Below, in pieces: positions 1 through 53,569 of a stretch of 53,569 nucleotides of DNA; position 1 is the first letter of the stretch, and each line of letters begins with the position of its first letter. Source of the stretch: Saprospiraceae bacterium. GTDB lineage: Bacteria; Bacteroidota; Bacteroidia; Chitinophagales; Saprospiraceae. The notes beneath the pieces are model-generated. The model worked only from the letters and a program-made list of their open reading frames with translations. It was not told the DNA's origin and did not search any database. A program made the translations under genes and the position numbers. The stretch is from NCBI GenBank assembly GCA_022844565.1, contig JALHLK010000037.1, positions 1 to 53,569 of the forward strand, given 5' to 3'.

Positions 1-237
1 CTTGACAGATTCTCCATAAAATATACTAGTCGTTTACAAGTTGTAGTTTCCAAAATCTGTCGAAAAAAAAATAAAAATTATTTATTAACCAAATAGACAC
101 ACTTTAATGAACTATTCCTTTCCACGTTTTTTAGCAAACCCCTTTTGTGCCCCTTTGTGCCTTTGTGATTAAAAAAATATCAGAATACCATCAGCCAAAG
201 ACCAACTGCCAAATAGTAAAAGTCAAAAACAAACCTT
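1..237. other. Left-edge intergenic stretch
   Basis: No gene is seen here. An 8-bp inverted repeat (GACAGATT at 4-11 and AATCTGTC at 54-61) brackets the first 60 bases. A short direct motif, CTTTGTG, occurs three times near 149-176 just ahead of an A-run, downstream of the minus-strand sigma-factor gene. Neither is a convincing terminator. No anti-sigma (FecR-like) gene can be seen after the sigma factor, although the window ends too soon to exclude one. Confidence 0.4.
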
Positions 238-846
238 TCAAAGAGCAATTTCCTTTCTCAACATTGCCAAACTTCTCGTCATCTGAGTTTCTACCGTTTT
301 TACAGAGATATTAAGTTTTTCTGCAATTTCCTTATACCGCATTCCTTCGTTTCGGCTCATGAGGAATATTTGCTTAGCTTTAGGGGGGATTTTATTCACC
401 ACACATTCTATTGTGTTGCATACCTCAGAAGAGCATATTTCATCAAGTGCGTTTTGATTAGAGTTTTGGTAGCGTAACATCGAAAGTTCTTCATTTGTCT
501 GTTGGACGACGTATTTCTTATATTTTTTATTCTTTCGTATGAGGTCAATAGCTCGATTTCTAACAGATACCTTGAGGTAATACTTTACACTTAAGTAGTG
601 GTTAATTTTGTCTTTAGAAGACCAAAATTTAAGAAATACATCGTTGACTATTTCTTCTGCTTCCATACGGCAATTAGAAATTGTTTGAGCATACAAAATT
701 AGGCTATTATGGTATTTAGCTACCAAAAGATTAAAAGCCCTTTCATTTCCATTGATACACATTTCTTCAAAAAGCACTTCATCTGAAAATGCTATCGATT
801 GCACATAATAATTATCACAAACTGTTGAATAAGCGGTAGTACTCAT
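238..846 (-). CDS. ECF-type RNA polymerase sigma-70 factor
   Basis: A 202-residue ECF sigma factor of the Bacteroidota kind. Region 2 lies at about residues 35-100 (FNLLVAKYHNSL, then EAEEIVNDVFLKFW, the usual -10-binding helix) and region 4 at about 145-197 (KAKQIFLMSRNEGMRYKEIA followed by LNISVKTVETQM, the -35-binding helix-turn-helix). It should redirect RNA polymerase to a small promoter set, often for outer-membrane uptake genes in this phylum. Its ATG overlaps the stop of the upstream LacI gene by four bases (ATGA), so the two are probably translationally coupled. No FecR-like anti-sigma gene is visible next to it. The family is clear; the targets are unknown. Confidence 0.92.
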   Translation of the reverse strand: MSTTAYSTVCDNYYVQSIAFSDEVLFEEMCINGNERAFNLLVAKYHNSLILYAQTISNCRMEAEEIVNDVFLKFWSSKDKINHYLSVKYYLKVSVRNRAIDLIRKNKKYKKYVVQQTNEELSMLRYQNSNQNALDEICSSEVCNTIECVVNKIPPKAKQIFLMSRNEGMRYKEIAEKLNISVKTVETQMTRSLAMLRKEIAL

Positions 847-1865
847 AGCAATATTTTTTTTCTAATTGATGATGATCTAATAATTATTTCTGGGGTAAGG
901 ATGGTCTTTCCGAAGATATAGTCATTGGGAGAATCCAGGTAAGTGAGCAAAGAACTCATAGCATGCTCTCCAATATTCTTAGCTTTTTGATCTACTGTGG
1001 ATAGTGGAGGGTCGACAAATTCTGTAAATGGCTCATTAGCAAAACCAAATAAACCAAATTCTTTTCCTATTTTAATTCCATTTTCTTTTAACACGGACAT
1101 AGCACCTAAAGCAGCATAATCACTGGCAGAAAATACCGCATCTGGTCTTTCTGGTCTATTTAAGAGTTCAATCATATGATCTTTTCCGTCTTGCAATTGC
1201 AAATTTGAGAATATAACATCTTCCTTCAATCCGGCTTCACCCATAGCTTGTGTATAGCCACGAAGCCTTTCTTTATAAAGGATGGCTACATTATTGGTGC
1301 CTGCAAAATGGACAATTTTTTTATATCCTTGAGAAATAAGATGTTGTGTGGCTAAATATGCTCCTGAAAAATCATCAATACCTGTCTGATTGATACCTGA
1401 ATCATTAATTGTCCTATCTAAAAAAAAGATGGGTGTACCTTGACTGAAAATTTCTTTATAAAAACTATTGTCAGGTGCTCCTTTTGACACAGAAATTAAG
1501 ATTCCATCTACTCCAGCTCTGATAAGTGTGTCAATATTCTTTTTCTCCAATTCAAAACTTTCGTTTGACTGAGTAATGATGATACTGTTGCCTCGTTTAT
1601 TGGCTACTTCTTCAATACCTTTTGTAAGATTGGCAAAAAAGTTTCTGTTGATCGATGGTAAACACACTCCTATAAAGCCTGACTTTCCCGAACGCAAAGC
1701 AGAAGCGAGCGCATTTTGTTTATAATTTACTTTTTTTGCAAATTGCTGAATTTCTTTTCGCGTTTTTTCGCTTATACGTGGATGATCCTTCAATGCACGC
1801 GACACTGTTGATGGTGCGATACGCAACTCCTTAGCTATATCATGTATTGTGTAGTTGACTTTCAC
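843..1865 (-). CDS. LacI-family transcriptional regulator
   Basis: A 340-residue LacI/GalR repressor-type regulator of normal length. The N-terminal helix-turn-helix and hinge are textbook (IHDIAKELRIAPSTVSRAL, then HPRISEKTR, about residues 7-40). A periplasmic-binding-protein-like effector domain follows (about 62-335, with GFIGVCLP, DGILISVS, FFLDRTI, GIDDFSGAY, PDAVFSASDYAALGAM and a C-terminal LTPEIIIRSS). It probably senses a sugar or sugar derivative. It is first in a two-gene minus-strand unit with an ECF sigma factor that starts inside its stop codon. A 358-bp gap separates it from the divergent Crp-like gene. The effector cannot be predicted. Confidence 0.95.
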   Translation of the reverse strand: MKVNYTIHDIAKELRIAPSTVSRALKDHPRISEKTRKEIQQFAKKVNYKQNALASALRSGKSGFIGVCLPSINRNFFANLTKGIEEVANKRGNSIIITQSNESFELEKKNIDTLIRAGVDGILISVSKGAPDNSFYKEIFSQGTPIFFLDRTINDSGINQTGIDDFSGAYLATQHLISQGYKKIVHFAGTNNVAILYKERLRGYTQAMGEAGLKEDVIFSNLQLQDGKDHMIELLNRPERPDAVFSASDYAALGAMSVLKENGIKIGKEFGLFGFANEPFTEFVDPPLSTVDQKAKNIGEHAMSSLLTYLDSPNDYIFGKTILTPEIIIRSSSIRKKILL

Positions 1866-2223
1866 TTCTAACGTATTTGAAATATCGATTGCACAAATCT
1901 ATACAAGTACAAGTTAATTTTCTACAAATCTTTCAAATTTTAACATATATGGATTTATTGAATATTTCTTTATTGTTTGATTAATGCAAAATATATAATG
2001 CTATTATTTTATTTTTACAGTATATATTGTTGATATTGTATATTTTATTTTAAATAAACAAAATACAATTCTTTTTAGTGTCTTTCTGAAAATTTGAAAA
2101 ATTGATTGCGCAAAATTGTATTTTTATAACTTAGATTCCACTTATTTGTATTTTTGTGTGAAACATTATTTGGATTTACCTTTGCTGATGATTTATTCTT
2201 TTCTTTAAACTTAATTTTGGTAT
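1866..2223. other. Divergent regulatory gap between lacI-type and crp-type genes
   Basis: A very AT-rich 358-bp stretch between two divergent regulator genes with no supported coding sequence. A TAnnTTTG box (TATTTTTG, 2149-2156) lies about 70 bp upstream of the Crp-like start on the plus strand and fits the Bacteroidota -7 element, but no well-placed -33 TTTG was found. The minus-strand promoter for the LacI gene must also lie here. I could not identify a clear LacI-type operator. Confidence 0.4.
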
Positions 2224-2832
2224 ATGCATATTCCTAACACAGATCCAGACTTGACTATTGAGCAAATAATTGACGGTATTAGCAATCAATACCAAAGTCT
2301 TTCTATTGATTGTAAATTGGATTTTGGAAAAAATGTAACGTTGAAAAAAGTAGAAAAAGGAAGGATCATAGTAAAAGAGGGGCAATATTCAGACAAGCTT
2401 TACTTCATTGTTGAAGGTTGCATAAGAGTATATTATTTAAAAGAAGGTAAAGAAATATCCGATTGGTTTGCTTTTGAAAATGAATTTGTTTCGTCTATCA
2501 ACAGCTTTTTCCTTTCTATACCAAGCCCTCATTATGTCCAAGCTGTAGAGGACACAACCTTTTTGGAAATAACTCGAGAAGATGCATTTAAACTTATGGA
2601 GACCCATCATTCTTTTGAGTCCCTAGCTAGAAAAGCCATAACCCAAATTATGTTGCAACTCCAAAGTCGTATTGTGTCATTACAATTTGAAACCGCACAG
2701 CAAAAATATGACAACCTCCTTTTGATAAGACCTGATTTTGTACAGAGAGTTCCCCTTTCTTATATTGCATCATTTTTAGGCATCACTATGGAGACTTTAA
2801 GTAGAATTCGCAACCCAAAAAACAGAATTTGA
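2224..2832 (+). CDS. Crp/Fnr-family regulator, cyclic-nucleotide-binding domain
   Basis: A 202-residue Crp/Fnr-type protein. A cNMP-binding beta-roll occupies about residues 35-125 (KKVEKGRIIVKEGQYSDKLY, FIVEGCIRVYY, FVSSINSFF), followed by a long helix and a C-terminal helix-turn-helix (RVPLSYIASFLGITMETLSRI, about 175-197). The roll lacks the RSA-type cAMP-contact motif of E. coli Crp, as is usual for the many Bacteroidota paralogues, so the ligand is unknown. The protein ends soon after the recognition helix, which is normal for this subgroup. The next gene, a histidine-rich membrane protein, follows 60 bp downstream on the same strand and may be its target or partner. Confidence 0.9.
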   Translation: MHIPNTDPDLTIEQIIDGISNQYQSLSIDCKLDFGKNVTLKKVEKGRIIVKEGQYSDKLYFIVEGCIRVYYLKEGKEISDWFAFENEFVSSINSFFLSIPSPHYVQAVEDTTFLEITREDAFKLMETHHSFESLARKAITQIMLQLQSRIVSLQFETAQQKYDNLLLIRPDFVQRVPLSYIASFLGITMETLSRIRNPKNRI

Positions 2833-2892
2833 TCTATATCAATTAAGATAAGTAAAAATACTGCCACTTTTGCTTCGTAAATATAACTTAAT

Positions 2893-3510
2893 ATGTCTAT
2901 TCGAAAGATACACTACATTTCAGGTTTGGTTATTACACTATTCACAGTAATCCATTTGATGAATCATGCATTTAGTCTCCTTGGCACTGAAAAACATATA
3001 GAAGTGATGAACACTTTACGCACTGTCTATCGCAATTTAATGGTAGAGACTGTGCTTTTATGTTGCGTTTTAGTTCAAATTGTTAGTGGAATTCAACTGT
3101 TTAAATCTGCGAAGAAGAATGTATCAACGTTTTTTGATAAATTACATATTTGGTCAGGTCTTTATTTGGCTGTATTTTTTATGATTCATGTGGGTGCTGT
3201 TTTAGGTGGCCGTTTATTTTTAGATCTGGATACAAATTTCTATTTTGGAGTAGCGGGCCTAAATACATTTCCTTTTAATATTTTTTTCATACCATATTAT
3301 ACATTGGCCATTCTATCTTTTTTTGGGCATATAGCAGCAATTCATAGCAAAAAAATGACCAATATAGTGGTAGGATTAAGTCCCAAAACTCAATCCTTTG
3401 TTATTTTGGTAACAGGATTTGTTGTAGCATTTATATTGATGTATGGACTGACTAATCAATGGAATGGAGTAGAAATTCCAGAGGAATATAAGGTTTTAAT
3501 TTCTTTTTAG
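2893..3510 (+). CDS. Five-helix membrane protein resembling cytochrome-b type anchors
   Basis: A 205-residue integral membrane protein with about five hydrophobic helices (roughly residues 8-28, 50-70, 86-108, 128-150 and 168-188). Histidines lie in or next to the helices: H21 and H25 (VIHLMNHAF), H85 and H99 (KLHIWSGLYLAVFFMIHVG), and H146 and H151 (GHIAAIHSKK). This layout recalls succinate-dehydrogenase-type cytochrome b subunits and could bind b-type heme; that is inference from topology and residues, not a family match I can name. It follows the Crp-like gene on the same strand and ends 2 bp before the convergent barrel gene. A quinone- or oxygen-linked role is possible but unproven. Confidence 0.6.
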   Translation: MSIRKIHYISGLVITLFTVIHLMNHAFSLLGTEKHIEVMNTLRTVYRNLMVETVLLCCVLVQIVSGIQLFKSAKKNVSTFFDKLHIWSGLYLAVFFMIHVGAVLGGRLFLDLDTNFYFGVAGLNTFPFNIFFIPYYTLAILSFFGHIAAIHSKKMTNIVVGLSPKTQSFVILVTGFVVAFILMYGLTNQWNGVEIPEEYKVLISF

Positions 3511-3512
3511 TA

Positions 3513-6125
3513 TTACACCCACCTCCTGACAGATAAAAATATTTGTCTAGGTCTTATTTGATAATAGCTTTCTTGTAATTGAAAAATAGTTTGTTTTAGA
3601 ATTTGATAATTTATAATATTTGTCAGATTGGTTCCTTGAAGAATAAATTGGAGCTTTTTTGAATTCAACTTATAGGATATCTCTACTCCAAAAACACTGG
3701 TTAAATTGCTTTGTTTATTTATGGTATTTAGGACCAAATTAAGATCTAGTTTCATTGTTACATCTTTAAAGGGGATATATTGTGCTTGATTTAAATAGGA
3801 TATTGTGTATGACGGGGGTGTAAAATTTGAACCGAATTGAGCAAAATTAATATTACTTTTTATACCAAATTTGGTAGTAGGATAATAATCAATACTGGAT
3901 TGAACATTGGCAATATTGGTATTTGTCTTTCTGAGAATATTATTGAAGGATTGGTCGGCCCAATTAACCATAATATTATAGTTTAATTCAAAAAGTACTT
4001 TATTTGAAAAAGCATCTGTTTTAAACATTCCATGAGAACTAAAACTTTGGATGCTATTTTTTTGACTTAAAAGTTGCGTAACAACAGTTGAAGGATCAAA
4101 AGTGTTGCTTTGAACCTGATTTTGGGAACCAGAGTACCAATTAAAGCTCAAAAAAAGCATATCATATAAACCAAATAATCCTGTAAAAATATTACTATTT
4201 GAAAAATTCCATCCTTGTGATTGATTGATTTGAGGTAATCTTCTGTTAAGAATTCTATTGGAAGTGAGAATATATTTATTAAAATAGATTTGTTTATTGT
4301 CAGCATTGTTTCCATATCCTACAGATACATTTGTCTGAATCTCAGAAATTATTCTTCTACTTAAGGATATCGAAGGATTGTAAACGATGAATTGGTTATT
4401 TACAGATTCTGAATTAATTTTATTATTAATATTAAAATATTGAAAAGATAAAGGTAAGTCCAAAGTTAAGCTAGTTTTATTTTTGGTAAATGACACGTTT
4501 TGATTTGCATATGTACTGCCCCATGCATTGCTTACTTCATTGATAAATTGATCTTTTAGTTGAGGAGTAATCCCTGAAAGACCAGTATTTAACCAAAGAT
4601 TTCTAGTTTTAAATCCTGTAAAAAAATCATAGTTAATTTGATTCTTTTTAGAGTGAAAGGAGGTGTAAGTATGTGAATTTAAAAATTGTTGATTGAAAAT
4701 CTGAACAGCTTTCTGAATATTCACTTCTCCAAACTCCGGTAACAGAAATCCAGTAGGTTGAATGGTTAAAGAATCTTGAATATTGTCGTAATCTATATTC
4801 GAATGAATTTTATATGCCTTAGATTTTATTCTTACAATGGTACTGATATCCCCATTAAGTGTGAGAAGTGATTTAAGTAGCATTTCGGTGATGTTATTTC
4901 CATTTACGTTCAAGGTGCCGTTGGTTTGACTTGGGTTAATAGCTGCTTTAAGCCTAGATGTAAAGAAAAATTTATCTTTATTGCTTTCTAATTTTATGGA
5001 ATGGTCCATTGCTCTAGTTCTTATCGTGTTATCTATGGTTTCTAAAACTTTAAATGTGTTAATACCATCATAAAGACTAAAATTATTACCTCCAAAATTT
5101 CTTATCTTATCTTTTTGAATTGAAGCATTGTATTTGAGTTCTAAAGTTTGAGTAAGTTTTTTTAAAAAATTGATCCCTAACACATGCTCATTATTTAATC
5201 TAAATAGCTCGCCACGCAACTTTGGTGTAATTGGTTTGGTAACTTGAAGCATGCCAGAAACTGATTGATTTTGGTCAACGATTGTCATTGATTGAAAGAG
5301 GTTAGTATTATTTATACCATTATTATTGCTTGCACCGATGAAATTAAATTGATGTTTTTTAGAAAATCCAAATAAATTTCCTTTCGCATTGTAAAGTAAA
5401 GGTTGTGCCCCCAGTCCACCTTCATAAGTAGCCGTGTAAGTTGTGCCTGATTTGAGTTTAATATTGATGGCGGCATTAGCAGGGATGACCAAATCCTTAA
5501 GTGCTCTAATGTGTTGGTGTCTTTCTAAAATTTGCACCTCACTCACAGCATCTAGGTTGATCCCTCGAGATGCAATTTTATACCGACCTTCCAGCATATC
5601 CATGCCCTCGATATAAAATCGAGAAATTGCCTCTCCTTTGTAATTGATTGCACCATCATCACTTATTTCAACACCAGGTAATCTTCGCAGTAAATCTTCA
5701 ATATTTACATCGTCCCTTTTTTTGAATTGTCCCACATCGTAAAACACGGTATCTCCCCTTTTTTGTATTCTTTCATGTGAAATAATTAACTCTGGTAATC
5801 GTGTACTACGTTCACTAAGTTGAATTTTTAAAAACTTCGTGACGGATACTTTTTTAAAGTAAGGCTCAAAAGTTAGGTGTTCAATTTGTAAATAAACACT
5901 ATCCAATTTAGTTTTAAGATTGATTTCAAAAGTCCCACTTTCATTAGTCACCGTAAAACCTAATAAGTTCCCTTTTACATCAGGATAAATCATGACATTT
6001 GCTTCCGATATTGGTTTGTCTTTTATGTCAGAAAGCTTTCCAGATATTTTAGTTTGACACTTTAATTTAAAAATACTGCCAATTGTAAATATTGCAATAA
6101 GAAAATAAACATATATTTTTGTCAT
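3513..6125 (-). CDS. Outer-membrane beta-barrel with carboxypeptidase-regulatory-like domain
   Basis: An 870-residue outer-membrane protein. After a signal peptide (about 1-23) comes a carboxypeptidase-D-regulatory-like beta-sandwich (about 25-105: ISGKLSDIKDKPISEANVMI). A plug-like region follows (about 120-225: LLRRLPGVEISDDGAINYKG, IEGMDMLEGRYKIASRGI, AVSEVQILERHQHIRALKDL) and then a long barrel rich in alternating aromatic residues. It resembles TonB-dependent receptors of the SusC relative type, but no TonB box is evident and no SusD partner is adjacent. The upstream gene is a GLPGLI protein 71 bp away on the same strand, a pairing often seen in Bacteroidota. Substrate unknown; possibly peptide or metal related. 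Confidence 0.85.
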   Translation of the reverse strand: MTKIYVYFLIAIFTIGSIFKLKCQTKISGKLSDIKDKPISEANVMIYPDVKGNLLGFTVTNESGTFEINLKTKLDSVYLQIEHLTFEPYFKKVSVTKFLKIQLSERSTRLPELIISHERIQKRGDTVFYDVGQFKKRDDVNIEDLLRRLPGVEISDDGAINYKGEAISRFYIEGMDMLEGRYKIASRGINLDAVSEVQILERHQHIRALKDLVIPANAAINIKLKSGTTYTATYEGGLGAQPLLYNAKGNLFGFSKKHQFNFIGASNNNGINNTNLFQSMTIVDQNQSVSGMLQVTKPITPKLRGELFRLNNEHVLGINFLKKLTQTLELKYNASIQKDKIRNFGGNNFSLYDGINTFKVLETIDNTIRTRAMDHSIKLESNKDKFFFTSRLKAAINPSQTNGTLNVNGNNITEMLLKSLLTLNGDISTIVRIKSKAYKIHSNIDYDNIQDSLTIQPTGFLLPEFGEVNIQKAVQIFNQQFLNSHTYTSFHSKKNQINYDFFTGFKTRNLWLNTGLSGITPQLKDQFINEVSNAWGSTYANQNVSFTKNKTSLTLDLPLSFQYFNINNKINSESVNNQFIVYNPSISLSRRIISEIQTNVSVGYGNNADNKQIYFNKYILTSNRILNRRLPQINQSQGWNFSNSNIFTGLFGLYDMLFLSFNWYSGSQNQVQSNTFDPSTVVTQLLSQKNSIQSFSSHGMFKTDAFSNKVLFELNYNIMVNWADQSFNNILRKTNTNIANVQSSIDYYPTTKFGIKSNINFAQFGSNFTPPSYTISYLNQAQYIPFKDVTMKLDLNLVLNTINKQSNLTSVFGVEISYKLNSKKLQFILQGTNLTNIINYQILKQTIFQLQESYYQIRPRQIFLSVRRWV

Positions 6126-6196
6126 ATTACAATTTTAAAAGGATTTCAGTGGGCAAATAATTTAAATAGTAGATCTTTTATAATTTATGAGAACAG

Positions 6197-7015
6197 TTAT
6201 CTTTCAATCAAAAAATAAGTCCTTTTTAAATTATTTTTCTTAAAGTTTTCTCTATCATCAATAGGAACAAACCTCATTTTTGGGTTATGATAGCTATCTT
6301 CTCTTACTTTTACCCATTCTTTATAACCAATTTCCATATTTAGACCATCTATTCCACCATAGACTGATATTTCTTTTTCATTTGAGTCATATTTTAAAAG
6401 TTGAAATTCAAAATTTTTATCAACATCATGTACTTTTAAAATCAAACCAGGTAAATTCTTAAATACATATGGACCTTCTTTAATGGGTATTTGTGGTGCA
6501 AACCAAGCTATGTAATTTCGACCTCCATAGGTAGTTGTAGCTTTTATTGCGGTTACCCCCATCATACTTTCAGCTTCATTGCTCATTATATTCCATTCAG
6601 ATGTTTTTGATTCAGATGAATAATACATAGGAATGTTACTATCTCGGTACCTGATAAATTGTTTGTTTTTTACTTTGTCTGAAAACACAACTAAATCTGA
6701 TCTAATACTTCTAAATAAATTGGATATTTTTCCATTACTCAAATCTTTCAAGGCCTTTACCTCCATTTCAGGACTTAATTTCCCTCCATATCCCAAAGTA
6801 TTTTTAATGCTATCATTATAATTGTATGCATCATTATAGAAGTACGTATTTTCTGAAGTTTTAATGAGTGAATATTCATCAGATCTATAAGAAGATTTTG
6901 TGCTATCTATGGCCCATGAAAACTGATAAATGGCTGAAAAATCAGATTTTTTCTGTTGGGAAAATATAGGATAGAATATAATCAAAAAATAAAAACCCAC
7001 AATAATATTTTTCAT
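6197..7015 (-). CDS. GLPGLI family secreted protein
   Basis: A protein of about 272 residues from the GLPGLI family (TIGR01200). The start chosen is the ATG at 7015, giving the signal peptide MKNIIVGFYFLIIFYPIFSQ; the upstream ATG at 7036 would add seven residues before it. The family signature is present as FKNLPGLILKVHD, preceded by the typical segment YIAWFAPQIPIKEGPY and the usual Ser/Glu-rich N-terminal half. The biochemical function of the family is not established. It directly precedes a large outer-membrane barrel gene, and this co-occurrence suggests a shared envelope task. Confidence 0.9.
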   Translation of the reverse strand: MKNIIVGFYFLIIFYPIFSQQKKSDFSAIYQFSWAIDSTKSSYRSDEYSLIKTSENTYFYNDAYNYNDSIKNTLGYGGKLSPEMEVKALKDLSNGKISNLFRSIRSDLVVFSDKVKNKQFIRYRDSNIPMYYSSESKTSEWNIMSNEAESMMGVTAIKATTTYGGRNYIAWFAPQIPIKEGPYVFKNLPGLILKVHDVDKNFEFQLLKYDSNEKEISVYGGIDGLNMEIGYKEWVKVREDSYHNPKMRFVPIDDRENFKKNNLKRTYFLIER

Positions 7016-7673
7016 AAATTTTAATATTAAAACCATTAAAACAACCTAAATTTTAAAATATTTCCGATGTAGGTTTTTCATTGAAAACATAAATTACTTA
7101 AGCCTCAATAGTCACAATCGTCACAGGCACCATAATAAACTGATAAAGAATGACATCAAACTCATCTTCACTTCTCCCCTTTGTGTCATCAGAAGACTCC
7201 TATCCCTATAATCAGAATAATCTATTGAGAGTTTTCATGAATGAATATATGGTGTAGATCCTTATTGGCCTTTTGAGATATACCAAAGTTTCATCAATGT
7301 TTAAAACAAATATAATTATTTAATTTTGAATGATGCATTTATATCTTATTAATTTTAAAACCTTAACATATTATAAAAAATAGTATGTATTTATTAGGAA
7401 TCCATATTTTGTGTAGTTGGATGGTGAGAAATGCCAATTTCAAGCTGTAAGGAATTGTTATAAATAAAATGTATAAGTTATTTATTTACAGTTCCTTTAT
7501 TAGATTTTATTAAAGAGACCACTTCAAAAACTCATTTATGGTTACTTTAGACTGTGTTTCTGTTTGCAAGGCATTTTTATAGGGGAAGTAATTGATTCAT
7601 TTGAAAGACTATTGTTTATAGTTTTGACCCTCATTTCGGAACCCATTTTAGATTTTGAGGTTTAGCTAAAATA
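7016..7673. other. Intergenic stretch with part of a dispersed inverted repeat
   Basis: About 650 bp with no supported gene. At 7637-7660 lies a copy of the right-hand end of the element seen complete at 39377-39544 (shared core CGGAACCCATTTT, then GATTTT). A matching left end was not found, so this looks like a decayed fragment. On the minus strand at about 7100-7200 there is a short open stretch ending in a protein-like tail (FIMVPVTIVTIEA) with no start or extension; it may be a relic or chance. Confidence 0.4.
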
Positions 7674-8867
7674 TCACCGATTTTTCTTACTATCCCCCTC
7701 CATCTCTTCTTGATGGTACTGATAGACCAAATGCAAGCACAGCAACATGATACAAATAAGCAATCCAGGAAATAAGCCTAGCCACCAAGCGCTTAAATTA
7801 TCTTTTGCCTGTCTCAGTAAGGTGCCTAATGATACTTCCTCAGGAGCAATGCCTACGCCTAGGTAGGAGAGACCTGCTTCCATGGTAATCATGGCTGCTA
7901 ATTGGAAAATAAGCAATAAAAAAATGATGTGCTTAATGTTGGGATAGATATGATATGTCAAAATCCTCCAGAAACCGGCACCGAGGCTTTTAATCGTTTT
8001 AAAATATTCATTGGTTAATACATCGATCGTCTGTAAGCGGATGATCCATGCGATACCTGTCCAGCCTATGAGCGATAATATGATGATGGTGTTGATTTGT
8101 GATGGTTTGCGGAAAAGGGGCAAAAGTGCAAATATCAATATGAGTGTGGGAATGGATTTGCGCAAAGAAATAATACTTACCCCAATGGAATCGACGGGAA
8201 TAAATAATAGTTTTATCGGAATCCTTCCTAACAAAATATGTAGTAAAACGCCCAATATGAAAGTCGTAAAACTCCAAAAATATTCACCAAAATACCAATA
8301 AAATAAGATAAAAAAAATCGATACGAGTTGGGTTAAAAGTTGAAATAAATTAACCTTTAAATTGATGTTGCCATAAAATCCGATGACCATGCCGTAGAAT
8401 GAACCGATGATGATAGACAGCAAGGAGGCTATCAATGCAATTTTGACAGAATGATATACACCTCTTGCTAAGGAAGCCACCACGTCGCGACCAAGCTCAT
8501 CTGTGCCTAACCAATTGGTATGCCATCTACTTGATTTACCTTTAGCAAATAATGGAGGATGAATTCCTAATTGGTCAGCATTAATATAATCAAACGAATA
8601 GCGAATCGGTGGATATATGGCGAACACATATTTTGTCTCTGGAACCCTTGCATTTATAAATCCCAAATCACTTTTAAAATCCCTGAAGGCTGGAAAAACA
8701 TATCGGCCTTGTTCCGTTTTTGCCACTAAAGGCTTTTCGTTGCAGAGTATCGAATTAAAAATCCCAATGAAAACTAAAAACACGAGCGTAAGTAAGCTTA
8801 TCTTGTAATATAAAGGACTTTCTTTTATTTTTGAGTGTCTTTTGAGTACCCAATCGTTTAATTTCAT
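7674..8867 (-). CDS. ABC transporter permease, DppC/OppC type
   Basis: A 397-residue inner-membrane permease of the oligopeptide/dipeptide importer class. The first helix is at about residues 23-43. The characteristic HWLGTDELGRD equivalent appears as HTNWLGTDELGRDVVASLARG, followed by SLLSIIIGSFYGMVIGFYG. The permease core contains the EAA-type loop (YFKTIKSLGAGFWRILTYHI) and ends with EAGLSYLGVGIAPEEVSLGTLLRQA, all hallmarks of DppC/OppC. It is longer than E. coli OppC because of an inserted hydrophobic region. It lies 4 bp after the DppB-type permease and forms an operon with it and the binding protein. No ATPase gene follows. Confidence 0.93.
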   Translation of the reverse strand: MKLNDWVLKRHSKIKESPLYYKISLLTLVFLVFIGIFNSILCNEKPLVAKTEQGRYVFPAFRDFKSDLGFINARVPETKYVFAIYPPIRYSFDYINADQLGIHPPLFAKGKSSRWHTNWLGTDELGRDVVASLARGVYHSVKIALIASLLSIIIGSFYGMVIGFYGNINLKVNLFQLLTQLVSIFFILFYWYFGEYFWSFTTFILGVLLHILLGRIPIKLLFIPVDSIGVSIISLRKSIPTLILIFALLPLFRKPSQINTIIILSLIGWTGIAWIIRLQTIDVLTNEYFKTIKSLGAGFWRILTYHIYPNIKHIIFLLLIFQLAAMITMEAGLSYLGVGIAPEEVSLGTLLRQAKDNLSAWWLGLFPGLLICIMLLCLHLVYQYHQEEMEGDSKKNR

Positions 8868-8871
8868 ACGC

Positions 8872-9927
8872 TTAAATATTCATAAGTTGATTGGTTTTTG
8901 GATTGTATCTAGCATGTATCAAGTCTCCAATTGCGAGACCTAACGTAGTCATAACAGACACAAGGAAGACTATAGCAAAAAGTACTTGCCAATCTCCTGA
9001 ATTAAAAGAGAAAAATAACAATCTACCGAGTCCCGGAACATTAAAAATATTTTCTAAAATGATGCTACCCCCTAACCAGCCAGGTATAGAATTTATGATT
9101 GATCCAGCCATGACAAAAAAAGCATTGGGGGAAGTATGGATTTTGATTACATCATTTTTGCTTAACCCTTTTGCCAAAGCTCCTCTAAAGTAAGGCTTTT
9201 GGTTTTCTTCTTTGATATTTTCGATATACATAAAGATAAAATAGGCAAGGCTACCTATCACTGAACACAATACCATAGGCCAAACTCGACTTAAAATGTC
9301 TACCAAATTACTCGATACCCCATACGACGCGATGCTGAATAAATGTATACCATATCTATTGCTCGAAAAAAAGAGAACCATCAACGTAGCTATCCAAAAT
9401 TCTGGTATAGAATAAAAAATAATAAGCAAAGTGTTGATCGTATTGGTCTTGCCTTTGTTTTTACTAATTTGAGTGAGCACGCTACCAAAATATCTTGTCA
9501 AAATCAAAATGAAGAAAATGCTAAGCAAAACATATACCGATGTCCAACTTAGTGATTTAAATACTTTACCCATTGCAGATTTGCCATCCGTCCTACTGAC
9601 ACCAAAGTCAAAGGTCAGGACATTGACTAAAAAATGGTGGTATCGATTTTGAAGACCTATCCATTTAAAGGTAGGGATAGGGACTTTGGTATCTTTTCTG
9701 ATACCTATTCCAACATAAAAGGGAGGGTCGGCGAGCCCAAGCTTTTCCTTTTCTAATTGGTATAAGTCATTGTAATTTGGGTAAGCTGATTTGGTGACAC
9801 CTCGAGACTCCAGGCTCAAGGTAGCTTGGTCGATTGGTAAAAACTGATTGATGATATAAAGTATGTGCAAAACCCCAACGCCTGTGAGTAGTACTTTAAT
9901 GATTACTTTAATAACCCAATTAAGCAT
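8872..9927 (-). CDS. ABC transporter permease, DppB/OppB type
   Basis: Inner-membrane permease of the peptide/opine/nickel class, about 351 residues when started at the ATG at 9927 (MLNWVIKVIIKVLLTG). A longer reading from 10008 would overlap the upstream binding-protein gene by 76 bp, so the shorter start, 5 bp after that stop, is preferred. It has an N-terminal helix, a periplasmic loop containing the usual FDFGVSR motif, and a six-helix core with an EAA-like loop (RGALAKGLSKNDVIKIHTSP). A family-typical end follows (WLGGSIILENIFNVPGLGRL). It sits between the solute-binding protein and the second permease. Confidence 0.92.
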   Translation of the reverse strand: MLNWVIKVIIKVLLTGVGVLHILYIINQFLPIDQATLSLESRGVTKSAYPNYNDLYQLEKEKLGLADPPFYVGIGIRKDTKVPIPTFKWIGLQNRYHHFLVNVLTFDFGVSRTDGKSAMGKVFKSLSWTSVYVLLSIFFILILTRYFGSVLTQISKNKGKTNTINTLLIIFYSIPEFWIATLMVLFFSSNRYGIHLFSIASYGVSSNLVDILSRVWPMVLCSVIGSLAYFIFMYIENIKEENQKPYFRGALAKGLSKNDVIKIHTSPNAFFVMAGSIINSIPGWLGGSIILENIFNVPGLGRLLFFSFNSGDWQVLFAIVFLVSVMTTLGLAIGDLIHARYNPKTNQLMNI

Positions 9928-9932
9928 TGACT

Positions 9933-11660
9933 TTACTTGGCCTTTTCGTTTGGTGAGAAAAGGTTGGCCTTGTAACCAGGTCTTTTTAATGTGTATGTCG
10001 GAGTCCATTTATCTCTTACTATTATTCTTTGACTTGGTGAGTAGAGATAAAGGATTGCAACATCGTCATAAATTACTTGTTGTAGTTTTTCAAAGGAATT
10101 TTTTAAACCACTATTGTCTTTGGAAGATCTGATAACATCGATTAATGTATCAGCTTGTGGATTAGAATAATTACTTAAATTAGACGTACCAATATTGTCG
10201 GTATGATACCAATCGTAGGGATTTTCCATCAAAATATCTGTACTTCCTACTCCAGGTACAATATCATACTTACCTATCGAAAGGTTTTCTTTCATGACTA
10301 AAGGAAAATCTTTTTGTACTAACTCCAATTGGATTCCAGCTTTCTGACAAGCATCTTTGAGGATAATACCAATTTTTTGGCTGAGTGGGCCTGAAGTAAA
10401 AAATTGGAGAGAAAGCTCCGTTACTTTTCCACCTATATTTTTATCTACAATCGTATTTGCATTAGAATCTTGCCAACCATTTTGCGATAAAATACTTTTT
10501 GCTTGGTCAATCGCACAATTGTCTAATTTTAGATTCTTGTTGTAGCCTGGCATATATGTTGGCACAAATGATGTCATTTTGGTAGCATCTCCATTTTCAA
10601 AATTGGTAATAAATGCATCAACATCTGTCAAACACCTTAGTGCTTTTCGTACATTTACATCTGATAAAATAGGGCTCTTATGATTGAGATAGAGCATGTA
10701 ATATCTTGGCAATCTACCTTTGTGTATCGCATAGTTTGGTGATGATTTAGCGGTGTCAGAGAACGTGGTAAAAGCTTGGCTACTCAAGTCACTAATTACA
10801 TCAATATTCCCAACTGACAATTCCGATAACGCTGCAATTTCATCAGGAATGACGGTGATAATAATTTTTTCGGCATTTGATTTAAGCATGTCTTCCGGAT
10901 ACTTTTCACCCCAATAAGGCTTTACTTTTTCGAGGATGGTTTCTGCGTTTTCTTCAAATTTTGTCAACTTATATGGGCCGCTACTTACAGATAAGTCACG
11001 ATTCCAACGTGGTTCGTTCAGTAAGTTTCCTAACTGTACAAAAGTGCTATCTTTTTCGCTTGCTTCGTCCATGATCTGAGTCAAAGTTAAATTGTCTGAC
11101 AATCCTTGAGCATCCATAATATGCTTTGGCAATATCTCCATAGACAAGATACTTTCTTTGAGATTGAGTAAGTATTCATTAAATACAAATGTTAACTCCT
11201 TGTTGGAAGAGGGATTGATAATGGCGTCGCTCAAGGGCTCCAAAAGGGCTCTGTATTGATCAGCGGGGGAGAGTTTGTGTTTGATCACTTTGACAGTGAA
11301 AAGTATATCCTCTGCAGTAATTTCTTTGCCATCAGACCAAACGGCATCTTGTCTTAATTTGATGGTCAATCGGTATTTACCATCTTTATCTACTTCGATA
11401 TCTGGGATTTTTTCTATTAAAATCGGTCTTAACAAAAGGTCTTTTTCATCAATATCTGCCAAGGGTAAGAAAAGGTACGTATAGATTTCTCTACCTAGAA
11501 GATTGGGATATAATATGGGATTGATACTCGGTGCATCTTTTGCAATCCTTATATTTAAAGCTTCATCAAGAGACGATTTTTTATCAGACTTACATGATAA
11601 AACGACAGATGTAATTACGAATAAGAATCCAGCAATTCTAAGCAATGGTTTTAATGTCAT
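9933..11660 (-). CDS. Family 5 solute-binding lipoprotein (peptide/oligosaccharide ABC importer)
   Basis: A 575-residue extracytoplasmic binding protein of the DppA/OppA class (SBP_bac_5). The N-terminus is a lipoprotein signal with lipobox VLSC, making Cys23 the lipidated residue. Family marks include LRQDAVWSDGKEITAEDILF, SSGPYKLTKF, YMLYLNHKSPILSDVNVRKAL and the C-terminal QQVIYDDVAILYLYSPSQRI. It should capture peptides or similar ligands and deliver them to the two permeases immediately downstream. It heads the three-gene operon; the ATPase subunits must be encoded elsewhere. The ligand cannot be inferred from sequence alone. Confidence 0.92.
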   Translation of the reverse strand: MTLKPLLRIAGFLFVITSVVLSCKSDKKSSLDEALNIRIAKDAPSINPILYPNLLGREIYTYLFLPLADIDEKDLLLRPILIEKIPDIEVDKDGKYRLTIKLRQDAVWSDGKEITAEDILFTVKVIKHKLSPADQYRALLEPLSDAIINPSSNKELTFVFNEYLLNLKESILSMEILPKHIMDAQGLSDNLTLTQIMDEASEKDSTFVQLGNLLNEPRWNRDLSVSSGPYKLTKFEENAETILEKVKPYWGEKYPEDMLKSNAEKIIITVIPDEIAALSELSVGNIDVISDLSSQAFTTFSDTAKSSPNYAIHKGRLPRYYMLYLNHKSPILSDVNVRKALRCLTDVDAFITNFENGDATKMTSFVPTYMPGYNKNLKLDNCAIDQAKSILSQNGWQDSNANTIVDKNIGGKVTELSLQFFTSGPLSQKIGIILKDACQKAGIQLELVQKDFPLVMKENLSIGKYDIVPGVGSTDILMENPYDWYHTDNIGTSNLSNYSNPQADTLIDVIRSSKDNSGLKNSFEKLQQVIYDDVAILYLYSPSQRIIVRDKWTPTYTLKRPGYKANLFSPNEKAK

Positions 11661-11923
11661 ACTTTTTTGCTTACAAAGATACGTGTTGGAAAATTGTATT
11701 GCATTAATTTTGTGTGAAATTTGATAAGGAAAGTTTTTAGTGAAGACTTGATGATATCTTCAATAAAAACCTTTGTGCATCTTATACCGACGATGCTTTC
11801 AAAATAGGACAATCTTCGCTAGCTCAAATTGTATTATTTTCAAGCTATCTTGGTATAAATCAAGCTAAAATAATAAAATTGTTTGGACTATTTTATTTTA
11901 AATCTTGGTATTACTTCACAGCA

Positions 11924-12499
11924 CTAAAGGATTTGGTTGAGTTTTATATATTGTAAAAGCATGATGGTCTTACCGTCTTTAATTTCGCCAGTTTCAATCA
12001 TTTGCATTGCTATATTGATATCCGTTTCGATTACTTCTATGTTCTCCTCCTCGTGTTCTACTCCGCCACCTTCATTTACTTTCATCAATTTATCATACTC
12101 TGCAATAAAAAAATATAAAATTTCGGTGACTGACCCAGGAGACATATAGGCTTCAAATATTTTTCTCACCTCTTTAATTTTATATCCTGTTTCCTCCTCT
12201 GTTTCACGTCTTATACAATCTTCAGGGTTGTCTTTGTCTAAAAGTCCTGCACATGCTTCGATCAGCATGCCCGATTCATTACCATTGACAAATGTAGGTA
12301 GGCGAAATTGCCTTGTGAGAATGACTGTTTTTTGTATTTTGTTATACAGCAATATTGTGGCCCCATTGCCTCGATCGTATACCTCTCTACTTTGCGAATG
12401 TAAGGTATCCTTTTTAGTATACTCGTAAGTAATCTTTCTCAGGATATACCAATTATCTGAAAGAATTTTGGTATCTAAAATTTTAACATTTTGTATCAT
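11924..12499 (-). CDS. nudK: Nudix hydrolase, NudK-type GDP-mannose pyrophosphatase
   Basis: About 191 residues from the ATG at 12499 ([20 protein letters not shown]). An upstream start at 12556 would overlap the GH65 gene and adds a basic non-homologous tail. The Nudix box reads [22 protein letters not shown]. Downstream, [32 protein letters not shown] and [16 protein letters not shown] closely parallel E. coli NudK, which hydrolyses GDP-mannose and related nucleotide sugars. It starts 19 bp after the GH65 stop and likely shares its transcript. The assignment to the NudK subgroup is good; the substrate remains inferred. Confidence 0.9.
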
Positions 12500-12518
12500 A
12501 TGGTTAATCAGTTTACTA

Positions 12519-14549
12519 CTACTCCTTAACCTCAAACGTTTTTTTCTCTGCACCAACCCCAGTAATTGTCAATTTTTTCCAACCCTTCGGAAGGGAAGTT
12601 TTCAATTGAGTTATACCGTTTTGATCAATATTGAGACCACCAAAACCATTGATTACAGCTTGCAGCATACCTCCTGCACCCGTAGCAAAATACGGGTTGC
12701 TTCCACCTGCAGTCTCCGATATTACCCCAAAAGGAGGTACTTCATTTGGCTTGTATGATGATTCAAATATTTCAGCTGCTTTTTGCGACATACCCAATCG
12801 ATTATACAAAACAGCCAAGATAGCAGCACCCATTGCAGGACCGTCTTTGGCATATCTTGGTAAATAGTAGTCAAGATCTTTTTGTATTTGCTTTGGATCT
12901 GATATTGTATTAAGTGGATAAGCCAATAGATTGACATCAGCTTGTTTGATGGTGACACCATTGTAGGTTGCATTTTCACGCGTTACACCATCTGCAAATT
13001 TTAAGATAGGAATATTGTCTGCTACATGTTGCCAATCAGGATTAGGTGTTAGGCCCATTTCTCTAGCTGCTTGACTTGCATAAACCAAAACAGTTTTTGC
13101 CATAGCATTGGTAAAAGCATTGTTATCTATGTTTTCTTCCCATTCATTGGCTCCAATGACATTATTGATATCATATTTGCCTGGTCCATTTCGCTCCACC
13201 CGACTTGCCCAAAAATCAGCAACTTCTTTAAGGACTGGCCATCCTCTGTCCCTTAGCCAAATTTTATCTTTTGTAACTTCATAATATTTCCAAAATGCCC
13301 ATCCTACACATCCAGAAATATGGTGCTGAAAAGGCCCTGTCAATGCCCAAACGGGGGTATCTTCTGTGCCATCAGCACTTGACTCCCAAGGAAACATAGC
13401 TCCTTTGTATCCATGCGAAAATGCATTTTTCTTTGCTGCCTCCAACCTTTGGAATCTATATTCTAATAAAGATTTAGCAATATCAGGCTGTAAAGCAAGA
13501 ATAGGAGGATACATCCATAACTCAGTATCCCAAAATACGTGACCATTATAGCCTAGTCCCGATAAGCCCATAGGACTTAGACTGTTAGCCGTACCTGCTC
13601 GCCCAAATGAATATAAATGATACAAAGCAAACCTGATATCTCGTGTTACATCTACACTTCCTTCTACTGTTATATTAGACTTCCAAAGCTCAGCCCATGC
13701 CTTTTTATGAAAATTGATTAATCTATCCAACCCCTCTAATCTTGCAAAAATGGTCAACCTTTCTGCCTCATTGTGTGGATCGTTAAAATCAGTCGAAGCA
13801 CATGTTGACGCAACCACAGCAAACCTATACGTTTCTCCAGCCTTAAGATTTTTATAAAACTTAGCCAAATGCATGTCATAATCCCAATCTTCGTGAATAA
13901 TTTTTGGCTCCTTACCATGTGATTCTGGAAAAATTATTGAATTACTAGCCGCTACTTTTAACTTACCACTCGGACTATTGGCGACAGAAGTCATCAAAGG
14001 TATCAATACGTGTGGCCTGTCAATTTCAGCATAATAATTTCTTATATCCATCAAGTGATTTGGAGCTTGGATCACACTCATGGGTATGATCTCTACATCT
14101 TTCAAGGCTTTAATCGTAACCACGTGCATGCTCGTATATGGTAAGTGTCTTAATGACATCAATTCACTCTTGACTTCTACCTTATCATAAGCGGTAAAAT
14201 TGGTTTCAAGTATAGCATTTTGCATATCTAGTACTTGGCTATAACCTTTGATATCTTTTGGACCTACTCGCCTTCTGTCTACGTCAAGATTGAGGTTGAT
14301 ATGATTAAAACCTTTGAGAATATTTGATACACGACCTCTTTGATAATAATCATACACGCCATTGAGTACTACATCCTTTACCTTGAGGGGTTCTGGAGAA
14401 GACACAAGGCCTACCATTCCATTGGCTAAGGTGACTCCGTAATAATTGTTTGGATCTATATTCTTACCTACTACATGCCACGGACTATTCTGTTGGCCTG
14501 CAAGATTTAAAAATAAACTAAAGAATAAAAATGTAATAATTTGTTTCAT
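12519..14549 (-). CDS. Secreted glycoside hydrolase family 65 enzyme
   Basis: A protein of 676 residues from the ATG at 14549, giving the signal peptide [18 protein letters not shown]. The (alpha/alpha)6-barrel of GH65 is clear: [20 protein letters not shown] (substrate-binding strip), [19 protein letters not shown], and [20 protein letters not shown], which holds the probable catalytic glutamate (usual family form GPDEYHENVDNNAYTN). GH65 includes maltose, trehalose and kojibiose phosphorylases and hydrolytic relatives such as acid trehalase and the glucosyl-galactosyl-hydroxylysine glucosidase. Export to the periplasm argues for a hydrolase rather than an intracellular phosphorylase, which is inference. 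It lies upstream of nudK and the ABC importer on the same strand. Confidence 0.88.
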
Positions 14550-14649
14550 CGTCGCTTTAATTAATTTGATTTTATTTAGTAACATTTAAGCACCATTTCC
14601 GTTCCACAAAGTTAACTATATTAATTAACAATTCATCTAAGTTTTGTTC

Positions 14650-14765
14650 ATTGCCTAATTGCCCCACAGGGAATTGCCCATTGAACTCATTGCCCATTGA
14701 AATATTGCGGCTTTAGCCAATTGCCAAATTGAAATCATTGCCTCTTTGGTCTTTAGCGCTTTGGT
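14650..14765. repeat. ATTGCC/CATTGAA-rich repeat block, copy 1
   Basis: A block built from short recurring words (ATTGCCCATTGAA, GAAATCATTGCCTC, GCGGCTTTAGCCAATTG) that reappears in the same order at 22147-22270. Both copies end in GGTCTTTAGC followed by CTTTG. It has no coding capacity of its own and lies just before the first 42-43 bp array. Confidence 0.75.
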
Positions 14766-14790
14766 TGTTTCGCATTCGCGCATTAAGTAT

Positions 14791-15680
14791 TAGCATTTGG
14801 AGTAGCCTCGCAAGGTTTTGTAGTGGTTCTGAATAGCATTTGGAGTAGCTTCGCAAGGTTTTGCTCGGTTTTGACTAACATTAGGAGTAGCCTCGCAAGG
14901 TTTTGTAGTGGTTCTGAATAGCATTTGGAGTAGCCTCGCAAGGTTTTGTAGTGGTTCTGAATAGCGTTTGGAGTAGCCTCGCAAGGTTGATTTTGGTTCT
15001 GAATAGCATTTAATGTAGTCTCGCAAGGTTTTGCTCGGTTCTGAATAGCATTTAATGTAGCCTCGCAAGGTTTTGCTCGGTTCTGAATAGCATTTGGAGT
15101 AGCCTCGCAAGGTTTTGTAGTGGTTCTGAATAGCATTTGGAGTAGCTTCGCAAGGTTTTGCTCGGTTTTGACTAACATTAGGAGTAGCCTCGCAAGGTTT
15201 TGTAGTGGTTCTGAATAGCATTTGGAGTAGCCTCGCAAGGTTTTGTAGTGGTTCTGAATAGCGTTTGGAGTAGCCTCGCAAGGTTGATTTTGGTTCTGAA
15301 TAGCATTTAATGTAGCCTCGCAAGGTTTTGCTCGGTTCTGAATAGCATTTAATGTAGCCTCGCAAGGTTTTGCTCGGTTCTGAATAGCATTTGGAGTAGC
15401 CTCGCAAGGTTTTGTAGTGGTTCTGAATAGCGTTTGGAGTAGCCTCGCAAGGTTGATTTTGGTTCTGAATAGCATTTAATGTAGCTTCGCAAGGTTTTGC
15501 TCGGTTTTGAGTAACATTTGGAGTAGCCTCGCAAGGTTTTGTAGTGGTTCTGAATAGCATTTGGAGTAGCCTCGCAAGGTTTTGTAGTGGTTCTGAATAG
15601 CATTTGGAGTAGCCTCGCAAGGTTGATTTTGGTTCTGAATAGCATTTGGAGTAGCCTCGCAAGGTTTTGCTCGGTTCCTT
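14791..15680. repeat. Tandem array of 21 units, 42-43 bp period
   Basis: Twenty-one head-to-tail units, each starting TAGCATTT (or TAACATT) and sharing the core GTAGCCTCGCAAGGTT and the tail GGTTCTGAA. Units differ mainly in two slots: GGA or AAT after the TTT, and TTTGTAGT, TTTGCTC or GATTTT after AAGGTT. Units with TTTGTAGT are 43 bp; the others are 42 bp. Units 1-7 (14791-15087) and 8-14 (15088-15384) are the same seven-unit block with one base change. The spacers are not unique, so this is not CRISPR. Long minus-strand open frames here are products of the repeat and are not counted as genes. Confidence 0.97.
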
Positions 15681-15684
15681 CGTT

Positions 15685-15708
15685 ATCGAGTGAAATCTTT
15701 CACTCGAT
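15685..15708. repeat. Perfect palindrome closing array 1
   Basis: An 11-bp stem with a 2-nt loop (ATCGAGTGAAA, TC, TTTCACTCGAT) placed immediately after the last array unit. An equivalent palindrome of different sequence stands at the same place after array 2 (18531-18552). There is no T-run, so it is not an ordinary terminator. Confidence 0.9.
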
Positions 15709-15870
15709 TTGCTCCTCACGTCGCAACCACTCAGTCATCTTGCATTTTCGCTTTCTTACATTCTCAACTTTATATACCAATCACAACGAATAACATACAA
15801 GTTACACAAAATTATATGTATGATTTTATATCCTATTATTAGATTTGATAAGATTATATTATTATTTTTA

Positions 15871-15898
15871 TTGGACAAAACAAGATATAATATATTTG
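15871..15898 (+). promoter_or_regulatory. Probable Bacteroidota-type promoter for the EF-G paralogue
   Basis: A TATATTTG box at 15891-15898 matches the TAnnTTTG -7 element, with a TTG at 15871-15873 about 17 bp upstream serving as a -33 element. Transcription would start near 15905, some 18 bp ahead of the ATG at 15923. Based on consensus only. Confidence 0.5.
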
Positions 15899-15922
15899 TT
15901 AAATCATTAAAAGTAATGTAAC

Positions 15923-18049
15923 ATGTTAAAAACAGAGAATATTCGAAACATTGTTTTTATGGGTCATTCTGGAAGTGGCAAAACTAGTCTTGCAGAGACT
16001 ATGCTATTTGAATCTGGCTCTATTTCGAGGAAAGGAACGGTTGTAGATGGTACAACGGTTTCTGACTATACCTCAATTGAAAGGGAAAGAGGCAGCTCTA
16101 TTTTTTCTACCATGATGCATGTACATTGGAGGAATAATAAGATCAATATGATAGATACTCCAGGGTCAGATGACTTTGTGGGAGAAGTAATTAGTGCTTT
16201 AAAAGTGGCAGATACTGCCCTGATGGTGGTCAATGCTGCACATGGTATAGAGGTTGGAACAGAAATATTATGGGAATACACAGAAAATTTTCATACTCCT
16301 TGTGTTTTTGTTTTTAATCAAATAGATCATGAAAAAAGTAATTATCAAGAGACTTTAGAACAAGCTATTAATCGATTTGGGTCGAAAGTTATTCCTTTTC
16401 AATATCCTGTGAATGAAGGCATAGGTTTTAATGCGATCATAGATGCTTTGAGAATGGTGATGTATGTGTTTCCAAGTGGTGGTGGAAAACCAATTAAGGA
16501 ACAAATCCCTGTAAACGAATTGGAAAAAGCTAAAGATTTGCACAATACCATCGTAGAAGCTGCTGCTGAAAATGATGAAACTTTGATGGATAGATATTTT
16601 GAGCTAGGGACTCTTTCAGAGGAGGAATTAACAAAAGGTCTGCGGATAGCACTCGCTAATCAACAAATTTTTCCTGTGTTTTGTGTAAGTGCTACAAGTA
16701 ATATGGGTACAGGTAGGTTAATGGGTTTTCTAAATGATGTAGCACCATCGCCTGCAGATCGACCAGCTGCACGATTAGAAGATGGTGGAACATTATCACC
16801 CAACGCCTCTGACCCCAATACCACCATTTTTACATTTAAAACCACAACAGAACCTCAAGTCGGAATGGTCTCCTACTTCAAAGTGTATAACGGTACCATC
16901 AAAAATGGAGATGACCTTATCAACATGGACCATCAGCACCAAGAAAGAATCAATCAACTCTTTGTTACTGAGGGGAAAAACCGAACAGCCGTCAATAGTA
17001 TAATTGCTGGAGATCTCGGAGTGGTTGTAAAGCTCAAAGACACTCACACCAATGAAACCATGACCACCAAAGGATGCAAATACGAAATCGAAAAGATAAA
17101 ATGGCCCGAATCTCGTATCCGTACCGCTGTAGTCCCTCCAAGCAAAAATGACATGGAAAAGCTTATCAAAGCCTTACAACAGATACACGAAGAAGATCCA
17201 ACCTTGATACTTGAACAAAATGCACAATTCAAACAGCTTATCATACACGGACAAGGTCAATTGCACCTCGACATCATTAAGTATCGCATAGAAACCGTAA
17301 ATGGTATACACATGGAATTTATCAAACCCAAGATAGCTTACATGGAGACCATTACCAAAAGTGCTGATGAAATGTATCGACATAAAAAACAGTCAGGAGG
17401 AGCGGGACAATTTGGAGAAGTACACATGCGTATCGAGCCTTATTATGAAGGAATGCCGGACCCCGCAGGTCTTACCGTAAGAAGTAAGGAAGTAGAAGAT
17501 TTGGATTGGGGTGGTCATTTAGCATTTTATTGGTGTATCGTAGGAGGTACGGTAGATGCGAAATACATCAATGCTATAAAAAAAGGTATCATGTCTAAAA
17601 TGAACGCAGGTCCACTTACTGGGTCTCAATGCCAAAATATTAGAGTCTCTGTATACGATGGTAAAATGCACCCTGTAGACTCAAATGATATGGCCTTTAT
17701 GCTTGCCTCGACCAATGCTTTTAAAAATGCCTTTAAAAATGCAAATCCACAAATTCTTGAGCCTATTTACGAATTAACCGTCCTTTGTAATGACGCAGTA
17801 ATGGGTGATGTAATGGGGGACCTACAAACAAGAAGAGCGAGCATTACAGGTATGGGAGCTGATGGACACTACCAAAAGATTACCGCCAAGGTGCCTCAAG
17901 CAGAAATGTATCAATATTCATCTACTTTACGTGCGATCACGCAAGGAAAAGCCAAATTTTCTCGCCATTTTCTCGAGTATGCACCTGTTCCACCTGATGT
18001 CCAGAAAAAATTGATTGCGGAGCATCAGGAAGAAATGATTGATTCATAA
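15923..18049 (+). CDS. EF-G paralogue (EF-G2-like translation factor)
   Basis: A 708-residue EF-G-type protein with all five domains. The P-loop is GHSGSGKT (14-21). Switch I reads RERGSSI where canonical EF-G has ERGITI, and G3 is DTPGSDDF (78-85) instead of DTPGHVDF, so the histidine that promotes GTP hydrolysis is replaced by Ser82. G4 is NQID (132-135) instead of NKMD. Domain II begins near 300, and the C-terminal part retains FGEVHMRIEPYYEG and a family-typical end. It resembles the second EF-G copies of Bacteroidota; the Bacteroides EF-G2 has been reported to act without GTPase activity. It is probably not the housekeeping fusA. It stands alone between two related repeat arrays, with no str-operon neighbours. 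Confidence 0.9.
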   Translation: MLKTENIRNIVFMGHSGSGKTSLAETMLFESGSISRKGTVVDGTTVSDYTSIERERGSSIFSTMMHVHWRNNKINMIDTPGSDDFVGEVISALKVADTALMVVNAAHGIEVGTEILWEYTENFHTPCVFVFNQIDHEKSNYQETLEQAINRFGSKVIPFQYPVNEGIGFNAIIDALRMVMYVFPSGGGKPIKEQIPVNELEKAKDLHNTIVEAAAENDETLMDRYFELGTLSEEELTKGLRIALANQQIFPVFCVSATSNMGTGRLMGFLNDVAPSPADRPAARLEDGGTLSPNASDPNTTIFTFKTTTEPQVGMVSYFKVYNGTIKNGDDLINMDHQHQERINQLFVTEGKNRTAVNSIIAGDLGVVVKLKDTHTNETMTTKGCKYEIEKIKWPESRIRTAVVPPSKNDMEKLIKALQQIHEEDPTLILEQNAQFKQLIIHGQGQLHLDIIKYRIETVNGIHMEFIKPKIAYMETITKSADEMYRHKKQSGGAGQFGEVHMRIEPYYEGMPDPAGLTVRSKEVEDLDWGGHLAFYWCIVGGTVDAKYINAIKKGIMSKMNAGPLTGSQCQNIRVSVYDGKMHPVDSNDMAFMLASTNAFKNAFKNANPQILEPIYELTVLCNDAVMGDVMGDLQTRRASITGMGADGHYQKITAKVPQAEMYQYSSTLRAITQGKAKFSRHFLEYAPVPPDVQKKLIAEHQEEMIDS

Positions 18050-18318
18050 ATGAAAATGATATTATATGATAAACAGGTCGTACCTACGTCATTCATATAT
18101 GCTTTGTTGTATTTGCCACGGATGGAAATCCGAGGTTTCAAGATTGTACCGAGCATATGGCTCTAGGTGCTAAAAAATACAAAGCATCCAACAAACAGAG
18201 ATTAAAATCATCGTTTACAAGAGTTTAGAGAGGCTATGGCACTAATGTACCTAAAAGATGGGTAGTATAGGTAATTATTAGTATTCTCGCATTCATTATT
18301 CTCTCGTTCAATAAATAT
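18050..18318. other. Gap between EF-G paralogue and second array
   Basis: No gene is supported. A small hairpin (CGGAT, GGAA, ATCCG) lies at 18119-18132 in a segment that reads like a worn palindromic repeat. Bases 18287-18318 carry CGCATTC and ATTAGCATTT-like leader words that also precede the first array. Confidence 0.4.
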
Positions 18319-18530
18319 TAGCATTTGTAGTAGCCTAGCAAGGTTTATTTGGTTTTGATAGCATTTGTAGTAGCCTCGCAAAGTTGATTTTAGTTTTGAC
18401 TAACATTTGAAGTAGCCTCGTAAGGTTGATTTTGGCTTTGATTAGCATTTATAGTAGCCTCACAAAGTTGATTTTGGTTATGAATAGCATTTGGAGTAGC
18501 CTCGCAAGGTTTTGCTCGGTTCCCTCATTA
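18319..18530. repeat. Second, degenerate array of the same 42-bp unit
   Basis: Five units in the same orientation as array 1 (starts at 18319, 18359, 18401, 18443 and 18485). The first four carry substitutions in the core, for example CCTAGCAAGG, CCTCGTAAGG and CCTCACAAAG. The fifth is identical to the last unit of array 1 through TTTGCTCGGTTCC. It is older or less homogenised than array 1. Confidence 0.93.
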
Positions 18531-18552
18531 TTTTGATAAATTTTTATCAAAA
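18531..18552. repeat. Perfect palindrome closing array 2
   Basis: A 10-bp stem with a 2-nt loop (TTTTGATAAA, TT, TTTATCAAAA) at the same place and with the same geometry as the palindrome after array 1, but of unrelated sequence. It is followed by a near-perfect tandem duplication of about 28 bp (18546-18602, containing ATTGCTACGCATCATTCGGT) and then a run of GCATTATT repeats (about 18640-18675). Confidence 0.85.
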
Positions 18553-18678
18553 TTGCTACGCATCATTCGGTCATATCAAAATTGCTACGCATCATTCGGT
18601 CATCTCGCATTCAATCATTCAAGCATTGTCGCATTGTCGCATTATTGCATTATTGCATTATTGCATTATTGCATTAAA

Positions 18679-21600
18679 TCAAACCATTTGCTCCTTTACA
18701 AAATTACACCATTTACAATCTTTCTCTCCACATCCTTTATCAAATTGGTGGGTCTTTATTTTGTGATAAACTTCTGTGATCTCGTCTTTTACGATTTCTT
18801 TATAATCTTCATTTTGATCTACGACTTTTATTGGAGAATCAGGTTTGGTCAAAAATTGGAAAATACTTTTGACGGGATAATTTTTATAAATACTATCTTG
18901 CTCGAGGAGAATTTGATAAAAAATGCCTTGTCTTCGGCTTTTACCCATACCTTTTTCATCTTTTGGCAATGAAAAATCATCGGTTTTTAAAGCGCCCGTC
19001 TTATAATCTATTACGTCAATATGTTGGTCATAGATATCAAGTCTATCAATCAAACCTGAGATTGGTACTTCACCGACCATGCCTTTTAGTTCTAGTTCTG
19101 TTTTAAATGCTTTGACGATACCAAAGTTTGGAACATAAGTAGCATAAAAATATTTGAACACATTAAGTCCAGCTTCCAAATGGTTTTCATATTCTATTTG
19201 GGTAAAATGTGATCGATACCTCACCATATATTCTTCAAAAAGTTCGGTAAGCTTGACAAGGGATGGTGGTTTGAGTTCGGGATCTTTATTGAGCAACAGG
19301 ATATATTTTTCGAGGGCATTGTGTATTGCGTTTCCAAAACCCGTAGTAGCTTGTCTTGCTTGAGGTACTCGTAAGATATTTTCAAAATAATATTCAAAAG
19401 GACATCTGAGGTATTTGGTTACCCCCGTCACATTGAGTACAAGGTTTTCTGTCACTTGATCTATCAAATCATGGTCTATCAAGGTAATCTCGCCTTTTTC
19501 ATACCTTAATATCGTGGCAGTGTAATGGAGTACAGCCTCTTCATCTAATGTTTGGATGGGTATCTTATCAGCTTTAAATCCCAGCTCCGTCACAAAGAGA
19601 TGTAGTGGAACCTCTTTTTGTTTTTCATCAGTCCGGGAGTACATCATATACACATTATTTTTTGCTCTTGTGAGGGCTACATAGAAAAGTCTTCTATAAT
19701 CCTCTTGTGTATCATCCCGATCTTCATGGAGAATATTTGTTGGGAAAATGACTTTTTGCGAATTGTTTTGATTTACCTTCCAACTATTAGATGAAGTGTT
19801 TAATAAAATGACTTCTTCAAATTCTAATCCTTTAGACCCATGAGCAGTCATAAAGTTGATACCATTATTTTTGTAAATGATGTTATTGGTTTGCAATGGA
19901 ATATTAAAAGAAATCATTTTATCCAATTTACCCAATATTTCTTCAAGGGTAGTATCGGGACGATTGGAGGTTTCATTTTTTATAAAGTCAAAAAAAGTAT
20001 TAATTACACTGAGCCTCCATCCTTTGTTTGCATCCAACAAGATATCATTATACAATCCTGTCTTATGAAGTACAACTTCAAAAAATGTTTGTAAAGTATG
20101 ATTGTTGTAATCAATAAAAAGCTCTTCCAATGTTTCTGAAGTCTTCAGTATTGATTTTGCGTTTTTTATCCCAACTTTATTTAGAAAGGATTCATTAGCT
20201 ATGATCTCTCTCCAAAAGGTTTGTTCCCGTTCTTCTCTTGGCATTTTCCCAACATAGAATGCGAGCTTTGATAAGTCTAAAGAGCTATTTTTCCAAAAAT
20301 CATAATGTAGTATTTCAAACAATGCCTTATCCATTGAAAGTGGAAAAGACATTTCTTTTACAAAATATTTGAGAAGTGATACAATGCGCGTTATCTCTTT
20401 TAGAGGTAAAATGTTGACTCTGCGCTTTATACTAACAGGGACATTTTCATAACTTAAAAATTTAATGATGTCTTCTGCCTCTTTGTGTTTTTGATAGATG
20501 ACAGCGATTTCATTATACGGCACCCCATTATCGTGTATTCTTTTTATTAAATCTACTACCCCAAAATCATGATTAGTAGGATTGGCAAAGGCTAGAAGTT
20601 GGGGTTCACTTCCTTTACCATAGTCATCTTTTCGAGATTCTATGAGTGTTTTATCGAGCCCCGTGATTAGATTTGTCAATCGTTGTTGGTTGTGGTCTAC
20701 CAATAGTTTTGCACTATCTAATATACCTTGATAAGAGCGATAATTATTCTTTAATACGACAATTTTTGGATTGAATCGATCTTTAAACTCAATGATATTG
20801 TTGAGATTAGCTCCTTGAAATCGGAAGATAGACTGATCATCATCACCGACTACAAAAATGTTTGGTTGATCATCAAAATCATTTTGAACCAAAGTAAATA
20901 AAAGGTCATTTTGTGTTCCGTTGGTATCTTGATATTCATCAGCTAACACAAATTGAAACTTCTCTTGATACCTCAACTTAAGATTTTCTTGTGCTTTTAA
21001 AGCATTCAGCACAAATATTATTGAGTCATTGTAATCTATTCGATCCCTTTTCTGCAAGGATTGGTTATATACTTTAAGGTATTCTACACCGTGGGTTACG
21101 AAGGAGAGTTTTTCTATTCTCTTGTCATATTCAGCTACATTGAGTTCGCCCTTTTTACCATTTTTTGTTTTAATTTTATAAACTAATTCTTCTCTCGAGA
21201 TCTCTTTATATTCCTCTATTTTTTGGAGGATCATTTCAGGAGACCATCCTTCCTTTTTCATAGTGTCAAAGAGCGATTGCCATTTGTTTTTATCAAAATA
21301 CATCTCACCGCTCAACCTTTTATTAGGGTGATTTTTGGGTAGGTTGTCCATTAATTCTACCAAGATTTCTGTGATCTCCAAGTCATCAGCATTGTTCAGC
21401 TCTCGGTAATCTGTAAAATATTCAGGATTTTCTCTAATAATCTGATTGCAAAAGGAGTGGTAAGTATAGACTCCCACCTTGTAGGCATCGCTCCCCATAA
21501 AACGGGTAAGGCGCTCTCTCATGGCCGTTACGCCTGCGTCTGTATACGTAAGGCACAAGATATTGGAGGCATCTGCATCTACTTTGTCTAATATATTACA

Positions 21601-21756
21601 CACCCGCACAGCAAGCAATTGTGTCTTACCCGTACCTGGCCCTGCTATGACCATCACAGAACCATAGATCTCATCTACGGCTTCCTTCTGTTGTTGATTT
21701 AATTGATCATAAGCTTTGGTAAACAGCTCATTTTGAGAGGGTAGGATTGATTTCAT
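18679..21756 (-). CDS. UvrD/PcrA-type helicase fused to PD-(D/E)XK nuclease
   Basis: A 1025-residue single-chain helicase-nuclease. SF1A helicase motifs are in order: Q-motif LNQQQKEAV, Walker A AGPGTGKT (38-45), FVLADEYQDTN (Walker B), VVGDDDQSIFRFQGA, NNYRSYQGIL, NFMTAHGSKGLEFEEV and YVALTRAKN. The C-terminal third is a RecB-like nuclease: RCPFEYYF, TGFGNAIHNALEKY and IDVIDYKTGALK (catalytic DxK). Cysteines at RCPF and in CGEKDCKWC form the spacing of an AddB/Cas4-type 4Fe-4S site. It probably processes DNA ends in recombination repair. It stands alone on the minus strand downstream of the SARP-type operon. Confidence 0.93.
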   Translation of the reverse strand: MKSILPSQNELFTKAYDQLNQQQKEAVDEIYGSVMVIAGPGTGKTQLLAVRVCNILDKVDADASNILCLTYTDAGVTAMRERLTRFMGSDAYKVGVYTYHSFCNQIIRENPEYFTDYRELNNADDLEITEILVELMDNLPKNHPNKRLSGEMYFDKNKWQSLFDTMKKEGWSPEMILQKIEEYKEISREELVYKIKTKNGKKGELNVAEYDKRIEKLSFVTHGVEYLKVYNQSLQKRDRIDYNDSIIFVLNALKAQENLKLRYQEKFQFVLADEYQDTNGTQNDLLFTLVQNDFDDQPNIFVVGDDDQSIFRFQGANLNNIIEFKDRFNPKIVVLKNNYRSYQGILDSAKLLVDHNQQRLTNLITGLDKTLIESRKDDYGKGSEPQLLAFANPTNHDFGVVDLIKRIHDNGVPYNEIAVIYQKHKEAEDIIKFLSYENVPVSIKRRVNILPLKEITRIVSLLKYFVKEMSFPLSMDKALFEILHYDFWKNSSLDLSKLAFYVGKMPREEREQTFWREIIANESFLNKVGIKNAKSILKTSETLEELFIDYNNHTLQTFFEVVLHKTGLYNDILLDANKGWRLSVINTFFDFIKNETSNRPDTTLEEILGKLDKMISFNIPLQTNNIIYKNNGINFMTAHGSKGLEFEEVILLNTSSNSWKVNQNNSQKVIFPTNILHEDRDDTQEDYRRLFYVALTRAKNNVYMMYSRTDEKQKEVPLHLFVTELGFKADKIPIQTLDEEAVLHYTATILRYEKGEITLIDHDLIDQVTENLVLNVTGVTKYLRCPFEYYFENILRVPQARQATTGFGNAIHNALEKYILLLNKDPELKPPSLVKLTELFEEYMVRYRSHFTQIEYENHLEAGLNVFKYFYATYVPNFGIVKAFKTELELKGMVGEVPISGLIDRLDIYDQHIDVIDYKTGALKTDDFSLPKDEKGMGKSRRQGIFYQILLEQDSIYKNYPVKSIFQFLTKPDSPIKVVDQNEDYKEIVKDEITEVYHKIKTHQFDKGCGEKDCKWCNFVKEQMV

Positions 21757-21866
21757 AGTTAAATTCCTGTTAATAAAATATTCTTAATGCAACATATTTT
21801 GCCCATTGGTCGTATATACAATATCAACAATAAACATATGCAATTTTTAAAAATCGAAGATAAATA

Positions 21867-21904
21867 AAAAAAGATGATCCAATAAAAATATCGAATCATC
21901 TTTT
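21867..21904. terminator. AT-rich bidirectional hairpin
   Basis: AAAAGATGAT pairs with ATCATCTTTT across a 19-nt AT-rich loop, with A-runs on one side and a T-run on the other. It could end transcription in either direction. Confidence 0.5.
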
Positions 21905-21933
21905 GTAAAGAGGTAAATAGATCAGCAAGCGAG

Positions 21934-21972
21934 GACCGCTCCGATTCCAGGAATCGTCGAGCGGTCTTTTTT
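21934..21972 (+). terminator. Strong rho-independent terminator on the plus strand
   Basis: The stem GACCGCTC/GAGCGGTC is extended inward by CGATTCC/GGAATCG with a one-base loop and a small bulge, followed by six T. No plus-strand gene stands in front of it, so it may end an unseen small RNA or antisense transcript. Confidence 0.75.
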
Positions 21973-22146
21973 ATTATTGCAAATCTATAAATTATTTTAA
22001 ACATTTACAAATATTTTCAGCCCTTATCTAATTCTCTAGTCTTAAACTAAGGGTCTTTGGTCTTAAGCTGGTGAATTGCTGAATTAGCGTTTGGCTGTTG
22101 GTCTCCCGCTCAGGGCGGATTTCGCTTCGCTTATTTTGCTTAGTAA

Positions 22147-22270
22147 GGAATTACCCATTGAACCCAATGCCCATTGCGGCTTTAGCCAATTGACCATTGA
22201 AATCATTGCCCTTTTGCCCCGTGGGGAATTGCCCATTGAAATCATTGCCTCATTGGTCTTTAGCACTTTG
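22147..22270. repeat. ATTGCC/CATTGAA-rich repeat block, copy 2
   Basis: Second copy of the block at 14650-14765 with the same word order: ACCCATTGAA, then GCGGCTTTAGCCAATTG, then GGGAATTGCCCATTGAA, then ATCATTGCCTC, then GGTCTTTAGC. It is followed by CATTCAATCATTCAAGCATT, which also occurs after array 2 near 18610. Confidence 0.75.
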
Positions 22271-22315
22271 ATTATTTGGATTTCACATTCAATCATTCAA
22301 GCATTCAATCATTTG

Positions 22316-23113
22316 TTACTCCGACCTTACAATCTCCTCATACAATTTCCTCGTTTCGGGTAAAGGTTTGAGAGCCATCTCTTCCCAAAGTACCTTTTCG
22401 CATACTTTATAGGTTTTAATAGCCATTGGTCTATTGCCTCTTGAAAAGAAAGCGGCCATTTGTATCCTGTAGGCATCTTCCCAAGCAACATCTACTAGTA
22501 GTGCTTCTTGACAAATCTGGATACTTTCTGCAGGATTACGACTCAATAACAACTCAGCCAATGATATACTTGCATTAAGAAACATTAATTGTAAGCGTTC
22601 TCGCTCATCAGATGACCAATCTTCAAATATTCTATCTGGTAAAAACTGCCCCTTATGAAGCAACATAGCCTCTTGATAAGCACGGATAGCTAACGTACTG
22701 TTGTCATGTATATTTTTGTTTGCAAGGGATATCAATGCTTCGAAAGCCACAGAGTCAATCCAAATATTTTCAGTAGTTAACCGATAGGTATGGCCTATTC
22801 TTTCGATATAAGTAGGGTCAGTATGAGATTTGCGTTTTGGCTCCAATGCTTTATTAATCCCATGCAAAGCAACTTTGAAGCCTTGATCATCCATCTCATC
22901 TTCCCAAAGTCTATCCATAATTTGTTCTTTATGCATGGCTTTACGATTTCTTGCCATCAACATAAATTGCAAAAGTTGGACGGATTTATCTCTCTTCCAT
23001 TCTTTGGCTGGTACTTTTTCACCATTGACAAATACTTCAAAGTTGCCCAAAGTCAGGATGACTAAAGCGGCATTTTCTCTTCGTTGCAATATGTCGTCAA
23101 TGGCAGTGGACAA
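22316..23113 (-). CDS. SARP/BTAD-type transcriptional regulator
   Basis: A 265-residue regulator with the SARP architecture. An OmpR-like winged helix lies at about residues 20-105 (LGNFEVFVNGEKVPAKEWKR, KSVQLLQFMLMARNRKAMHK, IMDRLWEDEMDDQGFKVALH). A bacterial transcriptional activator (BTAD) helical repeat domain follows at about 112-262 (IWIDSVAFEALI, GQFLPDRIFEDWSSDERERL, AAFFSRGNRPMAIKTYKVCEKVLWEEM). There is no NB-ARC or TPR extension. It starts 5 bp after the stop of a phasin-like gene and so is the second gene of a two-gene unit. Its targets are unknown. Confidence 0.88.
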   Translation of the reverse strand: MSTAIDDILQRRENAALVILTLGNFEVFVNGEKVPAKEWKRDKSVQLLQFMLMARNRKAMHKEQIMDRLWEDEMDDQGFKVALHGINKALEPKRKSHTDPTYIERIGHTYRLTTENIWIDSVAFEALISLANKNIHDNSTLAIRAYQEAMLLHKGQFLPDRIFEDWSSDERERLQLMFLNASISLAELLLSRNPAESIQICQEALLVDVAWEDAYRIQMAAFFSRGNRPMAIKTYKVCEKVLWEEMALKPLPETRKLYEEIVRSE

Positions 23114-23118
23114 TTTAT

Positions 23119-23640
23119 TTACTTTTTACTTTTAGCGGGAGGTGATAAAGAGTCAAGTTTTTTTTGGATCATATCCATTTGATGCGTCAAGTGATCCAAT
23201 TTTTCAATAATTTCTGATTTTGAAGTATTGGGTCCAATCGTATCCTCTATTTTTTGACCTACTAGATCAGATATTTGATGGAACTGTTCTTGAATTTGTT
23301 CTTGAAAATGTGCAGCTTGTTTCTTAGGATCTTTGATAGAATCCATAACTAGTTTGGGAGTGGCTGTTGCCATTTTTTTCCAAAAGTCAAAACTTTTCGA
23401 CAATATTCCTTTTTGCTCAGACTCGGGCTTATCTTCTACTGCTTTCATAGTCATAGAAGTCAACTTGTTTTGAACAAAATCTTGAGCGTCTTCAAAATTG
23501 GAGAACCTAGTCTCATCGCCCGATTGGACGTGTCGAATATTTCCCCTCCATTCTATTTGAGGTTCGCCTTCCTCTGTTTCAAAGATCTTTTGAGACAATC
23601 TTAATACAAAGGATGCTGTTTCTTCATTTTTATTTGCCAT
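23119..23640 (-). CDS. Phasin-like coiled-coil protein of unknown function
   Basis: A 173-residue soluble protein. The N-terminal part (about 8-58) is a compact beta/alpha segment ending IEWRGNIRHVQSGDETRFSN. The rest is highly charged and helical, with heptad-like stretches (HFQEQIQEQFHQISDLVGQK, then EIIEKLDHLTHQMDMIQKKL), as in phasins and other granule- or scaffold-binding proteins. I do not recognise a named family with certainty. It is immediately upstream of and nearly joined to the SARP-type regulator, so the two are likely co-expressed and may work together. Confidence 0.55.
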   Translation of the reverse strand: MANKNEETASFVLRLSQKIFETEEGEPQIEWRGNIRHVQSGDETRFSNFEDAQDFVQNKLTSMTMKAVEDKPESEQKGILSKSFDFWKKMATATPKLVMDSIKDPKKQAAHFQEQIQEQFHQISDLVGQKIEDTIGPNTSKSEIIEKLDHLTHQMDMIQKKLDSLSPPAKSKK

Positions 23641-23756
23641 AATAAATTTGATTATTCTTTTGTTGCAATGATAGTTTTAAAATTACTATAAATTTATAAT
23701 TCTTAAAGAAAAAAAGTAGTCTTATCAGAGAAAAGGTAAATTTTTCAATTTTGCTT

Positions 23757-23936
23757 TTAACCCAGATTAAGCATTAGACTTTATTCGAAAGGAAATTTGG
23801 CAAAATAGTAGTGAAGCACGGAAATTTTCACCCGCAGGTGCAGCCTTAGCTGCATAGAGGACGGAAAATTGAGTACTGAAACTAATATGAAGCATAATTT
23901 TCTTGAAGTTCATTTCTAATGCTTAATCTGGGTTAA
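23757..23936. mobile_element. MITE-like element with perfect 18-bp inverted ends and TTAA flanks
   Basis: A 172-bp element (23761-23932) bounded by CCCAGATTAAGCATTAGA and its exact complement, each flanked by TTAA (23757-23760 and 23933-23936), consistent with a TTAA target duplication. It has no coding capacity. The interior holds smaller palindromic pieces, such as GGTGCAGCCTTAGCTGCA. It sits between the phasin-like gene and the DUF2975 gene. Confidence 0.85.
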
Positions 23937-24117
23937 ACATTCTTACTGGTTCATATCCAGATTTGAGAGATCAAAAATGTAAAAAAAGATACCTTAATAG
24001 ATGAGTTCATCTGAAAAGATCAAAGTTAAATTAAATCACAATTACATAAAAATAAGACTTTTTTGTTCCCTTTTGATGTTTAAAAATAAAATAATTTGTT
24101 AAAATAATAAATATTTA

Positions 24118-24147
24118 TTGATTATCAATATATTTTTATTATATTTG
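24118..24147 (+). promoter_or_regulatory. Probable promoter of the DUF2975/HTH pair
   Basis: A TATATTTG (24140-24147) matches the Bacteroidota -7 element, with TTG at 24118-24120 upstream (19 bp between them). The ATG follows 28 bp after the box. Based on consensus only. Confidence 0.5.
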
Positions 24148-24174
24148 CATCGTTAATTAAAATTATAATAAAAT

Positions 24175-24723
24175 ATGGGAATTAGTAGTCGTCAAGTTTT
24201 AAAAGTTTTGGAAGTTATTTCGTGGATCATTTTTCTTGGGCTCTGTGTCGATGCAGGAGGTACAATTTTTAATGCCGCTTACATCCATTTTCTTAATCCT
24301 GAGGCCGCAAAATCATCTTGGCAGGGGGTAGATTTTTTTGACCTCTATAATTTTGATAAAGGGCAATTTATGGTAGTTGTTTTATTGATGAGCATTGTGT
24401 TGATATTAAAAACGATCATGTTTTATTTAATCGTGAGAATATTTCTTAATAAAACGCTCAACCTCACTCACCCGTTTAATAATGAAATTAGAAAGTTCAT
24501 TTCAATGCTGGCCTATTTGGCAATAGCTATTGGCTTTTTTTCAAACTATGGATTGGATTATTCCACGTGGTTGGAGGGCAAAGGTATTCTTATGCCAGAT
24601 AAAACAAAGTTACCTTTTTCAGGTGGTGATGTTTGGTTTTTTATGTCTGTGATACTATTTGTGATTGCACACATTTTTAAAAGAGGTATAGAATTACAAG
24701 AAGAAAGTGAATTAACAATTTAG
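24175..24723 (+). CDS. DUF2975 family membrane protein
   Basis: A 182-residue protein with four predicted membrane helices (about 12-32, 61-85, 106-125 and 152-172). The layout is that of DUF2975: a first helix followed by a soluble loop, two central helices joined by NKTLNLTHPFNNEIRKFI, and a last helix followed by KRGIELQEESELTI. Members are usually encoded directly before a small Cro/C1-type HTH protein, as here, where the next ATG lies 3 bp after the stop. They may form a membrane-linked regulatory pair; the signal and the targets are unknown. Confidence 0.88.
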   Translation: MGISSRQVLKVLEVISWIIFLGLCVDAGGTIFNAAYIHFLNPEAAKSSWQGVDFFDLYNFDKGQFMVVVLLMSIVLILKTIMFYLIVRIFLNKTLNLTHPFNNEIRKFISMLAYLAIAIGFFSNYGLDYSTWLEGKGILMPDKTKLPFSGGDVWFFMSVILFVIAHIFKRGIELQEESELTI

Positions 24724-24726
24724 GAT

Positions 24727-24936
24727 ATGGCAATAATAGTAAATTTAGATGTGATGATGGCCAAAAGGAAAATGTCATTAAATGAACTGTCCGACAAAGT
24801 TGATTTAACACTTTCTAACCTATCTATTTTAAAAACCGGTAAAGCGAAAGCTATCCGTTTTAGTACACTAGAAGCAATATGTAAGGTGCTGGAATGCCAG
24901 CCAGGGGACATCTTGGAATTTAGGCCGGATAAATAA
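24727..24936 (+). CDS. Small Cro/C1-type HTH regulator (YozG-like)
   Basis: A 69-residue protein that is essentially one HTH_3/HTH_26 domain: MAKRKMSLNELSDKVDLTLS, NLSILKTGKAKAIRFSTLEA and ICKVLECQPGDILEF. It starts 3 bp after the DUF2975 stop and is surely co-translated. In the family these tiny regulators are paired with DUF2975 membrane proteins and are thought to control the pair or a nearby transport function. No effector domain is present. Confidence 0.92.
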   Translation: MAIIVNLDVMMAKRKMSLNELSDKVDLTLSNLSILKTGKAKAIRFSTLEAICKVLECQPGDILEFRPDK

Positions 24937-25009
24937 AATACCCCTACAATTATCACTAATTTTCTTGTAGTTAGTAGCTAATTTACATACGATAGCCAGT
25001 TTTTAAGCA

Positions 25010-25234
25010 CTAGTGCTCCGTCCAAATAAAGATCTTATTTAAATGTTGTTCTTTTTCCAAATCTCTGCGTTAAAAAATTCTCAGCGTAGCGGTGCTATTG
25101 TAGTAGTAGCTGTGTCACGGAGGCCACAGTTCCGTGCTAAAATCGTTTGCGACGATTTCTTAACTCACTTCATCTTGATATTTGAAAAAATTACTTCCAT
25201 TATAATTTAAGTCTTAATCTAGGCAGAGCACTAG
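25010..25234. mobile_element. MITE-like element A, copy 1 (CTAG-flanked)
   Basis: A 217-bp non-coding element from TGCTCCGTC at 25014 to GGCAGAGCA at 25230, flanked on both sides by CTAG. The interior contains two hairpins: CACGGA...TCCGTG near 25115 and AATCGT...ACGATT near 25142. A close copy in the opposite orientation is present at 53238-53460, so this is a repeat family and not a chance palindrome. Confidence 0.88.
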
Positions 25235-25395
25235 TGCTCCGTCTAAATAAAAAATTAAATAATTTGTGGCTCTTTTTGAATATCTCTTCGTTAAAAAGCC
25301 TCGCTGAACTAGCCAGTTCAACTACGTTTTTCGCCTTGATCTATCCAAAAATAACTCACAACTTAATTTAAAAAATTAATTAGACGAAGCACTAG
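25231..25395. mobile_element. MITE-like element B (CTAG-flanked), abutting element A
   Basis: A 157-bp element from TGCTCCGTCTAA at 25235 to TTAGACGAAGCA at 25391, flanked by CTAG. It shares its first CTAG with element A, and the inverted ends are near-identical to element A's. The interior differs from A and holds GAACTAGCCAGTTC, a palindrome. The start of a similar element follows element A again at 53461. Confidence 0.75.
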
Positions 25396-25510
25396 AAATC
25401 TGCATAAAATCTTGTTAAATTTTGACAGAAAGAAAAATAAATTCTTTGTGAAGTGTGATTTTTTGCCCTATACAAAGAATAATTAAATTAAAAATATAAA
25501 AACATAAAAA

Positions 25511-26197
25511 ATGAAATTTTCATTAAAATTTGAAATCAAAAAAATTAGTTTGGTAGTTTTCACCATGCCGATGCTTACCCTTCCGGTATCAAACGATTTG
25601 TCTAATAAAATTTACGAAAAGAAATTAGACACTGAGAATGGTAAAGTTATTTATCGTGACTTGCTTATTGGTAAAGATGACTTCTTTGCATCAAAATGTC
25701 TGATTAAAACAACTGATAAAATAAATTTAATCAGTTTAAGGCAGCAAAAAATGGACATTCACACAGCAGTATTAAAGAACGATATAAAGCAGGTAAAGCA
25801 ATTAATTTTATCCAAAGCTGATATTAATGTCAAAGAATCTATGGGTGGCAGTACACCATTAATCAGTGCTGCAGTATTTGGAAGAACAGAAATTGCCAAA
25901 TTACTTATCAATGCGGGTGCTAAACTTAATATCCAAAATAATGATGGGTCAACAGCACTAACGACAGCCTCCTTTTTTTGCAGATTAGAAATAGTCAAAA
26001 TATTGCTCCATAAAAAAGCAGACAAAACAATCAAAAACAAGTATGGTCAAACAGCACTTGAAACCATACAGGCACCATTTATAGACGCAAAACCAGTGTA
26101 TGACATGTTGGGCAGCGCATTATCTCCTTTAGGGCTTAAACTGGACTATGCACACATTGAAAAAACGAGACCTATCATTGCTAAAATATTGAAATAA
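25511..26197 (+). CDS. Ankyrin repeat protein with N-terminal export-like segment
   Basis: A 228-residue protein with three ankyrin repeats at about residues 81-185 (IHTAVLKNDIKQVKQLILSK, GSTPLISAAVFGRTEIAKLL, GSTALTTASFFCRLEIVKIL, YGQTALETI). The first 30 residues contain a hydrophobic stretch after basic residues (ISLVVFTMPMLTLPVS) that could be a signal peptide. Ankyrin repeats bind proteins; the partner is unknown. The acyltransferase gene starts 6 bp downstream, so the two are co-transcribed, an unusual pairing. Upstream lies an A-rich leader instead of a Shine-Dalgarno site. Confidence 0.85.
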   Translation: MKFSLKFEIKKISLVVFTMPMLTLPVSNDLSNKIYEKKLDTENGKVIYRDLLIGKDDFFASKCLIKTTDKINLISLRQQKMDIHTAVLKNDIKQVKQLILSKADINVKESMGGSTPLISAAVFGRTEIAKLLINAGAKLNIQNNDGSTALTTASFFCRLEIVKILLHKKADKTIKNKYGQTALETIQAPFIDAKPVYDMLGSALSPLGLKLDYAHIEKTRPIIAKILK

Positions 26198-26203
26198 GTC
26201 AGG

Positions 26204-27253
26204 ATGGGAAGTGAAAGAAGGTATGATATAGATTGGATTAGGGTTATCGCTATTTGTTTGTTGATGGTATATCATGTTGCCATTGTATTCCAACCTTGGG
26301 GATTGATGGTAGGATTTATGACAAACACCGAACCATGGACAAGCCTTTGGACTCCTATGTCAATGCTTAATGTGTGGCGTATTCCTATCTTATTCTTTAT
26401 TTCAGGTTTGGGTGTATATTTTTCATTTCAAAATAGAAATTGGAGACAACTGTTAAAAGAAAGAGTTTTGAGAATAGGGATTCCCTTGTTGTTTGGGAGT
26501 TTGATCATCGTCCCAATGTATACACTTGTTTTGCAATATTATTATAGCTGGAGGGTGCAATACACACCTCAAACCGCTCATTTGTGGTTTTTGGGTAACA
26601 TATTAATTTATGTAGTCATATCCATGCCCTTTTTTCTTTATTTAAAAGGGAAAGAAAATAACTATTTCAACATTCAATTACAAAAGTTATTTAAATCACC
26701 GTTTGTTTTTATTTTGATCATCGGATGTTTTATGGCCGAGGTACTTATTATGAAACCTGCAATTTATGAAATGTATGCAAACACATTCCATGGCTTCTTT
26801 TTGGGTTGGTTAGGGTTTGTTTTTGGATATCTATTTGGTTATGCGGGTGTAGGTTTTTGGGAAATGCTTATACGGTATAAATGGATATTTTTAAGTATAT
26901 CTATAGGCTTATTTTACGTAAGAATTGCAAATTTGATCAAACTCCCTTATCAAGTGAACCTACCAATGGAAACCTGTTTATGGATATTCGCTATTTTTGG
27001 TTTTGGTCATCATTACCTTAATCGCCCATATAAATACTTATCATATTTAAGTTCTGCTTCCTACCCAGTTTACATACTACATATGATATTTTTAGGATTA
27101 ACGTGTTCGATTATCCTACCTGTGAATATGAGTGTTTATCTAAAATTTGTCGTTATTTTGATGGGTACAACATTTGGAAGTTTGCTATTTTATGAAGTTA
27201 TAGTAAGAAGAGTATCCATTTTAAGGATCTTATTTGGATTGAATTCAAAATGA
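26204..27253 (+). CDS. Acyltransferase family 3 membrane protein
   Basis: A 349-residue integral membrane protein with about ten helices and the acyltransferase-3 (OafA/OpgC-like) signature: YDIDWIRVIAICLLMVYHVA with the conserved His, a second block LKERVLRIGIPLLFGSLI, and SASYPVYILHMIFLG with a second conserved His near the C-terminus. Members transfer acetyl, succinyl or similar groups to glycans or lipids on the outer face of the inner membrane. It is probably translationally linked to the ankyrin gene just upstream. The acceptor is unknown. Confidence 0.9.
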   Translation: MGSERRYDIDWIRVIAICLLMVYHVAIVFQPWGLMVGFMTNTEPWTSLWTPMSMLNVWRIPILFFISGLGVYFSFQNRNWRQLLKERVLRIGIPLLFGSLIIVPMYTLVLQYYYSWRVQYTPQTAHLWFLGNILIYVVISMPFFLYLKGKENNYFNIQLQKLFKSPFVFILIIGCFMAEVLIMKPAIYEMYANTFHGFFLGWLGFVFGYLFGYAGVGFWEMLIRYKWIFLSISIGLFYVRIANLIKLPYQVNLPMETCLWIFAIFGFGHHYLNRPYKYLSYLSSASYPVYILHMIFLGLTCSIILPVNMSVYLKFVVILMGTTFGSLLFYEVIVRRVSILRILFGLNSK

Positions 27254-27270
27254 TCTCTACAACAATGCCT

Positions 27271-27323
27271 AATGGCCCTCCAAATTTATTTGGATTGTTG
27301 CCAAATAAATTTGGAAAGCCATT
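27271..27323. terminator. Long hairpin between convergent genes
   Basis: AATGGC and CCAAATTTATTTGG pair with CCAAATAAATTTGG and GCCATT around a 7-nt loop. It stands 17 bp after the acyltransferase stop and ahead of the convergent epimerase gene. The T-run is poor, so it may terminate both directions weakly or protect RNA ends. Confidence 0.6.
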
Positions 27324-27453
27324 AAAAACTCAAGAAAAGTCTAATTCTTATTGGGTAAAACTTTTGTAAGAAAATCTTGCTAACATAGTTGTAAAGAAAG
27401 TAAAGTTTGGCAAGGTAAAAGTTGGGAAAATTATTTGAAACATTTTATTTTAT

Positions 27454-28617
27454 TTACAATCTACCCAAAACCTGCCAACACTGATACAATCCCCTAGGCA
27501 CATGATAACATCCCTTCCATTTACCACCTTTTAATGGCAAGAGTACACTCCCATCTCTTCGTAGGTATCCATACCACTCACCAAACTCAGGGTCAGCAAA
27601 TTGCTCCCAAGTATACTCATGAATAATCTTAAACCAATGCATACATCGCTCATCTTTGGTGTGCATATACCCCTTCAGCAAGGCAATTAAAGTTTCTATA
27701 TGGACCCACCAAAGTTTTTGGTCCCATTCTAACTGTTGCGGAGGTTTATTGAGGATATCCATAAAATAGAGGAGGCCACCATATTTTTTATCCCAAGCAT
27801 ATTCGATGGTGTGCAGGGTGATGTCTTTTGCTTTGGTAATAAGGGCTTGATCACCTCTTTGCTCGCCAATATCCATCATAAACCACATCGCTTCGATGGC
27901 ATGACCTGGATTGAGTAAGCGACCTTCGAAGCTGTCCGAAAAATGACCTTCAGGGGTCACATTTTCTAAAATCATACCCGAATCTTTATGATAAAACACT
28001 TCCATGACTTCATGTATGACTTGATCGATCAACTCATTTTTTAATGATGGGTCCATGATATCACCTAATTCTATTGCCAAATTTGATAGGATCATGGGCA
28101 AAGCAAAGTTTTTCAAAGGACGGGTTTCTGGTATCGCTTTTGACCAATTGCGCTTTGGATTATTGCGCCTCTCTAAGATACTGTTAAAAATACTTTTTGC
28201 CAAGTGTGCGTAGTGCTCTTCGCCAGTAGCAAAAGCCATCTGAGCCATTGCTTGTGTTGCAAAACAATCAGAAAAAATATTGTAAGGTGCAATCAAAGGT
28301 TTACCTTCTTGGGTTAAAGAAAAATACCAAGTACCATCACTCGCTCGCCCATGTTTGATAAGAAAGTCTGCTCCATGTTTTGCAATATCTAGCCAAGATT
28401 GTCTTTGTTCAACTTTATTATAAAGCATAGCAAATGTCCATACTTGACGCCCTTGCAACCAAATAAATTTATCTGTGTCAAAAACTTTTCCTTCCCGATC
28501 AAGACAGGTGAAATAGCCGCCATGTTGGTGATCTATTGAATTGTTTTCCCAAAACGGGATCACTTTATCAAGTAAATAGTTTTTGTATATATTTTCTAAT
28601 GCTTTGAAATCTTCCAT
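27454..28617 (-). CDS. AGE-family epimerase (N-acylglucosamine 2-epimerase)
   Basis: A 387-residue (alpha/alpha)6-barrel protein of the AGE superfamily, of normal length. Typical blocks are HQHGGYFTCLDREGKVFDTD, KFIWLQGRQVWTFAMLYN, GRLLNPGHAIEAMWFMMDIG, LWWVHIETLIALL and FGEWYGYLRRDGSVLL. The conserved histidines in NPGHAIE and WWVHIE are the probable acid/base pair. It epimerises N-acetylglucosamine/mannosamine, or a disaccharide such as cellobiose in related enzymes. Its ATG overlaps the stop of the upstream glycosidase gene by one base (TAATG), making it the last gene of a three-gene minus-strand operon. The cytosolic location fits handling of imported sugar. Confidence 0.92.
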   Translation of the reverse strand: MEDFKALENIYKNYLLDKVIPFWENNSIDHQHGGYFTCLDREGKVFDTDKFIWLQGRQVWTFAMLYNKVEQRQSWLDIAKHGADFLIKHGRASDGTWYFSLTQEGKPLIAPYNIFSDCFATQAMAQMAFATGEEHYAHLAKSIFNSILERRNNPKRNWSKAIPETRPLKNFALPMILSNLAIELGDIMDPSLKNELIDQVIHEVMEVFYHKDSGMILENVTPEGHFSDSFEGRLLNPGHAIEAMWFMMDIGEQRGDQALITKAKDITLHTIEYAWDKKYGGLLYFMDILNKPPQQLEWDQKLWWVHIETLIALLKGYMHTKDERCMHWFKIIHEYTWEQFADPEFGEWYGYLRRDGSVLLPLKGGKWKGCYHVPRGLYQCWQVLGRL

Positions 28618-29750
28618 TAGTTGATTTGATTGTACTTTTGATAAAAATAAGGTTTAAACTTTTTTATTCCTTCATAGAAAAAATGAACTTCGCCATCCAA
28701 TCCGTGATTTCTATTACTTTGTATCATACTATCTAACATGCCTTCGGTAGGGTTGTATTGATCTACTTGGAGAAGCAGGCCTGGTACAACTTTAGCATGG
28801 TGAGAAGGTGCGAGTTGCTCCTTCATAATTTTATTGAGTTCATATTCATATCGCGCATGTTGGTATCTATAGATCTGAGGTATGACGTAATCTACCAAAC
28901 CTAGATTAACCCATGTAGGCCAATCTTGAAGATACTCTTGCTCTGACCAAGGATAGATGCTTGGTGCCATGGAGATCATCACTTCTTGATCTACTTTTTT
29001 GATGTCACTCACCAACGCTGATAAAAACTGGGTCAATTTTGCGGATCTCCATTTGATCCAATTGTAGTCTTTTTCGTGATTTGGGGGTGATTCTCCACCA
29101 TTTTCTGATTGATACATGGATACGGTAAGACTATCGTATCCACCGGAAGATGGCAGTGCCGGCAGACGATCATCTCCTTGTATGCCATCGATATCATAAT
29201 TTTCTACTACTTCTAGTACCAATGATTTGACAAATGCTTGGACCTCGGGATCAAACGCATTGAGCCACATAAAGCCATTCTTTTTTACCAAGTTACCTTC
29301 TCGGTCTTTGGCAGCCCAATGAGGTCGAGCTTTTAAAATTGGGCCTCCATCCTTGTTCTGATAGGCACAAGAAAATCCAAATTCAAACCATGCATGTACC
29401 TTGATATTGTATTTATGAGCCTCTTCGATCAGTATTTTTAAAGGATCACGACCCTCTAATTTTGGATCAATTTTCTGTCCGGTCAAAGCTTCCATCACCT
29501 TACTTGGATAGGTAGTCAAAGCCTCATTGTATGTCACGACAAAAATGTTGTTAAACCCAAGAGAATCACATAATGCAACTGCGTCTTTGATACCCTGATC
29601 GCTAAAAAGTACTTCGCTTGCTATATTGGTAAGCCAAACACCCCTCATCGGTTCGGTTTCTTTTTTAATTACATTTTCTTCACTTTTGCTTTGACAAGCA
29701 CTGAGCAAGATCAAAGGAAAAATAATTAGTAAGTACGACCTAAAATTCAT
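28617..29750 (-). CDS. Family-10-like glycoside hydrolase lipoprotein (GHL10/DUF187)
   Basis: A 377-residue lipoprotein; the lipobox LLSAC makes Cys19 the anchor. The glycosyl-hydrolase-like 10 (DUF187) TIM barrel is recognisable: EPMRGVWLTNIASEVLF, LGFNNIFVVTYNEALTTYPS, KIDPKLEGRDPLKILIEEAH, NIKVHAWFEFGF and NYDIDGIQGDDRLPALPSSG. In the family these act on glycans near the cell surface, some on peptidoglycan-like substrates; exact activity is not known. It lies between the Asp-box protein (45 bp upstream) and the AGE epimerase (1-bp overlap), so all three probably serve one carbohydrate pathway. Confidence 0.9.
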   Translation of the reverse strand: MNFRSYLLIIFPLILLSACQSKSEENVIKKETEPMRGVWLTNIASEVLFSDQGIKDAVALCDSLGFNNIFVVTYNEALTTYPSKVMEALTGQKIDPKLEGRDPLKILIEEAHKYNIKVHAWFEFGFSCAYQNKDGGPILKARPHWAAKDREGNLVKKNGFMWLNAFDPEVQAFVKSLVLEVVENYDIDGIQGDDRLPALPSSGGYDSLTVSMYQSENGGESPPNHEKDYNWIKWRSAKLTQFLSALVSDIKKVDQEVMISMAPSIYPWSEQEYLQDWPTWVNLGLVDYVIPQIYRYQHARYEYELNKIMKEQLAPSHHAKVVPGLLLQVDQYNPTEGMLDSMIQSNRNHGLDGEVHFFYEGIKKFKPYFYQKYNQIN

Positions 29751-29795
29751 ATTTCATCTGTTAAAAAAACATGGATACCATTACCAAATCCTGAA

Positions 29796-32700
29796 TCAAA
29801 TCGACCCTACTCCCATTTTCCAAAGCTTATCATTCATGTTTTTAATATCTTTGTCTATTAAGTCTTGGCCTCGAGATTTAAGTATTTGCCATTGCTTGTC
29901 CAAGATCATTTTTTGATCTTTGGAAGCTTGATTGATCAATGGCATCGTGTTATCATTATGATTGATAAGGAATAGGTATTCTGCGCTAAATTTATTTTCA
30001 AAATTCTCTACATCGTCATAGGCTTTAGACCTACGTTGTACCATGTCTTCATCCCAAGCCTTAATTTTAGCAGATAAATCATCCAATTCTTTGCTGACCT
30101 CTTTCATTTTTTCATCTTTTTTGAGGTCCGCATTTATTTGATTTATCCGATTACTCTTCTTAAGAAGGGTTTTGACCATACTGTGCATATCATTGAGATT
30201 TTGCTCAACTTCAGTCATAAAATCATCGTATTCTTTATAAATAGCTGGAGTGATTTTGTATTCTGGATGTGGGCTCACTACAACTTTTGATGTTCGTGTT
30301 TTATCACCATACTTAAGTTCGATCGTATAGGTACCTGGCACCACTTCATGACCACGAAAACCAGCTTCGATGTATACGGAAGGTGCTCCCATCATTGTTT
30401 CGTGTCGCAAATCCCAAACAAAGCGATTCAAACCTGATTTGGTCGGAATAGATTTTGGAGCAGGCGGACCTCCAGGATAAGAGACGAACTCTTTGTCTTT
30501 TTCGGAGGTGAATAATCTGATCACTTTATTTTTGTCATTTTTTATAGTGATGGTGACCTCTCCTTTTACACTATCTGGAAGTTTATAATACAACACGGCA
30601 CCTCTTGCAGGATTGACTCCAGCAGAAGTATTGCTACCCGTAAAATCGTCAGTATTTCCATTCATCTCACTGTATGAATTTAATAAGGTTACTGGAGATG
30701 GTTCAAATAAAAATAGGCTATCCTTTTTTGAAAGATCATACTGTCTTATCGTATGGAGATCATCCAAAATCCAAATCGACCTTCCCGAAGTAGCAGCGAT
30801 AAGGTTATTTCTAAATACTTTTAAATCTGTTATAGGTGTAAGCGGTAGGTTTAGATTAAATGGAGACCATGTTTTACCACCATTCCAAGATAGGTAGATG
30901 CCCGTCTCCGTACCTGCATATAGCAGATCTTTTCGTTTGTCATCTTCTCTCACTACACGTGTGAAGGCTCCGTGTGGTATTCCGCTATTTATGTTCTCCC
31001 ATGTTTTACCATAATCCGTTGTTTTATACAAGCCAGGAGTGTGGTCATTAAATTTATATCTCGTTGTTGCGATGTATGCGGTACCTTTTTCATGAGGAGA
31101 CACTTCGATAGCATTCACCAGACACTCCGCCAAATTGGGTGGGGTGACATTGGTCCATGTAGCTCCATTATCTTTAGTGATTTGCACCAATCCATCATCA
31201 CTACCTGTCCAGATTACACCTTTTTCGTGTGGAGATTCTATGACGTAGGCTATTGTTCCATAGTTTTCAGCGCCTACGATTTCATTGGTGAATGGTCCAC
31301 CACCTTTACCTTGTTTATCTTTTTGATTTCTAGTAAGATCAGGAGATACTTCTTGCCATGTTTTGCCAAAATCTGTTGTTTTGATAAGCACTTGGGCTGC
31401 GTGGTAAAAAGTATTTTTTTCGTGTTGAGAATAGATGATCGGGGCATTCCAATTGTATCTGTATTTCATCTTGCTGGGTAGCATTGCTAAATACTGGATA
31501 GGGGCGGGCATGATATTGGTACCTCCTTTTGTTTTGGTATCTAAAAGTTCGATGGTACCTAAATAACTGCCACCCATCACATACCTCGGGTCGTCAGGGT
31601 CGAATGCAAGAAATGCGGACTCTCCACCTGCCGATGCTTGCCAATGTACGTTGGTAATACCACCACTACCCAATGCGTGACTGGCTATTTTAAGCGAAGT
31701 ATTATCTTGTTGACCAGTATATATATTGTAGGGGATTTCATTATCTACATTGATTCTGTATAGCTGTGCAGTTGGCATATTGTTTTGTGCAGACCAAGTC
31801 TTACCGCCATTGAATGATACGACAGCACCACCATCATCAGCAAGAATCATATTTTTAGAATTCGATGGGTTGATCCACAAATCGTGGTAGTCACCATGCT
31901 GACCATACAGACCTTCCCAAGTTTTGCCACCGTCTATTGATTTTAAAGCAGGAGCGCTCAATACATAAATGGTATTTTCATTATTAGGATCAATAAATAA
32001 CTCCATATAGTACCAAGACCTTTGTACCAACTTTTGATCAGCTGTCACCAAATCCCACGAAGTACCACCATTATTAGAGACATAAAGTCCGGCCTCGCCT
32101 TTCTCTCTATCTGCTTCTACAAGGAGGTAAGCTTTTTGACCATTAGAAGGTGCTACTGCAATGGCCATTTTACCCAATTCTTTAGGCAAACCATCTTGTA
32201 TCTTTTGCCACGTTTCTCCGCTATCTACAGATTTATAGACGCCACTACCCGGACCACCACTTGTCACTTTCCAAGGCTCTCTGCCATGTTCCCACATCGT
32301 CGCGTACAGGATTCTATGGTTATTTTGATCCATTGATAGTTCAGAACAACCTGTTTTATCATTGACATACAATACTTTTTTCCATGATTTACCACCATCA
32401 ATAGATTTGAAGATACCACGCTCCTCTGATTTACCGTATAAAGCGCCTTGAGCAGCCACGTAGAGTACGTCAGGATTGGTTGGATGAATGATTACTCTTG
32501 AGATATGTTGTGTTTTTTCTAAGCCCATATGTTGCCAAGTACTGCCAGCGTTGGTAGATTTATACACACCGTCGCCATGATGTGTCATCACACCTCTTGG
32601 AGCATGCTCTCCCATACCCACATAGACCACATTGGCGTCTGAAGGCGCTACTGCTATGGCTCCCACAGACCCCGTTTTCATAAATCCGTCAGATATATTA

Positions 32701-32990
32701 TTCCAAGTAATGCCCATGTCATCTGTCTTCCACACACCACCACCTGTGATACCCATGTAGTAGGTAGAAATATCTCCTATCACACCACAAGCCGCTACGG
32801 ATCGGCCACCTCTGAAAGGGCCAATATTCCTCCATTTGATAGGCTTTAGCAATGCATTGAAATCTTCTTTCTTCTCTTCAATCGCAGGTGTAACTACAGT
32901 TGGAACAACTTTTTTTTCCTTTTTTTGACCAGAAAGATTTAAAAAAGTTAGACAAATAAATGATAAAACCAACAAAACTTTAATTCGCAT
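29796..32990 (-). CDS. Sortilin-like Asp-box (BNR) beta-propeller protein, exported
   Basis: A 1064-residue exported protein with a signal peptide (about 1-22). It contains about eleven Asp-box motifs of the S/T-x-D-x-G-x-T-W type ([80 protein letters not shown] and others). They are spread over residues about 90-720, suggesting two seven-bladed propellers like VPS10/sortilin and GH74-type proteins. A beta-sandwich and a helical C-terminal part follow (about 880-1064). No GH74 catalytic pair can be asserted. It is first gene of the operon with a glycosidase lipoprotein and an AGE epimerase. Confidence 0.9.
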
Positions 32991-33288
32991 AATATTATAT
33001 TTTGGGTAAAAGTAAGGTATTTGCTAAAACTTTAGGAATAAATTGGGAGAGAATTCTTTCCATTAAATAATAACAAAAAATCTGTGAAAATCAGAAAACC
33101 AAAATATGTAAATCATGGTAAAAACATTCAAACAAAAATTTGACTTTTGAGTTTCCTTTGAAAAGTCTAATAGCCACAAATTCACGAATTTTTAAAATTT
33201 CAAACATCTGATCTTCAATATTTAAATTATTTTTTGCATGTTTACACAGATTATCTCATCAGTGTCCAAAAAAATATAAAATCAAAAC
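32991..33288. other. Divergent intergenic region
   Basis: A 298-bp AT-rich gap between the minus-strand Asp-box gene and the plus-strand TIM-barrel gene. It must hold both promoters, but I see no well-placed TAnnTTTG/TTTG pair, repeat or hairpin worth naming. Confidence 0.35.
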
Positions 33289-34194
33289 ATGCAACGACGA
33301 AATTTTATCAAATCATCCATCGCTTTAAGCACGGTACTTGCACAAAATACAGACAAAATTAACCAACCCGCAGACCTAAAAGTAATCGTAATGAATACCG
33401 ATTGGGGTTGGAAAGGTAGTCTCGATGAACTACTAATAAAGTCTAAAGCTGCCGGCTATGATGGAATCGAAACATGGTGGTCAACTGACAAACAAAAGAC
33501 CAAGACACTGTTTGACGCATTACAAAAACATGAGATGCAAGTTGGCTTCTTGGCTGGAAGCGGAAAAAGTGATTTCATACAACATAAAGCCGAATTTGAA
33601 AAGGCCGTTTTAGAAGCTACTTCAAGTATGACTCAAAAACCGCTTTACATTAATTGCCACTCCGGCAAGGATTATTTCTCGTACGAGCAAAACAGCCTTT
33701 TGGTACAATATACACTTAACCAAGCAACAAAATCTGGCATACCTATCTATCACGAAACCCATCGTGGCAGAATGTGCTACAGCCTCCCCATCACCTTCGA
33801 ACTCCTCAAAAGAAATTCAGGTATGAAACTCACGCTCGACGCCTCACACTGGACCAACGTACACGAATCCCTCCTCCAAGACCAAAAAGAAAGCCTCACT
33901 CAAGCCCTCGCACACACGGGTCACATACACGCACGCATAGGCCATCAAGAAGGCCCACAAGTCAACGACCCTCGCGCACCCGAATGGAAAAATACCGTCG
34001 ACATATTCCTCAGTTGGTGGGATACCGTTGTCAAAAATCAAGAAGCAGCAGGCAAAAAGACCATCACCTTCTTAACAGAATTTGGTCCTCCGTCCTATTT
34101 ACCTACTCTACCCTATACACAGCAGCCTGTGGCAGATCAGTGGGGGATCAATGAGTATATGTTGGGGGTGATAAGGGGGAGGTATGGGAAGTGA
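33289..34194 (+). CDS. Sugar phosphate isomerase/epimerase-like TIM-barrel protein
   Basis: A 301-residue xylose-isomerase-like TIM barrel (AP_endonuc_2 superfamily). The first residues, MQRRNFIKSSIALSTVLAQN, form a twin-arginine-type export signal. The barrel shows AGYDGIETWW, YINCHSGKDYF, PIYHETHRGRMCYS and LTLDASHWTN; the Glu, His and Asp in these blocks are plausible metal ligands. A further HIHARIGHQEGPQ matches the family strand that carries a metal-binding His. The coding strand between about 33780 and 34060 is much richer in C-ending codons than its flanks. It stands alone on the plus strand and faces the DUF1343 gene tail to tail. Substrate unknown. Confidence 0.87.
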   Translation: MQRRNFIKSSIALSTVLAQNTDKINQPADLKVIVMNTDWGWKGSLDELLIKSKAAGYDGIETWWSTDKQKTKTLFDALQKHEMQVGFLAGSGKSDFIQHKAEFEKAVLEATSSMTQKPLYINCHSGKDYFSYEQNSLLVQYTLNQATKSGIPIYHETHRGRMCYSLPITFELLKRNSGMKLTLDASHWTNVHESLLQDQKESLTQALAHTGHIHARIGHQEGPQVNDPRAPEWKNTVDIFLSWWDTVVKNQEAAGKKTITFLTEFGPPSYLPTLPYTQQPVADQWGINEYMLGVIRGRYGK

Positions 34195-34219
34195 TCATTC
34201 TAATTTATTCCCTATTTCT

Positions 34220-35281
34220 CTAAATTTCGCACCCCAATATTTTCTCAAAAGCCTTAGCCAGCCCAACCAACAAGTCCAAATGCCGCTCACCTCTAGGATT
34301 AGCATTGGTCAAGTAATTTTCTAATTGTAATTCCTCAGCGTGATTATGATAGATCGCTCTAATCAATTTACAACCCTCGCTAAATGGTTTGTTATCAGGA
34401 CGTTTGTCATTTAATATAAGAACCCCACGGCAATTTTCAGATAAGTATTGCCCATTTTTTGAGATGTAGTTATATTCCTCCAAATCATATTGACCACCGT
34501 TTGATTTATAGTAATCCATTACTTTAATACTATTCATCCACGGGGCACCAAAAATCCTGAAATCTAGCCCAGTACCTCGCCCTTCGTCAATATTTAATCC
34601 TTCAAAAAGCACTGTCCCTGGATAGATTTTAGCTGTTGAAAGTTGCTGAATAGCAGGGCTAGTGGGATAAAAATATTCTGAAATAAAAGGCCCATCCAAG
34701 ACATAATCAATCACTTGAAGATCGCAGCCAATGTTTTTAGTTTCATTAAAATAGCGCGCTAAAGCCCCGAGACTTTTACCATGCACCATTGGCAAAGACC
34801 ATCGACCGATAAATGAAGCACAAGTTGCTTCATCCAACCAAGGACCATCTACACCGTCTCCCAATGGATTTGGACGATCCAATACGATTAAAGTCTTCTT
34901 ATGCTTTGCACATGCTTCCATGACATAAGTGAGTGTCCACAAATAGGTATAACATCGACACCCAATATCGGGCACATCAAAAATAACTGCGTCTAAAGAT
35001 TGAAGATCATTACCATCTGGTCCATATTTTTTCCCATAAAGACTGACTATTGTAAGTCCTGTCAAAGGATCAACATCATCCTTAATAAATTGTCCATCTG
35101 CACCATCTCGTTTGATACCATGCTCAGGAGAGAAAATGGTTTGTAGATTAAATCCCTCGTCTAGCAAGACTTTTCGATCCAGAGTTCCATCTAATAGGGT
35201 AGCAGCATCATTGGTGACTAAGCCGTAACGCAAATTTTTGTCGGCAGATTGGATGAATTGGTGGATAGAGGGTTGGTACAT
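34220..35281 (-). CDS. DUF1343 protein, NamZ-type exo-beta-N-acetylmuramidase
   Basis: A 353-residue DUF1343 protein. The family includes NamZ, which removes terminal MurNAc from peptidoglycan fragments. Seen here are TIFSPEHGIKRDGADGQFI, VIFDVPDIGCRCYTYLWTL (usual form DIQDVGxRFYTY), LIVLDRPNPLGDGVDGPW, GLNIDEGRGTGLDFRIFG and NPRGERHLDLLVG. The glutamate in FSPEHG is a likely catalytic residue. Unlike most characterised members, there is no signal peptide: the protein begins MYQPSIHQFIQSADKNLRYG, so it would act in the cytosol unless the true start lies further upstream. It could serve wall recycling. Confidence 0.9.
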   Translation of the reverse strand: MYQPSIHQFIQSADKNLRYGLVTNDAATLLDGTLDRKVLLDEGFNLQTIFSPEHGIKRDGADGQFIKDDVDPLTGLTIVSLYGKKYGPDGNDLQSLDAVIFDVPDIGCRCYTYLWTLTYVMEACAKHKKTLIVLDRPNPLGDGVDGPWLDEATCASFIGRWSLPMVHGKSLGALARYFNETKNIGCDLQVIDYVLDGPFISEYFYPTSPAIQQLSTAKIYPGTVLFEGLNIDEGRGTGLDFRIFGAPWMNSIKVMDYYKSNGGQYDLEEYNYISKNGQYLSENCRGVLILNDKRPDNKPFSEGCKLIRAIYHNHAEELQLENYLTNANPRGERHLDLLVGLAKAFEKILGCEI

Positions 35282-35348
35282 AGAAAATTGATTTTAAATC
35301 ATATTTTTGAAATTACTCTAAGGATGATTTTATCCAATCCCTTCTCAA

Positions 35349-36701
35349 TTACAAATTCTCCAACCTCAACACCCCTCTAGGACACACCGCACTACAAATG
35401 CCACATCCCACGCATGAAGCCCGTACAATATCATCTCCTTTTTGGGCATAAGCTTTTACATCGATACCCATCTCGCAATAGGTAGAACAATTGCCACACG
35501 AAATACATTGGCCACCGTTGGTCGTGATTCTGAATTTTGACATGCGCGTTGCTTCTTTTTTCCAAGGCAATTTGATGGTGAATCTTTGCAAAATCCCTAG
35601 ATATGCAGCCATAGGACAACCAAACCTGCACCAAACTCTACTTCCCATGATCGGGTAAAAACCTACACCTACTACCCCAGAAAAGGCAGCCCCGATGATA
35701 AATCCGTACCAACCACTCAAAGTACCACTATCGATCAAAAAGATATTCCTTATACCAGTAAATCGAGCTACCAAAACTGCCACCGTCATGATAACTGCAA
35801 AAGCAAGGACGCTATGAATGACCCATCGCTCTATTTTCCAAGCTTTGAGAGACTTATCTGATAGTTGTCTAAATGGGTCTCCCGCAGTCTCTGCCAAGCC
35901 GCCACATCCACAGACCCAAGAGCAGTACCACCTTTTTCCAAAAAAGTATGTCAACACAGGTGTAAATACCAAAAATGAAATGATGCCCCAAAATAGCATA
36001 AAATACCCTAAAGTACCCGCGGCTAGCATACCATCGATGTTCCAATCAAAGAAAAAATAATAATTGAGCGGCCATATATTTTTGAAATCAAAGTAGGGTT
36101 TGTTGAGACTTTGCATGATTTCTGGCAATATAAAGGCAATAGCTGTCTGGAAGAATATGATAGAAATGGTCCGATAGACTTGATATTTATTATGTCTATA
36201 TTTGTAAATAAATTTAATGCCCATCAGCATGATTGTCAAGGTGTACAATGCTCCATATACGAACCATTGACTTGCCGGTTTGCCTTTCAAAAACATGCTG
36301 AGCGGGTCAAAAAGACCAATTAAGCCTTTGTTTGCTTCACCTTCACCTGCCTGACCTAAATACTGCGGATACCAATATAATAACACATAAAACCCGGTCA
36401 AAAAAACAGCTAAAACCCATGCTATTGCACCTCTATTCGTCAAAGCAGCATGCCAAACGCCATTGTTTTTTATGCCAGGATGTGTATTTTTGTAAAGTTC
36501 GTAGCTATACCATAAACTACCAATAGAGAGTAGCGACAAGGAGCTCCAAAGCCAAGTTGAAGCATTGTCAGTTTTAAACTGAAACCAATAAACCATCATG
36601 AGTAAAAGGCCTAAAGAGACTAAACTCATAGCTAGTTTTTGTAAAAATGTAAGCTCATTGGTCAGATGGTGAGCGGCTATGGATATTGATTTATGTTGCA
36701 T
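35349..36701 (-). CDS. Membrane polyferredoxin (NapH/CcoG-like 4Fe-4S protein)
   Basis: About 450 residues from the ATG at 36701 (MQHKSISIAAHHL); an upstream start at 36743 would run into the toxin gene. Several transmembrane helices span about residues 25-370. Membrane-proximal cysteine motifs YCSWVCGCGGLAE and WCRFGCPMAAYLGI are typical of NapH/YccM/CcoG-like proteins. The C-terminus carries two ferredoxin motifs, CISCGNCSTYC and CVGCGICSAVCP. It should pass electrons between the quinone pool or cytosol and a periplasmic partner. The FAD-dependent reductase and MsrA upstream on the same strand are candidate partners, although a toxin-antitoxin pair lies between them. Confidence 0.9.
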   Translation of the reverse strand: MQHKSISIAAHHLTNELTFLQKLAMSLVSLGLLLMMVYWFQFKTDNASTWLWSSLSLLSIGSLWYSYELYKNTHPGIKNNGVWHAALTNRGAIAWVLAVFLTGFYVLLYWYPQYLGQAGEGEANKGLIGLFDPLSMFLKGKPASQWFVYGALYTLTIMLMGIKFIYKYRHNKYQVYRTISIIFFQTAIAFILPEIMQSLNKPYFDFKNIWPLNYYFFFDWNIDGMLAAGTLGYFMLFWGIISFLVFTPVLTYFFGKRWYCSWVCGCGGLAETAGDPFRQLSDKSLKAWKIERWVIHSVLAFAVIMTVAVLVARFTGIRNIFLIDSGTLSGWYGFIIGAAFSGVVGVGFYPIMGSRVWCRFGCPMAAYLGILQRFTIKLPWKKEATRMSKFRITTNGGQCISCGNCSTYCEMGIDVKAYAQKGDDIVRASCVGCGICSAVCPRGVLRLENL

Positions 36702-36720
36702 ATTTTTATTGTTAGGTATG

Positions 36721-36975
36721 TTAATAATGGCCTTTACAGGCAATAATGGTGATTTCTTCTTTTTGATAAGAGTAAACGATTCTGTGTTCCTCTGTAATTC
36801 TTCTACTCCAATAACCAGACAAATTACCTTTTAATGGTTCTGGCTTACCCATACCTTCAAAAGGGTGTCTTTTGATTTCTTTAATTAATTGTACAATCTT
36901 TTTGAAAACGTTCTTATCAACAATTGCCCAATTACAGAAATCTAAATATGCTTCGTTGTAAAAGGATATCTTCAT
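36721..36975 (-). CDS. YoeB/Txe-type toxin (RelE superfamily)
   Basis: An 84-residue endoribonuclease toxin. The family end is clear: HPFEGMGKPEPLKGNLSGYW, SRRITEEHRIVYSY and ITIIACKGHY, with the glutamate, arginine and terminal His-Tyr used for ribosome-dependent mRNA cleavage in YoeB. Its ATG overlaps the antitoxin stop by four bases (ATGA), the usual coupled arrangement. It is a type II toxin-antitoxin module placed between the polyferredoxin and FAD reductase genes. Confidence 0.94.
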   Translation of the reverse strand: MKISFYNEAYLDFCNWAIVDKNVFKKIVQLIKEIKRHPFEGMGKPEPLKGNLSGYWSRRITEEHRIVYSYQKEEITIIACKGHY

Positions 36976-37226
36976 TTTAATAAATCTGCAGCCAATGTTT
37001 CAAATTGCTCCTCTGTCAATTCTATTTTTTCTCCTTTCGAGAGTCCTTCCACAGCATTTTCCAATCTTGCCAAATATTCAAGATTGGTTTCAGACTGAAA
37101 GAGGTCGAAATCTTCAGATTCTCTTACAATAATCTGAATCAATTTAGAGTCTTTATAAATATTCTTAATTCCTTCTAAAAACTTATTATCTAACTGATCT
37201 TTCCTTAAAATAAAAGTACTTTCCAT
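36972..37226 (-). CDS. Antitoxin partner of the YoeB-type toxin
   Basis: About 84 residues from the ATG at 37226 (MESTFILRKDQLDNKFLEGI). An N-terminal strand and helix segment is followed by IIVRESEDFDLFQSETNLEY and an acidic helical tail (EGLSKGEKIELTEEQFETLA) that would wrap the toxin. It does not look like classical YefM/Phd but is of the type found with Txe toxins in Bacteroidota. It is assigned from position, size and the four-base overlap. It probably represses its own promoter together with the toxin. Confidence 0.85.
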   Translation of the reverse strand: MESTFILRKDQLDNKFLEGIKNIYKDSKLIQIIVRESEDFDLFQSETNLEYLARLENAVEGLSKGEKIELTEEQFETLAADLLK

Positions 37227-37319
37227 CTTATAACTTTTCAAAAATAACAAAAAAATTTTACTATTAGTTTCTTTATTGAATAGTCAAATTATGTGACCAA
37301 CAATGATTTATATTCAGTA

Positions 37320-38660
37320 TCACCCCAAAAACTTCTCCACCAAACTCAACTTCCTTTTCTGCTGTAGTCTCAGATGAGTACCGTGGTTTTGATTATACAA
37401 TTGTAGCAATGCTCCCTCATATTCTTCAAAAAATTCTGGATCAAAATTGGCTAAGGACAAATTTTTAAGTACTTCTTCTATCATTATTTTGTCTTTTATC
37501 CATTTATCGCATACTTCATGCCGATATCGTATACCCATAAGGTTAAATCCAGTTACAACTTTTGTATCTTTCTCATAGTTTATTCTGATGGCCTTATATA
37601 GTTTGGGGTGCTGCCAATACAAGGATGAAATATGATCTGGTATAGTCGTTGGAATGTTGCCGTATACTTGGTATTCGACATCAAAAAACTTTGCAGAATT
37701 ATACCAAATACCTGGATCGTATTTTCGTGGTTGACCACAAATTGTTGAAGCTACTGTTTCACCCATCATTTTACCAGTGTACCATATGGCTTCGATTGGC
37801 CTTCTACCGGGAAGTGGCTGGGCAATCTCCACACAATCACCGATGGCAAATATATCTTTATCTGAAGTTTCTAAATATTCATTAACGACAATTCCTCTAA
37901 TAAGTGTAAGATCGGAAGATTTTAAAAAATCAATATTTGGGCTCACACCTACTGTTAATCCAACAAACTGACAACTTATTTCTTCACCAGAATTTTTGCA
38001 AATTACCGAACTCACTTTTCCATTCTCTCCTTTGATTTCTAGCAATTCTTCTTTCAACTTAAGGTCGATACCATGTGCTAAGATATGTTGATTGATCATT
38101 TCTGATTCTTCTTTTGGTAAGACGATATTCCAAAAGTTATCTTCTCTTACCAGTAATGTGACGGATATACCTTGACTATGAAACATCTCCGCCATCTCAA
38201 TACCAATCAATCCTCCTCCTACAATTACCGCTTTTTTGATACCTTTTTGAGAAGCTATCTCCATTTTCTCCAAGTCTTGGTAATGGTATAAGCCTTGTAC
38301 ACCTTCTAGATCTTGACCAGGCCAACCAAATTTATTGGGTTTAGACCCAGTAGCTAAAATGAGTTTGTCATATGAGATTACCTCTTCGTTGGTTAGCTTG
38401 ATCAATTTACCTTTCGTGTCAATTTCTTGTACAAAAGCCTTTTTAAGTTGAATCCTGTTTTTTTCCCAAAACCAATCTTCATAAAGCTTTGTATTTTCAA
38501 ATCGCATATGGCCCATGTAAATGTACATCAATGCAGTACGAGAATATGGAAAGTCAGTTTCAGAAGAAATCATTATTATCTCATTTTCACTGGCTTTTCT
38601 GATGAATCGCGCTGCTGTCGAACCCGCTATTCCATTGCCTATGATTACTATTTTGGCCAT
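37320..38660 (-). CDS. NAD(P)/FAD-dependent oxidoreductase (nitrite/rubredoxin reductase-like)
   Basis: A 446-residue flavoprotein with two dinucleotide folds. FAD binding is at the N-terminus (IIGNGIAGSTAARFIRKA), the NAD(P) fold lies in the middle (AVIVGGGLIGIEMAEMF), and the second FAD contact is IFAIGDCVEI. It matches the FAD-containing half of nitrite reductase NirB and rubredoxin/ferredoxin reductases, but has no redox-active cysteine pair or siroheme domain. It likely passes NAD(P)H electrons to a ferredoxin-like partner; the membrane polyferredoxin downstream is a candidate. Its ATG overlaps the msrA stop by one base (TAATG). Confidence 0.9.
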   Translation of the reverse strand: MAKIVIIGNGIAGSTAARFIRKASENEIIMISSETDFPYSRTALMYIYMGHMRFENTKLYEDWFWEKNRIQLKKAFVQEIDTKGKLIKLTNEEVISYDKLILATGSKPNKFGWPGQDLEGVQGLYHYQDLEKMEIASQKGIKKAVIVGGGLIGIEMAEMFHSQGISVTLLVREDNFWNIVLPKEESEMINQHILAHGIDLKLKEELLEIKGENGKVSSVICKNSGEEISCQFVGLTVGVSPNIDFLKSSDLTLIRGIVVNEYLETSDKDIFAIGDCVEIAQPLPGRRPIEAIWYTGKMMGETVASTICGQPRKYDPGIWYNSAKFFDVEYQVYGNIPTTIPDHISSLYWQHPKLYKAIRINYEKDTKVVTGFNLMGIRYRHEVCDKWIKDKIMIEEVLKNLSLANFDPEFFEEYEGALLQLYNQNHGTHLRLQQKRKLSLVEKFLG

Positions 38661-39307
38661 TACTTCTGTTTTACTAGATCCTTGACCTTCGCCAGCGTTC
38701 TTTCTCTACGTGGTATGCTTTCGCCTCTTACATATCCTTGGTTAGGATTGTTTTTTACAAAGTCTTGGTGGTAATCTTCCGCTTGATAAAACGTATCAAA
38801 TTTTCTCACTTGCGTAGCTATTGGCTTAGTATATTCATTGGCAACTTCTTTCATTTTCTGATCGATCACGGCCAACTCTTCATCCGTCGTATAAAAAGCG
38901 ATTGTCCTATATTGAGCACCTCGATCAGGACCTTGCCCATTCACGATGGTAGGATCGATAGAAGCAAAGAATACACGTACCAAATCTTTAAACGAAATAA
39001 TAGATGGGTCATAATATACTTGAAAAGCTTCTGCATGAGAGGTCATACCTGCACCCACCGTCTCATAAGTAGGATTGGTTTCTTTACCTCCAGCGTAGCC
39101 CGAGATGACCTCTTTTACGCCCTTGATGTTTTCAAATATGGTCTCTGTACACCAAAAACATCCCCCTGCAAATGTTGCTACTTTGACATTAGGATTGCCT
39201 TTTAGTTTTGAAAGTGCCTCTGGTTCTGATATAACATTGGTCTTTGCTTTTTGAGCACAGGCTGCAAGAGAAAACACAGCCATCATCATTATTAGTAATT
39301 TCTTCAT
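38660..39307 (-). CDS. msrA: Peptide-methionine (S)-S-oxide reductase, lipoprotein form
   Basis: A 215-residue MsrA. The catalytic motif is GGCFWCTETIFENIKGV. Other family blocks are YAGGKETNPTYETVGAGMTS, HAEAFQVYYDP, DRGAQYRTIAFY and FYQAEDYHQDF. The N-terminus MKKLLIMMMAVFSLAACAQK is a lipoprotein signal, so the enzyme repairs oxidised methionine outside the cytoplasm. It is first of a unit with the FAD oxidoreductase, whose ATG overlaps its stop. Confidence 0.95.
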   Translation of the reverse strand: MKKLLIMMMAVFSLAACAQKAKTNVISEPEALSKLKGNPNVKVATFAGGCFWCTETIFENIKGVKEVISGYAGGKETNPTYETVGAGMTSHAEAFQVYYDPSIISFKDLVRVFFASIDPTIVNGQGPDRGAQYRTIAFYTTDEELAVIDQKMKEVANEYTKPIATQVRKFDTFYQAEDYHQDFVKNNPNQGYVRGESIPRRERTLAKVKDLVKQK

Positions 39308-39376
39308 TGTATTAGTTTTGTTATTTTGAATGTATAAATCAAAGATAGAGAAGAATTTTGGATTTTAGAGCTAAGA

Positions 39377-39544
39377 CCTGAAAATCTAAAATGGATTTCC
39401 TATTACAGCTCAAAATTACTTCAAAATCAGGCGTTACACTCACTTTTTGCTTCGCACCATAGCGGTGACTATGATTTGTCGCAAAAAGTGCTGATTTTAT
39501 TGTACTTTTGACCTTCACTACGGAACCCATTTTTGATTTTCAGG
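39377..39544. mobile_element. MITE-like element with 24-bp imperfect inverted ends
   Basis: A 168-bp non-coding element. The left end, CCTGAAAATCTAAAATGG (39377-), mirrors the right end, CCATTTTTGATTTTCAGG (-39544), with three mismatches over 24 bp. Fragments with the same interior words (AAAAGTGCT, ATTTTATTGTA, TTTTGA) appear at 49977-50020, and the right end reappears at 7637-7660. It fills most of the gap between msrA and the T9SS gene. Confidence 0.75.
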
Positions 39545-39582
39545 TAAGATTTAAAATGCAGTATTAAAATCTTTGTGGATCA

Positions 39583-40590
39583 TCATAGTTTATAAAATAA
39601 TTTTGTAATCAATTTTGAGTCTGTTTCTATTTTTATAAGATATTGACCTGCAATAAGTTCACTGATATCAATGGACTCATTGTCATTAATTTGCCCAGTA
39701 GATTTTACTCTACCTAAAAGATCTAAAATCACAAATCGCTCATTCATAAGCGTAATTTCTGACTTTAATTTTAGCAAATTTGTTGCCGGATTAGGAAAAA
39801 CAATGGTTAGATCATTTGCTGTTTCCTTTACGGACAATGATAGGACAGCTTTGAATAGCGGAGAGCGCTCCGTTTGTACCACATTTCGGTTGACATCTGA
39901 TATTATTGCGATGGTATACAATCTAGTGGCCTCCCATATACTATTTCTTGCAATCATTTTATTATACTTAAAAGCATTCCCACCTCTAATCGGTGCTTTA
40001 AATTTAAGAGATTCAGTACCTGTAAACGACTTTCTAAATACATCATAATGCGTGTTTTCTCCATTTGGTGCGGCATAGAATACAGTATCTTCAACCATCG
40101 GTACAAAAAGAAAAAGTGTGTCAAAATTATGCTGATCTACCGCCTGCACTTCGACCATAGCTTCTAAAGAGTCAGGACCTGATGGAATAAGTGAAACTTT
40201 TAAAGAGAGTGGAGATGTTTGATTTCTAAATTCATTGTATACTGTTGCATTCTGGACAGCTGAGGTGCCTCTCAATGCTCCATTAATAATAAATGTAGGC
40301 GTACCTCCGAATACGTCATGATGTCTCGTTCTTGAATCATTTTCTGCTCTGTTCTGGTTATTAAACAGGCATGAACTATAAGGCGAGCTAGGGTGATAAG
40401 CTATATGAATTACATCTGAGTTTGGTCGCAATGCTGTATAGAATCCTGGATTTCTGGAAGCACAAATACCGCATAAGGTATTTGTAAAATGCTCAACAAC
40501 AATTTTTTTTCCTACACTCTGCGCGCAAGCGACATCTCCAAAAAGTGTAACAATTAGATAAAGCAATAAGGATATTTTTAGTGATTTCAT
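39583..40590 (-). CDS. T9SS-secreted protein with thioredoxin-like (Omp28-type) domain
   Basis: A 335-residue exported protein. A signal peptide (about 1-23) is followed by a thioredoxin-like region with a CxxC-type pair (EHFTNTLCGICASRNPGFY), then PSSPYSSCLFNNQ and HDVFGGTPTFIINGALRG with the cis-Pro typical of the fold. The middle is beta-rich. The last 75 residues form a Por-type sorting domain (IVFPNPATNLLKL, FVILDLLGRVKSTG, SELIAGQYLIKI), directing type IX secretion. It is similar in layout to Omp28-type surface proteins. The redox role is inferred from the CxxC only. Confidence 0.86.
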   Translation of the reverse strand: MKSLKISLLLYLIVTLFGDVACAQSVGKKIVVEHFTNTLCGICASRNPGFYTALRPNSDVIHIAYHPSSPYSSCLFNNQNRAENDSRTRHHDVFGGTPTFIINGALRGTSAVQNATVYNEFRNQTSPLSLKVSLIPSGPDSLEAMVEVQAVDQHNFDTLFLFVPMVEDTVFYAAPNGENTHYDVFRKSFTGTESLKFKAPIRGGNAFKYNKMIARNSIWEATRLYTIAIISDVNRNVVQTERSPLFKAVLSLSVKETANDLTIVFPNPATNLLKLKSEITLMNERFVILDLLGRVKSTGQINDNESIDISELIAGQYLIKIETDSKLITKLFYKL

Positions 40591-40710
40591 TTATATAAAA
40601 TTTTAAGCATTCTCTTTTAAATGTCTTCTTACTTTGCAACTTTTGTCACTTTAATGGCAAATAAACGTTAGGAATGGTCCTATATGTTATATTTTTTTAT
40701 TTTGAAGTTT

Positions 40711-41538
40711 TTATTGATAGAAAAAGCCAAAAGAAAATGAAGGCGATGCTAACACATTTTGACCTTTGATCGCACCTGCTGCCCTAAAGGAAACTCCATA
40801 TTTTGGTTTTATGAAATACAAAAATTCTAAGCCGGGTGAGAGATATTCTACATTATTTGAGAATAAACCAGTTGTTGTAGCCCCTTCTGTACCATTATTT
40901 AGACTTTCTATACCTGCTAATTTGAATATTGACAACAGCTTATTATTTAACATTTTATAGCCAAATTCTGCATCATATCTAATTTCATCTGAGAATCCTT
41001 TGGTGCGGTTATTAAACCCAACACCAAACTGAGTCCACCATTTTGATGCCCCAACACCCGTATTAATTTTTAACATTTGATTAAATTCGCCATCACCTGT
41101 GAATAGTCCCGAATCTTGCGTACTATTACCGGTTGGCAAACCTAACATTAGCATTGCACTAACTGGTAGCTTTCCAAAAGGCAGAGCATACCTTAACGCT
41201 ATATCCACATCACCAAAATTATTGTGCTCTATCCCTGGTTCTAATAAGGTTCCCGATTGGGCACCTCTTGTCTCATTTAATACATTTCGTACAAAAAAAG
41301 GTATGTATGCCTGCAATGTTAATTTATCAGTAATTCCAGTTTCACCATAAAGACTTAAAGTATGATTTCCCAAAGTTCAAAAAGGAACAATTTTTCCCTC
41401 AGGATCAAATACATTTTTGGATTGAATAAGTGTATAATCCAACTTATAAAATCCTTGACCTTTTGGCTTTGACCAGGCTTGGCTTTTTAAGCAAACCCCA
41501 GATAGTAATAGGAAAGAAAAAATAAATATTCGTTTCAT
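40711..41538 (-). pseudogene. Outer-membrane beta-barrel transporter gene interrupted by an in-frame TGA
   Basis: One reading frame for a protein of about 275 residues, broken by a single TGA at 41377-41379. Before it: signal peptide MKRIFIFSFLLLSGVCLKSQ and QGFYKLDYTLIQSKNVFDPE, ending KIVPF. After it, in the same frame: TLGNHTLSLYGETGITDKLT, LQAYIPFFVRNVLNE, LMLGLPTGNSTQ and a C-terminal strand GFFYQ. Both halves belong to one small barrel family (transporter or channel like). The downstream half has no credible start of its own. It may be a recent nonsense mutation, a sequencing error, or read-through. The DM13 lipoprotein lies just upstream. Confidence 0.8.
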
Positions 41539-41563
41539 GTTAAAGAAGATAAAATTATTAAAA

Positions 41564-42274
41564 TTATTTAAGTTCAGCAAACCCAAATACAGGTCCTAAA
41601 GTACAATATAATAGCGCATACTTATAATTATTTGCGTCAATACCTTGTGGTATGTCCCATGACATCGAACCTTCAAATTTTGTCAATCTTGTTAAAGAAA
41701 TTTGAGCACTTGTACCATTGATCACTGGATTATTAGCCATTACCGAATAACTACCATTGGTATGATTGGTCAATAATAAAAATAAACTTGGCCCTACACT
41801 TGCTTTAAACTTGTCATTAACAGTTATTTTACTTTTACCACCTTCTGTGATGATACTTACATCTCCAGTAACAGTGTAAGACCCCGAGCCAGCAGACTTA
41901 AATGACCCAGATTTATTGGTTGACCCTATTTGGGTAGGGACATCGGTTGTTATTTTAATATTTCTAATCGATTCTACGGTACTCACCACTGCTTTGAGTA
42001 CACCCTCGCCTGCTTTTAGTGCTGTAATAAGCCCATTAGGCGATATACTTATAATTTCCGGAGTGGTTGTAGACCATAAAATCTGTTTATTTTCTGTTCT
42101 ACCATAATTGTTTGTAAAAACGCCACTCAGTTGAATTTTGTCATCTACTTTTATAGATGTAATATTTGGTGTAATCAAGATTTGTGGTGCCACCACCACC
42201 TCTTCTACGAAGTCTGTCTTAATACAAGAGCTGATTAAGAAGGTTCCTAAAAATAATAAAAGCATTTTCTTCAT
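41564..42274 (-). CDS. Lipoprotein with Ig-like (BIG2) and DM13 domains
   Basis: A 236-residue lipoprotein (lipobox LISSC, Cys17). A bacterial Ig-like domain occupies about 32-115 (ITSIKVDDKIQLSGVFTN, ILWSTTTPEIISISPNGLIT, ALKAGEGVLKAVV). A DM13 domain follows at about 120-236 (SGSFKSAGSGSYTVTGDVSI, FKASVGPSLFLLL, YALLYCTLGPVFGFAELK), with the family's conserved cysteine near the end. DM13 is predicted to be a cytochrome-like or metal-linked redox domain. It directly precedes the broken barrel gene by 25 bp and probably shares its transcript. Confidence 0.86.
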   Translation of the reverse strand: MKKMLLLFLGTFLISSCIKTDFVEEVVVAPQILITPNITSIKVDDKIQLSGVFTNNYGRTENKQILWSTTTPEIISISPNGLITALKAGEGVLKAVVSTVESIRNIKITTDVPTQIGSTNKSGSFKSAGSGSYTVTGDVSIITEGGKSKITVNDKFKASVGPSLFLLLTNHTNGSYSVMANNPVINGTSAQISLTRLTKFEGSMSWDIPQGIDANNYKYALLYCTLGPVFGFAELK

Positions 42275-42537
42275 ATCTTTTGATTTTGATAAAACAAAAA
42301 TAGAAGAACTTTATCACAGAAAAATCACGGAGATAAAAATATGGTTTGGTAAAGAAAAGGTCTTTTCTTTTATAAAAAAAAATCATAAATTCTGTCACAA
42401 AATCCCATGATGGTACCTTATGGTTGTTAACAATTTTAAAACAAATAGGAAAATATGAAATTTAAATACATTAAAAGTGGAATAATATTTCGATTTTATT
42501 ACACAAATTATTTCGAAGGAAGATAAGCAATTACTGA

Positions 42538-42768
42538 TGTACTACGTCATCTACCCTCAGCTTGCTCGAAAGGGGCGAACCCGTTACACTGTCAACACTG
42601 ATTCAGGTACTTCAAACATTAGACCAATTGCAAGTAATGGAGGATTTTACAATCCAACAAAGCATAAGCCCGATATCATTAGCTAAAGCAGAAAAGACAA
42701 AGCGGATAAGAGCCAGAAACAAAATTACTAAAATTGAAGAAGAATCAAATTGGTATGTAAGAATATGA
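42538..42768 (+). pseudogene. 5'-truncated Cro/C1-type HTH gene relic (HipB-like)
   Basis: An open stretch beginning at a stop (42535) and encoding the second half of an HTH domain: TLSLLERGEPVTLSTLIQVL, then QTLDQLQVMEDFTIQQSISP and a basic tail, LAKAEKTKRIRAR. In intact HipB-like antitoxins this follows a helix-turn-helix ending GVSxxTLxxLERG; that first half is absent upstream, and no partner toxin gene is nearby. It is therefore probably a remnant. The rest of 42275-42806 shows no gene. Confidence 0.65.
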
Positions 42769-42806
42769 GGAAATTAGTAGAACCTTGAGCTTACCCTCAC
42801 AAATAC

Positions 42807-43940
42807 CTACATCCTTACAGCCACTTTCTTGACCATTTCATTCTTCCATTCATAAAAATCTCCAAGCTCAATGTGGGCACGCGCCTCTCTTACCAACCAA
42901 ATAAAAAAGGTAAGGTTATAAATAGATGCTATCTGTGGTCCCAAAGCTTCGCCCGCTTTAAATAAGTGTCTAATATATGACTTACTATGTTTGACTGGAT
43001 AATCCATGATACCCGCCTCGTCAATTAAAGATAAATCATCTTTCCACTTATTGTTGTGTATGTTGATGATACCATTGGGTGTATAAATGATACCATGACG
43101 TGCATTCCTCGTTGGCAAAACACAATCCATCATATCAATGCCTAAAGCAATACTTTCTAAGATGTTTTCTGGTAAACCTACACCCATAAGATACCTAGGC
43201 TTATCTTCAGGAAGAATACCACAAACCAATTCAGTCATACCATACATATCTTCATGGGGTTCGCCTACTGATAAACCTCCAATGGCATTGATCTTTTGTT
43301 CGCGTGAAGCTATAAAATGGGCGGATTCTTCTCTCAAGTCTTTGTATGTACTGCCTTGCACTATTGGGGCAAATGTCTGCGAGTAGCCATAGAGTTCTGG
43401 ACTTTTTTCCAGTTGTGCAATACACCGATCCAACCACCTATGCGTCATTTGCATAGACTTTTTTGCATAATTGTACTCACAAGGATACGGTGTACATTCA
43501 TCAAATGCCATAATGATATCTGCCCCAATCTTACGTTGTATATCCATCACGTTTTCAGGGGCAAAGTGATGATAACTACCATCTATATGACTCTGAAATT
43601 TCACTCCTTCTTCTTTGATTTTTCGCATGCCACTCAGGGAATACACTTGATAACCTCCACTGTCGGTGAGTAAAGGGCGATCCCATCCTATATATTTATG
43701 TATTCCTCCAGCATTTTCTAAGATGTCAGTCCCTGGTCGCAAATACATATGATACGTATTGGATAATATAATATCAGCTTTAACAATTTCCTTCAATTCA
43801 TGATGGTGTATTCCTTTTACAGCACCTTGTGTTCCCACAGGCATAAAGATTGGAGTTCGGATATCTCCATGGTCTGTGGTAATTATACCTGTTCTTGCTT
43901 TTGAATTTTTATCCTTGGCTTCAATTCGGAATATTGACAT
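42807..43940 (-). CDS. tgt: tRNA-guanine transglycosylase
   Basis: A 377-residue queuine/preQ1 tRNA-ribosyltransferase, which inserts preQ1 at G34 of GUN tRNAs. The start chosen is the ATG at 43940 (MSIFRIEAKD); 43982 would add a non-homologous tail. Catalytic parts are intact: LLTDSGGYQVYSL (Asp93), MAFDECTPYP, IGGLSVGEPHEDMY, RYLMGVGLPENILE and GIDMMDCVLPTRNARHGI. The zinc site is not. Where family members have CDCYTC followed by a YLHHL-type segment, this protein has IMDYPVKHSKSYIRHL, and the fourth ligand (His in IHNL) is Tyr (IYNL). The loss may be shared by related Bacteroidota. Confidence 0.95.
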   Translation of the reverse strand: MSIFRIEAKDKNSKARTGIITTDHGDIRTPIFMPVGTQGAVKGIHHHELKEIVKADIILSNTYHMYLRPGTDILENAGGIHKYIGWDRPLLTDSGGYQVYSLSGMRKIKEEGVKFQSHIDGSYHHFAPENVMDIQRKIGADIIMAFDECTPYPCEYNYAKKSMQMTHRWLDRCIAQLEKSPELYGYSQTFAPIVQGSTYKDLREESAHFIASREQKINAIGGLSVGEPHEDMYGMTELVCGILPEDKPRYLMGVGLPENILESIALGIDMMDCVLPTRNARHGIIYTPNGIINIHNNKWKDDLSLIDEAGIMDYPVKHSKSYIRHLFKAGEALGPQIASIYNLTFFIWLVREARAHIELGDFYEWKNEMVKKVAVRM

Positions 43941-44065
43941 AGATACGTTAAGTTTATTTATGCAAAGAAATGAAAATGTCATGAAATAAGATAATGAATG
44001 ATTAAATGGATTCGATATCTTACCCGAACAAACCTTTTATTGCATTTAAGACCTGCCCAATGCTC

Positions 44066-44099
44066 AAAAAAAAAGGAGAACAAATTTCTTCATTCTCCT
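44066..44099 (-). terminator. Rho-independent terminator after tonB
   Basis: On the minus strand a 7-bp stem (AGGAGAA/TTCTCCT, 12-nt loop) is followed by nine T (the A-run at 44066-44074). It stands about 35 bp past the tonB stop and separates that gene from tgt. Confidence 0.8.
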
Positions 44100-44133
44100 C
44101 TCTATATTTTACATAAATTGCTAAAAATACCTT

Positions 44134-45057
44134 CTATGTATTTAATTTGAACTTAAGTGGTACAGTATATTGTACTTTTACTGGAACACCTCTTTGTTTG
44201 CCCGGTACCCATTTATCTTTCATTTTATTCATAGTTTCTACTGCTTCTTTAGCAGCATCACCTAATCCTGCACCTGGATCTCTTAAGACTATTACATCTT
44301 CTATTTCTCCAGTTTTACCAACTGTAAACTGAATAACAGCTTGACCTTCGATACCATTTTCTCTTGCTATAGCAGGATATTTAACTGTTTTACCTAAGTA
44401 TTCTAACAGCTTCATGTCTGCACATTTCTTTTTTTCCTCGTTTCCACCTTTCTCATTTTCACAACCAGGGAATCTTGGCATTTGCTCCACAATTTTGAAG
44501 ATTTCTTCTTCAACTTTTGGTGCAGGTGGTGGTGGTGGTGGTGGTGGTGGAGCCTTTTTCTCCTCAACTTTTGCCACAGGTGCATCCACGATCGCCTCTT
44601 CTTCTTCTAGAGAGTTGTCCTCAAAAGATACATCTTCAATGACTTCTTCATCTGGTACCTCACTAATTACCGGTGGTGGTGGCGGTGGTGGTGGTGGTGG
44701 CGGTTCACTTGTTCTTGGTGGTTCTACCTCGATCTCATCATCTAATGTACCCATTTCCATTACTACATCAGATTTGACTTCTCGTTGAGTCCAATTCAAA
44801 GCAAATAATGTAGTACCAGTAGCTACTAACAATCCCCACAATATGAAAGGTCTGTAATAACCAAACGAATCAACTTCAGGGTACTTGGTTCGAGCATGTA
44901 AAGGTGATTTCCATGTTGAGTCTTTATACTTCTCAGTTAGAGAACCTTGCTGTCCTTTAAACCTACTTCTTAAAAAGAAGATGGTTAGTAGAGTAATAGC
45001 AACAAAACCCAAAACAGCCATCGCAACGGTAGAGCCCGAAAATTCTAATCCTGTCAT
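44134..45057 (-). CDS. tonB: Energy transducer TonB family protein with two proline tracts
   Basis: A 307-residue TonB. Unlike the classical protein it begins with an extra membrane helix (about 8-28) before the main anchor (about 70-90: PFILWGLLVATGTTLFALNW). The periplasmic arm has two polyproline runs, of 11 and 9 or so residues, separated by acidic stretches (VPDEEVIEDVSFEDN, EEEEAIVDAPVAKVEEKK). The TonB C-terminal domain (about 190-307) contains GIEGQAVIQFTVGKTGEIED, VIVLRDPGAGLGDAAKEAVE and VPVKVQYTVPLKFKL. It passes proton-motive energy to outer-membrane receptors. It follows vanZ and is closed by a terminator. Confidence 0.93.
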   Translation of the reverse strand: MTGLEFSGSTVAMAVLGFVAITLLTIFFLRSRFKGQQGSLTEKYKDSTWKSPLHARTKYPEVDSFGYYRPFILWGLLVATGTTLFALNWTQREVKSDVVMEMGTLDDEIEVEPPRTSEPPPPPPPPPPPVISEVPDEEVIEDVSFEDNSLEEEEAIVDAPVAKVEEKKAPPPPPPPPPAPKVEEEIFKIVEQMPRFPGCENEKGGNEEKKKCADMKLLEYLGKTVKYPAIARENGIEGQAVIQFTVGKTGEIEDVIVLRDPGAGLGDAAKEAVETMNKMKDKWVPGKQRGVPVKVQYTVPLKFKLNT

Positions 45058-45108
45058 AGTTTTTAATTTTTTTTGTTATAAAATGTTTTTGAGACTGTTT
45101 TATTTCGA

Positions 45109-45138
45109 CAAATATAATGAGTCTCTCGTAATTTCAAA
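45109..45138 (-). promoter_or_regulatory. Probable Bacteroidota-type promoter of tonB
   Basis: On the minus strand a TTTG (complement of 45135-45138) and a TATATTTG (complement of 45109-45116) are 18 bp apart, matching the -33/-7 consensus. Transcription would start about 45 bp upstream of the ATG. Confidence 0.6.
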
Positions 45139-45166
45139 AAAATGTGTTATTAAACTTTTAGAAATA

Positions 45167-45550
45167 TCAATTATTTTTCATTTTCATGTTTAATATTGCA
45201 AAAAATAACGCACCAAATATTGTTCCTACAAAATTCGCTAAAGCATCGTACCATTCGAAAAATCTTCCGACGGTAATCAAAACTTGCAAAACTTCAATCA
45301 CTAATCCCATGCTACTCAGAATAAAAATGACAGCGTAGTATTTATTAAGTGTACTACTTTTATCTTTTAATCCCGCTAACCAAAGGAAAGATGCTACACC
45401 ATACATGGAAAGATGAAGGACTTTGTCTGATCCGCTGATAGAATCAAGTGCTTGTATCTTTACAAATGCTGATGGCAATAGACTTCCTACGATTACCATA
45501 ATTGTCCAGAGCAATGCTATTTTCCTTGATATTTTCACTTTTGAAAACAC
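45167..45550 (-). CDS. VanZ family membrane protein
   Basis: A 127-residue protein with four helices (about 11-28, 46-61, 72-92 and 100-120). VanZ marks are SLLPSAF, GSDKVLHLSMYGVASFLWL, GLVIEVLQVLITVGRFFEWY and DALANFVGTIFGALF, with the conserved Lys-His and the Glu/Asp residues. The biochemical role of the family is unsettled. It lies between gcvH and tonB on the same strand, an order I recall as common in Bacteroidota. Confidence 0.9.
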   Translation of the reverse strand: MFSKVKISRKIALLWTIMVIVGSLLPSAFVKIQALDSISGSDKVLHLSMYGVASFLWLAGLKDKSSTLNKYYAVIFILSSMGLVIEVLQVLITVGRFFEWYDALANFVGTIFGALFFAILNMKMKNN

Positions 45551-45640
45551 ATTTTTTTATAGATGCGTAAAAACTATTTTTTGGTGTAATTTAAAAAAAT
45601 ATTTTCACCTAAAGTTTCTTATTCTTATAAAAACAAAGAT

Positions 45641-46033
45641 TTAACTTACAAGACTTGTATAATCTTCTGCTGTAAGCAAGGAGTCTATATCTTTTTGGTC
45701 GGTAATTTTAATTTTCACAATCCAGCCTTGTCCATATGGATCTTCATTAATGATGGCAGGATTATCATCCCCAGATTCATCAAGAACTGCGTTAAATTCA
45801 ATTACTTCACCGTCTATTGGCATAAAAAGTTCTGAAGTAGTTTTTACAGCCTCAATAGTACCGAATACATCACCTTTTGCTATTTTAGACCCTACTGTAT
45901 CTATTTCTACATATACGATATCCCCCAATTCTGATTGAGCAAACTCTGTGATACCTACCAATGCAGTACCATCTCCATTGTCTAATATCCATTCATGGTC
46001 TGAAGTATATTTTAAATTATCTGGATAATTCAT
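45641..46033 (-). CDS. gcvH: Glycine cleavage system H protein
   Basis: A 130-residue lipoyl carrier of the glycine cleavage complex, of normal length. The lipoylation loop reads GTIEAVKTTSELFMPIDGEV, with the modified lysine in AVK. Also seen are KYTSDHEWI, VGITEFAQSELGDIVYVEI and the family end PYGQGWIVKIKI. No gcvT or gcvP is nearby; as in many Bacteroidota it sits alone between vanZ and other genes. Confidence 0.97.
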   Translation of the reverse strand: MNYPDNLKYTSDHEWILDNGDGTALVGITEFAQSELGDIVYVEIDTVGSKIAKGDVFGTIEAVKTTSELFMPIDGEVIEFNAVLDESGDDNPAIINEDPYGQGWIVKIKITDQKDIDSLLTAEDYTSLVS

Positions 46034-46064
46034 TTATAAAATTTTTAATTGATTTGATTAATAA

Positions 46065-47369
46065 TTAAAAGTTAACTACTTTTTTAAGGTATTCTGTAGT
46101 TACTGATTTTGGTCTTTCTAAGGAGAGTCCCAGTGCCCTATCCCAGCACAAAGCAGCTAAAACTCCCAATGCTCTGGACACCCCAAATAAGACAGTATAG
46201 TAATTATATTCTTTAAAACCATAGTGAACTAACAATGCACCTGAGTGCGCGTCAACATTTGGCCAAGGGTTTTTAATTTTACCTATTCCTCCCAATATTT
46301 CAGGTACTACTTCAAATAAGTCCCATACGATTTGCACAATATCGTCATTTTTGATAAACTGCTCAGCGAATAGTTTTTGAGCGGTAAATCTAGGATCTGG
46401 TTTTCTTAATACTGCATGTCCATATCCTGGTACCACCTTACCTGATGCTAATGTGTCGTTGATATATTTTCTTAATTGATCTTTTGAAGGCTTTGTAGTG
46501 CCCAACTCTTCTATGAGTTCAAATATCCACTTTATTACTTCTTGATTAGCTAATCCGTGAAGTGGTCCTGCCAAAGCATTCATGCCAGCAGCCAATGAAA
46601 GATACGCATCGCTCAACGTAGATCCTACCAAGTGCACGGTATGGGCACTCGCATTTCCTCCCTCATGATCAGCATGTATAGTGAGGTATAATCGCATTAG
46701 GTTTTTGAAATCTTCGTTTTCATAACCCAACATTTTAGCATAATTTCCGCCCCAATCTAGATTAGAGTCAGATGGTATATGTTTGCCCGCATGGAAAGTT
46801 CTTCTATAAATATATGCTGCAACGACAGGAAGCTTAGCTATTAGATTCATGCTGTCTTCATACATCACGTCCCAATAATCATTTTTACTCATGCCTTCAT
46901 CATACTTCGCAGCAAAAATACTATTTGATTGCATTGCCATGATGGCAACTGTAAATTGGGTCATAGGGTGGGTATCAATAGAAAGTGCATCAATAGCCTT
47001 AAACACGCTATCATTTACTATGGATCTTTTACTCCATTCATTACTCAACCATTTTACCTCTTCTTCGGTAGGGATCTCATCTACAAGCATCAACCAAAAT
47101 AGACCCTCAGGCAATGGTTCGGTGCCACCTTCAGCTTTTGGTAGTTTTGCTTGTAATTCTGGTATCGAATATCCTCTAAATCGTATTCCTTCATCAGCGT
47201 CTAAAGAAGAAGTATCCCATAGCATTGCTTCAATACCTCTCATACCACCAATGATTTGTCCTACATTTACGGTATCAATTTGTACTTCACTAAATTCTTT
47301 ATTTAGTCTCTTAAGTTCTTCCTTTTTGACCTCTGCTAATTTCCTAAACTTTTCTTTTAATTGATCCAT
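46065..47369 (-). CDS. gltA: Citrate synthase, eukaryote-like type
   Basis: A 434-residue (Si)-citrate synthase that condenses oxaloacetate and acetyl-CoA. It is of the mitochondrial-like class: GGMRGIEAMLWDTSSLDADE, IRFRGYSIPELQ, ADHEGGNASAHTVHLVGS, GPLHGLANQEV (first catalytic His), VPGYGHAVLRKPDPRF (second His) and NVDAHSGALLVHYG (catalytic Asp). Such synthases are dimeric and lack the NADH-inhibited hexamer features of the Gram-negative type. The gene is upstream of gcvH by 31 bp on the same strand. Confidence 0.96.
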   Translation of the reverse strand: MDQLKEKFRKLAEVKKEELKRLNKEFSEVQIDTVNVGQIIGGMRGIEAMLWDTSSLDADEGIRFRGYSIPELQAKLPKAEGGTEPLPEGLFWLMLVDEIPTEEEVKWLSNEWSKRSIVNDSVFKAIDALSIDTHPMTQFTVAIMAMQSNSIFAAKYDEGMSKNDYWDVMYEDSMNLIAKLPVVAAYIYRRTFHAGKHIPSDSNLDWGGNYAKMLGYENEDFKNLMRLYLTIHADHEGGNASAHTVHLVGSTLSDAYLSLAAGMNALAGPLHGLANQEVIKWIFELIEELGTTKPSKDQLRKYINDTLASGKVVPGYGHAVLRKPDPRFTAQKLFAEQFIKNDDIVQIVWDLFEVVPEILGGIGKIKNPWPNVDAHSGALLVHYGFKEYNYYTVLFGVSRALGVLAALCWDRALGLSLERPKSVTTEYLKKVVNF

Positions 47370-47666
47370 AACCTTTTTATTTCTTACTTTTTAAGCAATA
47401 TACCATATAAAGCTAAAATGTAAAGCCTACTTTATTGTTTTATTTTGGGGCTAAAAATAGTATTATTAGAACAATTATTTTATATTTTTTTACATTTAAG
47501 GATAAATTAATTTTACAAGCTTTATTGTAACTATTCAGGACCCCGACTGTTCAACCAAAAAATGTCCATTTTAAGTGATCCTTCCGCTTTTTGTTAAAAA
47601 AATGATCACTTTAAATTGGATAGCTGTTATTTACTTACCTTTAGTTAATTTTGTTATTCCATTTTA
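47370..47666. other. Divergent gap with an imperfect inverted repeat
   Basis: About 300 bp with no gene. At about 47563-47622 lie two arms (TCCATTTTAAGTGATC and GATCACTTTAAATTGGA) forming a 16-17 bp imperfect inverted repeat around 23 nt. It could be a small element, a relic of an insertion-sequence end, or a hairpin in the leader of the downstream gene. Confidence 0.5.
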
Positions 47667-48284
47667 ATGCTCATGAAATACCATTTTAATAAAAGTCGAA
47701 TTACTATGTTATTTTTAGTAGTTTTTCAGATGATATTTGTTGATAGAATTCACTCACAAGTTAATTGTCAAGAACAATTTGCCTTGGTACGATTGTATAT
47801 GAATAAACCGAAACTTGATTTCTATACGTTATCAATTAATAAAGCTTCTGCTCAAAAGGAAAAAGAATATTTTCAAAACCAACTTTTAAAACACATTGAT
47901 AATAGGAAGGCATATAGTCAAAAAGTTATTCAACTGTTTAAAGATAACTATGTTAATGCAGATAAATTAAGGTTTATACCTGATAGTCTTTGGAATGATT
48001 TTGAGAAGGGCATCGTTCAACCTTATTTTTATAACGAACGAGGAGATTTGGATACCATGTTTGTTAATCCTTCTGAGTTCAAATACTATATCATAGCAAG
48101 AGGTAATTATGATGAAGATTTTATAGCATTAGATAAAGACAAAAATATCTTACCTTTTCCCTTTCCTTCAAAGGTTAAGCATTCAATTTTATCAAAAATC
48201 AATACGGTAGTGGGAGACGGAATGAAAGTAACAATAGAGCGATATTGCAAGAATATCAAAAAGTATTGTAGCTCGATGAAGTAA
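47667..48284 (+). CDS. Exported protein of unknown function
   Basis: A 205-residue protein with a signal peptide at about residues 1-31 (SRITMLFLVVFQMIFVDRIH, then SQ). The mature part is charged and mixed alpha/beta, with a cysteine near its start (NCQEQF) and two near the end (YCKNIKKYC). I recognise no family. A start three residues downstream (MKYHFNK, 47673) is equally possible. It precedes the di-heme cytochrome gene by about 75 bp on the same strand. Confidence 0.6.
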   Translation: MLMKYHFNKSRITMLFLVVFQMIFVDRIHSQVNCQEQFALVRLYMNKPKLDFYTLSINKASAQKEKEYFQNQLLKHIDNRKAYSQKVIQLFKDNYVNADKLRFIPDSLWNDFEKGIVQPYFYNERGDLDTMFVNPSEFKYYIIARGNYDEDFIALDKDKNILPFPFPSKVKHSILSKINTVVGDGMKVTIERYCKNIKKYCSSMK

Positions 48285-48359
48285 ATTTTTGTCAAATTTG
48301 ATAAACCAAACCTTTGGAATTGAAGTTTAACCTAAAAATCTAAAGAAATAATTCACTTA

Positions 48360-49766
48360 ATGAAAAAAACACATTTCTTACTTTTGCTTGCTTCTATACT
48401 CTTTATGTTTTCTAGTTGTGAAAAAGAAGTCATGACAGATATAGAGAATTGTCCGAATTGTATTACTGAAATGGCAAAATCACCCCAAAGATCAGGAAAT
48501 GTTTCTAAAGGAAAAGAATATATGTTGTATGGAGATATTGTCGATAGCGGCATTCCAGAAGAATTGTTTAGAGCTACTTTGGGAACTTTCAATCATGGGT
48601 TAAATGAACTTCAACGAACTGGCCCCAATCAAACAATTAATTATCAATATACGCAAGTTCTAAATTCAGAAAAAATCAGCATCGTAGCCCCTAACTGCTT
48701 TCAGTGCCACGGAGGATATGTGGATGGTAAGTTTGTCCTTGGCTTAGGTAATACTTTTGCAGATTTCACAGAAGATCAAGGCGCATTTGCTCCGCTCTTA
48801 GATGGTTTAATCACCGCTACTTATGGTAAAAACTCCGCTCAATACCGAGCTTTTGAGCCATTCATTAGGTCTGTAAAAGTAGTTGGTCCAAACCTAATCA
48901 CCAAAACAATTGGAAGCAACTCAGCCGATAAGTTGGCCTTAATCTTAGCCGCCCATCGAAATATTGAGACATTAGAATGGTTGGAAAAACCATCTTTTAG
49001 TATTCCCAATGATGTCCATCCGCTGGATGTGCCCCCACTTTGGAATGTGAAATATAAAAAAACTCTTTATTACAACGGGTTAGGAGTAGGTGATTTTGCA
49101 AGACAAATTATGGCAGCAAGCTTATTGACAATGAAAGATACGACTCGAGCAAAAATAGTAGATCAAAACTTTATTGACGTCATAGCGTATATCAATACAT
49201 TAGAACCTCCAAAATACACCAAATCAATCGATCAAAACCTTGCTAACAAAGGCAAAGTGATTTTCGAAAAAACATGCCAAAGATGCCACGGAAATTATGA
49301 AGGTTCAGTTACTTATAATAACTTATTAGTGGATCAGAAATTGGTTAAAACAGATAGATCTATTATTGATTTTTACAAACAGAATCCTGAATTTGTGAAA
49401 TGGTACAATGCCTCATGGTTTTCTAAAGGGCAGGGTATTGCTAAATTACAGCCTACTGAGGGCTATGTAGCCCCTCCTTTGAGTGGTATTTGGGCAAGTG
49501 CACCGTATTTTCATAATGGTAGTGTACCCACACTTGATGGGGTAATTGATAGTGAAAAGAGACCTGCAATTTGGCAAAAAACCCTTTCTTTATCAAATTA
49601 TGATCATGTCAAAATGGGCCTAATCCACACTGTCAAAACGAAAAAAGATAACAAAGAGACTTATGATACCAATTTGCCAGGGTATTCTAATGTAGGTCAT
49701 TATTTTGGAGATCATCTTTCTTCGGGTGAGAAAAAACAACTTTTGGAATATTTAAAGACTTTATAA
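48360..49766 (+). CDS. Di-heme c-type cytochrome lipoprotein (RoxA/CcP-like)
   Basis: A 468-residue lipoprotein (lipobox MFSSC, Cys20). There are two heme c sites: CFQCH at about residue 113 (PNCFQCHGGYVDGKF) and CQRCH at about 308 (KTCQRCHGNYEGS). The segment YVAPPLSGIWASAPYFHNGS followed by VPTLDGVI is typical of the cytochrome c peroxidase/RoxA-like superfamily, where two hemes act in peroxide reduction or oxidative cleavage. A CPNC pair near residue 33 lacks a His and is not a heme site. It probably acts in the periplasm or on the surface; substrate unknown. It follows the unknown exported protein. Confidence 0.88.
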   Translation: MKKTHFLLLLASILFMFSSCEKEVMTDIENCPNCITEMAKSPQRSGNVSKGKEYMLYGDIVDSGIPEELFRATLGTFNHGLNELQRTGPNQTINYQYTQVLNSEKISIVAPNCFQCHGGYVDGKFVLGLGNTFADFTEDQGAFAPLLDGLITATYGKNSAQYRAFEPFIRSVKVVGPNLITKTIGSNSADKLALILAAHRNIETLEWLEKPSFSIPNDVHPLDVPPLWNVKYKKTLYYNGLGVGDFARQIMAASLLTMKDTTRAKIVDQNFIDVIAYINTLEPPKYTKSIDQNLANKGKVIFEKTCQRCHGNYEGSVTYNNLLVDQKLVKTDRSIIDFYKQNPEFVKWYNASWFSKGQGIAKLQPTEGYVAPPLSGIWASAPYFHNGSVPTLDGVIDSEKRPAIWQKTLSLSNYDHVKMGLIHTVKTKKDNKETYDTNLPGYSNVGHYFGDHLSSGEKKQLLEYLKTL

Positions 49767-50134
49767 AGATAATCACTTTCTCGCACAAATTGATTGGTCC
49801 GAAGACCAAAATATCAGCTTTACCTAAAAAATGAAAATTCTGTTGCGGCCTCAAGTTACGTTTACTTTTAAGCCCATGTATAAGCTACAAGACAGAGCTT
49901 GTAGTTCGCTCCAAAATTGGTACTTTGGCACCAATTCTTAACGGAGCTCATGCTTCACCATAGTTGGGCTATGCTTCAGTCAGTAAAAGTGCTTATTTTA
50001 TTGTATTTTGAATCCTTACGACAAATTCCACTCTAGATATATAGGTTTTATAAAAAAATGTATAAACATATATATAGTAGACTAATATCTAAAAACTATA
50101 TTTACAGCCAATAATCAACTTAAAATTTAGCAAA
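49767..50134. other. Intergenic stretch with relic of a dispersed element
   Basis: A 368-bp gap with no gene. Bases 49977-50020 (AAAAGTGCTTATTTTATTGT and following) match the interior of the element at 39377-39544, and small palindromes are present (AAGCTACAAGACAGAGCTTG near 49880; ATTGGTACTTTGGCACCAAT near 49915). It is probably a decayed copy. The last 70 bases are the A/T-rich leader of the peptidase gene. Confidence 0.5.
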
Positions 50135-53100
50135 ATGAAATATTTGGTCTTTATAATGCTTTTTTGCTTTCACAATCTTTTTTCACAGACAATGAAATTA
50201 GATACGATTCAATATGTTGGTGATAGCGAGCATACGTATGATTTGGTAATTCTTGGAGAGGGATACACAGAATCGGAAATTCCTAAATTTAAAGAAGATG
50301 CAAAGAAGGTAAAAGATATATTTTTAAGAAATGATATTTTTTCGAGACTTCTACCAAAGATGAATATTTTTTCTATTGGCACGATATCTCAACAATCCGG
50401 AATAAGTTTAAGGACAAGCTCACCACTGCCTACTGATCCAATTCAGATACAAAATATAAAAAATACTTTTTTTGGAGTTTATTTTCTTAACTCGTTCAGA
50501 GCTTATTACTTAGATGATTCGTCGACATATAAAGCAAGAAATTTGGCCTCAGAGTATCTTCCTTTTTCGGATAATGTCTTGATCATTACCAATGATGAAG
50601 ATCACAGTTCGGGCCGCGCTTCTTTTAAAGGTGTAGCACTGGCCACAAGGTATAAAAGTACAGATTCACTTTGGTCAAATTACCTTGTCAATCACGAACT
50701 TGCTCATTCAATAGGAAATCTGGCTGATGAATATTATGAGGGAAAAGAAATAAGTTTTAATAAAGATATAACCAATGACTCTACAAAAATCAGATGGAAA
50801 GACTTGCTTCATTTACCTGATGTTGGGATTGACTCTATTGCTACAGGTATTTATATACCAAATCGAAATTGTATGATGGCATATGGAGCTGGTCGCTACA
50901 CTTGTCCTGTTTGCAGCAAAAGGCTTAAAGAGGTTGTAGAAGAACCTAAAAAACTGGGAAATCCTCACCGAATTGTTTTAGAAAAATACGATAAAGATAA
51001 AAAAACAATGAAGTATAGATGGGATCCGGTACCTGGGGCAACTGGTTATGAAGTCATTTTTTGGGCCTCATGGCGGAGTGGTTTTATTGTAAAAAATACA
51101 GATACTGACAATGTCACGTTCGAATTAAGTGAAGCAGACAATATGGCTTTACCTTCTTGGAGAGTAACAATACAAATAAGAGCTTACAATTCGACGTTGA
51201 GTTCTCAATTTGAATATTACAATACAAGTATTTATGCCCATACCACATTATCAATACCAGTGGTAAAAGAAACAAAAAAAGTTTCAGAAACCAGCTACAA
51301 GCTTTTTATAGAAAGTAAAGACAAAGCTGTAAAAGTAAATTGGTTAAGGCTCTATAATGAAGAAGGTATTCATTCTGATATTCTCACTTACAAAGATTCC
51401 ATTACTTTACATAATTTAAAGAAAGGTAAAAAATATTTCTATCAAATTGCCGCAGCTATTCCGGAAGAAAGTAGTGATTTTTTTGCAAGTCCATTTTCTA
51501 CAAAATTGCCTCTTATTGACTTATGTGCTATAGGACCTAAGCAATTATCAAGTGAGCGATTTGAGTATTGTTTGAATGCAAATACCCAACCTTTACCGAT
51601 CAAAGCTGACGAAGGGAATACTTTGCTTTGGTACTTAACAGACACAAGTACAACGGCAAGTTTGATACCTCCAGTTATTTCTTCCACTAAATCTGGATCT
51701 AGTTTTTATTATGTTAGTCAGACTAATGCTCAAGGTTGTGAGGGTTTAAAAGCAACTATCGAAATTAAAATTAATAACCCTCCAGCAGTACCAATAGTAG
51801 AAAATAAAGAATATTGCCAAAATGCAACTCCTTTGCCCCTAAACGCAACCGCTAATCCAGGAAATCAAATTTTGTGGTATACTTCTGTTACCTCCAACAC
51901 AGGAAGTACCCAAGCTCCATCAGTTACGACAGCTATTCCAGGAACTACACAGTATTTCGTAAGTCAAAAAAGTCAACAAGGATGTGAGAGTTTAAAAGCA
52001 ACTTTAGAAATTAAAATTAATAACCCTCCAGCAGTACCAATAGTAGAAAATAAAGAGTATTGCCAAAATGCAACTCCTTTGCCCTTAAACGTAACAGCTA
52101 ATCCTGGAAATCAAATTTGGTGGTATACTTCTTTTACCTCCAATACAGGAAGTACCCAAGCTCCCTCAGTTACAACAGCAAATCCTGGAACCACACAGCA
52201 TTTCGTAAGTCAAAAAAGTCAAAAAGGATGTGAGAGTCAAAGAGTTTCTTTAAATATACAAGTAGTGCCTAATCCTATGACACCTGTCTCTGAAAACCTT
52301 GACATATGCCAATATGCTGCGTTGGTCCCTTTAAAAGTGAATTTTGATAGCAACAATGAATTGAGATGGTATCAGACAATTAATTCCACCATTAGTAGTA
52401 ATGTGACTCCTTCGTATTCAACCAAAGTATATGGTATACCAATAACGTATTATGTTAGTCAGAGAAGTAAGTTAGGATGTGAAAGCTCAAAAGCGACATT
52501 AGTTATCAATGTAAAATACACTCCAGAAGCTCCTTTCGTATACCATCAAAAAGAATTATGCCAAAACGATGAAGATGTTAGACCTTTAAGAGTAGATCAC
52601 AATCCTACAAGCAAAATATTGTGGTACACAGATACAACCAAGGCAGGATCTTCTCAAATTCCAGTAATCTCCTCTAATCAGGCAGGAAAATACCGATTTT
52701 TTGTAACGGAAACGGCTAATACTGGTTGTGAAAGTGCCAAAACTGAAATCAATATTAATATTAAGCCTGCTCCACCTGCACCCTCTCTTTCTATTGTAAA
52801 TAATATGGAGATTCAATCTAGTGCCAAGACTAATTTTTGGTATTGGAATAATATAGGAATAGCCGACACAACTCAGGTTATTAAACCAAAATTCTCGGGA
52901 AATTACACTGCAGAAGCTGTTGTTGACAGGTGCAAAAGTAAAAAAAGTGAGGCTTTGAATTTTATGATTACTTCTTTGGAGGAAGAATTGTTGAATAAAT
53001 TTACTATAAAACCAAATCCAACTGAAGATTATATTACGCTTGATTTTTCTATCATTGAGTCAAGACATGTTAAAGTAGATTTAGTAGCATTTACTGGAGA

Positions 53101-53236
53101 AATTGTTAGTACTTACGCAGATTTAGATTCTGGTAGCAAGTTATATGTAGGTGATTTACCAAAAGGAGTATATTTTCTGAAGATTTATTTAAAATCACAT
53201 GATATGGTTGTAACTAAGAAGTTGGTGAAGATTTAG
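50135..53236 (+). CDS. T9SS-secreted M64 family metallopeptidase with Ig-like repeats
   Basis: A 1033-residue secreted protein. After the signal peptide (about 1-18) is an M64 (IgA-peptidase type) zinc peptidase (about 20-270): DLVILGEGYTESEIPKFKED, NVLIITNDEDHSSGRASFKG, and the zinc motif NHELAHSIGNLADEY (His187, Glu188, His191). A fibronectin-III-like region (about 280-460) follows, then at least five Ig-like modules of about 82 residues, each with EYCQNATPLPL-, LWYT- and VSQKS-type blocks. The end is a Por sorting domain (IKPNPTEDYITLDF, LPKGVYFLKIYL). Two adjacent modules (DNA 51776-52021 and 52022-52267) are nearly identical. It degrades unknown proteins at the cell surface or outside. 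Confidence 0.93.
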   Translation: MKYLVFIMLFCFHNLFSQTMKLDTIQYVGDSEHTYDLVILGEGYTESEIPKFKEDAKKVKDIFLRNDIFSRLLPKMNIFSIGTISQQSGISLRTSSPLPTDPIQIQNIKNTFFGVYFLNSFRAYYLDDSSTYKARNLASEYLPFSDNVLIITNDEDHSSGRASFKGVALATRYKSTDSLWSNYLVNHELAHSIGNLADEYYEGKEISFNKDITNDSTKIRWKDLLHLPDVGIDSIATGIYIPNRNCMMAYGAGRYTCPVCSKRLKEVVEEPKKLGNPHRIVLEKYDKDKKTMKYRWDPVPGATGYEVIFWASWRSGFIVKNTDTDNVTFELSEADNMALPSWRVTIQIRAYNSTLSSQFEYYNTSIYAHTTLSIPVVKETKKVSETSYKLFIESKDKAVKVNWLRLYNEEGIHSDILTYKDSITLHNLKKGKKYFYQIAAAIPEESSDFFASPFSTKLPLIDLCAIGPKQLSSERFEYCLNANTQPLPIKADEGNTLLWYLTDTSTTASLIPPVISSTKSGSSFYYVSQTNAQGCEGLKATIEIKINNPPAVPIVENKEYCQNATPLPLNATANPGNQILWYTSVTSNTGSTQAPSVTTAIPGTTQYFVSQKSQQGCESLKATLEIKINNPPAVPIVENKEYCQNATPLPLNVTANPGNQIWWYTSFTSNTGSTQAPSVTTANPGTTQHFVSQKSQKGCESQRVSLNIQVVPNPMTPVSENLDICQYAALVPLKVNFDSNNELRWYQTINSTISSNVTPSYSTKVYGIPITYYVSQRSKLGCESSKATLVINVKYTPEAPFVYHQKELCQNDEDVRPLRVDHNPTSKILWYTDTTKAGSSQIPVISSNQAGKYRFFVTETANTGCESAKTEININIKPAPPAPSLSIVNNMEIQSSAKTNFWYWNNIGIADTTQVIKPKFSGNYTAEAVVDRCKSKKSEALNFMITSLEEELLNKFTIKPNPTEDYITLDFSIIESRHVKVDLVAFTGEIVSTYADLDSGSKLYVGDLPKGVYFLKIYLKSHDMVVTKKLVKI

Positions 53237-53237
53237 T

Positions 53238-53460
53238 CTAGTGCTCCGTCCTATTTAAGATCTAAATTATAATGGCAGTAATTTTTTCAAAGATCAAGAT
53301 GAAGTGCGTTAAGAAATCGTCGCAACGATTTTAGCACGGAACTGTGGCCTCCGTGACACAGCTACTACTACAATAGCAGCGCTACTCTGAGTATTTTTAA
53401 CGCAGAGATTTGGAAAAAGAACAACATTTAATTAGTTTCATTAATAGGATGGAGCACTAG
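53238..53460. mobile_element. MITE-like element A, copy 2 (CTAG-flanked, inverted)
   Basis: A 215-bp element (53242-53456) with CTAG on both sides, inverted relative to the copy at 25014-25230. It matches that copy over most of its length, including the hairpin words CACGGAACTGTGGCCTCCGT and AAATCGTCGCAACGATTT. It begins 1 bp after the stop of the M64 peptidase gene. Confidence 0.88.
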
Positions 53461-53569
53461 TGCTGCGTCTAATTAAAGATTCAAATTAAAATCGGGTATT
53501 TATTGCTCATTTTGTTCCTTGCTAAGTCCGTTGTAAATGACCAAGATATCTTTACAGATTCTTTATTTC
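53461..53569. mobile_element. Start of another CTAG-bounded element, cut by the window edge
   Basis: TGCTGCGTCTAATTAAAG directly after the shared CTAG resembles an end of element B (25235-25391). The interior does not match B clearly, so this is a related or diverged element whose other end lies outside the window. Confidence 0.45.

Follow-up and report, generated by a model that had tools for sequence, protein, structure and literature searches.

The window, the whole stretch of 53,569 nucleotides analysed here from a Saprospiraceae bacterium, harbours two tandem arrays on either side of a single gene, which encodes an EF-G2-type elongation factor. The first-pass annotation had described arrays of 21 and 5 units in one orientation, and both TRF and a scan for the core of the unit agreed with this. 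It had also stated that the same last unit (TTTTGCTCGGTTCC) closes both arrays and that a palindrome stands behind it, which we confirmed. This "closing palindrome" end, taken in its minus-strand reading, is the conserved part of a dispersed element, and the arrays are its variable 3′ tails. The conserved part, here called the head, is 80-90 nt long and carries three hairpins, hpA, hpB (10-bp arms) and hpC, in the order TGACYGAnTGG, hairpin A, hairpin B, AAnGAnGGAA, hairpin C. The array core (CCTCGCAAGG), previously regarded as an imperfect palindrome, is one half (the 3′ half) of hairpin C and not a palindrome by itself. The features are as follows.

14771 to 14777, plus strand: CGCATTC word of a flanking GCATT[CG] word repeat, before array 1
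14791 to 15677, minus strand: array 1, tail 3′ of head 1; 21 units of 42-43 bp by core scan; by TRF 42 bp and 20.9 copies, with a 297-bp period, three times, also called
15650 to 15738, minus strand: head 1, ATGACTGAGTGG and three hairpins; match to covariance model R1 at 15654-15716 (minus strand), 88.7 bits
15655 to 15674, minus strand: hairpin C of head 1, CC-GA-GCAA-AACC-TTGC-GA-GG, its 3′ half being the array core
15685 to 15708, minus strand: hairpin B of head 1, perfect palindromic arms ATCGAGTGAA-AGAT-TTCACTCGAT
15709 to 15726, minus strand: hairpin A of head 1, TTGC...GCAA
15923 to 18049, plus strand: EF-G2-type elongation factor gene, a bystander outside the element
18288 to 18294, plus strand: CGCATTC word before array 2
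18319 to 18511, minus strand: array 2, tail of head 2; 5 diverged units by core scan; by TRF 42 bp and 4.7 copies
18495 to 18574, minus strand: head 2, ATGACCGAATGA and three hairpins; R1 match at 18499-18561 (minus strand), 84.4 bits
18500 to 18519, minus strand: hairpin C of head 2
18530 to 18553, minus strand: hairpin B of head 2, ATTTTGATAA-AAAT-TTATCAAAAT
18554 to 18562, minus strand: hairpin A of head 2, TGC-GTA-GCA
18545 to 18603, minus strand: 29-bp tandem duplication in 2.0 copies; the duplicated part is the 5′ half of head 2, starting at ATGAC and reaching as far as the left arm of hairpin B

No tRNA gene was present in the window, and an Rfam gathering scan of it gave no match. When the two heads were folded as RNA, the minus strand surpassed the plus strand (z −3.75 vs −2.38; −2.00 vs −1.67), which speaks against a DNA element; when they were folded as DNA the strands were alike (z −2.85 and −3.32; −2.66 and −3.18), which speaks for one. 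In the RNA folds of heads 1 and 2 an outer helix closes the structure. The resulting closed multibranch RNA fold was set aside, as it is missing from the folds of the heads at loci L024 and L119. The entire array-1 tail, folded as RNA, stood only slightly above its shuffles (z −2.06, 20 shuffles), a weak signal.

The arrays themselves were then examined. In array 1, 13 of the 21 units lack one arm of hairpin C, and by eye the core half of the unit is less variable than the other half. Among adjacent spacings of 36-48 bp in the genome (n=51), 34 were 42 bp, 10 were 43 bp, four were 44 bp, two were 41 bp and one was 40 bp, a wider range than the 42-43 bp reported earlier. This analysis and that of the flanking words left out the first cluster at L013, which has units without a head and lies below the filter, and a single core match at L012 was discarded as chance. 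The CGCATTC word, taken in the first-pass annotation as a leader, does precede both arrays, but it is part of the flanking GCATT[CG] repeat. Within a distance of 120 bp, such words precede the array in 10 of 19 clusters and follow the head in 12; their density is 6.1 per kb on one strand, compared with 0 on the opposite strand and about 0.5 per kb at greater distance.

The 16-base core, with up to two mismatches, was found 74 times in the genome, against 3 matches for a reversed-pattern control. The core scan listed 21 clusters, two of them in the window; 18 of the 21 have the TTTTGCTCGGTTCC end, and at L014 the palindrome behind this end is truncated. Model R1 gave 57 matches at E≤1, of which 42, on 25 contigs, were full-length with at least 35 bits. 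The recurrence check proposed earlier has thereby been run, and arrays do recur genome-wide with a constant closing palindrome. The tails in this genome range from 1 to 21 units with a period of 40-44 bp, except at L011 (66-142 bp). Taking into account that only two of the 21 clusters lie in the window, the arrays are not special to the EF-G2 gene. A link to this gene is not supported among relatives either: the six EF-G2 orthologue loci in the five other genomes of the genus were devoid of heads, the best scores being 13.8 bits (E 0.066) and 9.7 bits (E 0.86). Its placement next to EF-G2 is probably incidental, and the element does not look like a special switch for that gene.

Saprospiraceae are common in wastewater. 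In this family, 20 of 150 genomes, counting the present one, carried heads at E≤0.01, with 31 matches in G017, 20 in G173, 19 in G013, 12 in G104 and 9 in G003. A scan of 395 genomes of the phylum with strict filters found matches in four, all Saprospiraceae; since model R2 scored only 13 candidates per genome, the absence outside the family is weak evidence. The exact hairpin C pattern, a single pattern, was present in six MAG contigs of the named-genome scan (four Saprospiraceae and two uncultured Bacteroidetes) and in no viral contig, and blastn of array 1 and head 1 against plasmids and phages gave no match. Tails of 42 bp were not seen at the heads of other genomes examined in the alignment.

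We analysed whether the hairpins covary. In 55 heads, 99.0% of the cells were paired and 276 cells were doubly changed, compared with a shuffle mean of 72 (0 of 500 shuffles as high), figures that are inflated because the rows are partly related copies fitted to the model. Slid versions of the pairing were only 26.5-47.7% paired, and an ungapped 14-row MAFFT alignment agreed with the covariation result. Both hpB and hpC displayed near-complete pairing with compensatory changes. In hpB there were only 3 G-T and 2 A-C combinations in 539 cells (10 and 7 in 963 cells over all 127 matches), whereas the 31 tRNAs of the same genome had 56 G-T in 665 pairs, an imperfect control as tRNA stems carry some conserved G-U pairs. 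Heavy covariation in hpB with almost no G-T points to DNA as the molecule that is selected or copied. On the other hand, hpC had 7 G-T and 2 A-C in 326 cells (15 and 5 in 557 cells of a larger set), an excess of the kind RNA would show, which counts against the DNA reading. Covarying stems are usually taken as proof of a functional RNA, and the hpB case runs otherwise; the scarcity of G-T suggests a simple test for distinguishing mobile DNA hairpins from RNAs in Rfam-like screens.

From these results, each array probably represents the variable tail that belongs to a single copy of a dispersed palindromic DNA element, non-autonomous and of the REP/MITE-like type, in Saprospiraceae. A putative enzyme would copy or move the heads while they are folded as single strands, on the lagging strand for example, and the copying process itself or templated hairpin repair may keep the arms perfect. 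The 42-bp units, consisting of hairpin C and about 22 nt of flank, could owe their multiplication to hairpin-seeded slippage or unequal recombination. At 27 of 86 head positions, in seven genomes, a tandem array overlaps the head or lies next to it (60 bp), with periods of 15 to 142 bp at heads other than those of the window, and tandem coverage is 14.8% within 100 bp of heads compared with 1.8% beyond 500 bp, an enrichment that includes a CRISPR-like array at L113. This would be a natural example of minisatellites, of several periods and in several genomes, that seem to be seeded by hairpins.

Evidence against a DNA element comes from the gene contexts, as heads in this genome favour the 3′ side of co-oriented genes. 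At 31 loci outside the window (ORFs of at least 80 aa), the flanking genes were convergent in 11, both co-oriented with the head in 12, both opposed in 3, divergent in none and incomplete in 5. With ORFs of at least 100 aa, a co-oriented gene lay 5′ of the head in 25 of 33 cases, and in 23 of these 25 its stop codon was 10-146 nt before the model start; at L023 the head follows the gene for ribosomal protein S1. The head might thus be a structured 3′-UTR RNA (terminator, mRNA stabiliser or RNase site) that was spread by copying, with a tail that is protein-bound or neutral. The z values of four heads folded as RNA (−2.00 to −4.55) and the G-T excess in hpC are in line with this. Nevertheless, we consider such an RNA unlikely, as G-T is nearly absent from hpB, being as rare as A-C and unlike in tRNA, and as 49 loci of other genomes, with only about 1-1.5 kb of flank per side, displayed no orientation preference (8 both co-oriented, 8 both opposed, 4 convergent, 8 divergent, 21 incomplete). 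In the window itself, the genes on either side of head 1 are divergent, no T run directly follows hpB or hpC in the alignments, and heads also adjoin truncated RHS cores. In addition to the lack of an Rfam match in the window, a permissive scan of nine loci returned only a tRNA and a sub-threshold snoRNA match.

The first-pass annotation had compared the arrays with protein-binding iterons or centromere-like arrays, which is not supported as the main reading. An array of binding sites for such proteins or for a nucleoid protein, in helical phase and with the palindrome as an accessory, would fit the 34 spacings of exactly 42 bp, about four turns, and the lower variability of the core half of the unit. 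However, it is the head that covaries, and paired letter changes would not be expected of a conserved binding site; moreover, many units of array 1 are one-armed, the tails of this genome vary in unit number and period, tandem repeats at other heads have periods of 15 to 142 bp, and 42-bp tails are not seen at the aligned heads of other genomes. We therefore regard binding sites as very improbable. Still further from our expectation, and rejected here, is a minisatellite that codes, on the minus strand, for a protein made of repeats. Two ORFs, of 309 and 230 aa, do run through array 1 on this strand and 42 bp corresponds to 14 codons, but any single frame is broken because 17 of the 51 spacings differ from 42 bp (40, 41, 43 or 44 bp), and the shorter tails elsewhere lie mostly between ORFs. 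A CRISPR array, already dismissed in the first-pass annotation, was likewise rejected, as the units abut and their variable half is shared between units and loci. Overall, the earlier observation is confirmed and its interpretation is partly supported.

We also examined the sites at which heads are found. Behind seven heads, no more than about 210 nt away, stands an RHS core that is missing the first 12-39 positions; six of these cores score above the NCBIfam cut-off and one, at L119, below. Heads also sit inside other repeats: a repeat of this genome occurs in filled copies at 8 loci and a degenerate ninth, compared with 12 empty copies, and the comparison revealed that its loop is replaced; a target-site duplication was not established. 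At L006 a head lies inside the hpB loop of an older head, at L113 a head lies at the first repeat of the CRISPR-like array, and at L086 the head has 11-bp inverted flanks. Fold-backs of tRNA-Asp were observed in two genera. Genome G113 contains chains of heads. Clustering of neighbouring ORFs (blastp, at least 80 aa) gave one cluster of at least three loci, all in G017; this was an insensitive test, as RHS fragments were missed.

These sites raise the possibility that the elements are self-spreading DNA hairpin modules that insert into hairpin loops, namely those of other repeats, of each other and at tRNA or CRISPR-repeat sites, forming nested or concatenated chains copied as single-stranded DNA by a putative enzyme other than the known RAYTs. 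The nested head at L006, the filled and empty repeat copies, the tRNA-Asp fold-backs, the flanks at L086, the chains in G113 and the covariation of hpB almost without G-T speak for such modules. Inverted flank repeats of at least 10 bp were found at 3 of 40 heads, one being a T/A run, compared with 0.5% of 1438 mismatched pairs. However, the inverted flanks were shorter than 8 bp at 33 of the 40 heads; the data do not support such flanks as a rule, nor do they establish loop insertion as general, and we consider this extended mechanism doubtful. Confirmation of loop insertion would indicate that Saprospiraceae have a mobilising activity not yet described.

Concerning the enzyme, no mobilising gene was found, which counts against the proposed element. 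Y1 transposases were considered as the mobiliser and rejected. No head (E≤0.1) was found at the 31 loci fetched of 50 Y1 matches in 12 genomes, three of these loci overlapping each other, and G017, with its 31 head matches, has no Y1 match. RAYT-like motifs were present at four Y1 loci, and a search for head words at six Y1 loci gave one lone TGACTGA, in L180. An autonomous copy of the element was not found.

Titles and abstract openings on palindromic, intergenic and tandem repeats in Bacteroidetes and Saprospiraceae do not describe this element. Its likely classification as a REP/MITE-like palindromic repeat with a minisatellite tail has a precedent in the BrickBuilt MITE of Porphyromonas gingivalis. 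The parts of that account used here describe a dispersed, always intergenic repeat, present in 19 copies in one strain, in which a minisatellite of 23-bp units without spacers stands between leader and tail parts, and which has IS5-family-like terminal inverted repeats (PMC4596501). The present element likewise combines a Bacteroidota host with a dispersed repeat carrying a tandem array of variable copy number (1 to 21 units), but it has three internal hairpins at one end, a one-sided array and another sequence (PMC4596501). Conserved terminal inverted repeats, a MITE feature, were not found, the head ends differing between genomes.

REPs, in the portions of the sources consulted, are short palindromes in many copies, which lie for the most part between convergent or co-directional genes, near the upstream 3′ end, and are sometimes intragenic; for RAYT subclass 2.6 of Bacteroidetes, "atypical secondary structures" are reported (PMC3733652, PMC6006769). 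Heads differ from these in having three hairpins rather than one, no conserved GT[AG]G foot and no presence at the 31 Y1 loci (PMC3733652, PMC6006769), where GTAG-type REP copies would flank the RAYT/Y1 gene. On the strand opposite the head, GT[AG]G stands at the foot of hairpin C in 15 of 72 heads (13 of 24 in the window's subfamily and 2 of 48 elsewhere). The earlier statement that the arrays do not match REP was too strong, as the element behaves as a dispersed palindrome of REP/MITE type, multi-copy and mostly extragenic (the 42 heads of this genome), although it does fail the strict REP tag test. CGTC-tagged REPs, in the part of the source used, are palindromes without an associated transposase gene, with Bacteroidetes among the reported phyla, and have a single 8-9 bp stem, a CGTC tag and a CCA-like tail (PMC3733652). 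The present element resembles them in the first two respects (PMC3733652); by eye, neither the tag, the single stem nor the tail was seen in the aligned heads, which have three hairpins instead. The TAACTGA repeats of Beggiatoaceae and some Bacteroidetes were considered and discarded, being short direct heptamers for which that source, in the part used, describes no hairpins (PMC4679880).

Acido-Lenti-1 (Rfam RF01687) is similar in its order of hairpin, conserved linker and hairpin, but its consensus differs and it has two hairpins. None was found in the present genome, and heads in the scanned loci were not matched by RF01687. Some Saprospiraceae genomes contain many copies of Acido-Lenti-1, one of which lies about 300 nt from the head at L105.

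The first-pass annotation had described two arrays of one repeat bracketing a single gene of EF-G type. Both TRF and a scan with the core (the 3' half of hairpin C) confirmed its array positions, and the bracketed gene was of the EF-G2 type.

14791-15677, array 1 (TRF): 42 bp, 20.9 copies; also a 297-bp period in three copies
15923-18049, EF-G2-type elongation factor gene, the sole gene between both arrays
18319-18511, array 2 (TRF): 42 bp, 4.7 copies
18545-18603, 29-bp duplication, one end of which lies at hairpin B's left arm (TRF)

The core scan counted 21 units in array 1 and 5 in array 2. With up to 2 mismatches, the 16-base core had 74 matches in the genome holding the window (G000), against 3 for the reversed control. 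Each unit corresponds to hairpin C together with about 22 nt on its 3' side. Of the 21 units of array 1, 8 retained the arm of hairpin C and 13 carried one of two other sequences in its place, so that most units are unable to form hairpin C. The proposal that such arrays recur with a constant closing palindrome was borne out in the same genome: 18 of 21 core clusters shared the last unit TTTTGCTCGGTTCC and the palindrome (two of them in the window; the palindrome at locus L014 is truncated), which identifies this end as the constant part. The exceptions included a cluster at L013 without a head and a degenerate one at L018. A core match at L012 was regarded as chance, not as a genuine cluster.

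This conserved part, the head, spans about 80-90 nt on the minus strand of the window. After an opening TGACYGAnTGG comes hairpin A, which is either TTGC...GCAA or TGCGTAGCA. Next is hairpin B, with arms of 10 bp, and the purine-rich sequence AAnGAnGGAA links it to hairpin C, which in the window's subfamily reads CC-GA-GCAA-AANC-TTGC-GA-GG.

Heads were searched with a covariance model of 63 positions (R1) and a broader one (R2), whose E-values are rough, in genomes that are mostly fragmented MAGs with assemblies breaking at repeats. R1 gave 57 matches at E≤1 in G000, 42 of them full-length with at least 35 bits, across 25 contigs. Counting this genome, R1 matched 20 of 150 genomes of the family at E≤0.01; G017 had 31 matches, G173 20, G013 19 and G104 12. 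Under strict filters, R2 matched 4 of 395 phylum genomes, every one of the same family. The exact DNA pattern of hairpin C occurred in six contigs of the species-genome collection (four titled Saprospiraceae, two uncultured Bacteroidetes) and in 0 viral contigs; plasmid and phage collections had no match to the element. Judging by the contig titles, the family is probably Saprospiraceae. The heads counted for flanks, inverted flanks (40), TRF arrays (86) and the GT[AG]G foot (72) came from fetched loci, a subset of all matches, and head copies are not independent of each other.

In 55 heads aligned by fitting to the model, 99.0% of cells were paired and 276 were changed on both sides (shuffle mean, 72); pairing fell to 26.5-47.7% when partners were slid along. 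An ungapped MAFFT alignment of 14 rows agreed (99.6% paired, 36 doubly changed cells versus 14). RNAs tolerate G-U pairs and a DNA palindrome does not. Hairpin B had 3 G-T and 2 A-C in 539 cells, and 10 and 7 in 963 cells among a wider set of 127 matches, whereas the stems of 31 tRNAs from the same genome had 56 G-T in 665 pairs. From the near absence of G-T in hairpin B we infer that it is the folding of DNA that has been preserved. Hairpin C, with 7 G-T and 2 A-C in 326 cells (15 and 5 in 557 in the wider set), leaves some room for RNA; most of the 7 G-T cells were the loop-closing pair. Arms of a DNA hairpin could be maintained when the hairpin is copied, through its templated repair, or by an enzyme acting on DNA.

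A TRF array with a period of at least 10 overlapped a head, or lay within 60 bp of it, at 27 of the 86 head positions, spread over seven genomes. Periods were 41-44, 29, 37, 16, 24, 126 and 142 bp in G000; 15, and also 21, 54 and 55 bp in G017; and elsewhere 23 (G003), 76 (G066), 82 (G175) and 135 bp (G013 and G110). Tandem coverage was 14.8% within 100 bp of heads versus 1.8% beyond 500 bp, figures that include a CRISPR-like array at L113 (periods 76-152). The left arm of hairpin B was a common end of several duplications, of 29 bp in the window, L006 and L010 and of 37 bp in L007. The hairpins may provoke slippage or unequal recombination, which would give rise to the tandem tails. Internal unit types common to different loci suggest that short tails travelled along with heads.

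Several sites carried signs of mobility. At L006, an older head is split in two by another that lies in the loop of its hairpin B. A second head subfamily of G000 lies inside a dispersed hairpin repeat, GTCTTGATACAAAAGAACCAAAAAATCAAGGC, that also exists empty (12 exact copies); in filled copies the head replaces AAAAGAA (L106-L112, L114 and the degenerate L118). Some heads of G017 lie inside a longer, structured-looking repeat, gcgtgagggatagcagcgatatgaac...gaatacaagcggatagcccg (L127, L128, L130, L136, L137); an Rfam scan of L128, L130 and L136 gave no match. At L084 (G110) and L091 (G170), a 5' fragment of tRNA-Asp lies on one side of a head, and a piece of that tRNA in inverted orientation on the other. 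The site is followed by an intact tRNA-Asp in L084 and, in L091, by the beginning of one that runs off the contig. Inverted flanks measured at least 10 bp at 3 of 40 heads (one a T/A run) and fell short of 8 bp at 33; among 1438 mismatched flank pairs, 0.5% had 10 bp or more. Loop insertion thus happens, but as a general rule is only putative. RHS cores began within about 210 nt after seven heads (G001, G002, G003, G017, G146 with two, and G173); these lacked the first 12-39 profile positions, six scoring above the NCBIfam cut-off and one below. At L019, RHS-like text ends the frame preceding the head; for the other heads, interruption of RHS is our reading of the printed flanks. Heads in G113 are arranged in chains. 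At L113 (G000:C17, ~44.6 kb), a head sits at the first repeat of the CRISPR-like array, with a second, degenerate head at the same end. That array has a 46-bp repeat, GTTGTGAATTGC...CCACAAC, and ~30-bp spacers (TRF period 76, 11.6 copies).

Among 31 loci of G000 besides the window, 11 heads lay between convergent genes, 12 were co-oriented with both neighbours, 3 opposed to both and 0 between divergent genes (5 incomplete); head 1 of the window, between divergent genes, is an exception. This resembles the gene context reported for REPs (PMC3733652); on its own it does not call for a terminator. No such preference was present at 49 loci of other genomes (8 co-oriented with both, 8 opposed to both, 4 convergent, 8 divergent, 21 incomplete). 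A special link of the arrays to the EF-G paralogue was not supported: EF-G2 orthologues of 72-77% identity at six loci in five congeners, one orthologue being divided between two contigs, had no head (best E 0.066). The two neighbours in the window, one encoding a kojibiose hydrolase and the other a UvrD-like helicase/nuclease, had no tblastn match in the orthologue flanks fetched, some of which end at contig ends. The pairing of head and EF-G2 is lineage-specific and probably accidental.

We rate the element as a variant within REP/MITE-type repeats, with a mobilizing enzyme only presumed. The nearest precedent we met was BrickBuilt of P. gingivalis, a MITE that occurs dispersed and carries a minisatellite of 23-bp units (PMC4596501). 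The element behaves like REPs (PMC3733652, PMC6006769), and Bacteroidetes RAYTs of subclass 2.6 are reported to have atypical structures. However, only 15 of 72 heads had the GT[AG]G foot, a REP feature, and no head was found at any of 31 fetched Y1 transposase loci, and we therefore did not file it as a REP. Nor is it a textbook MITE, as its copies share no conserved terminal inverted repeat.

Other repeats were also noticed. The Acido-Lenti-1 'sRNA' (Rfam RF01687), found at L105:1857-1902, had no match in G000; across 41 genomes, 11 had a match at E≤0.001 and 6 one above the cut-off, with 14-49 matches each in G007, G013, G017, G019 and G022. Among the matches listed were about ten minus/plus pairs 121-165 bp apart (such as G007:C1:91198-/91332+ and C41:79183-/79316+) and one pair in the opposite order. 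This pairing is REPIN-like and raises the possibility that the family is not an sRNA but a mobile DNA hairpin. Low-complexity intergenic words of the window, CCATTGAAATCATTG-like at 14660-14740 and 22155-22264 and GCATTATT (6.8 copies) at 18623-18676, resemble the GCATT[CG] words flanking heads. A 246-bp tandem duplication (51731-52237; 2.1 copies, 92% match) lies within a gene (50135-53236) that has a T9SS sorting domain at its end.
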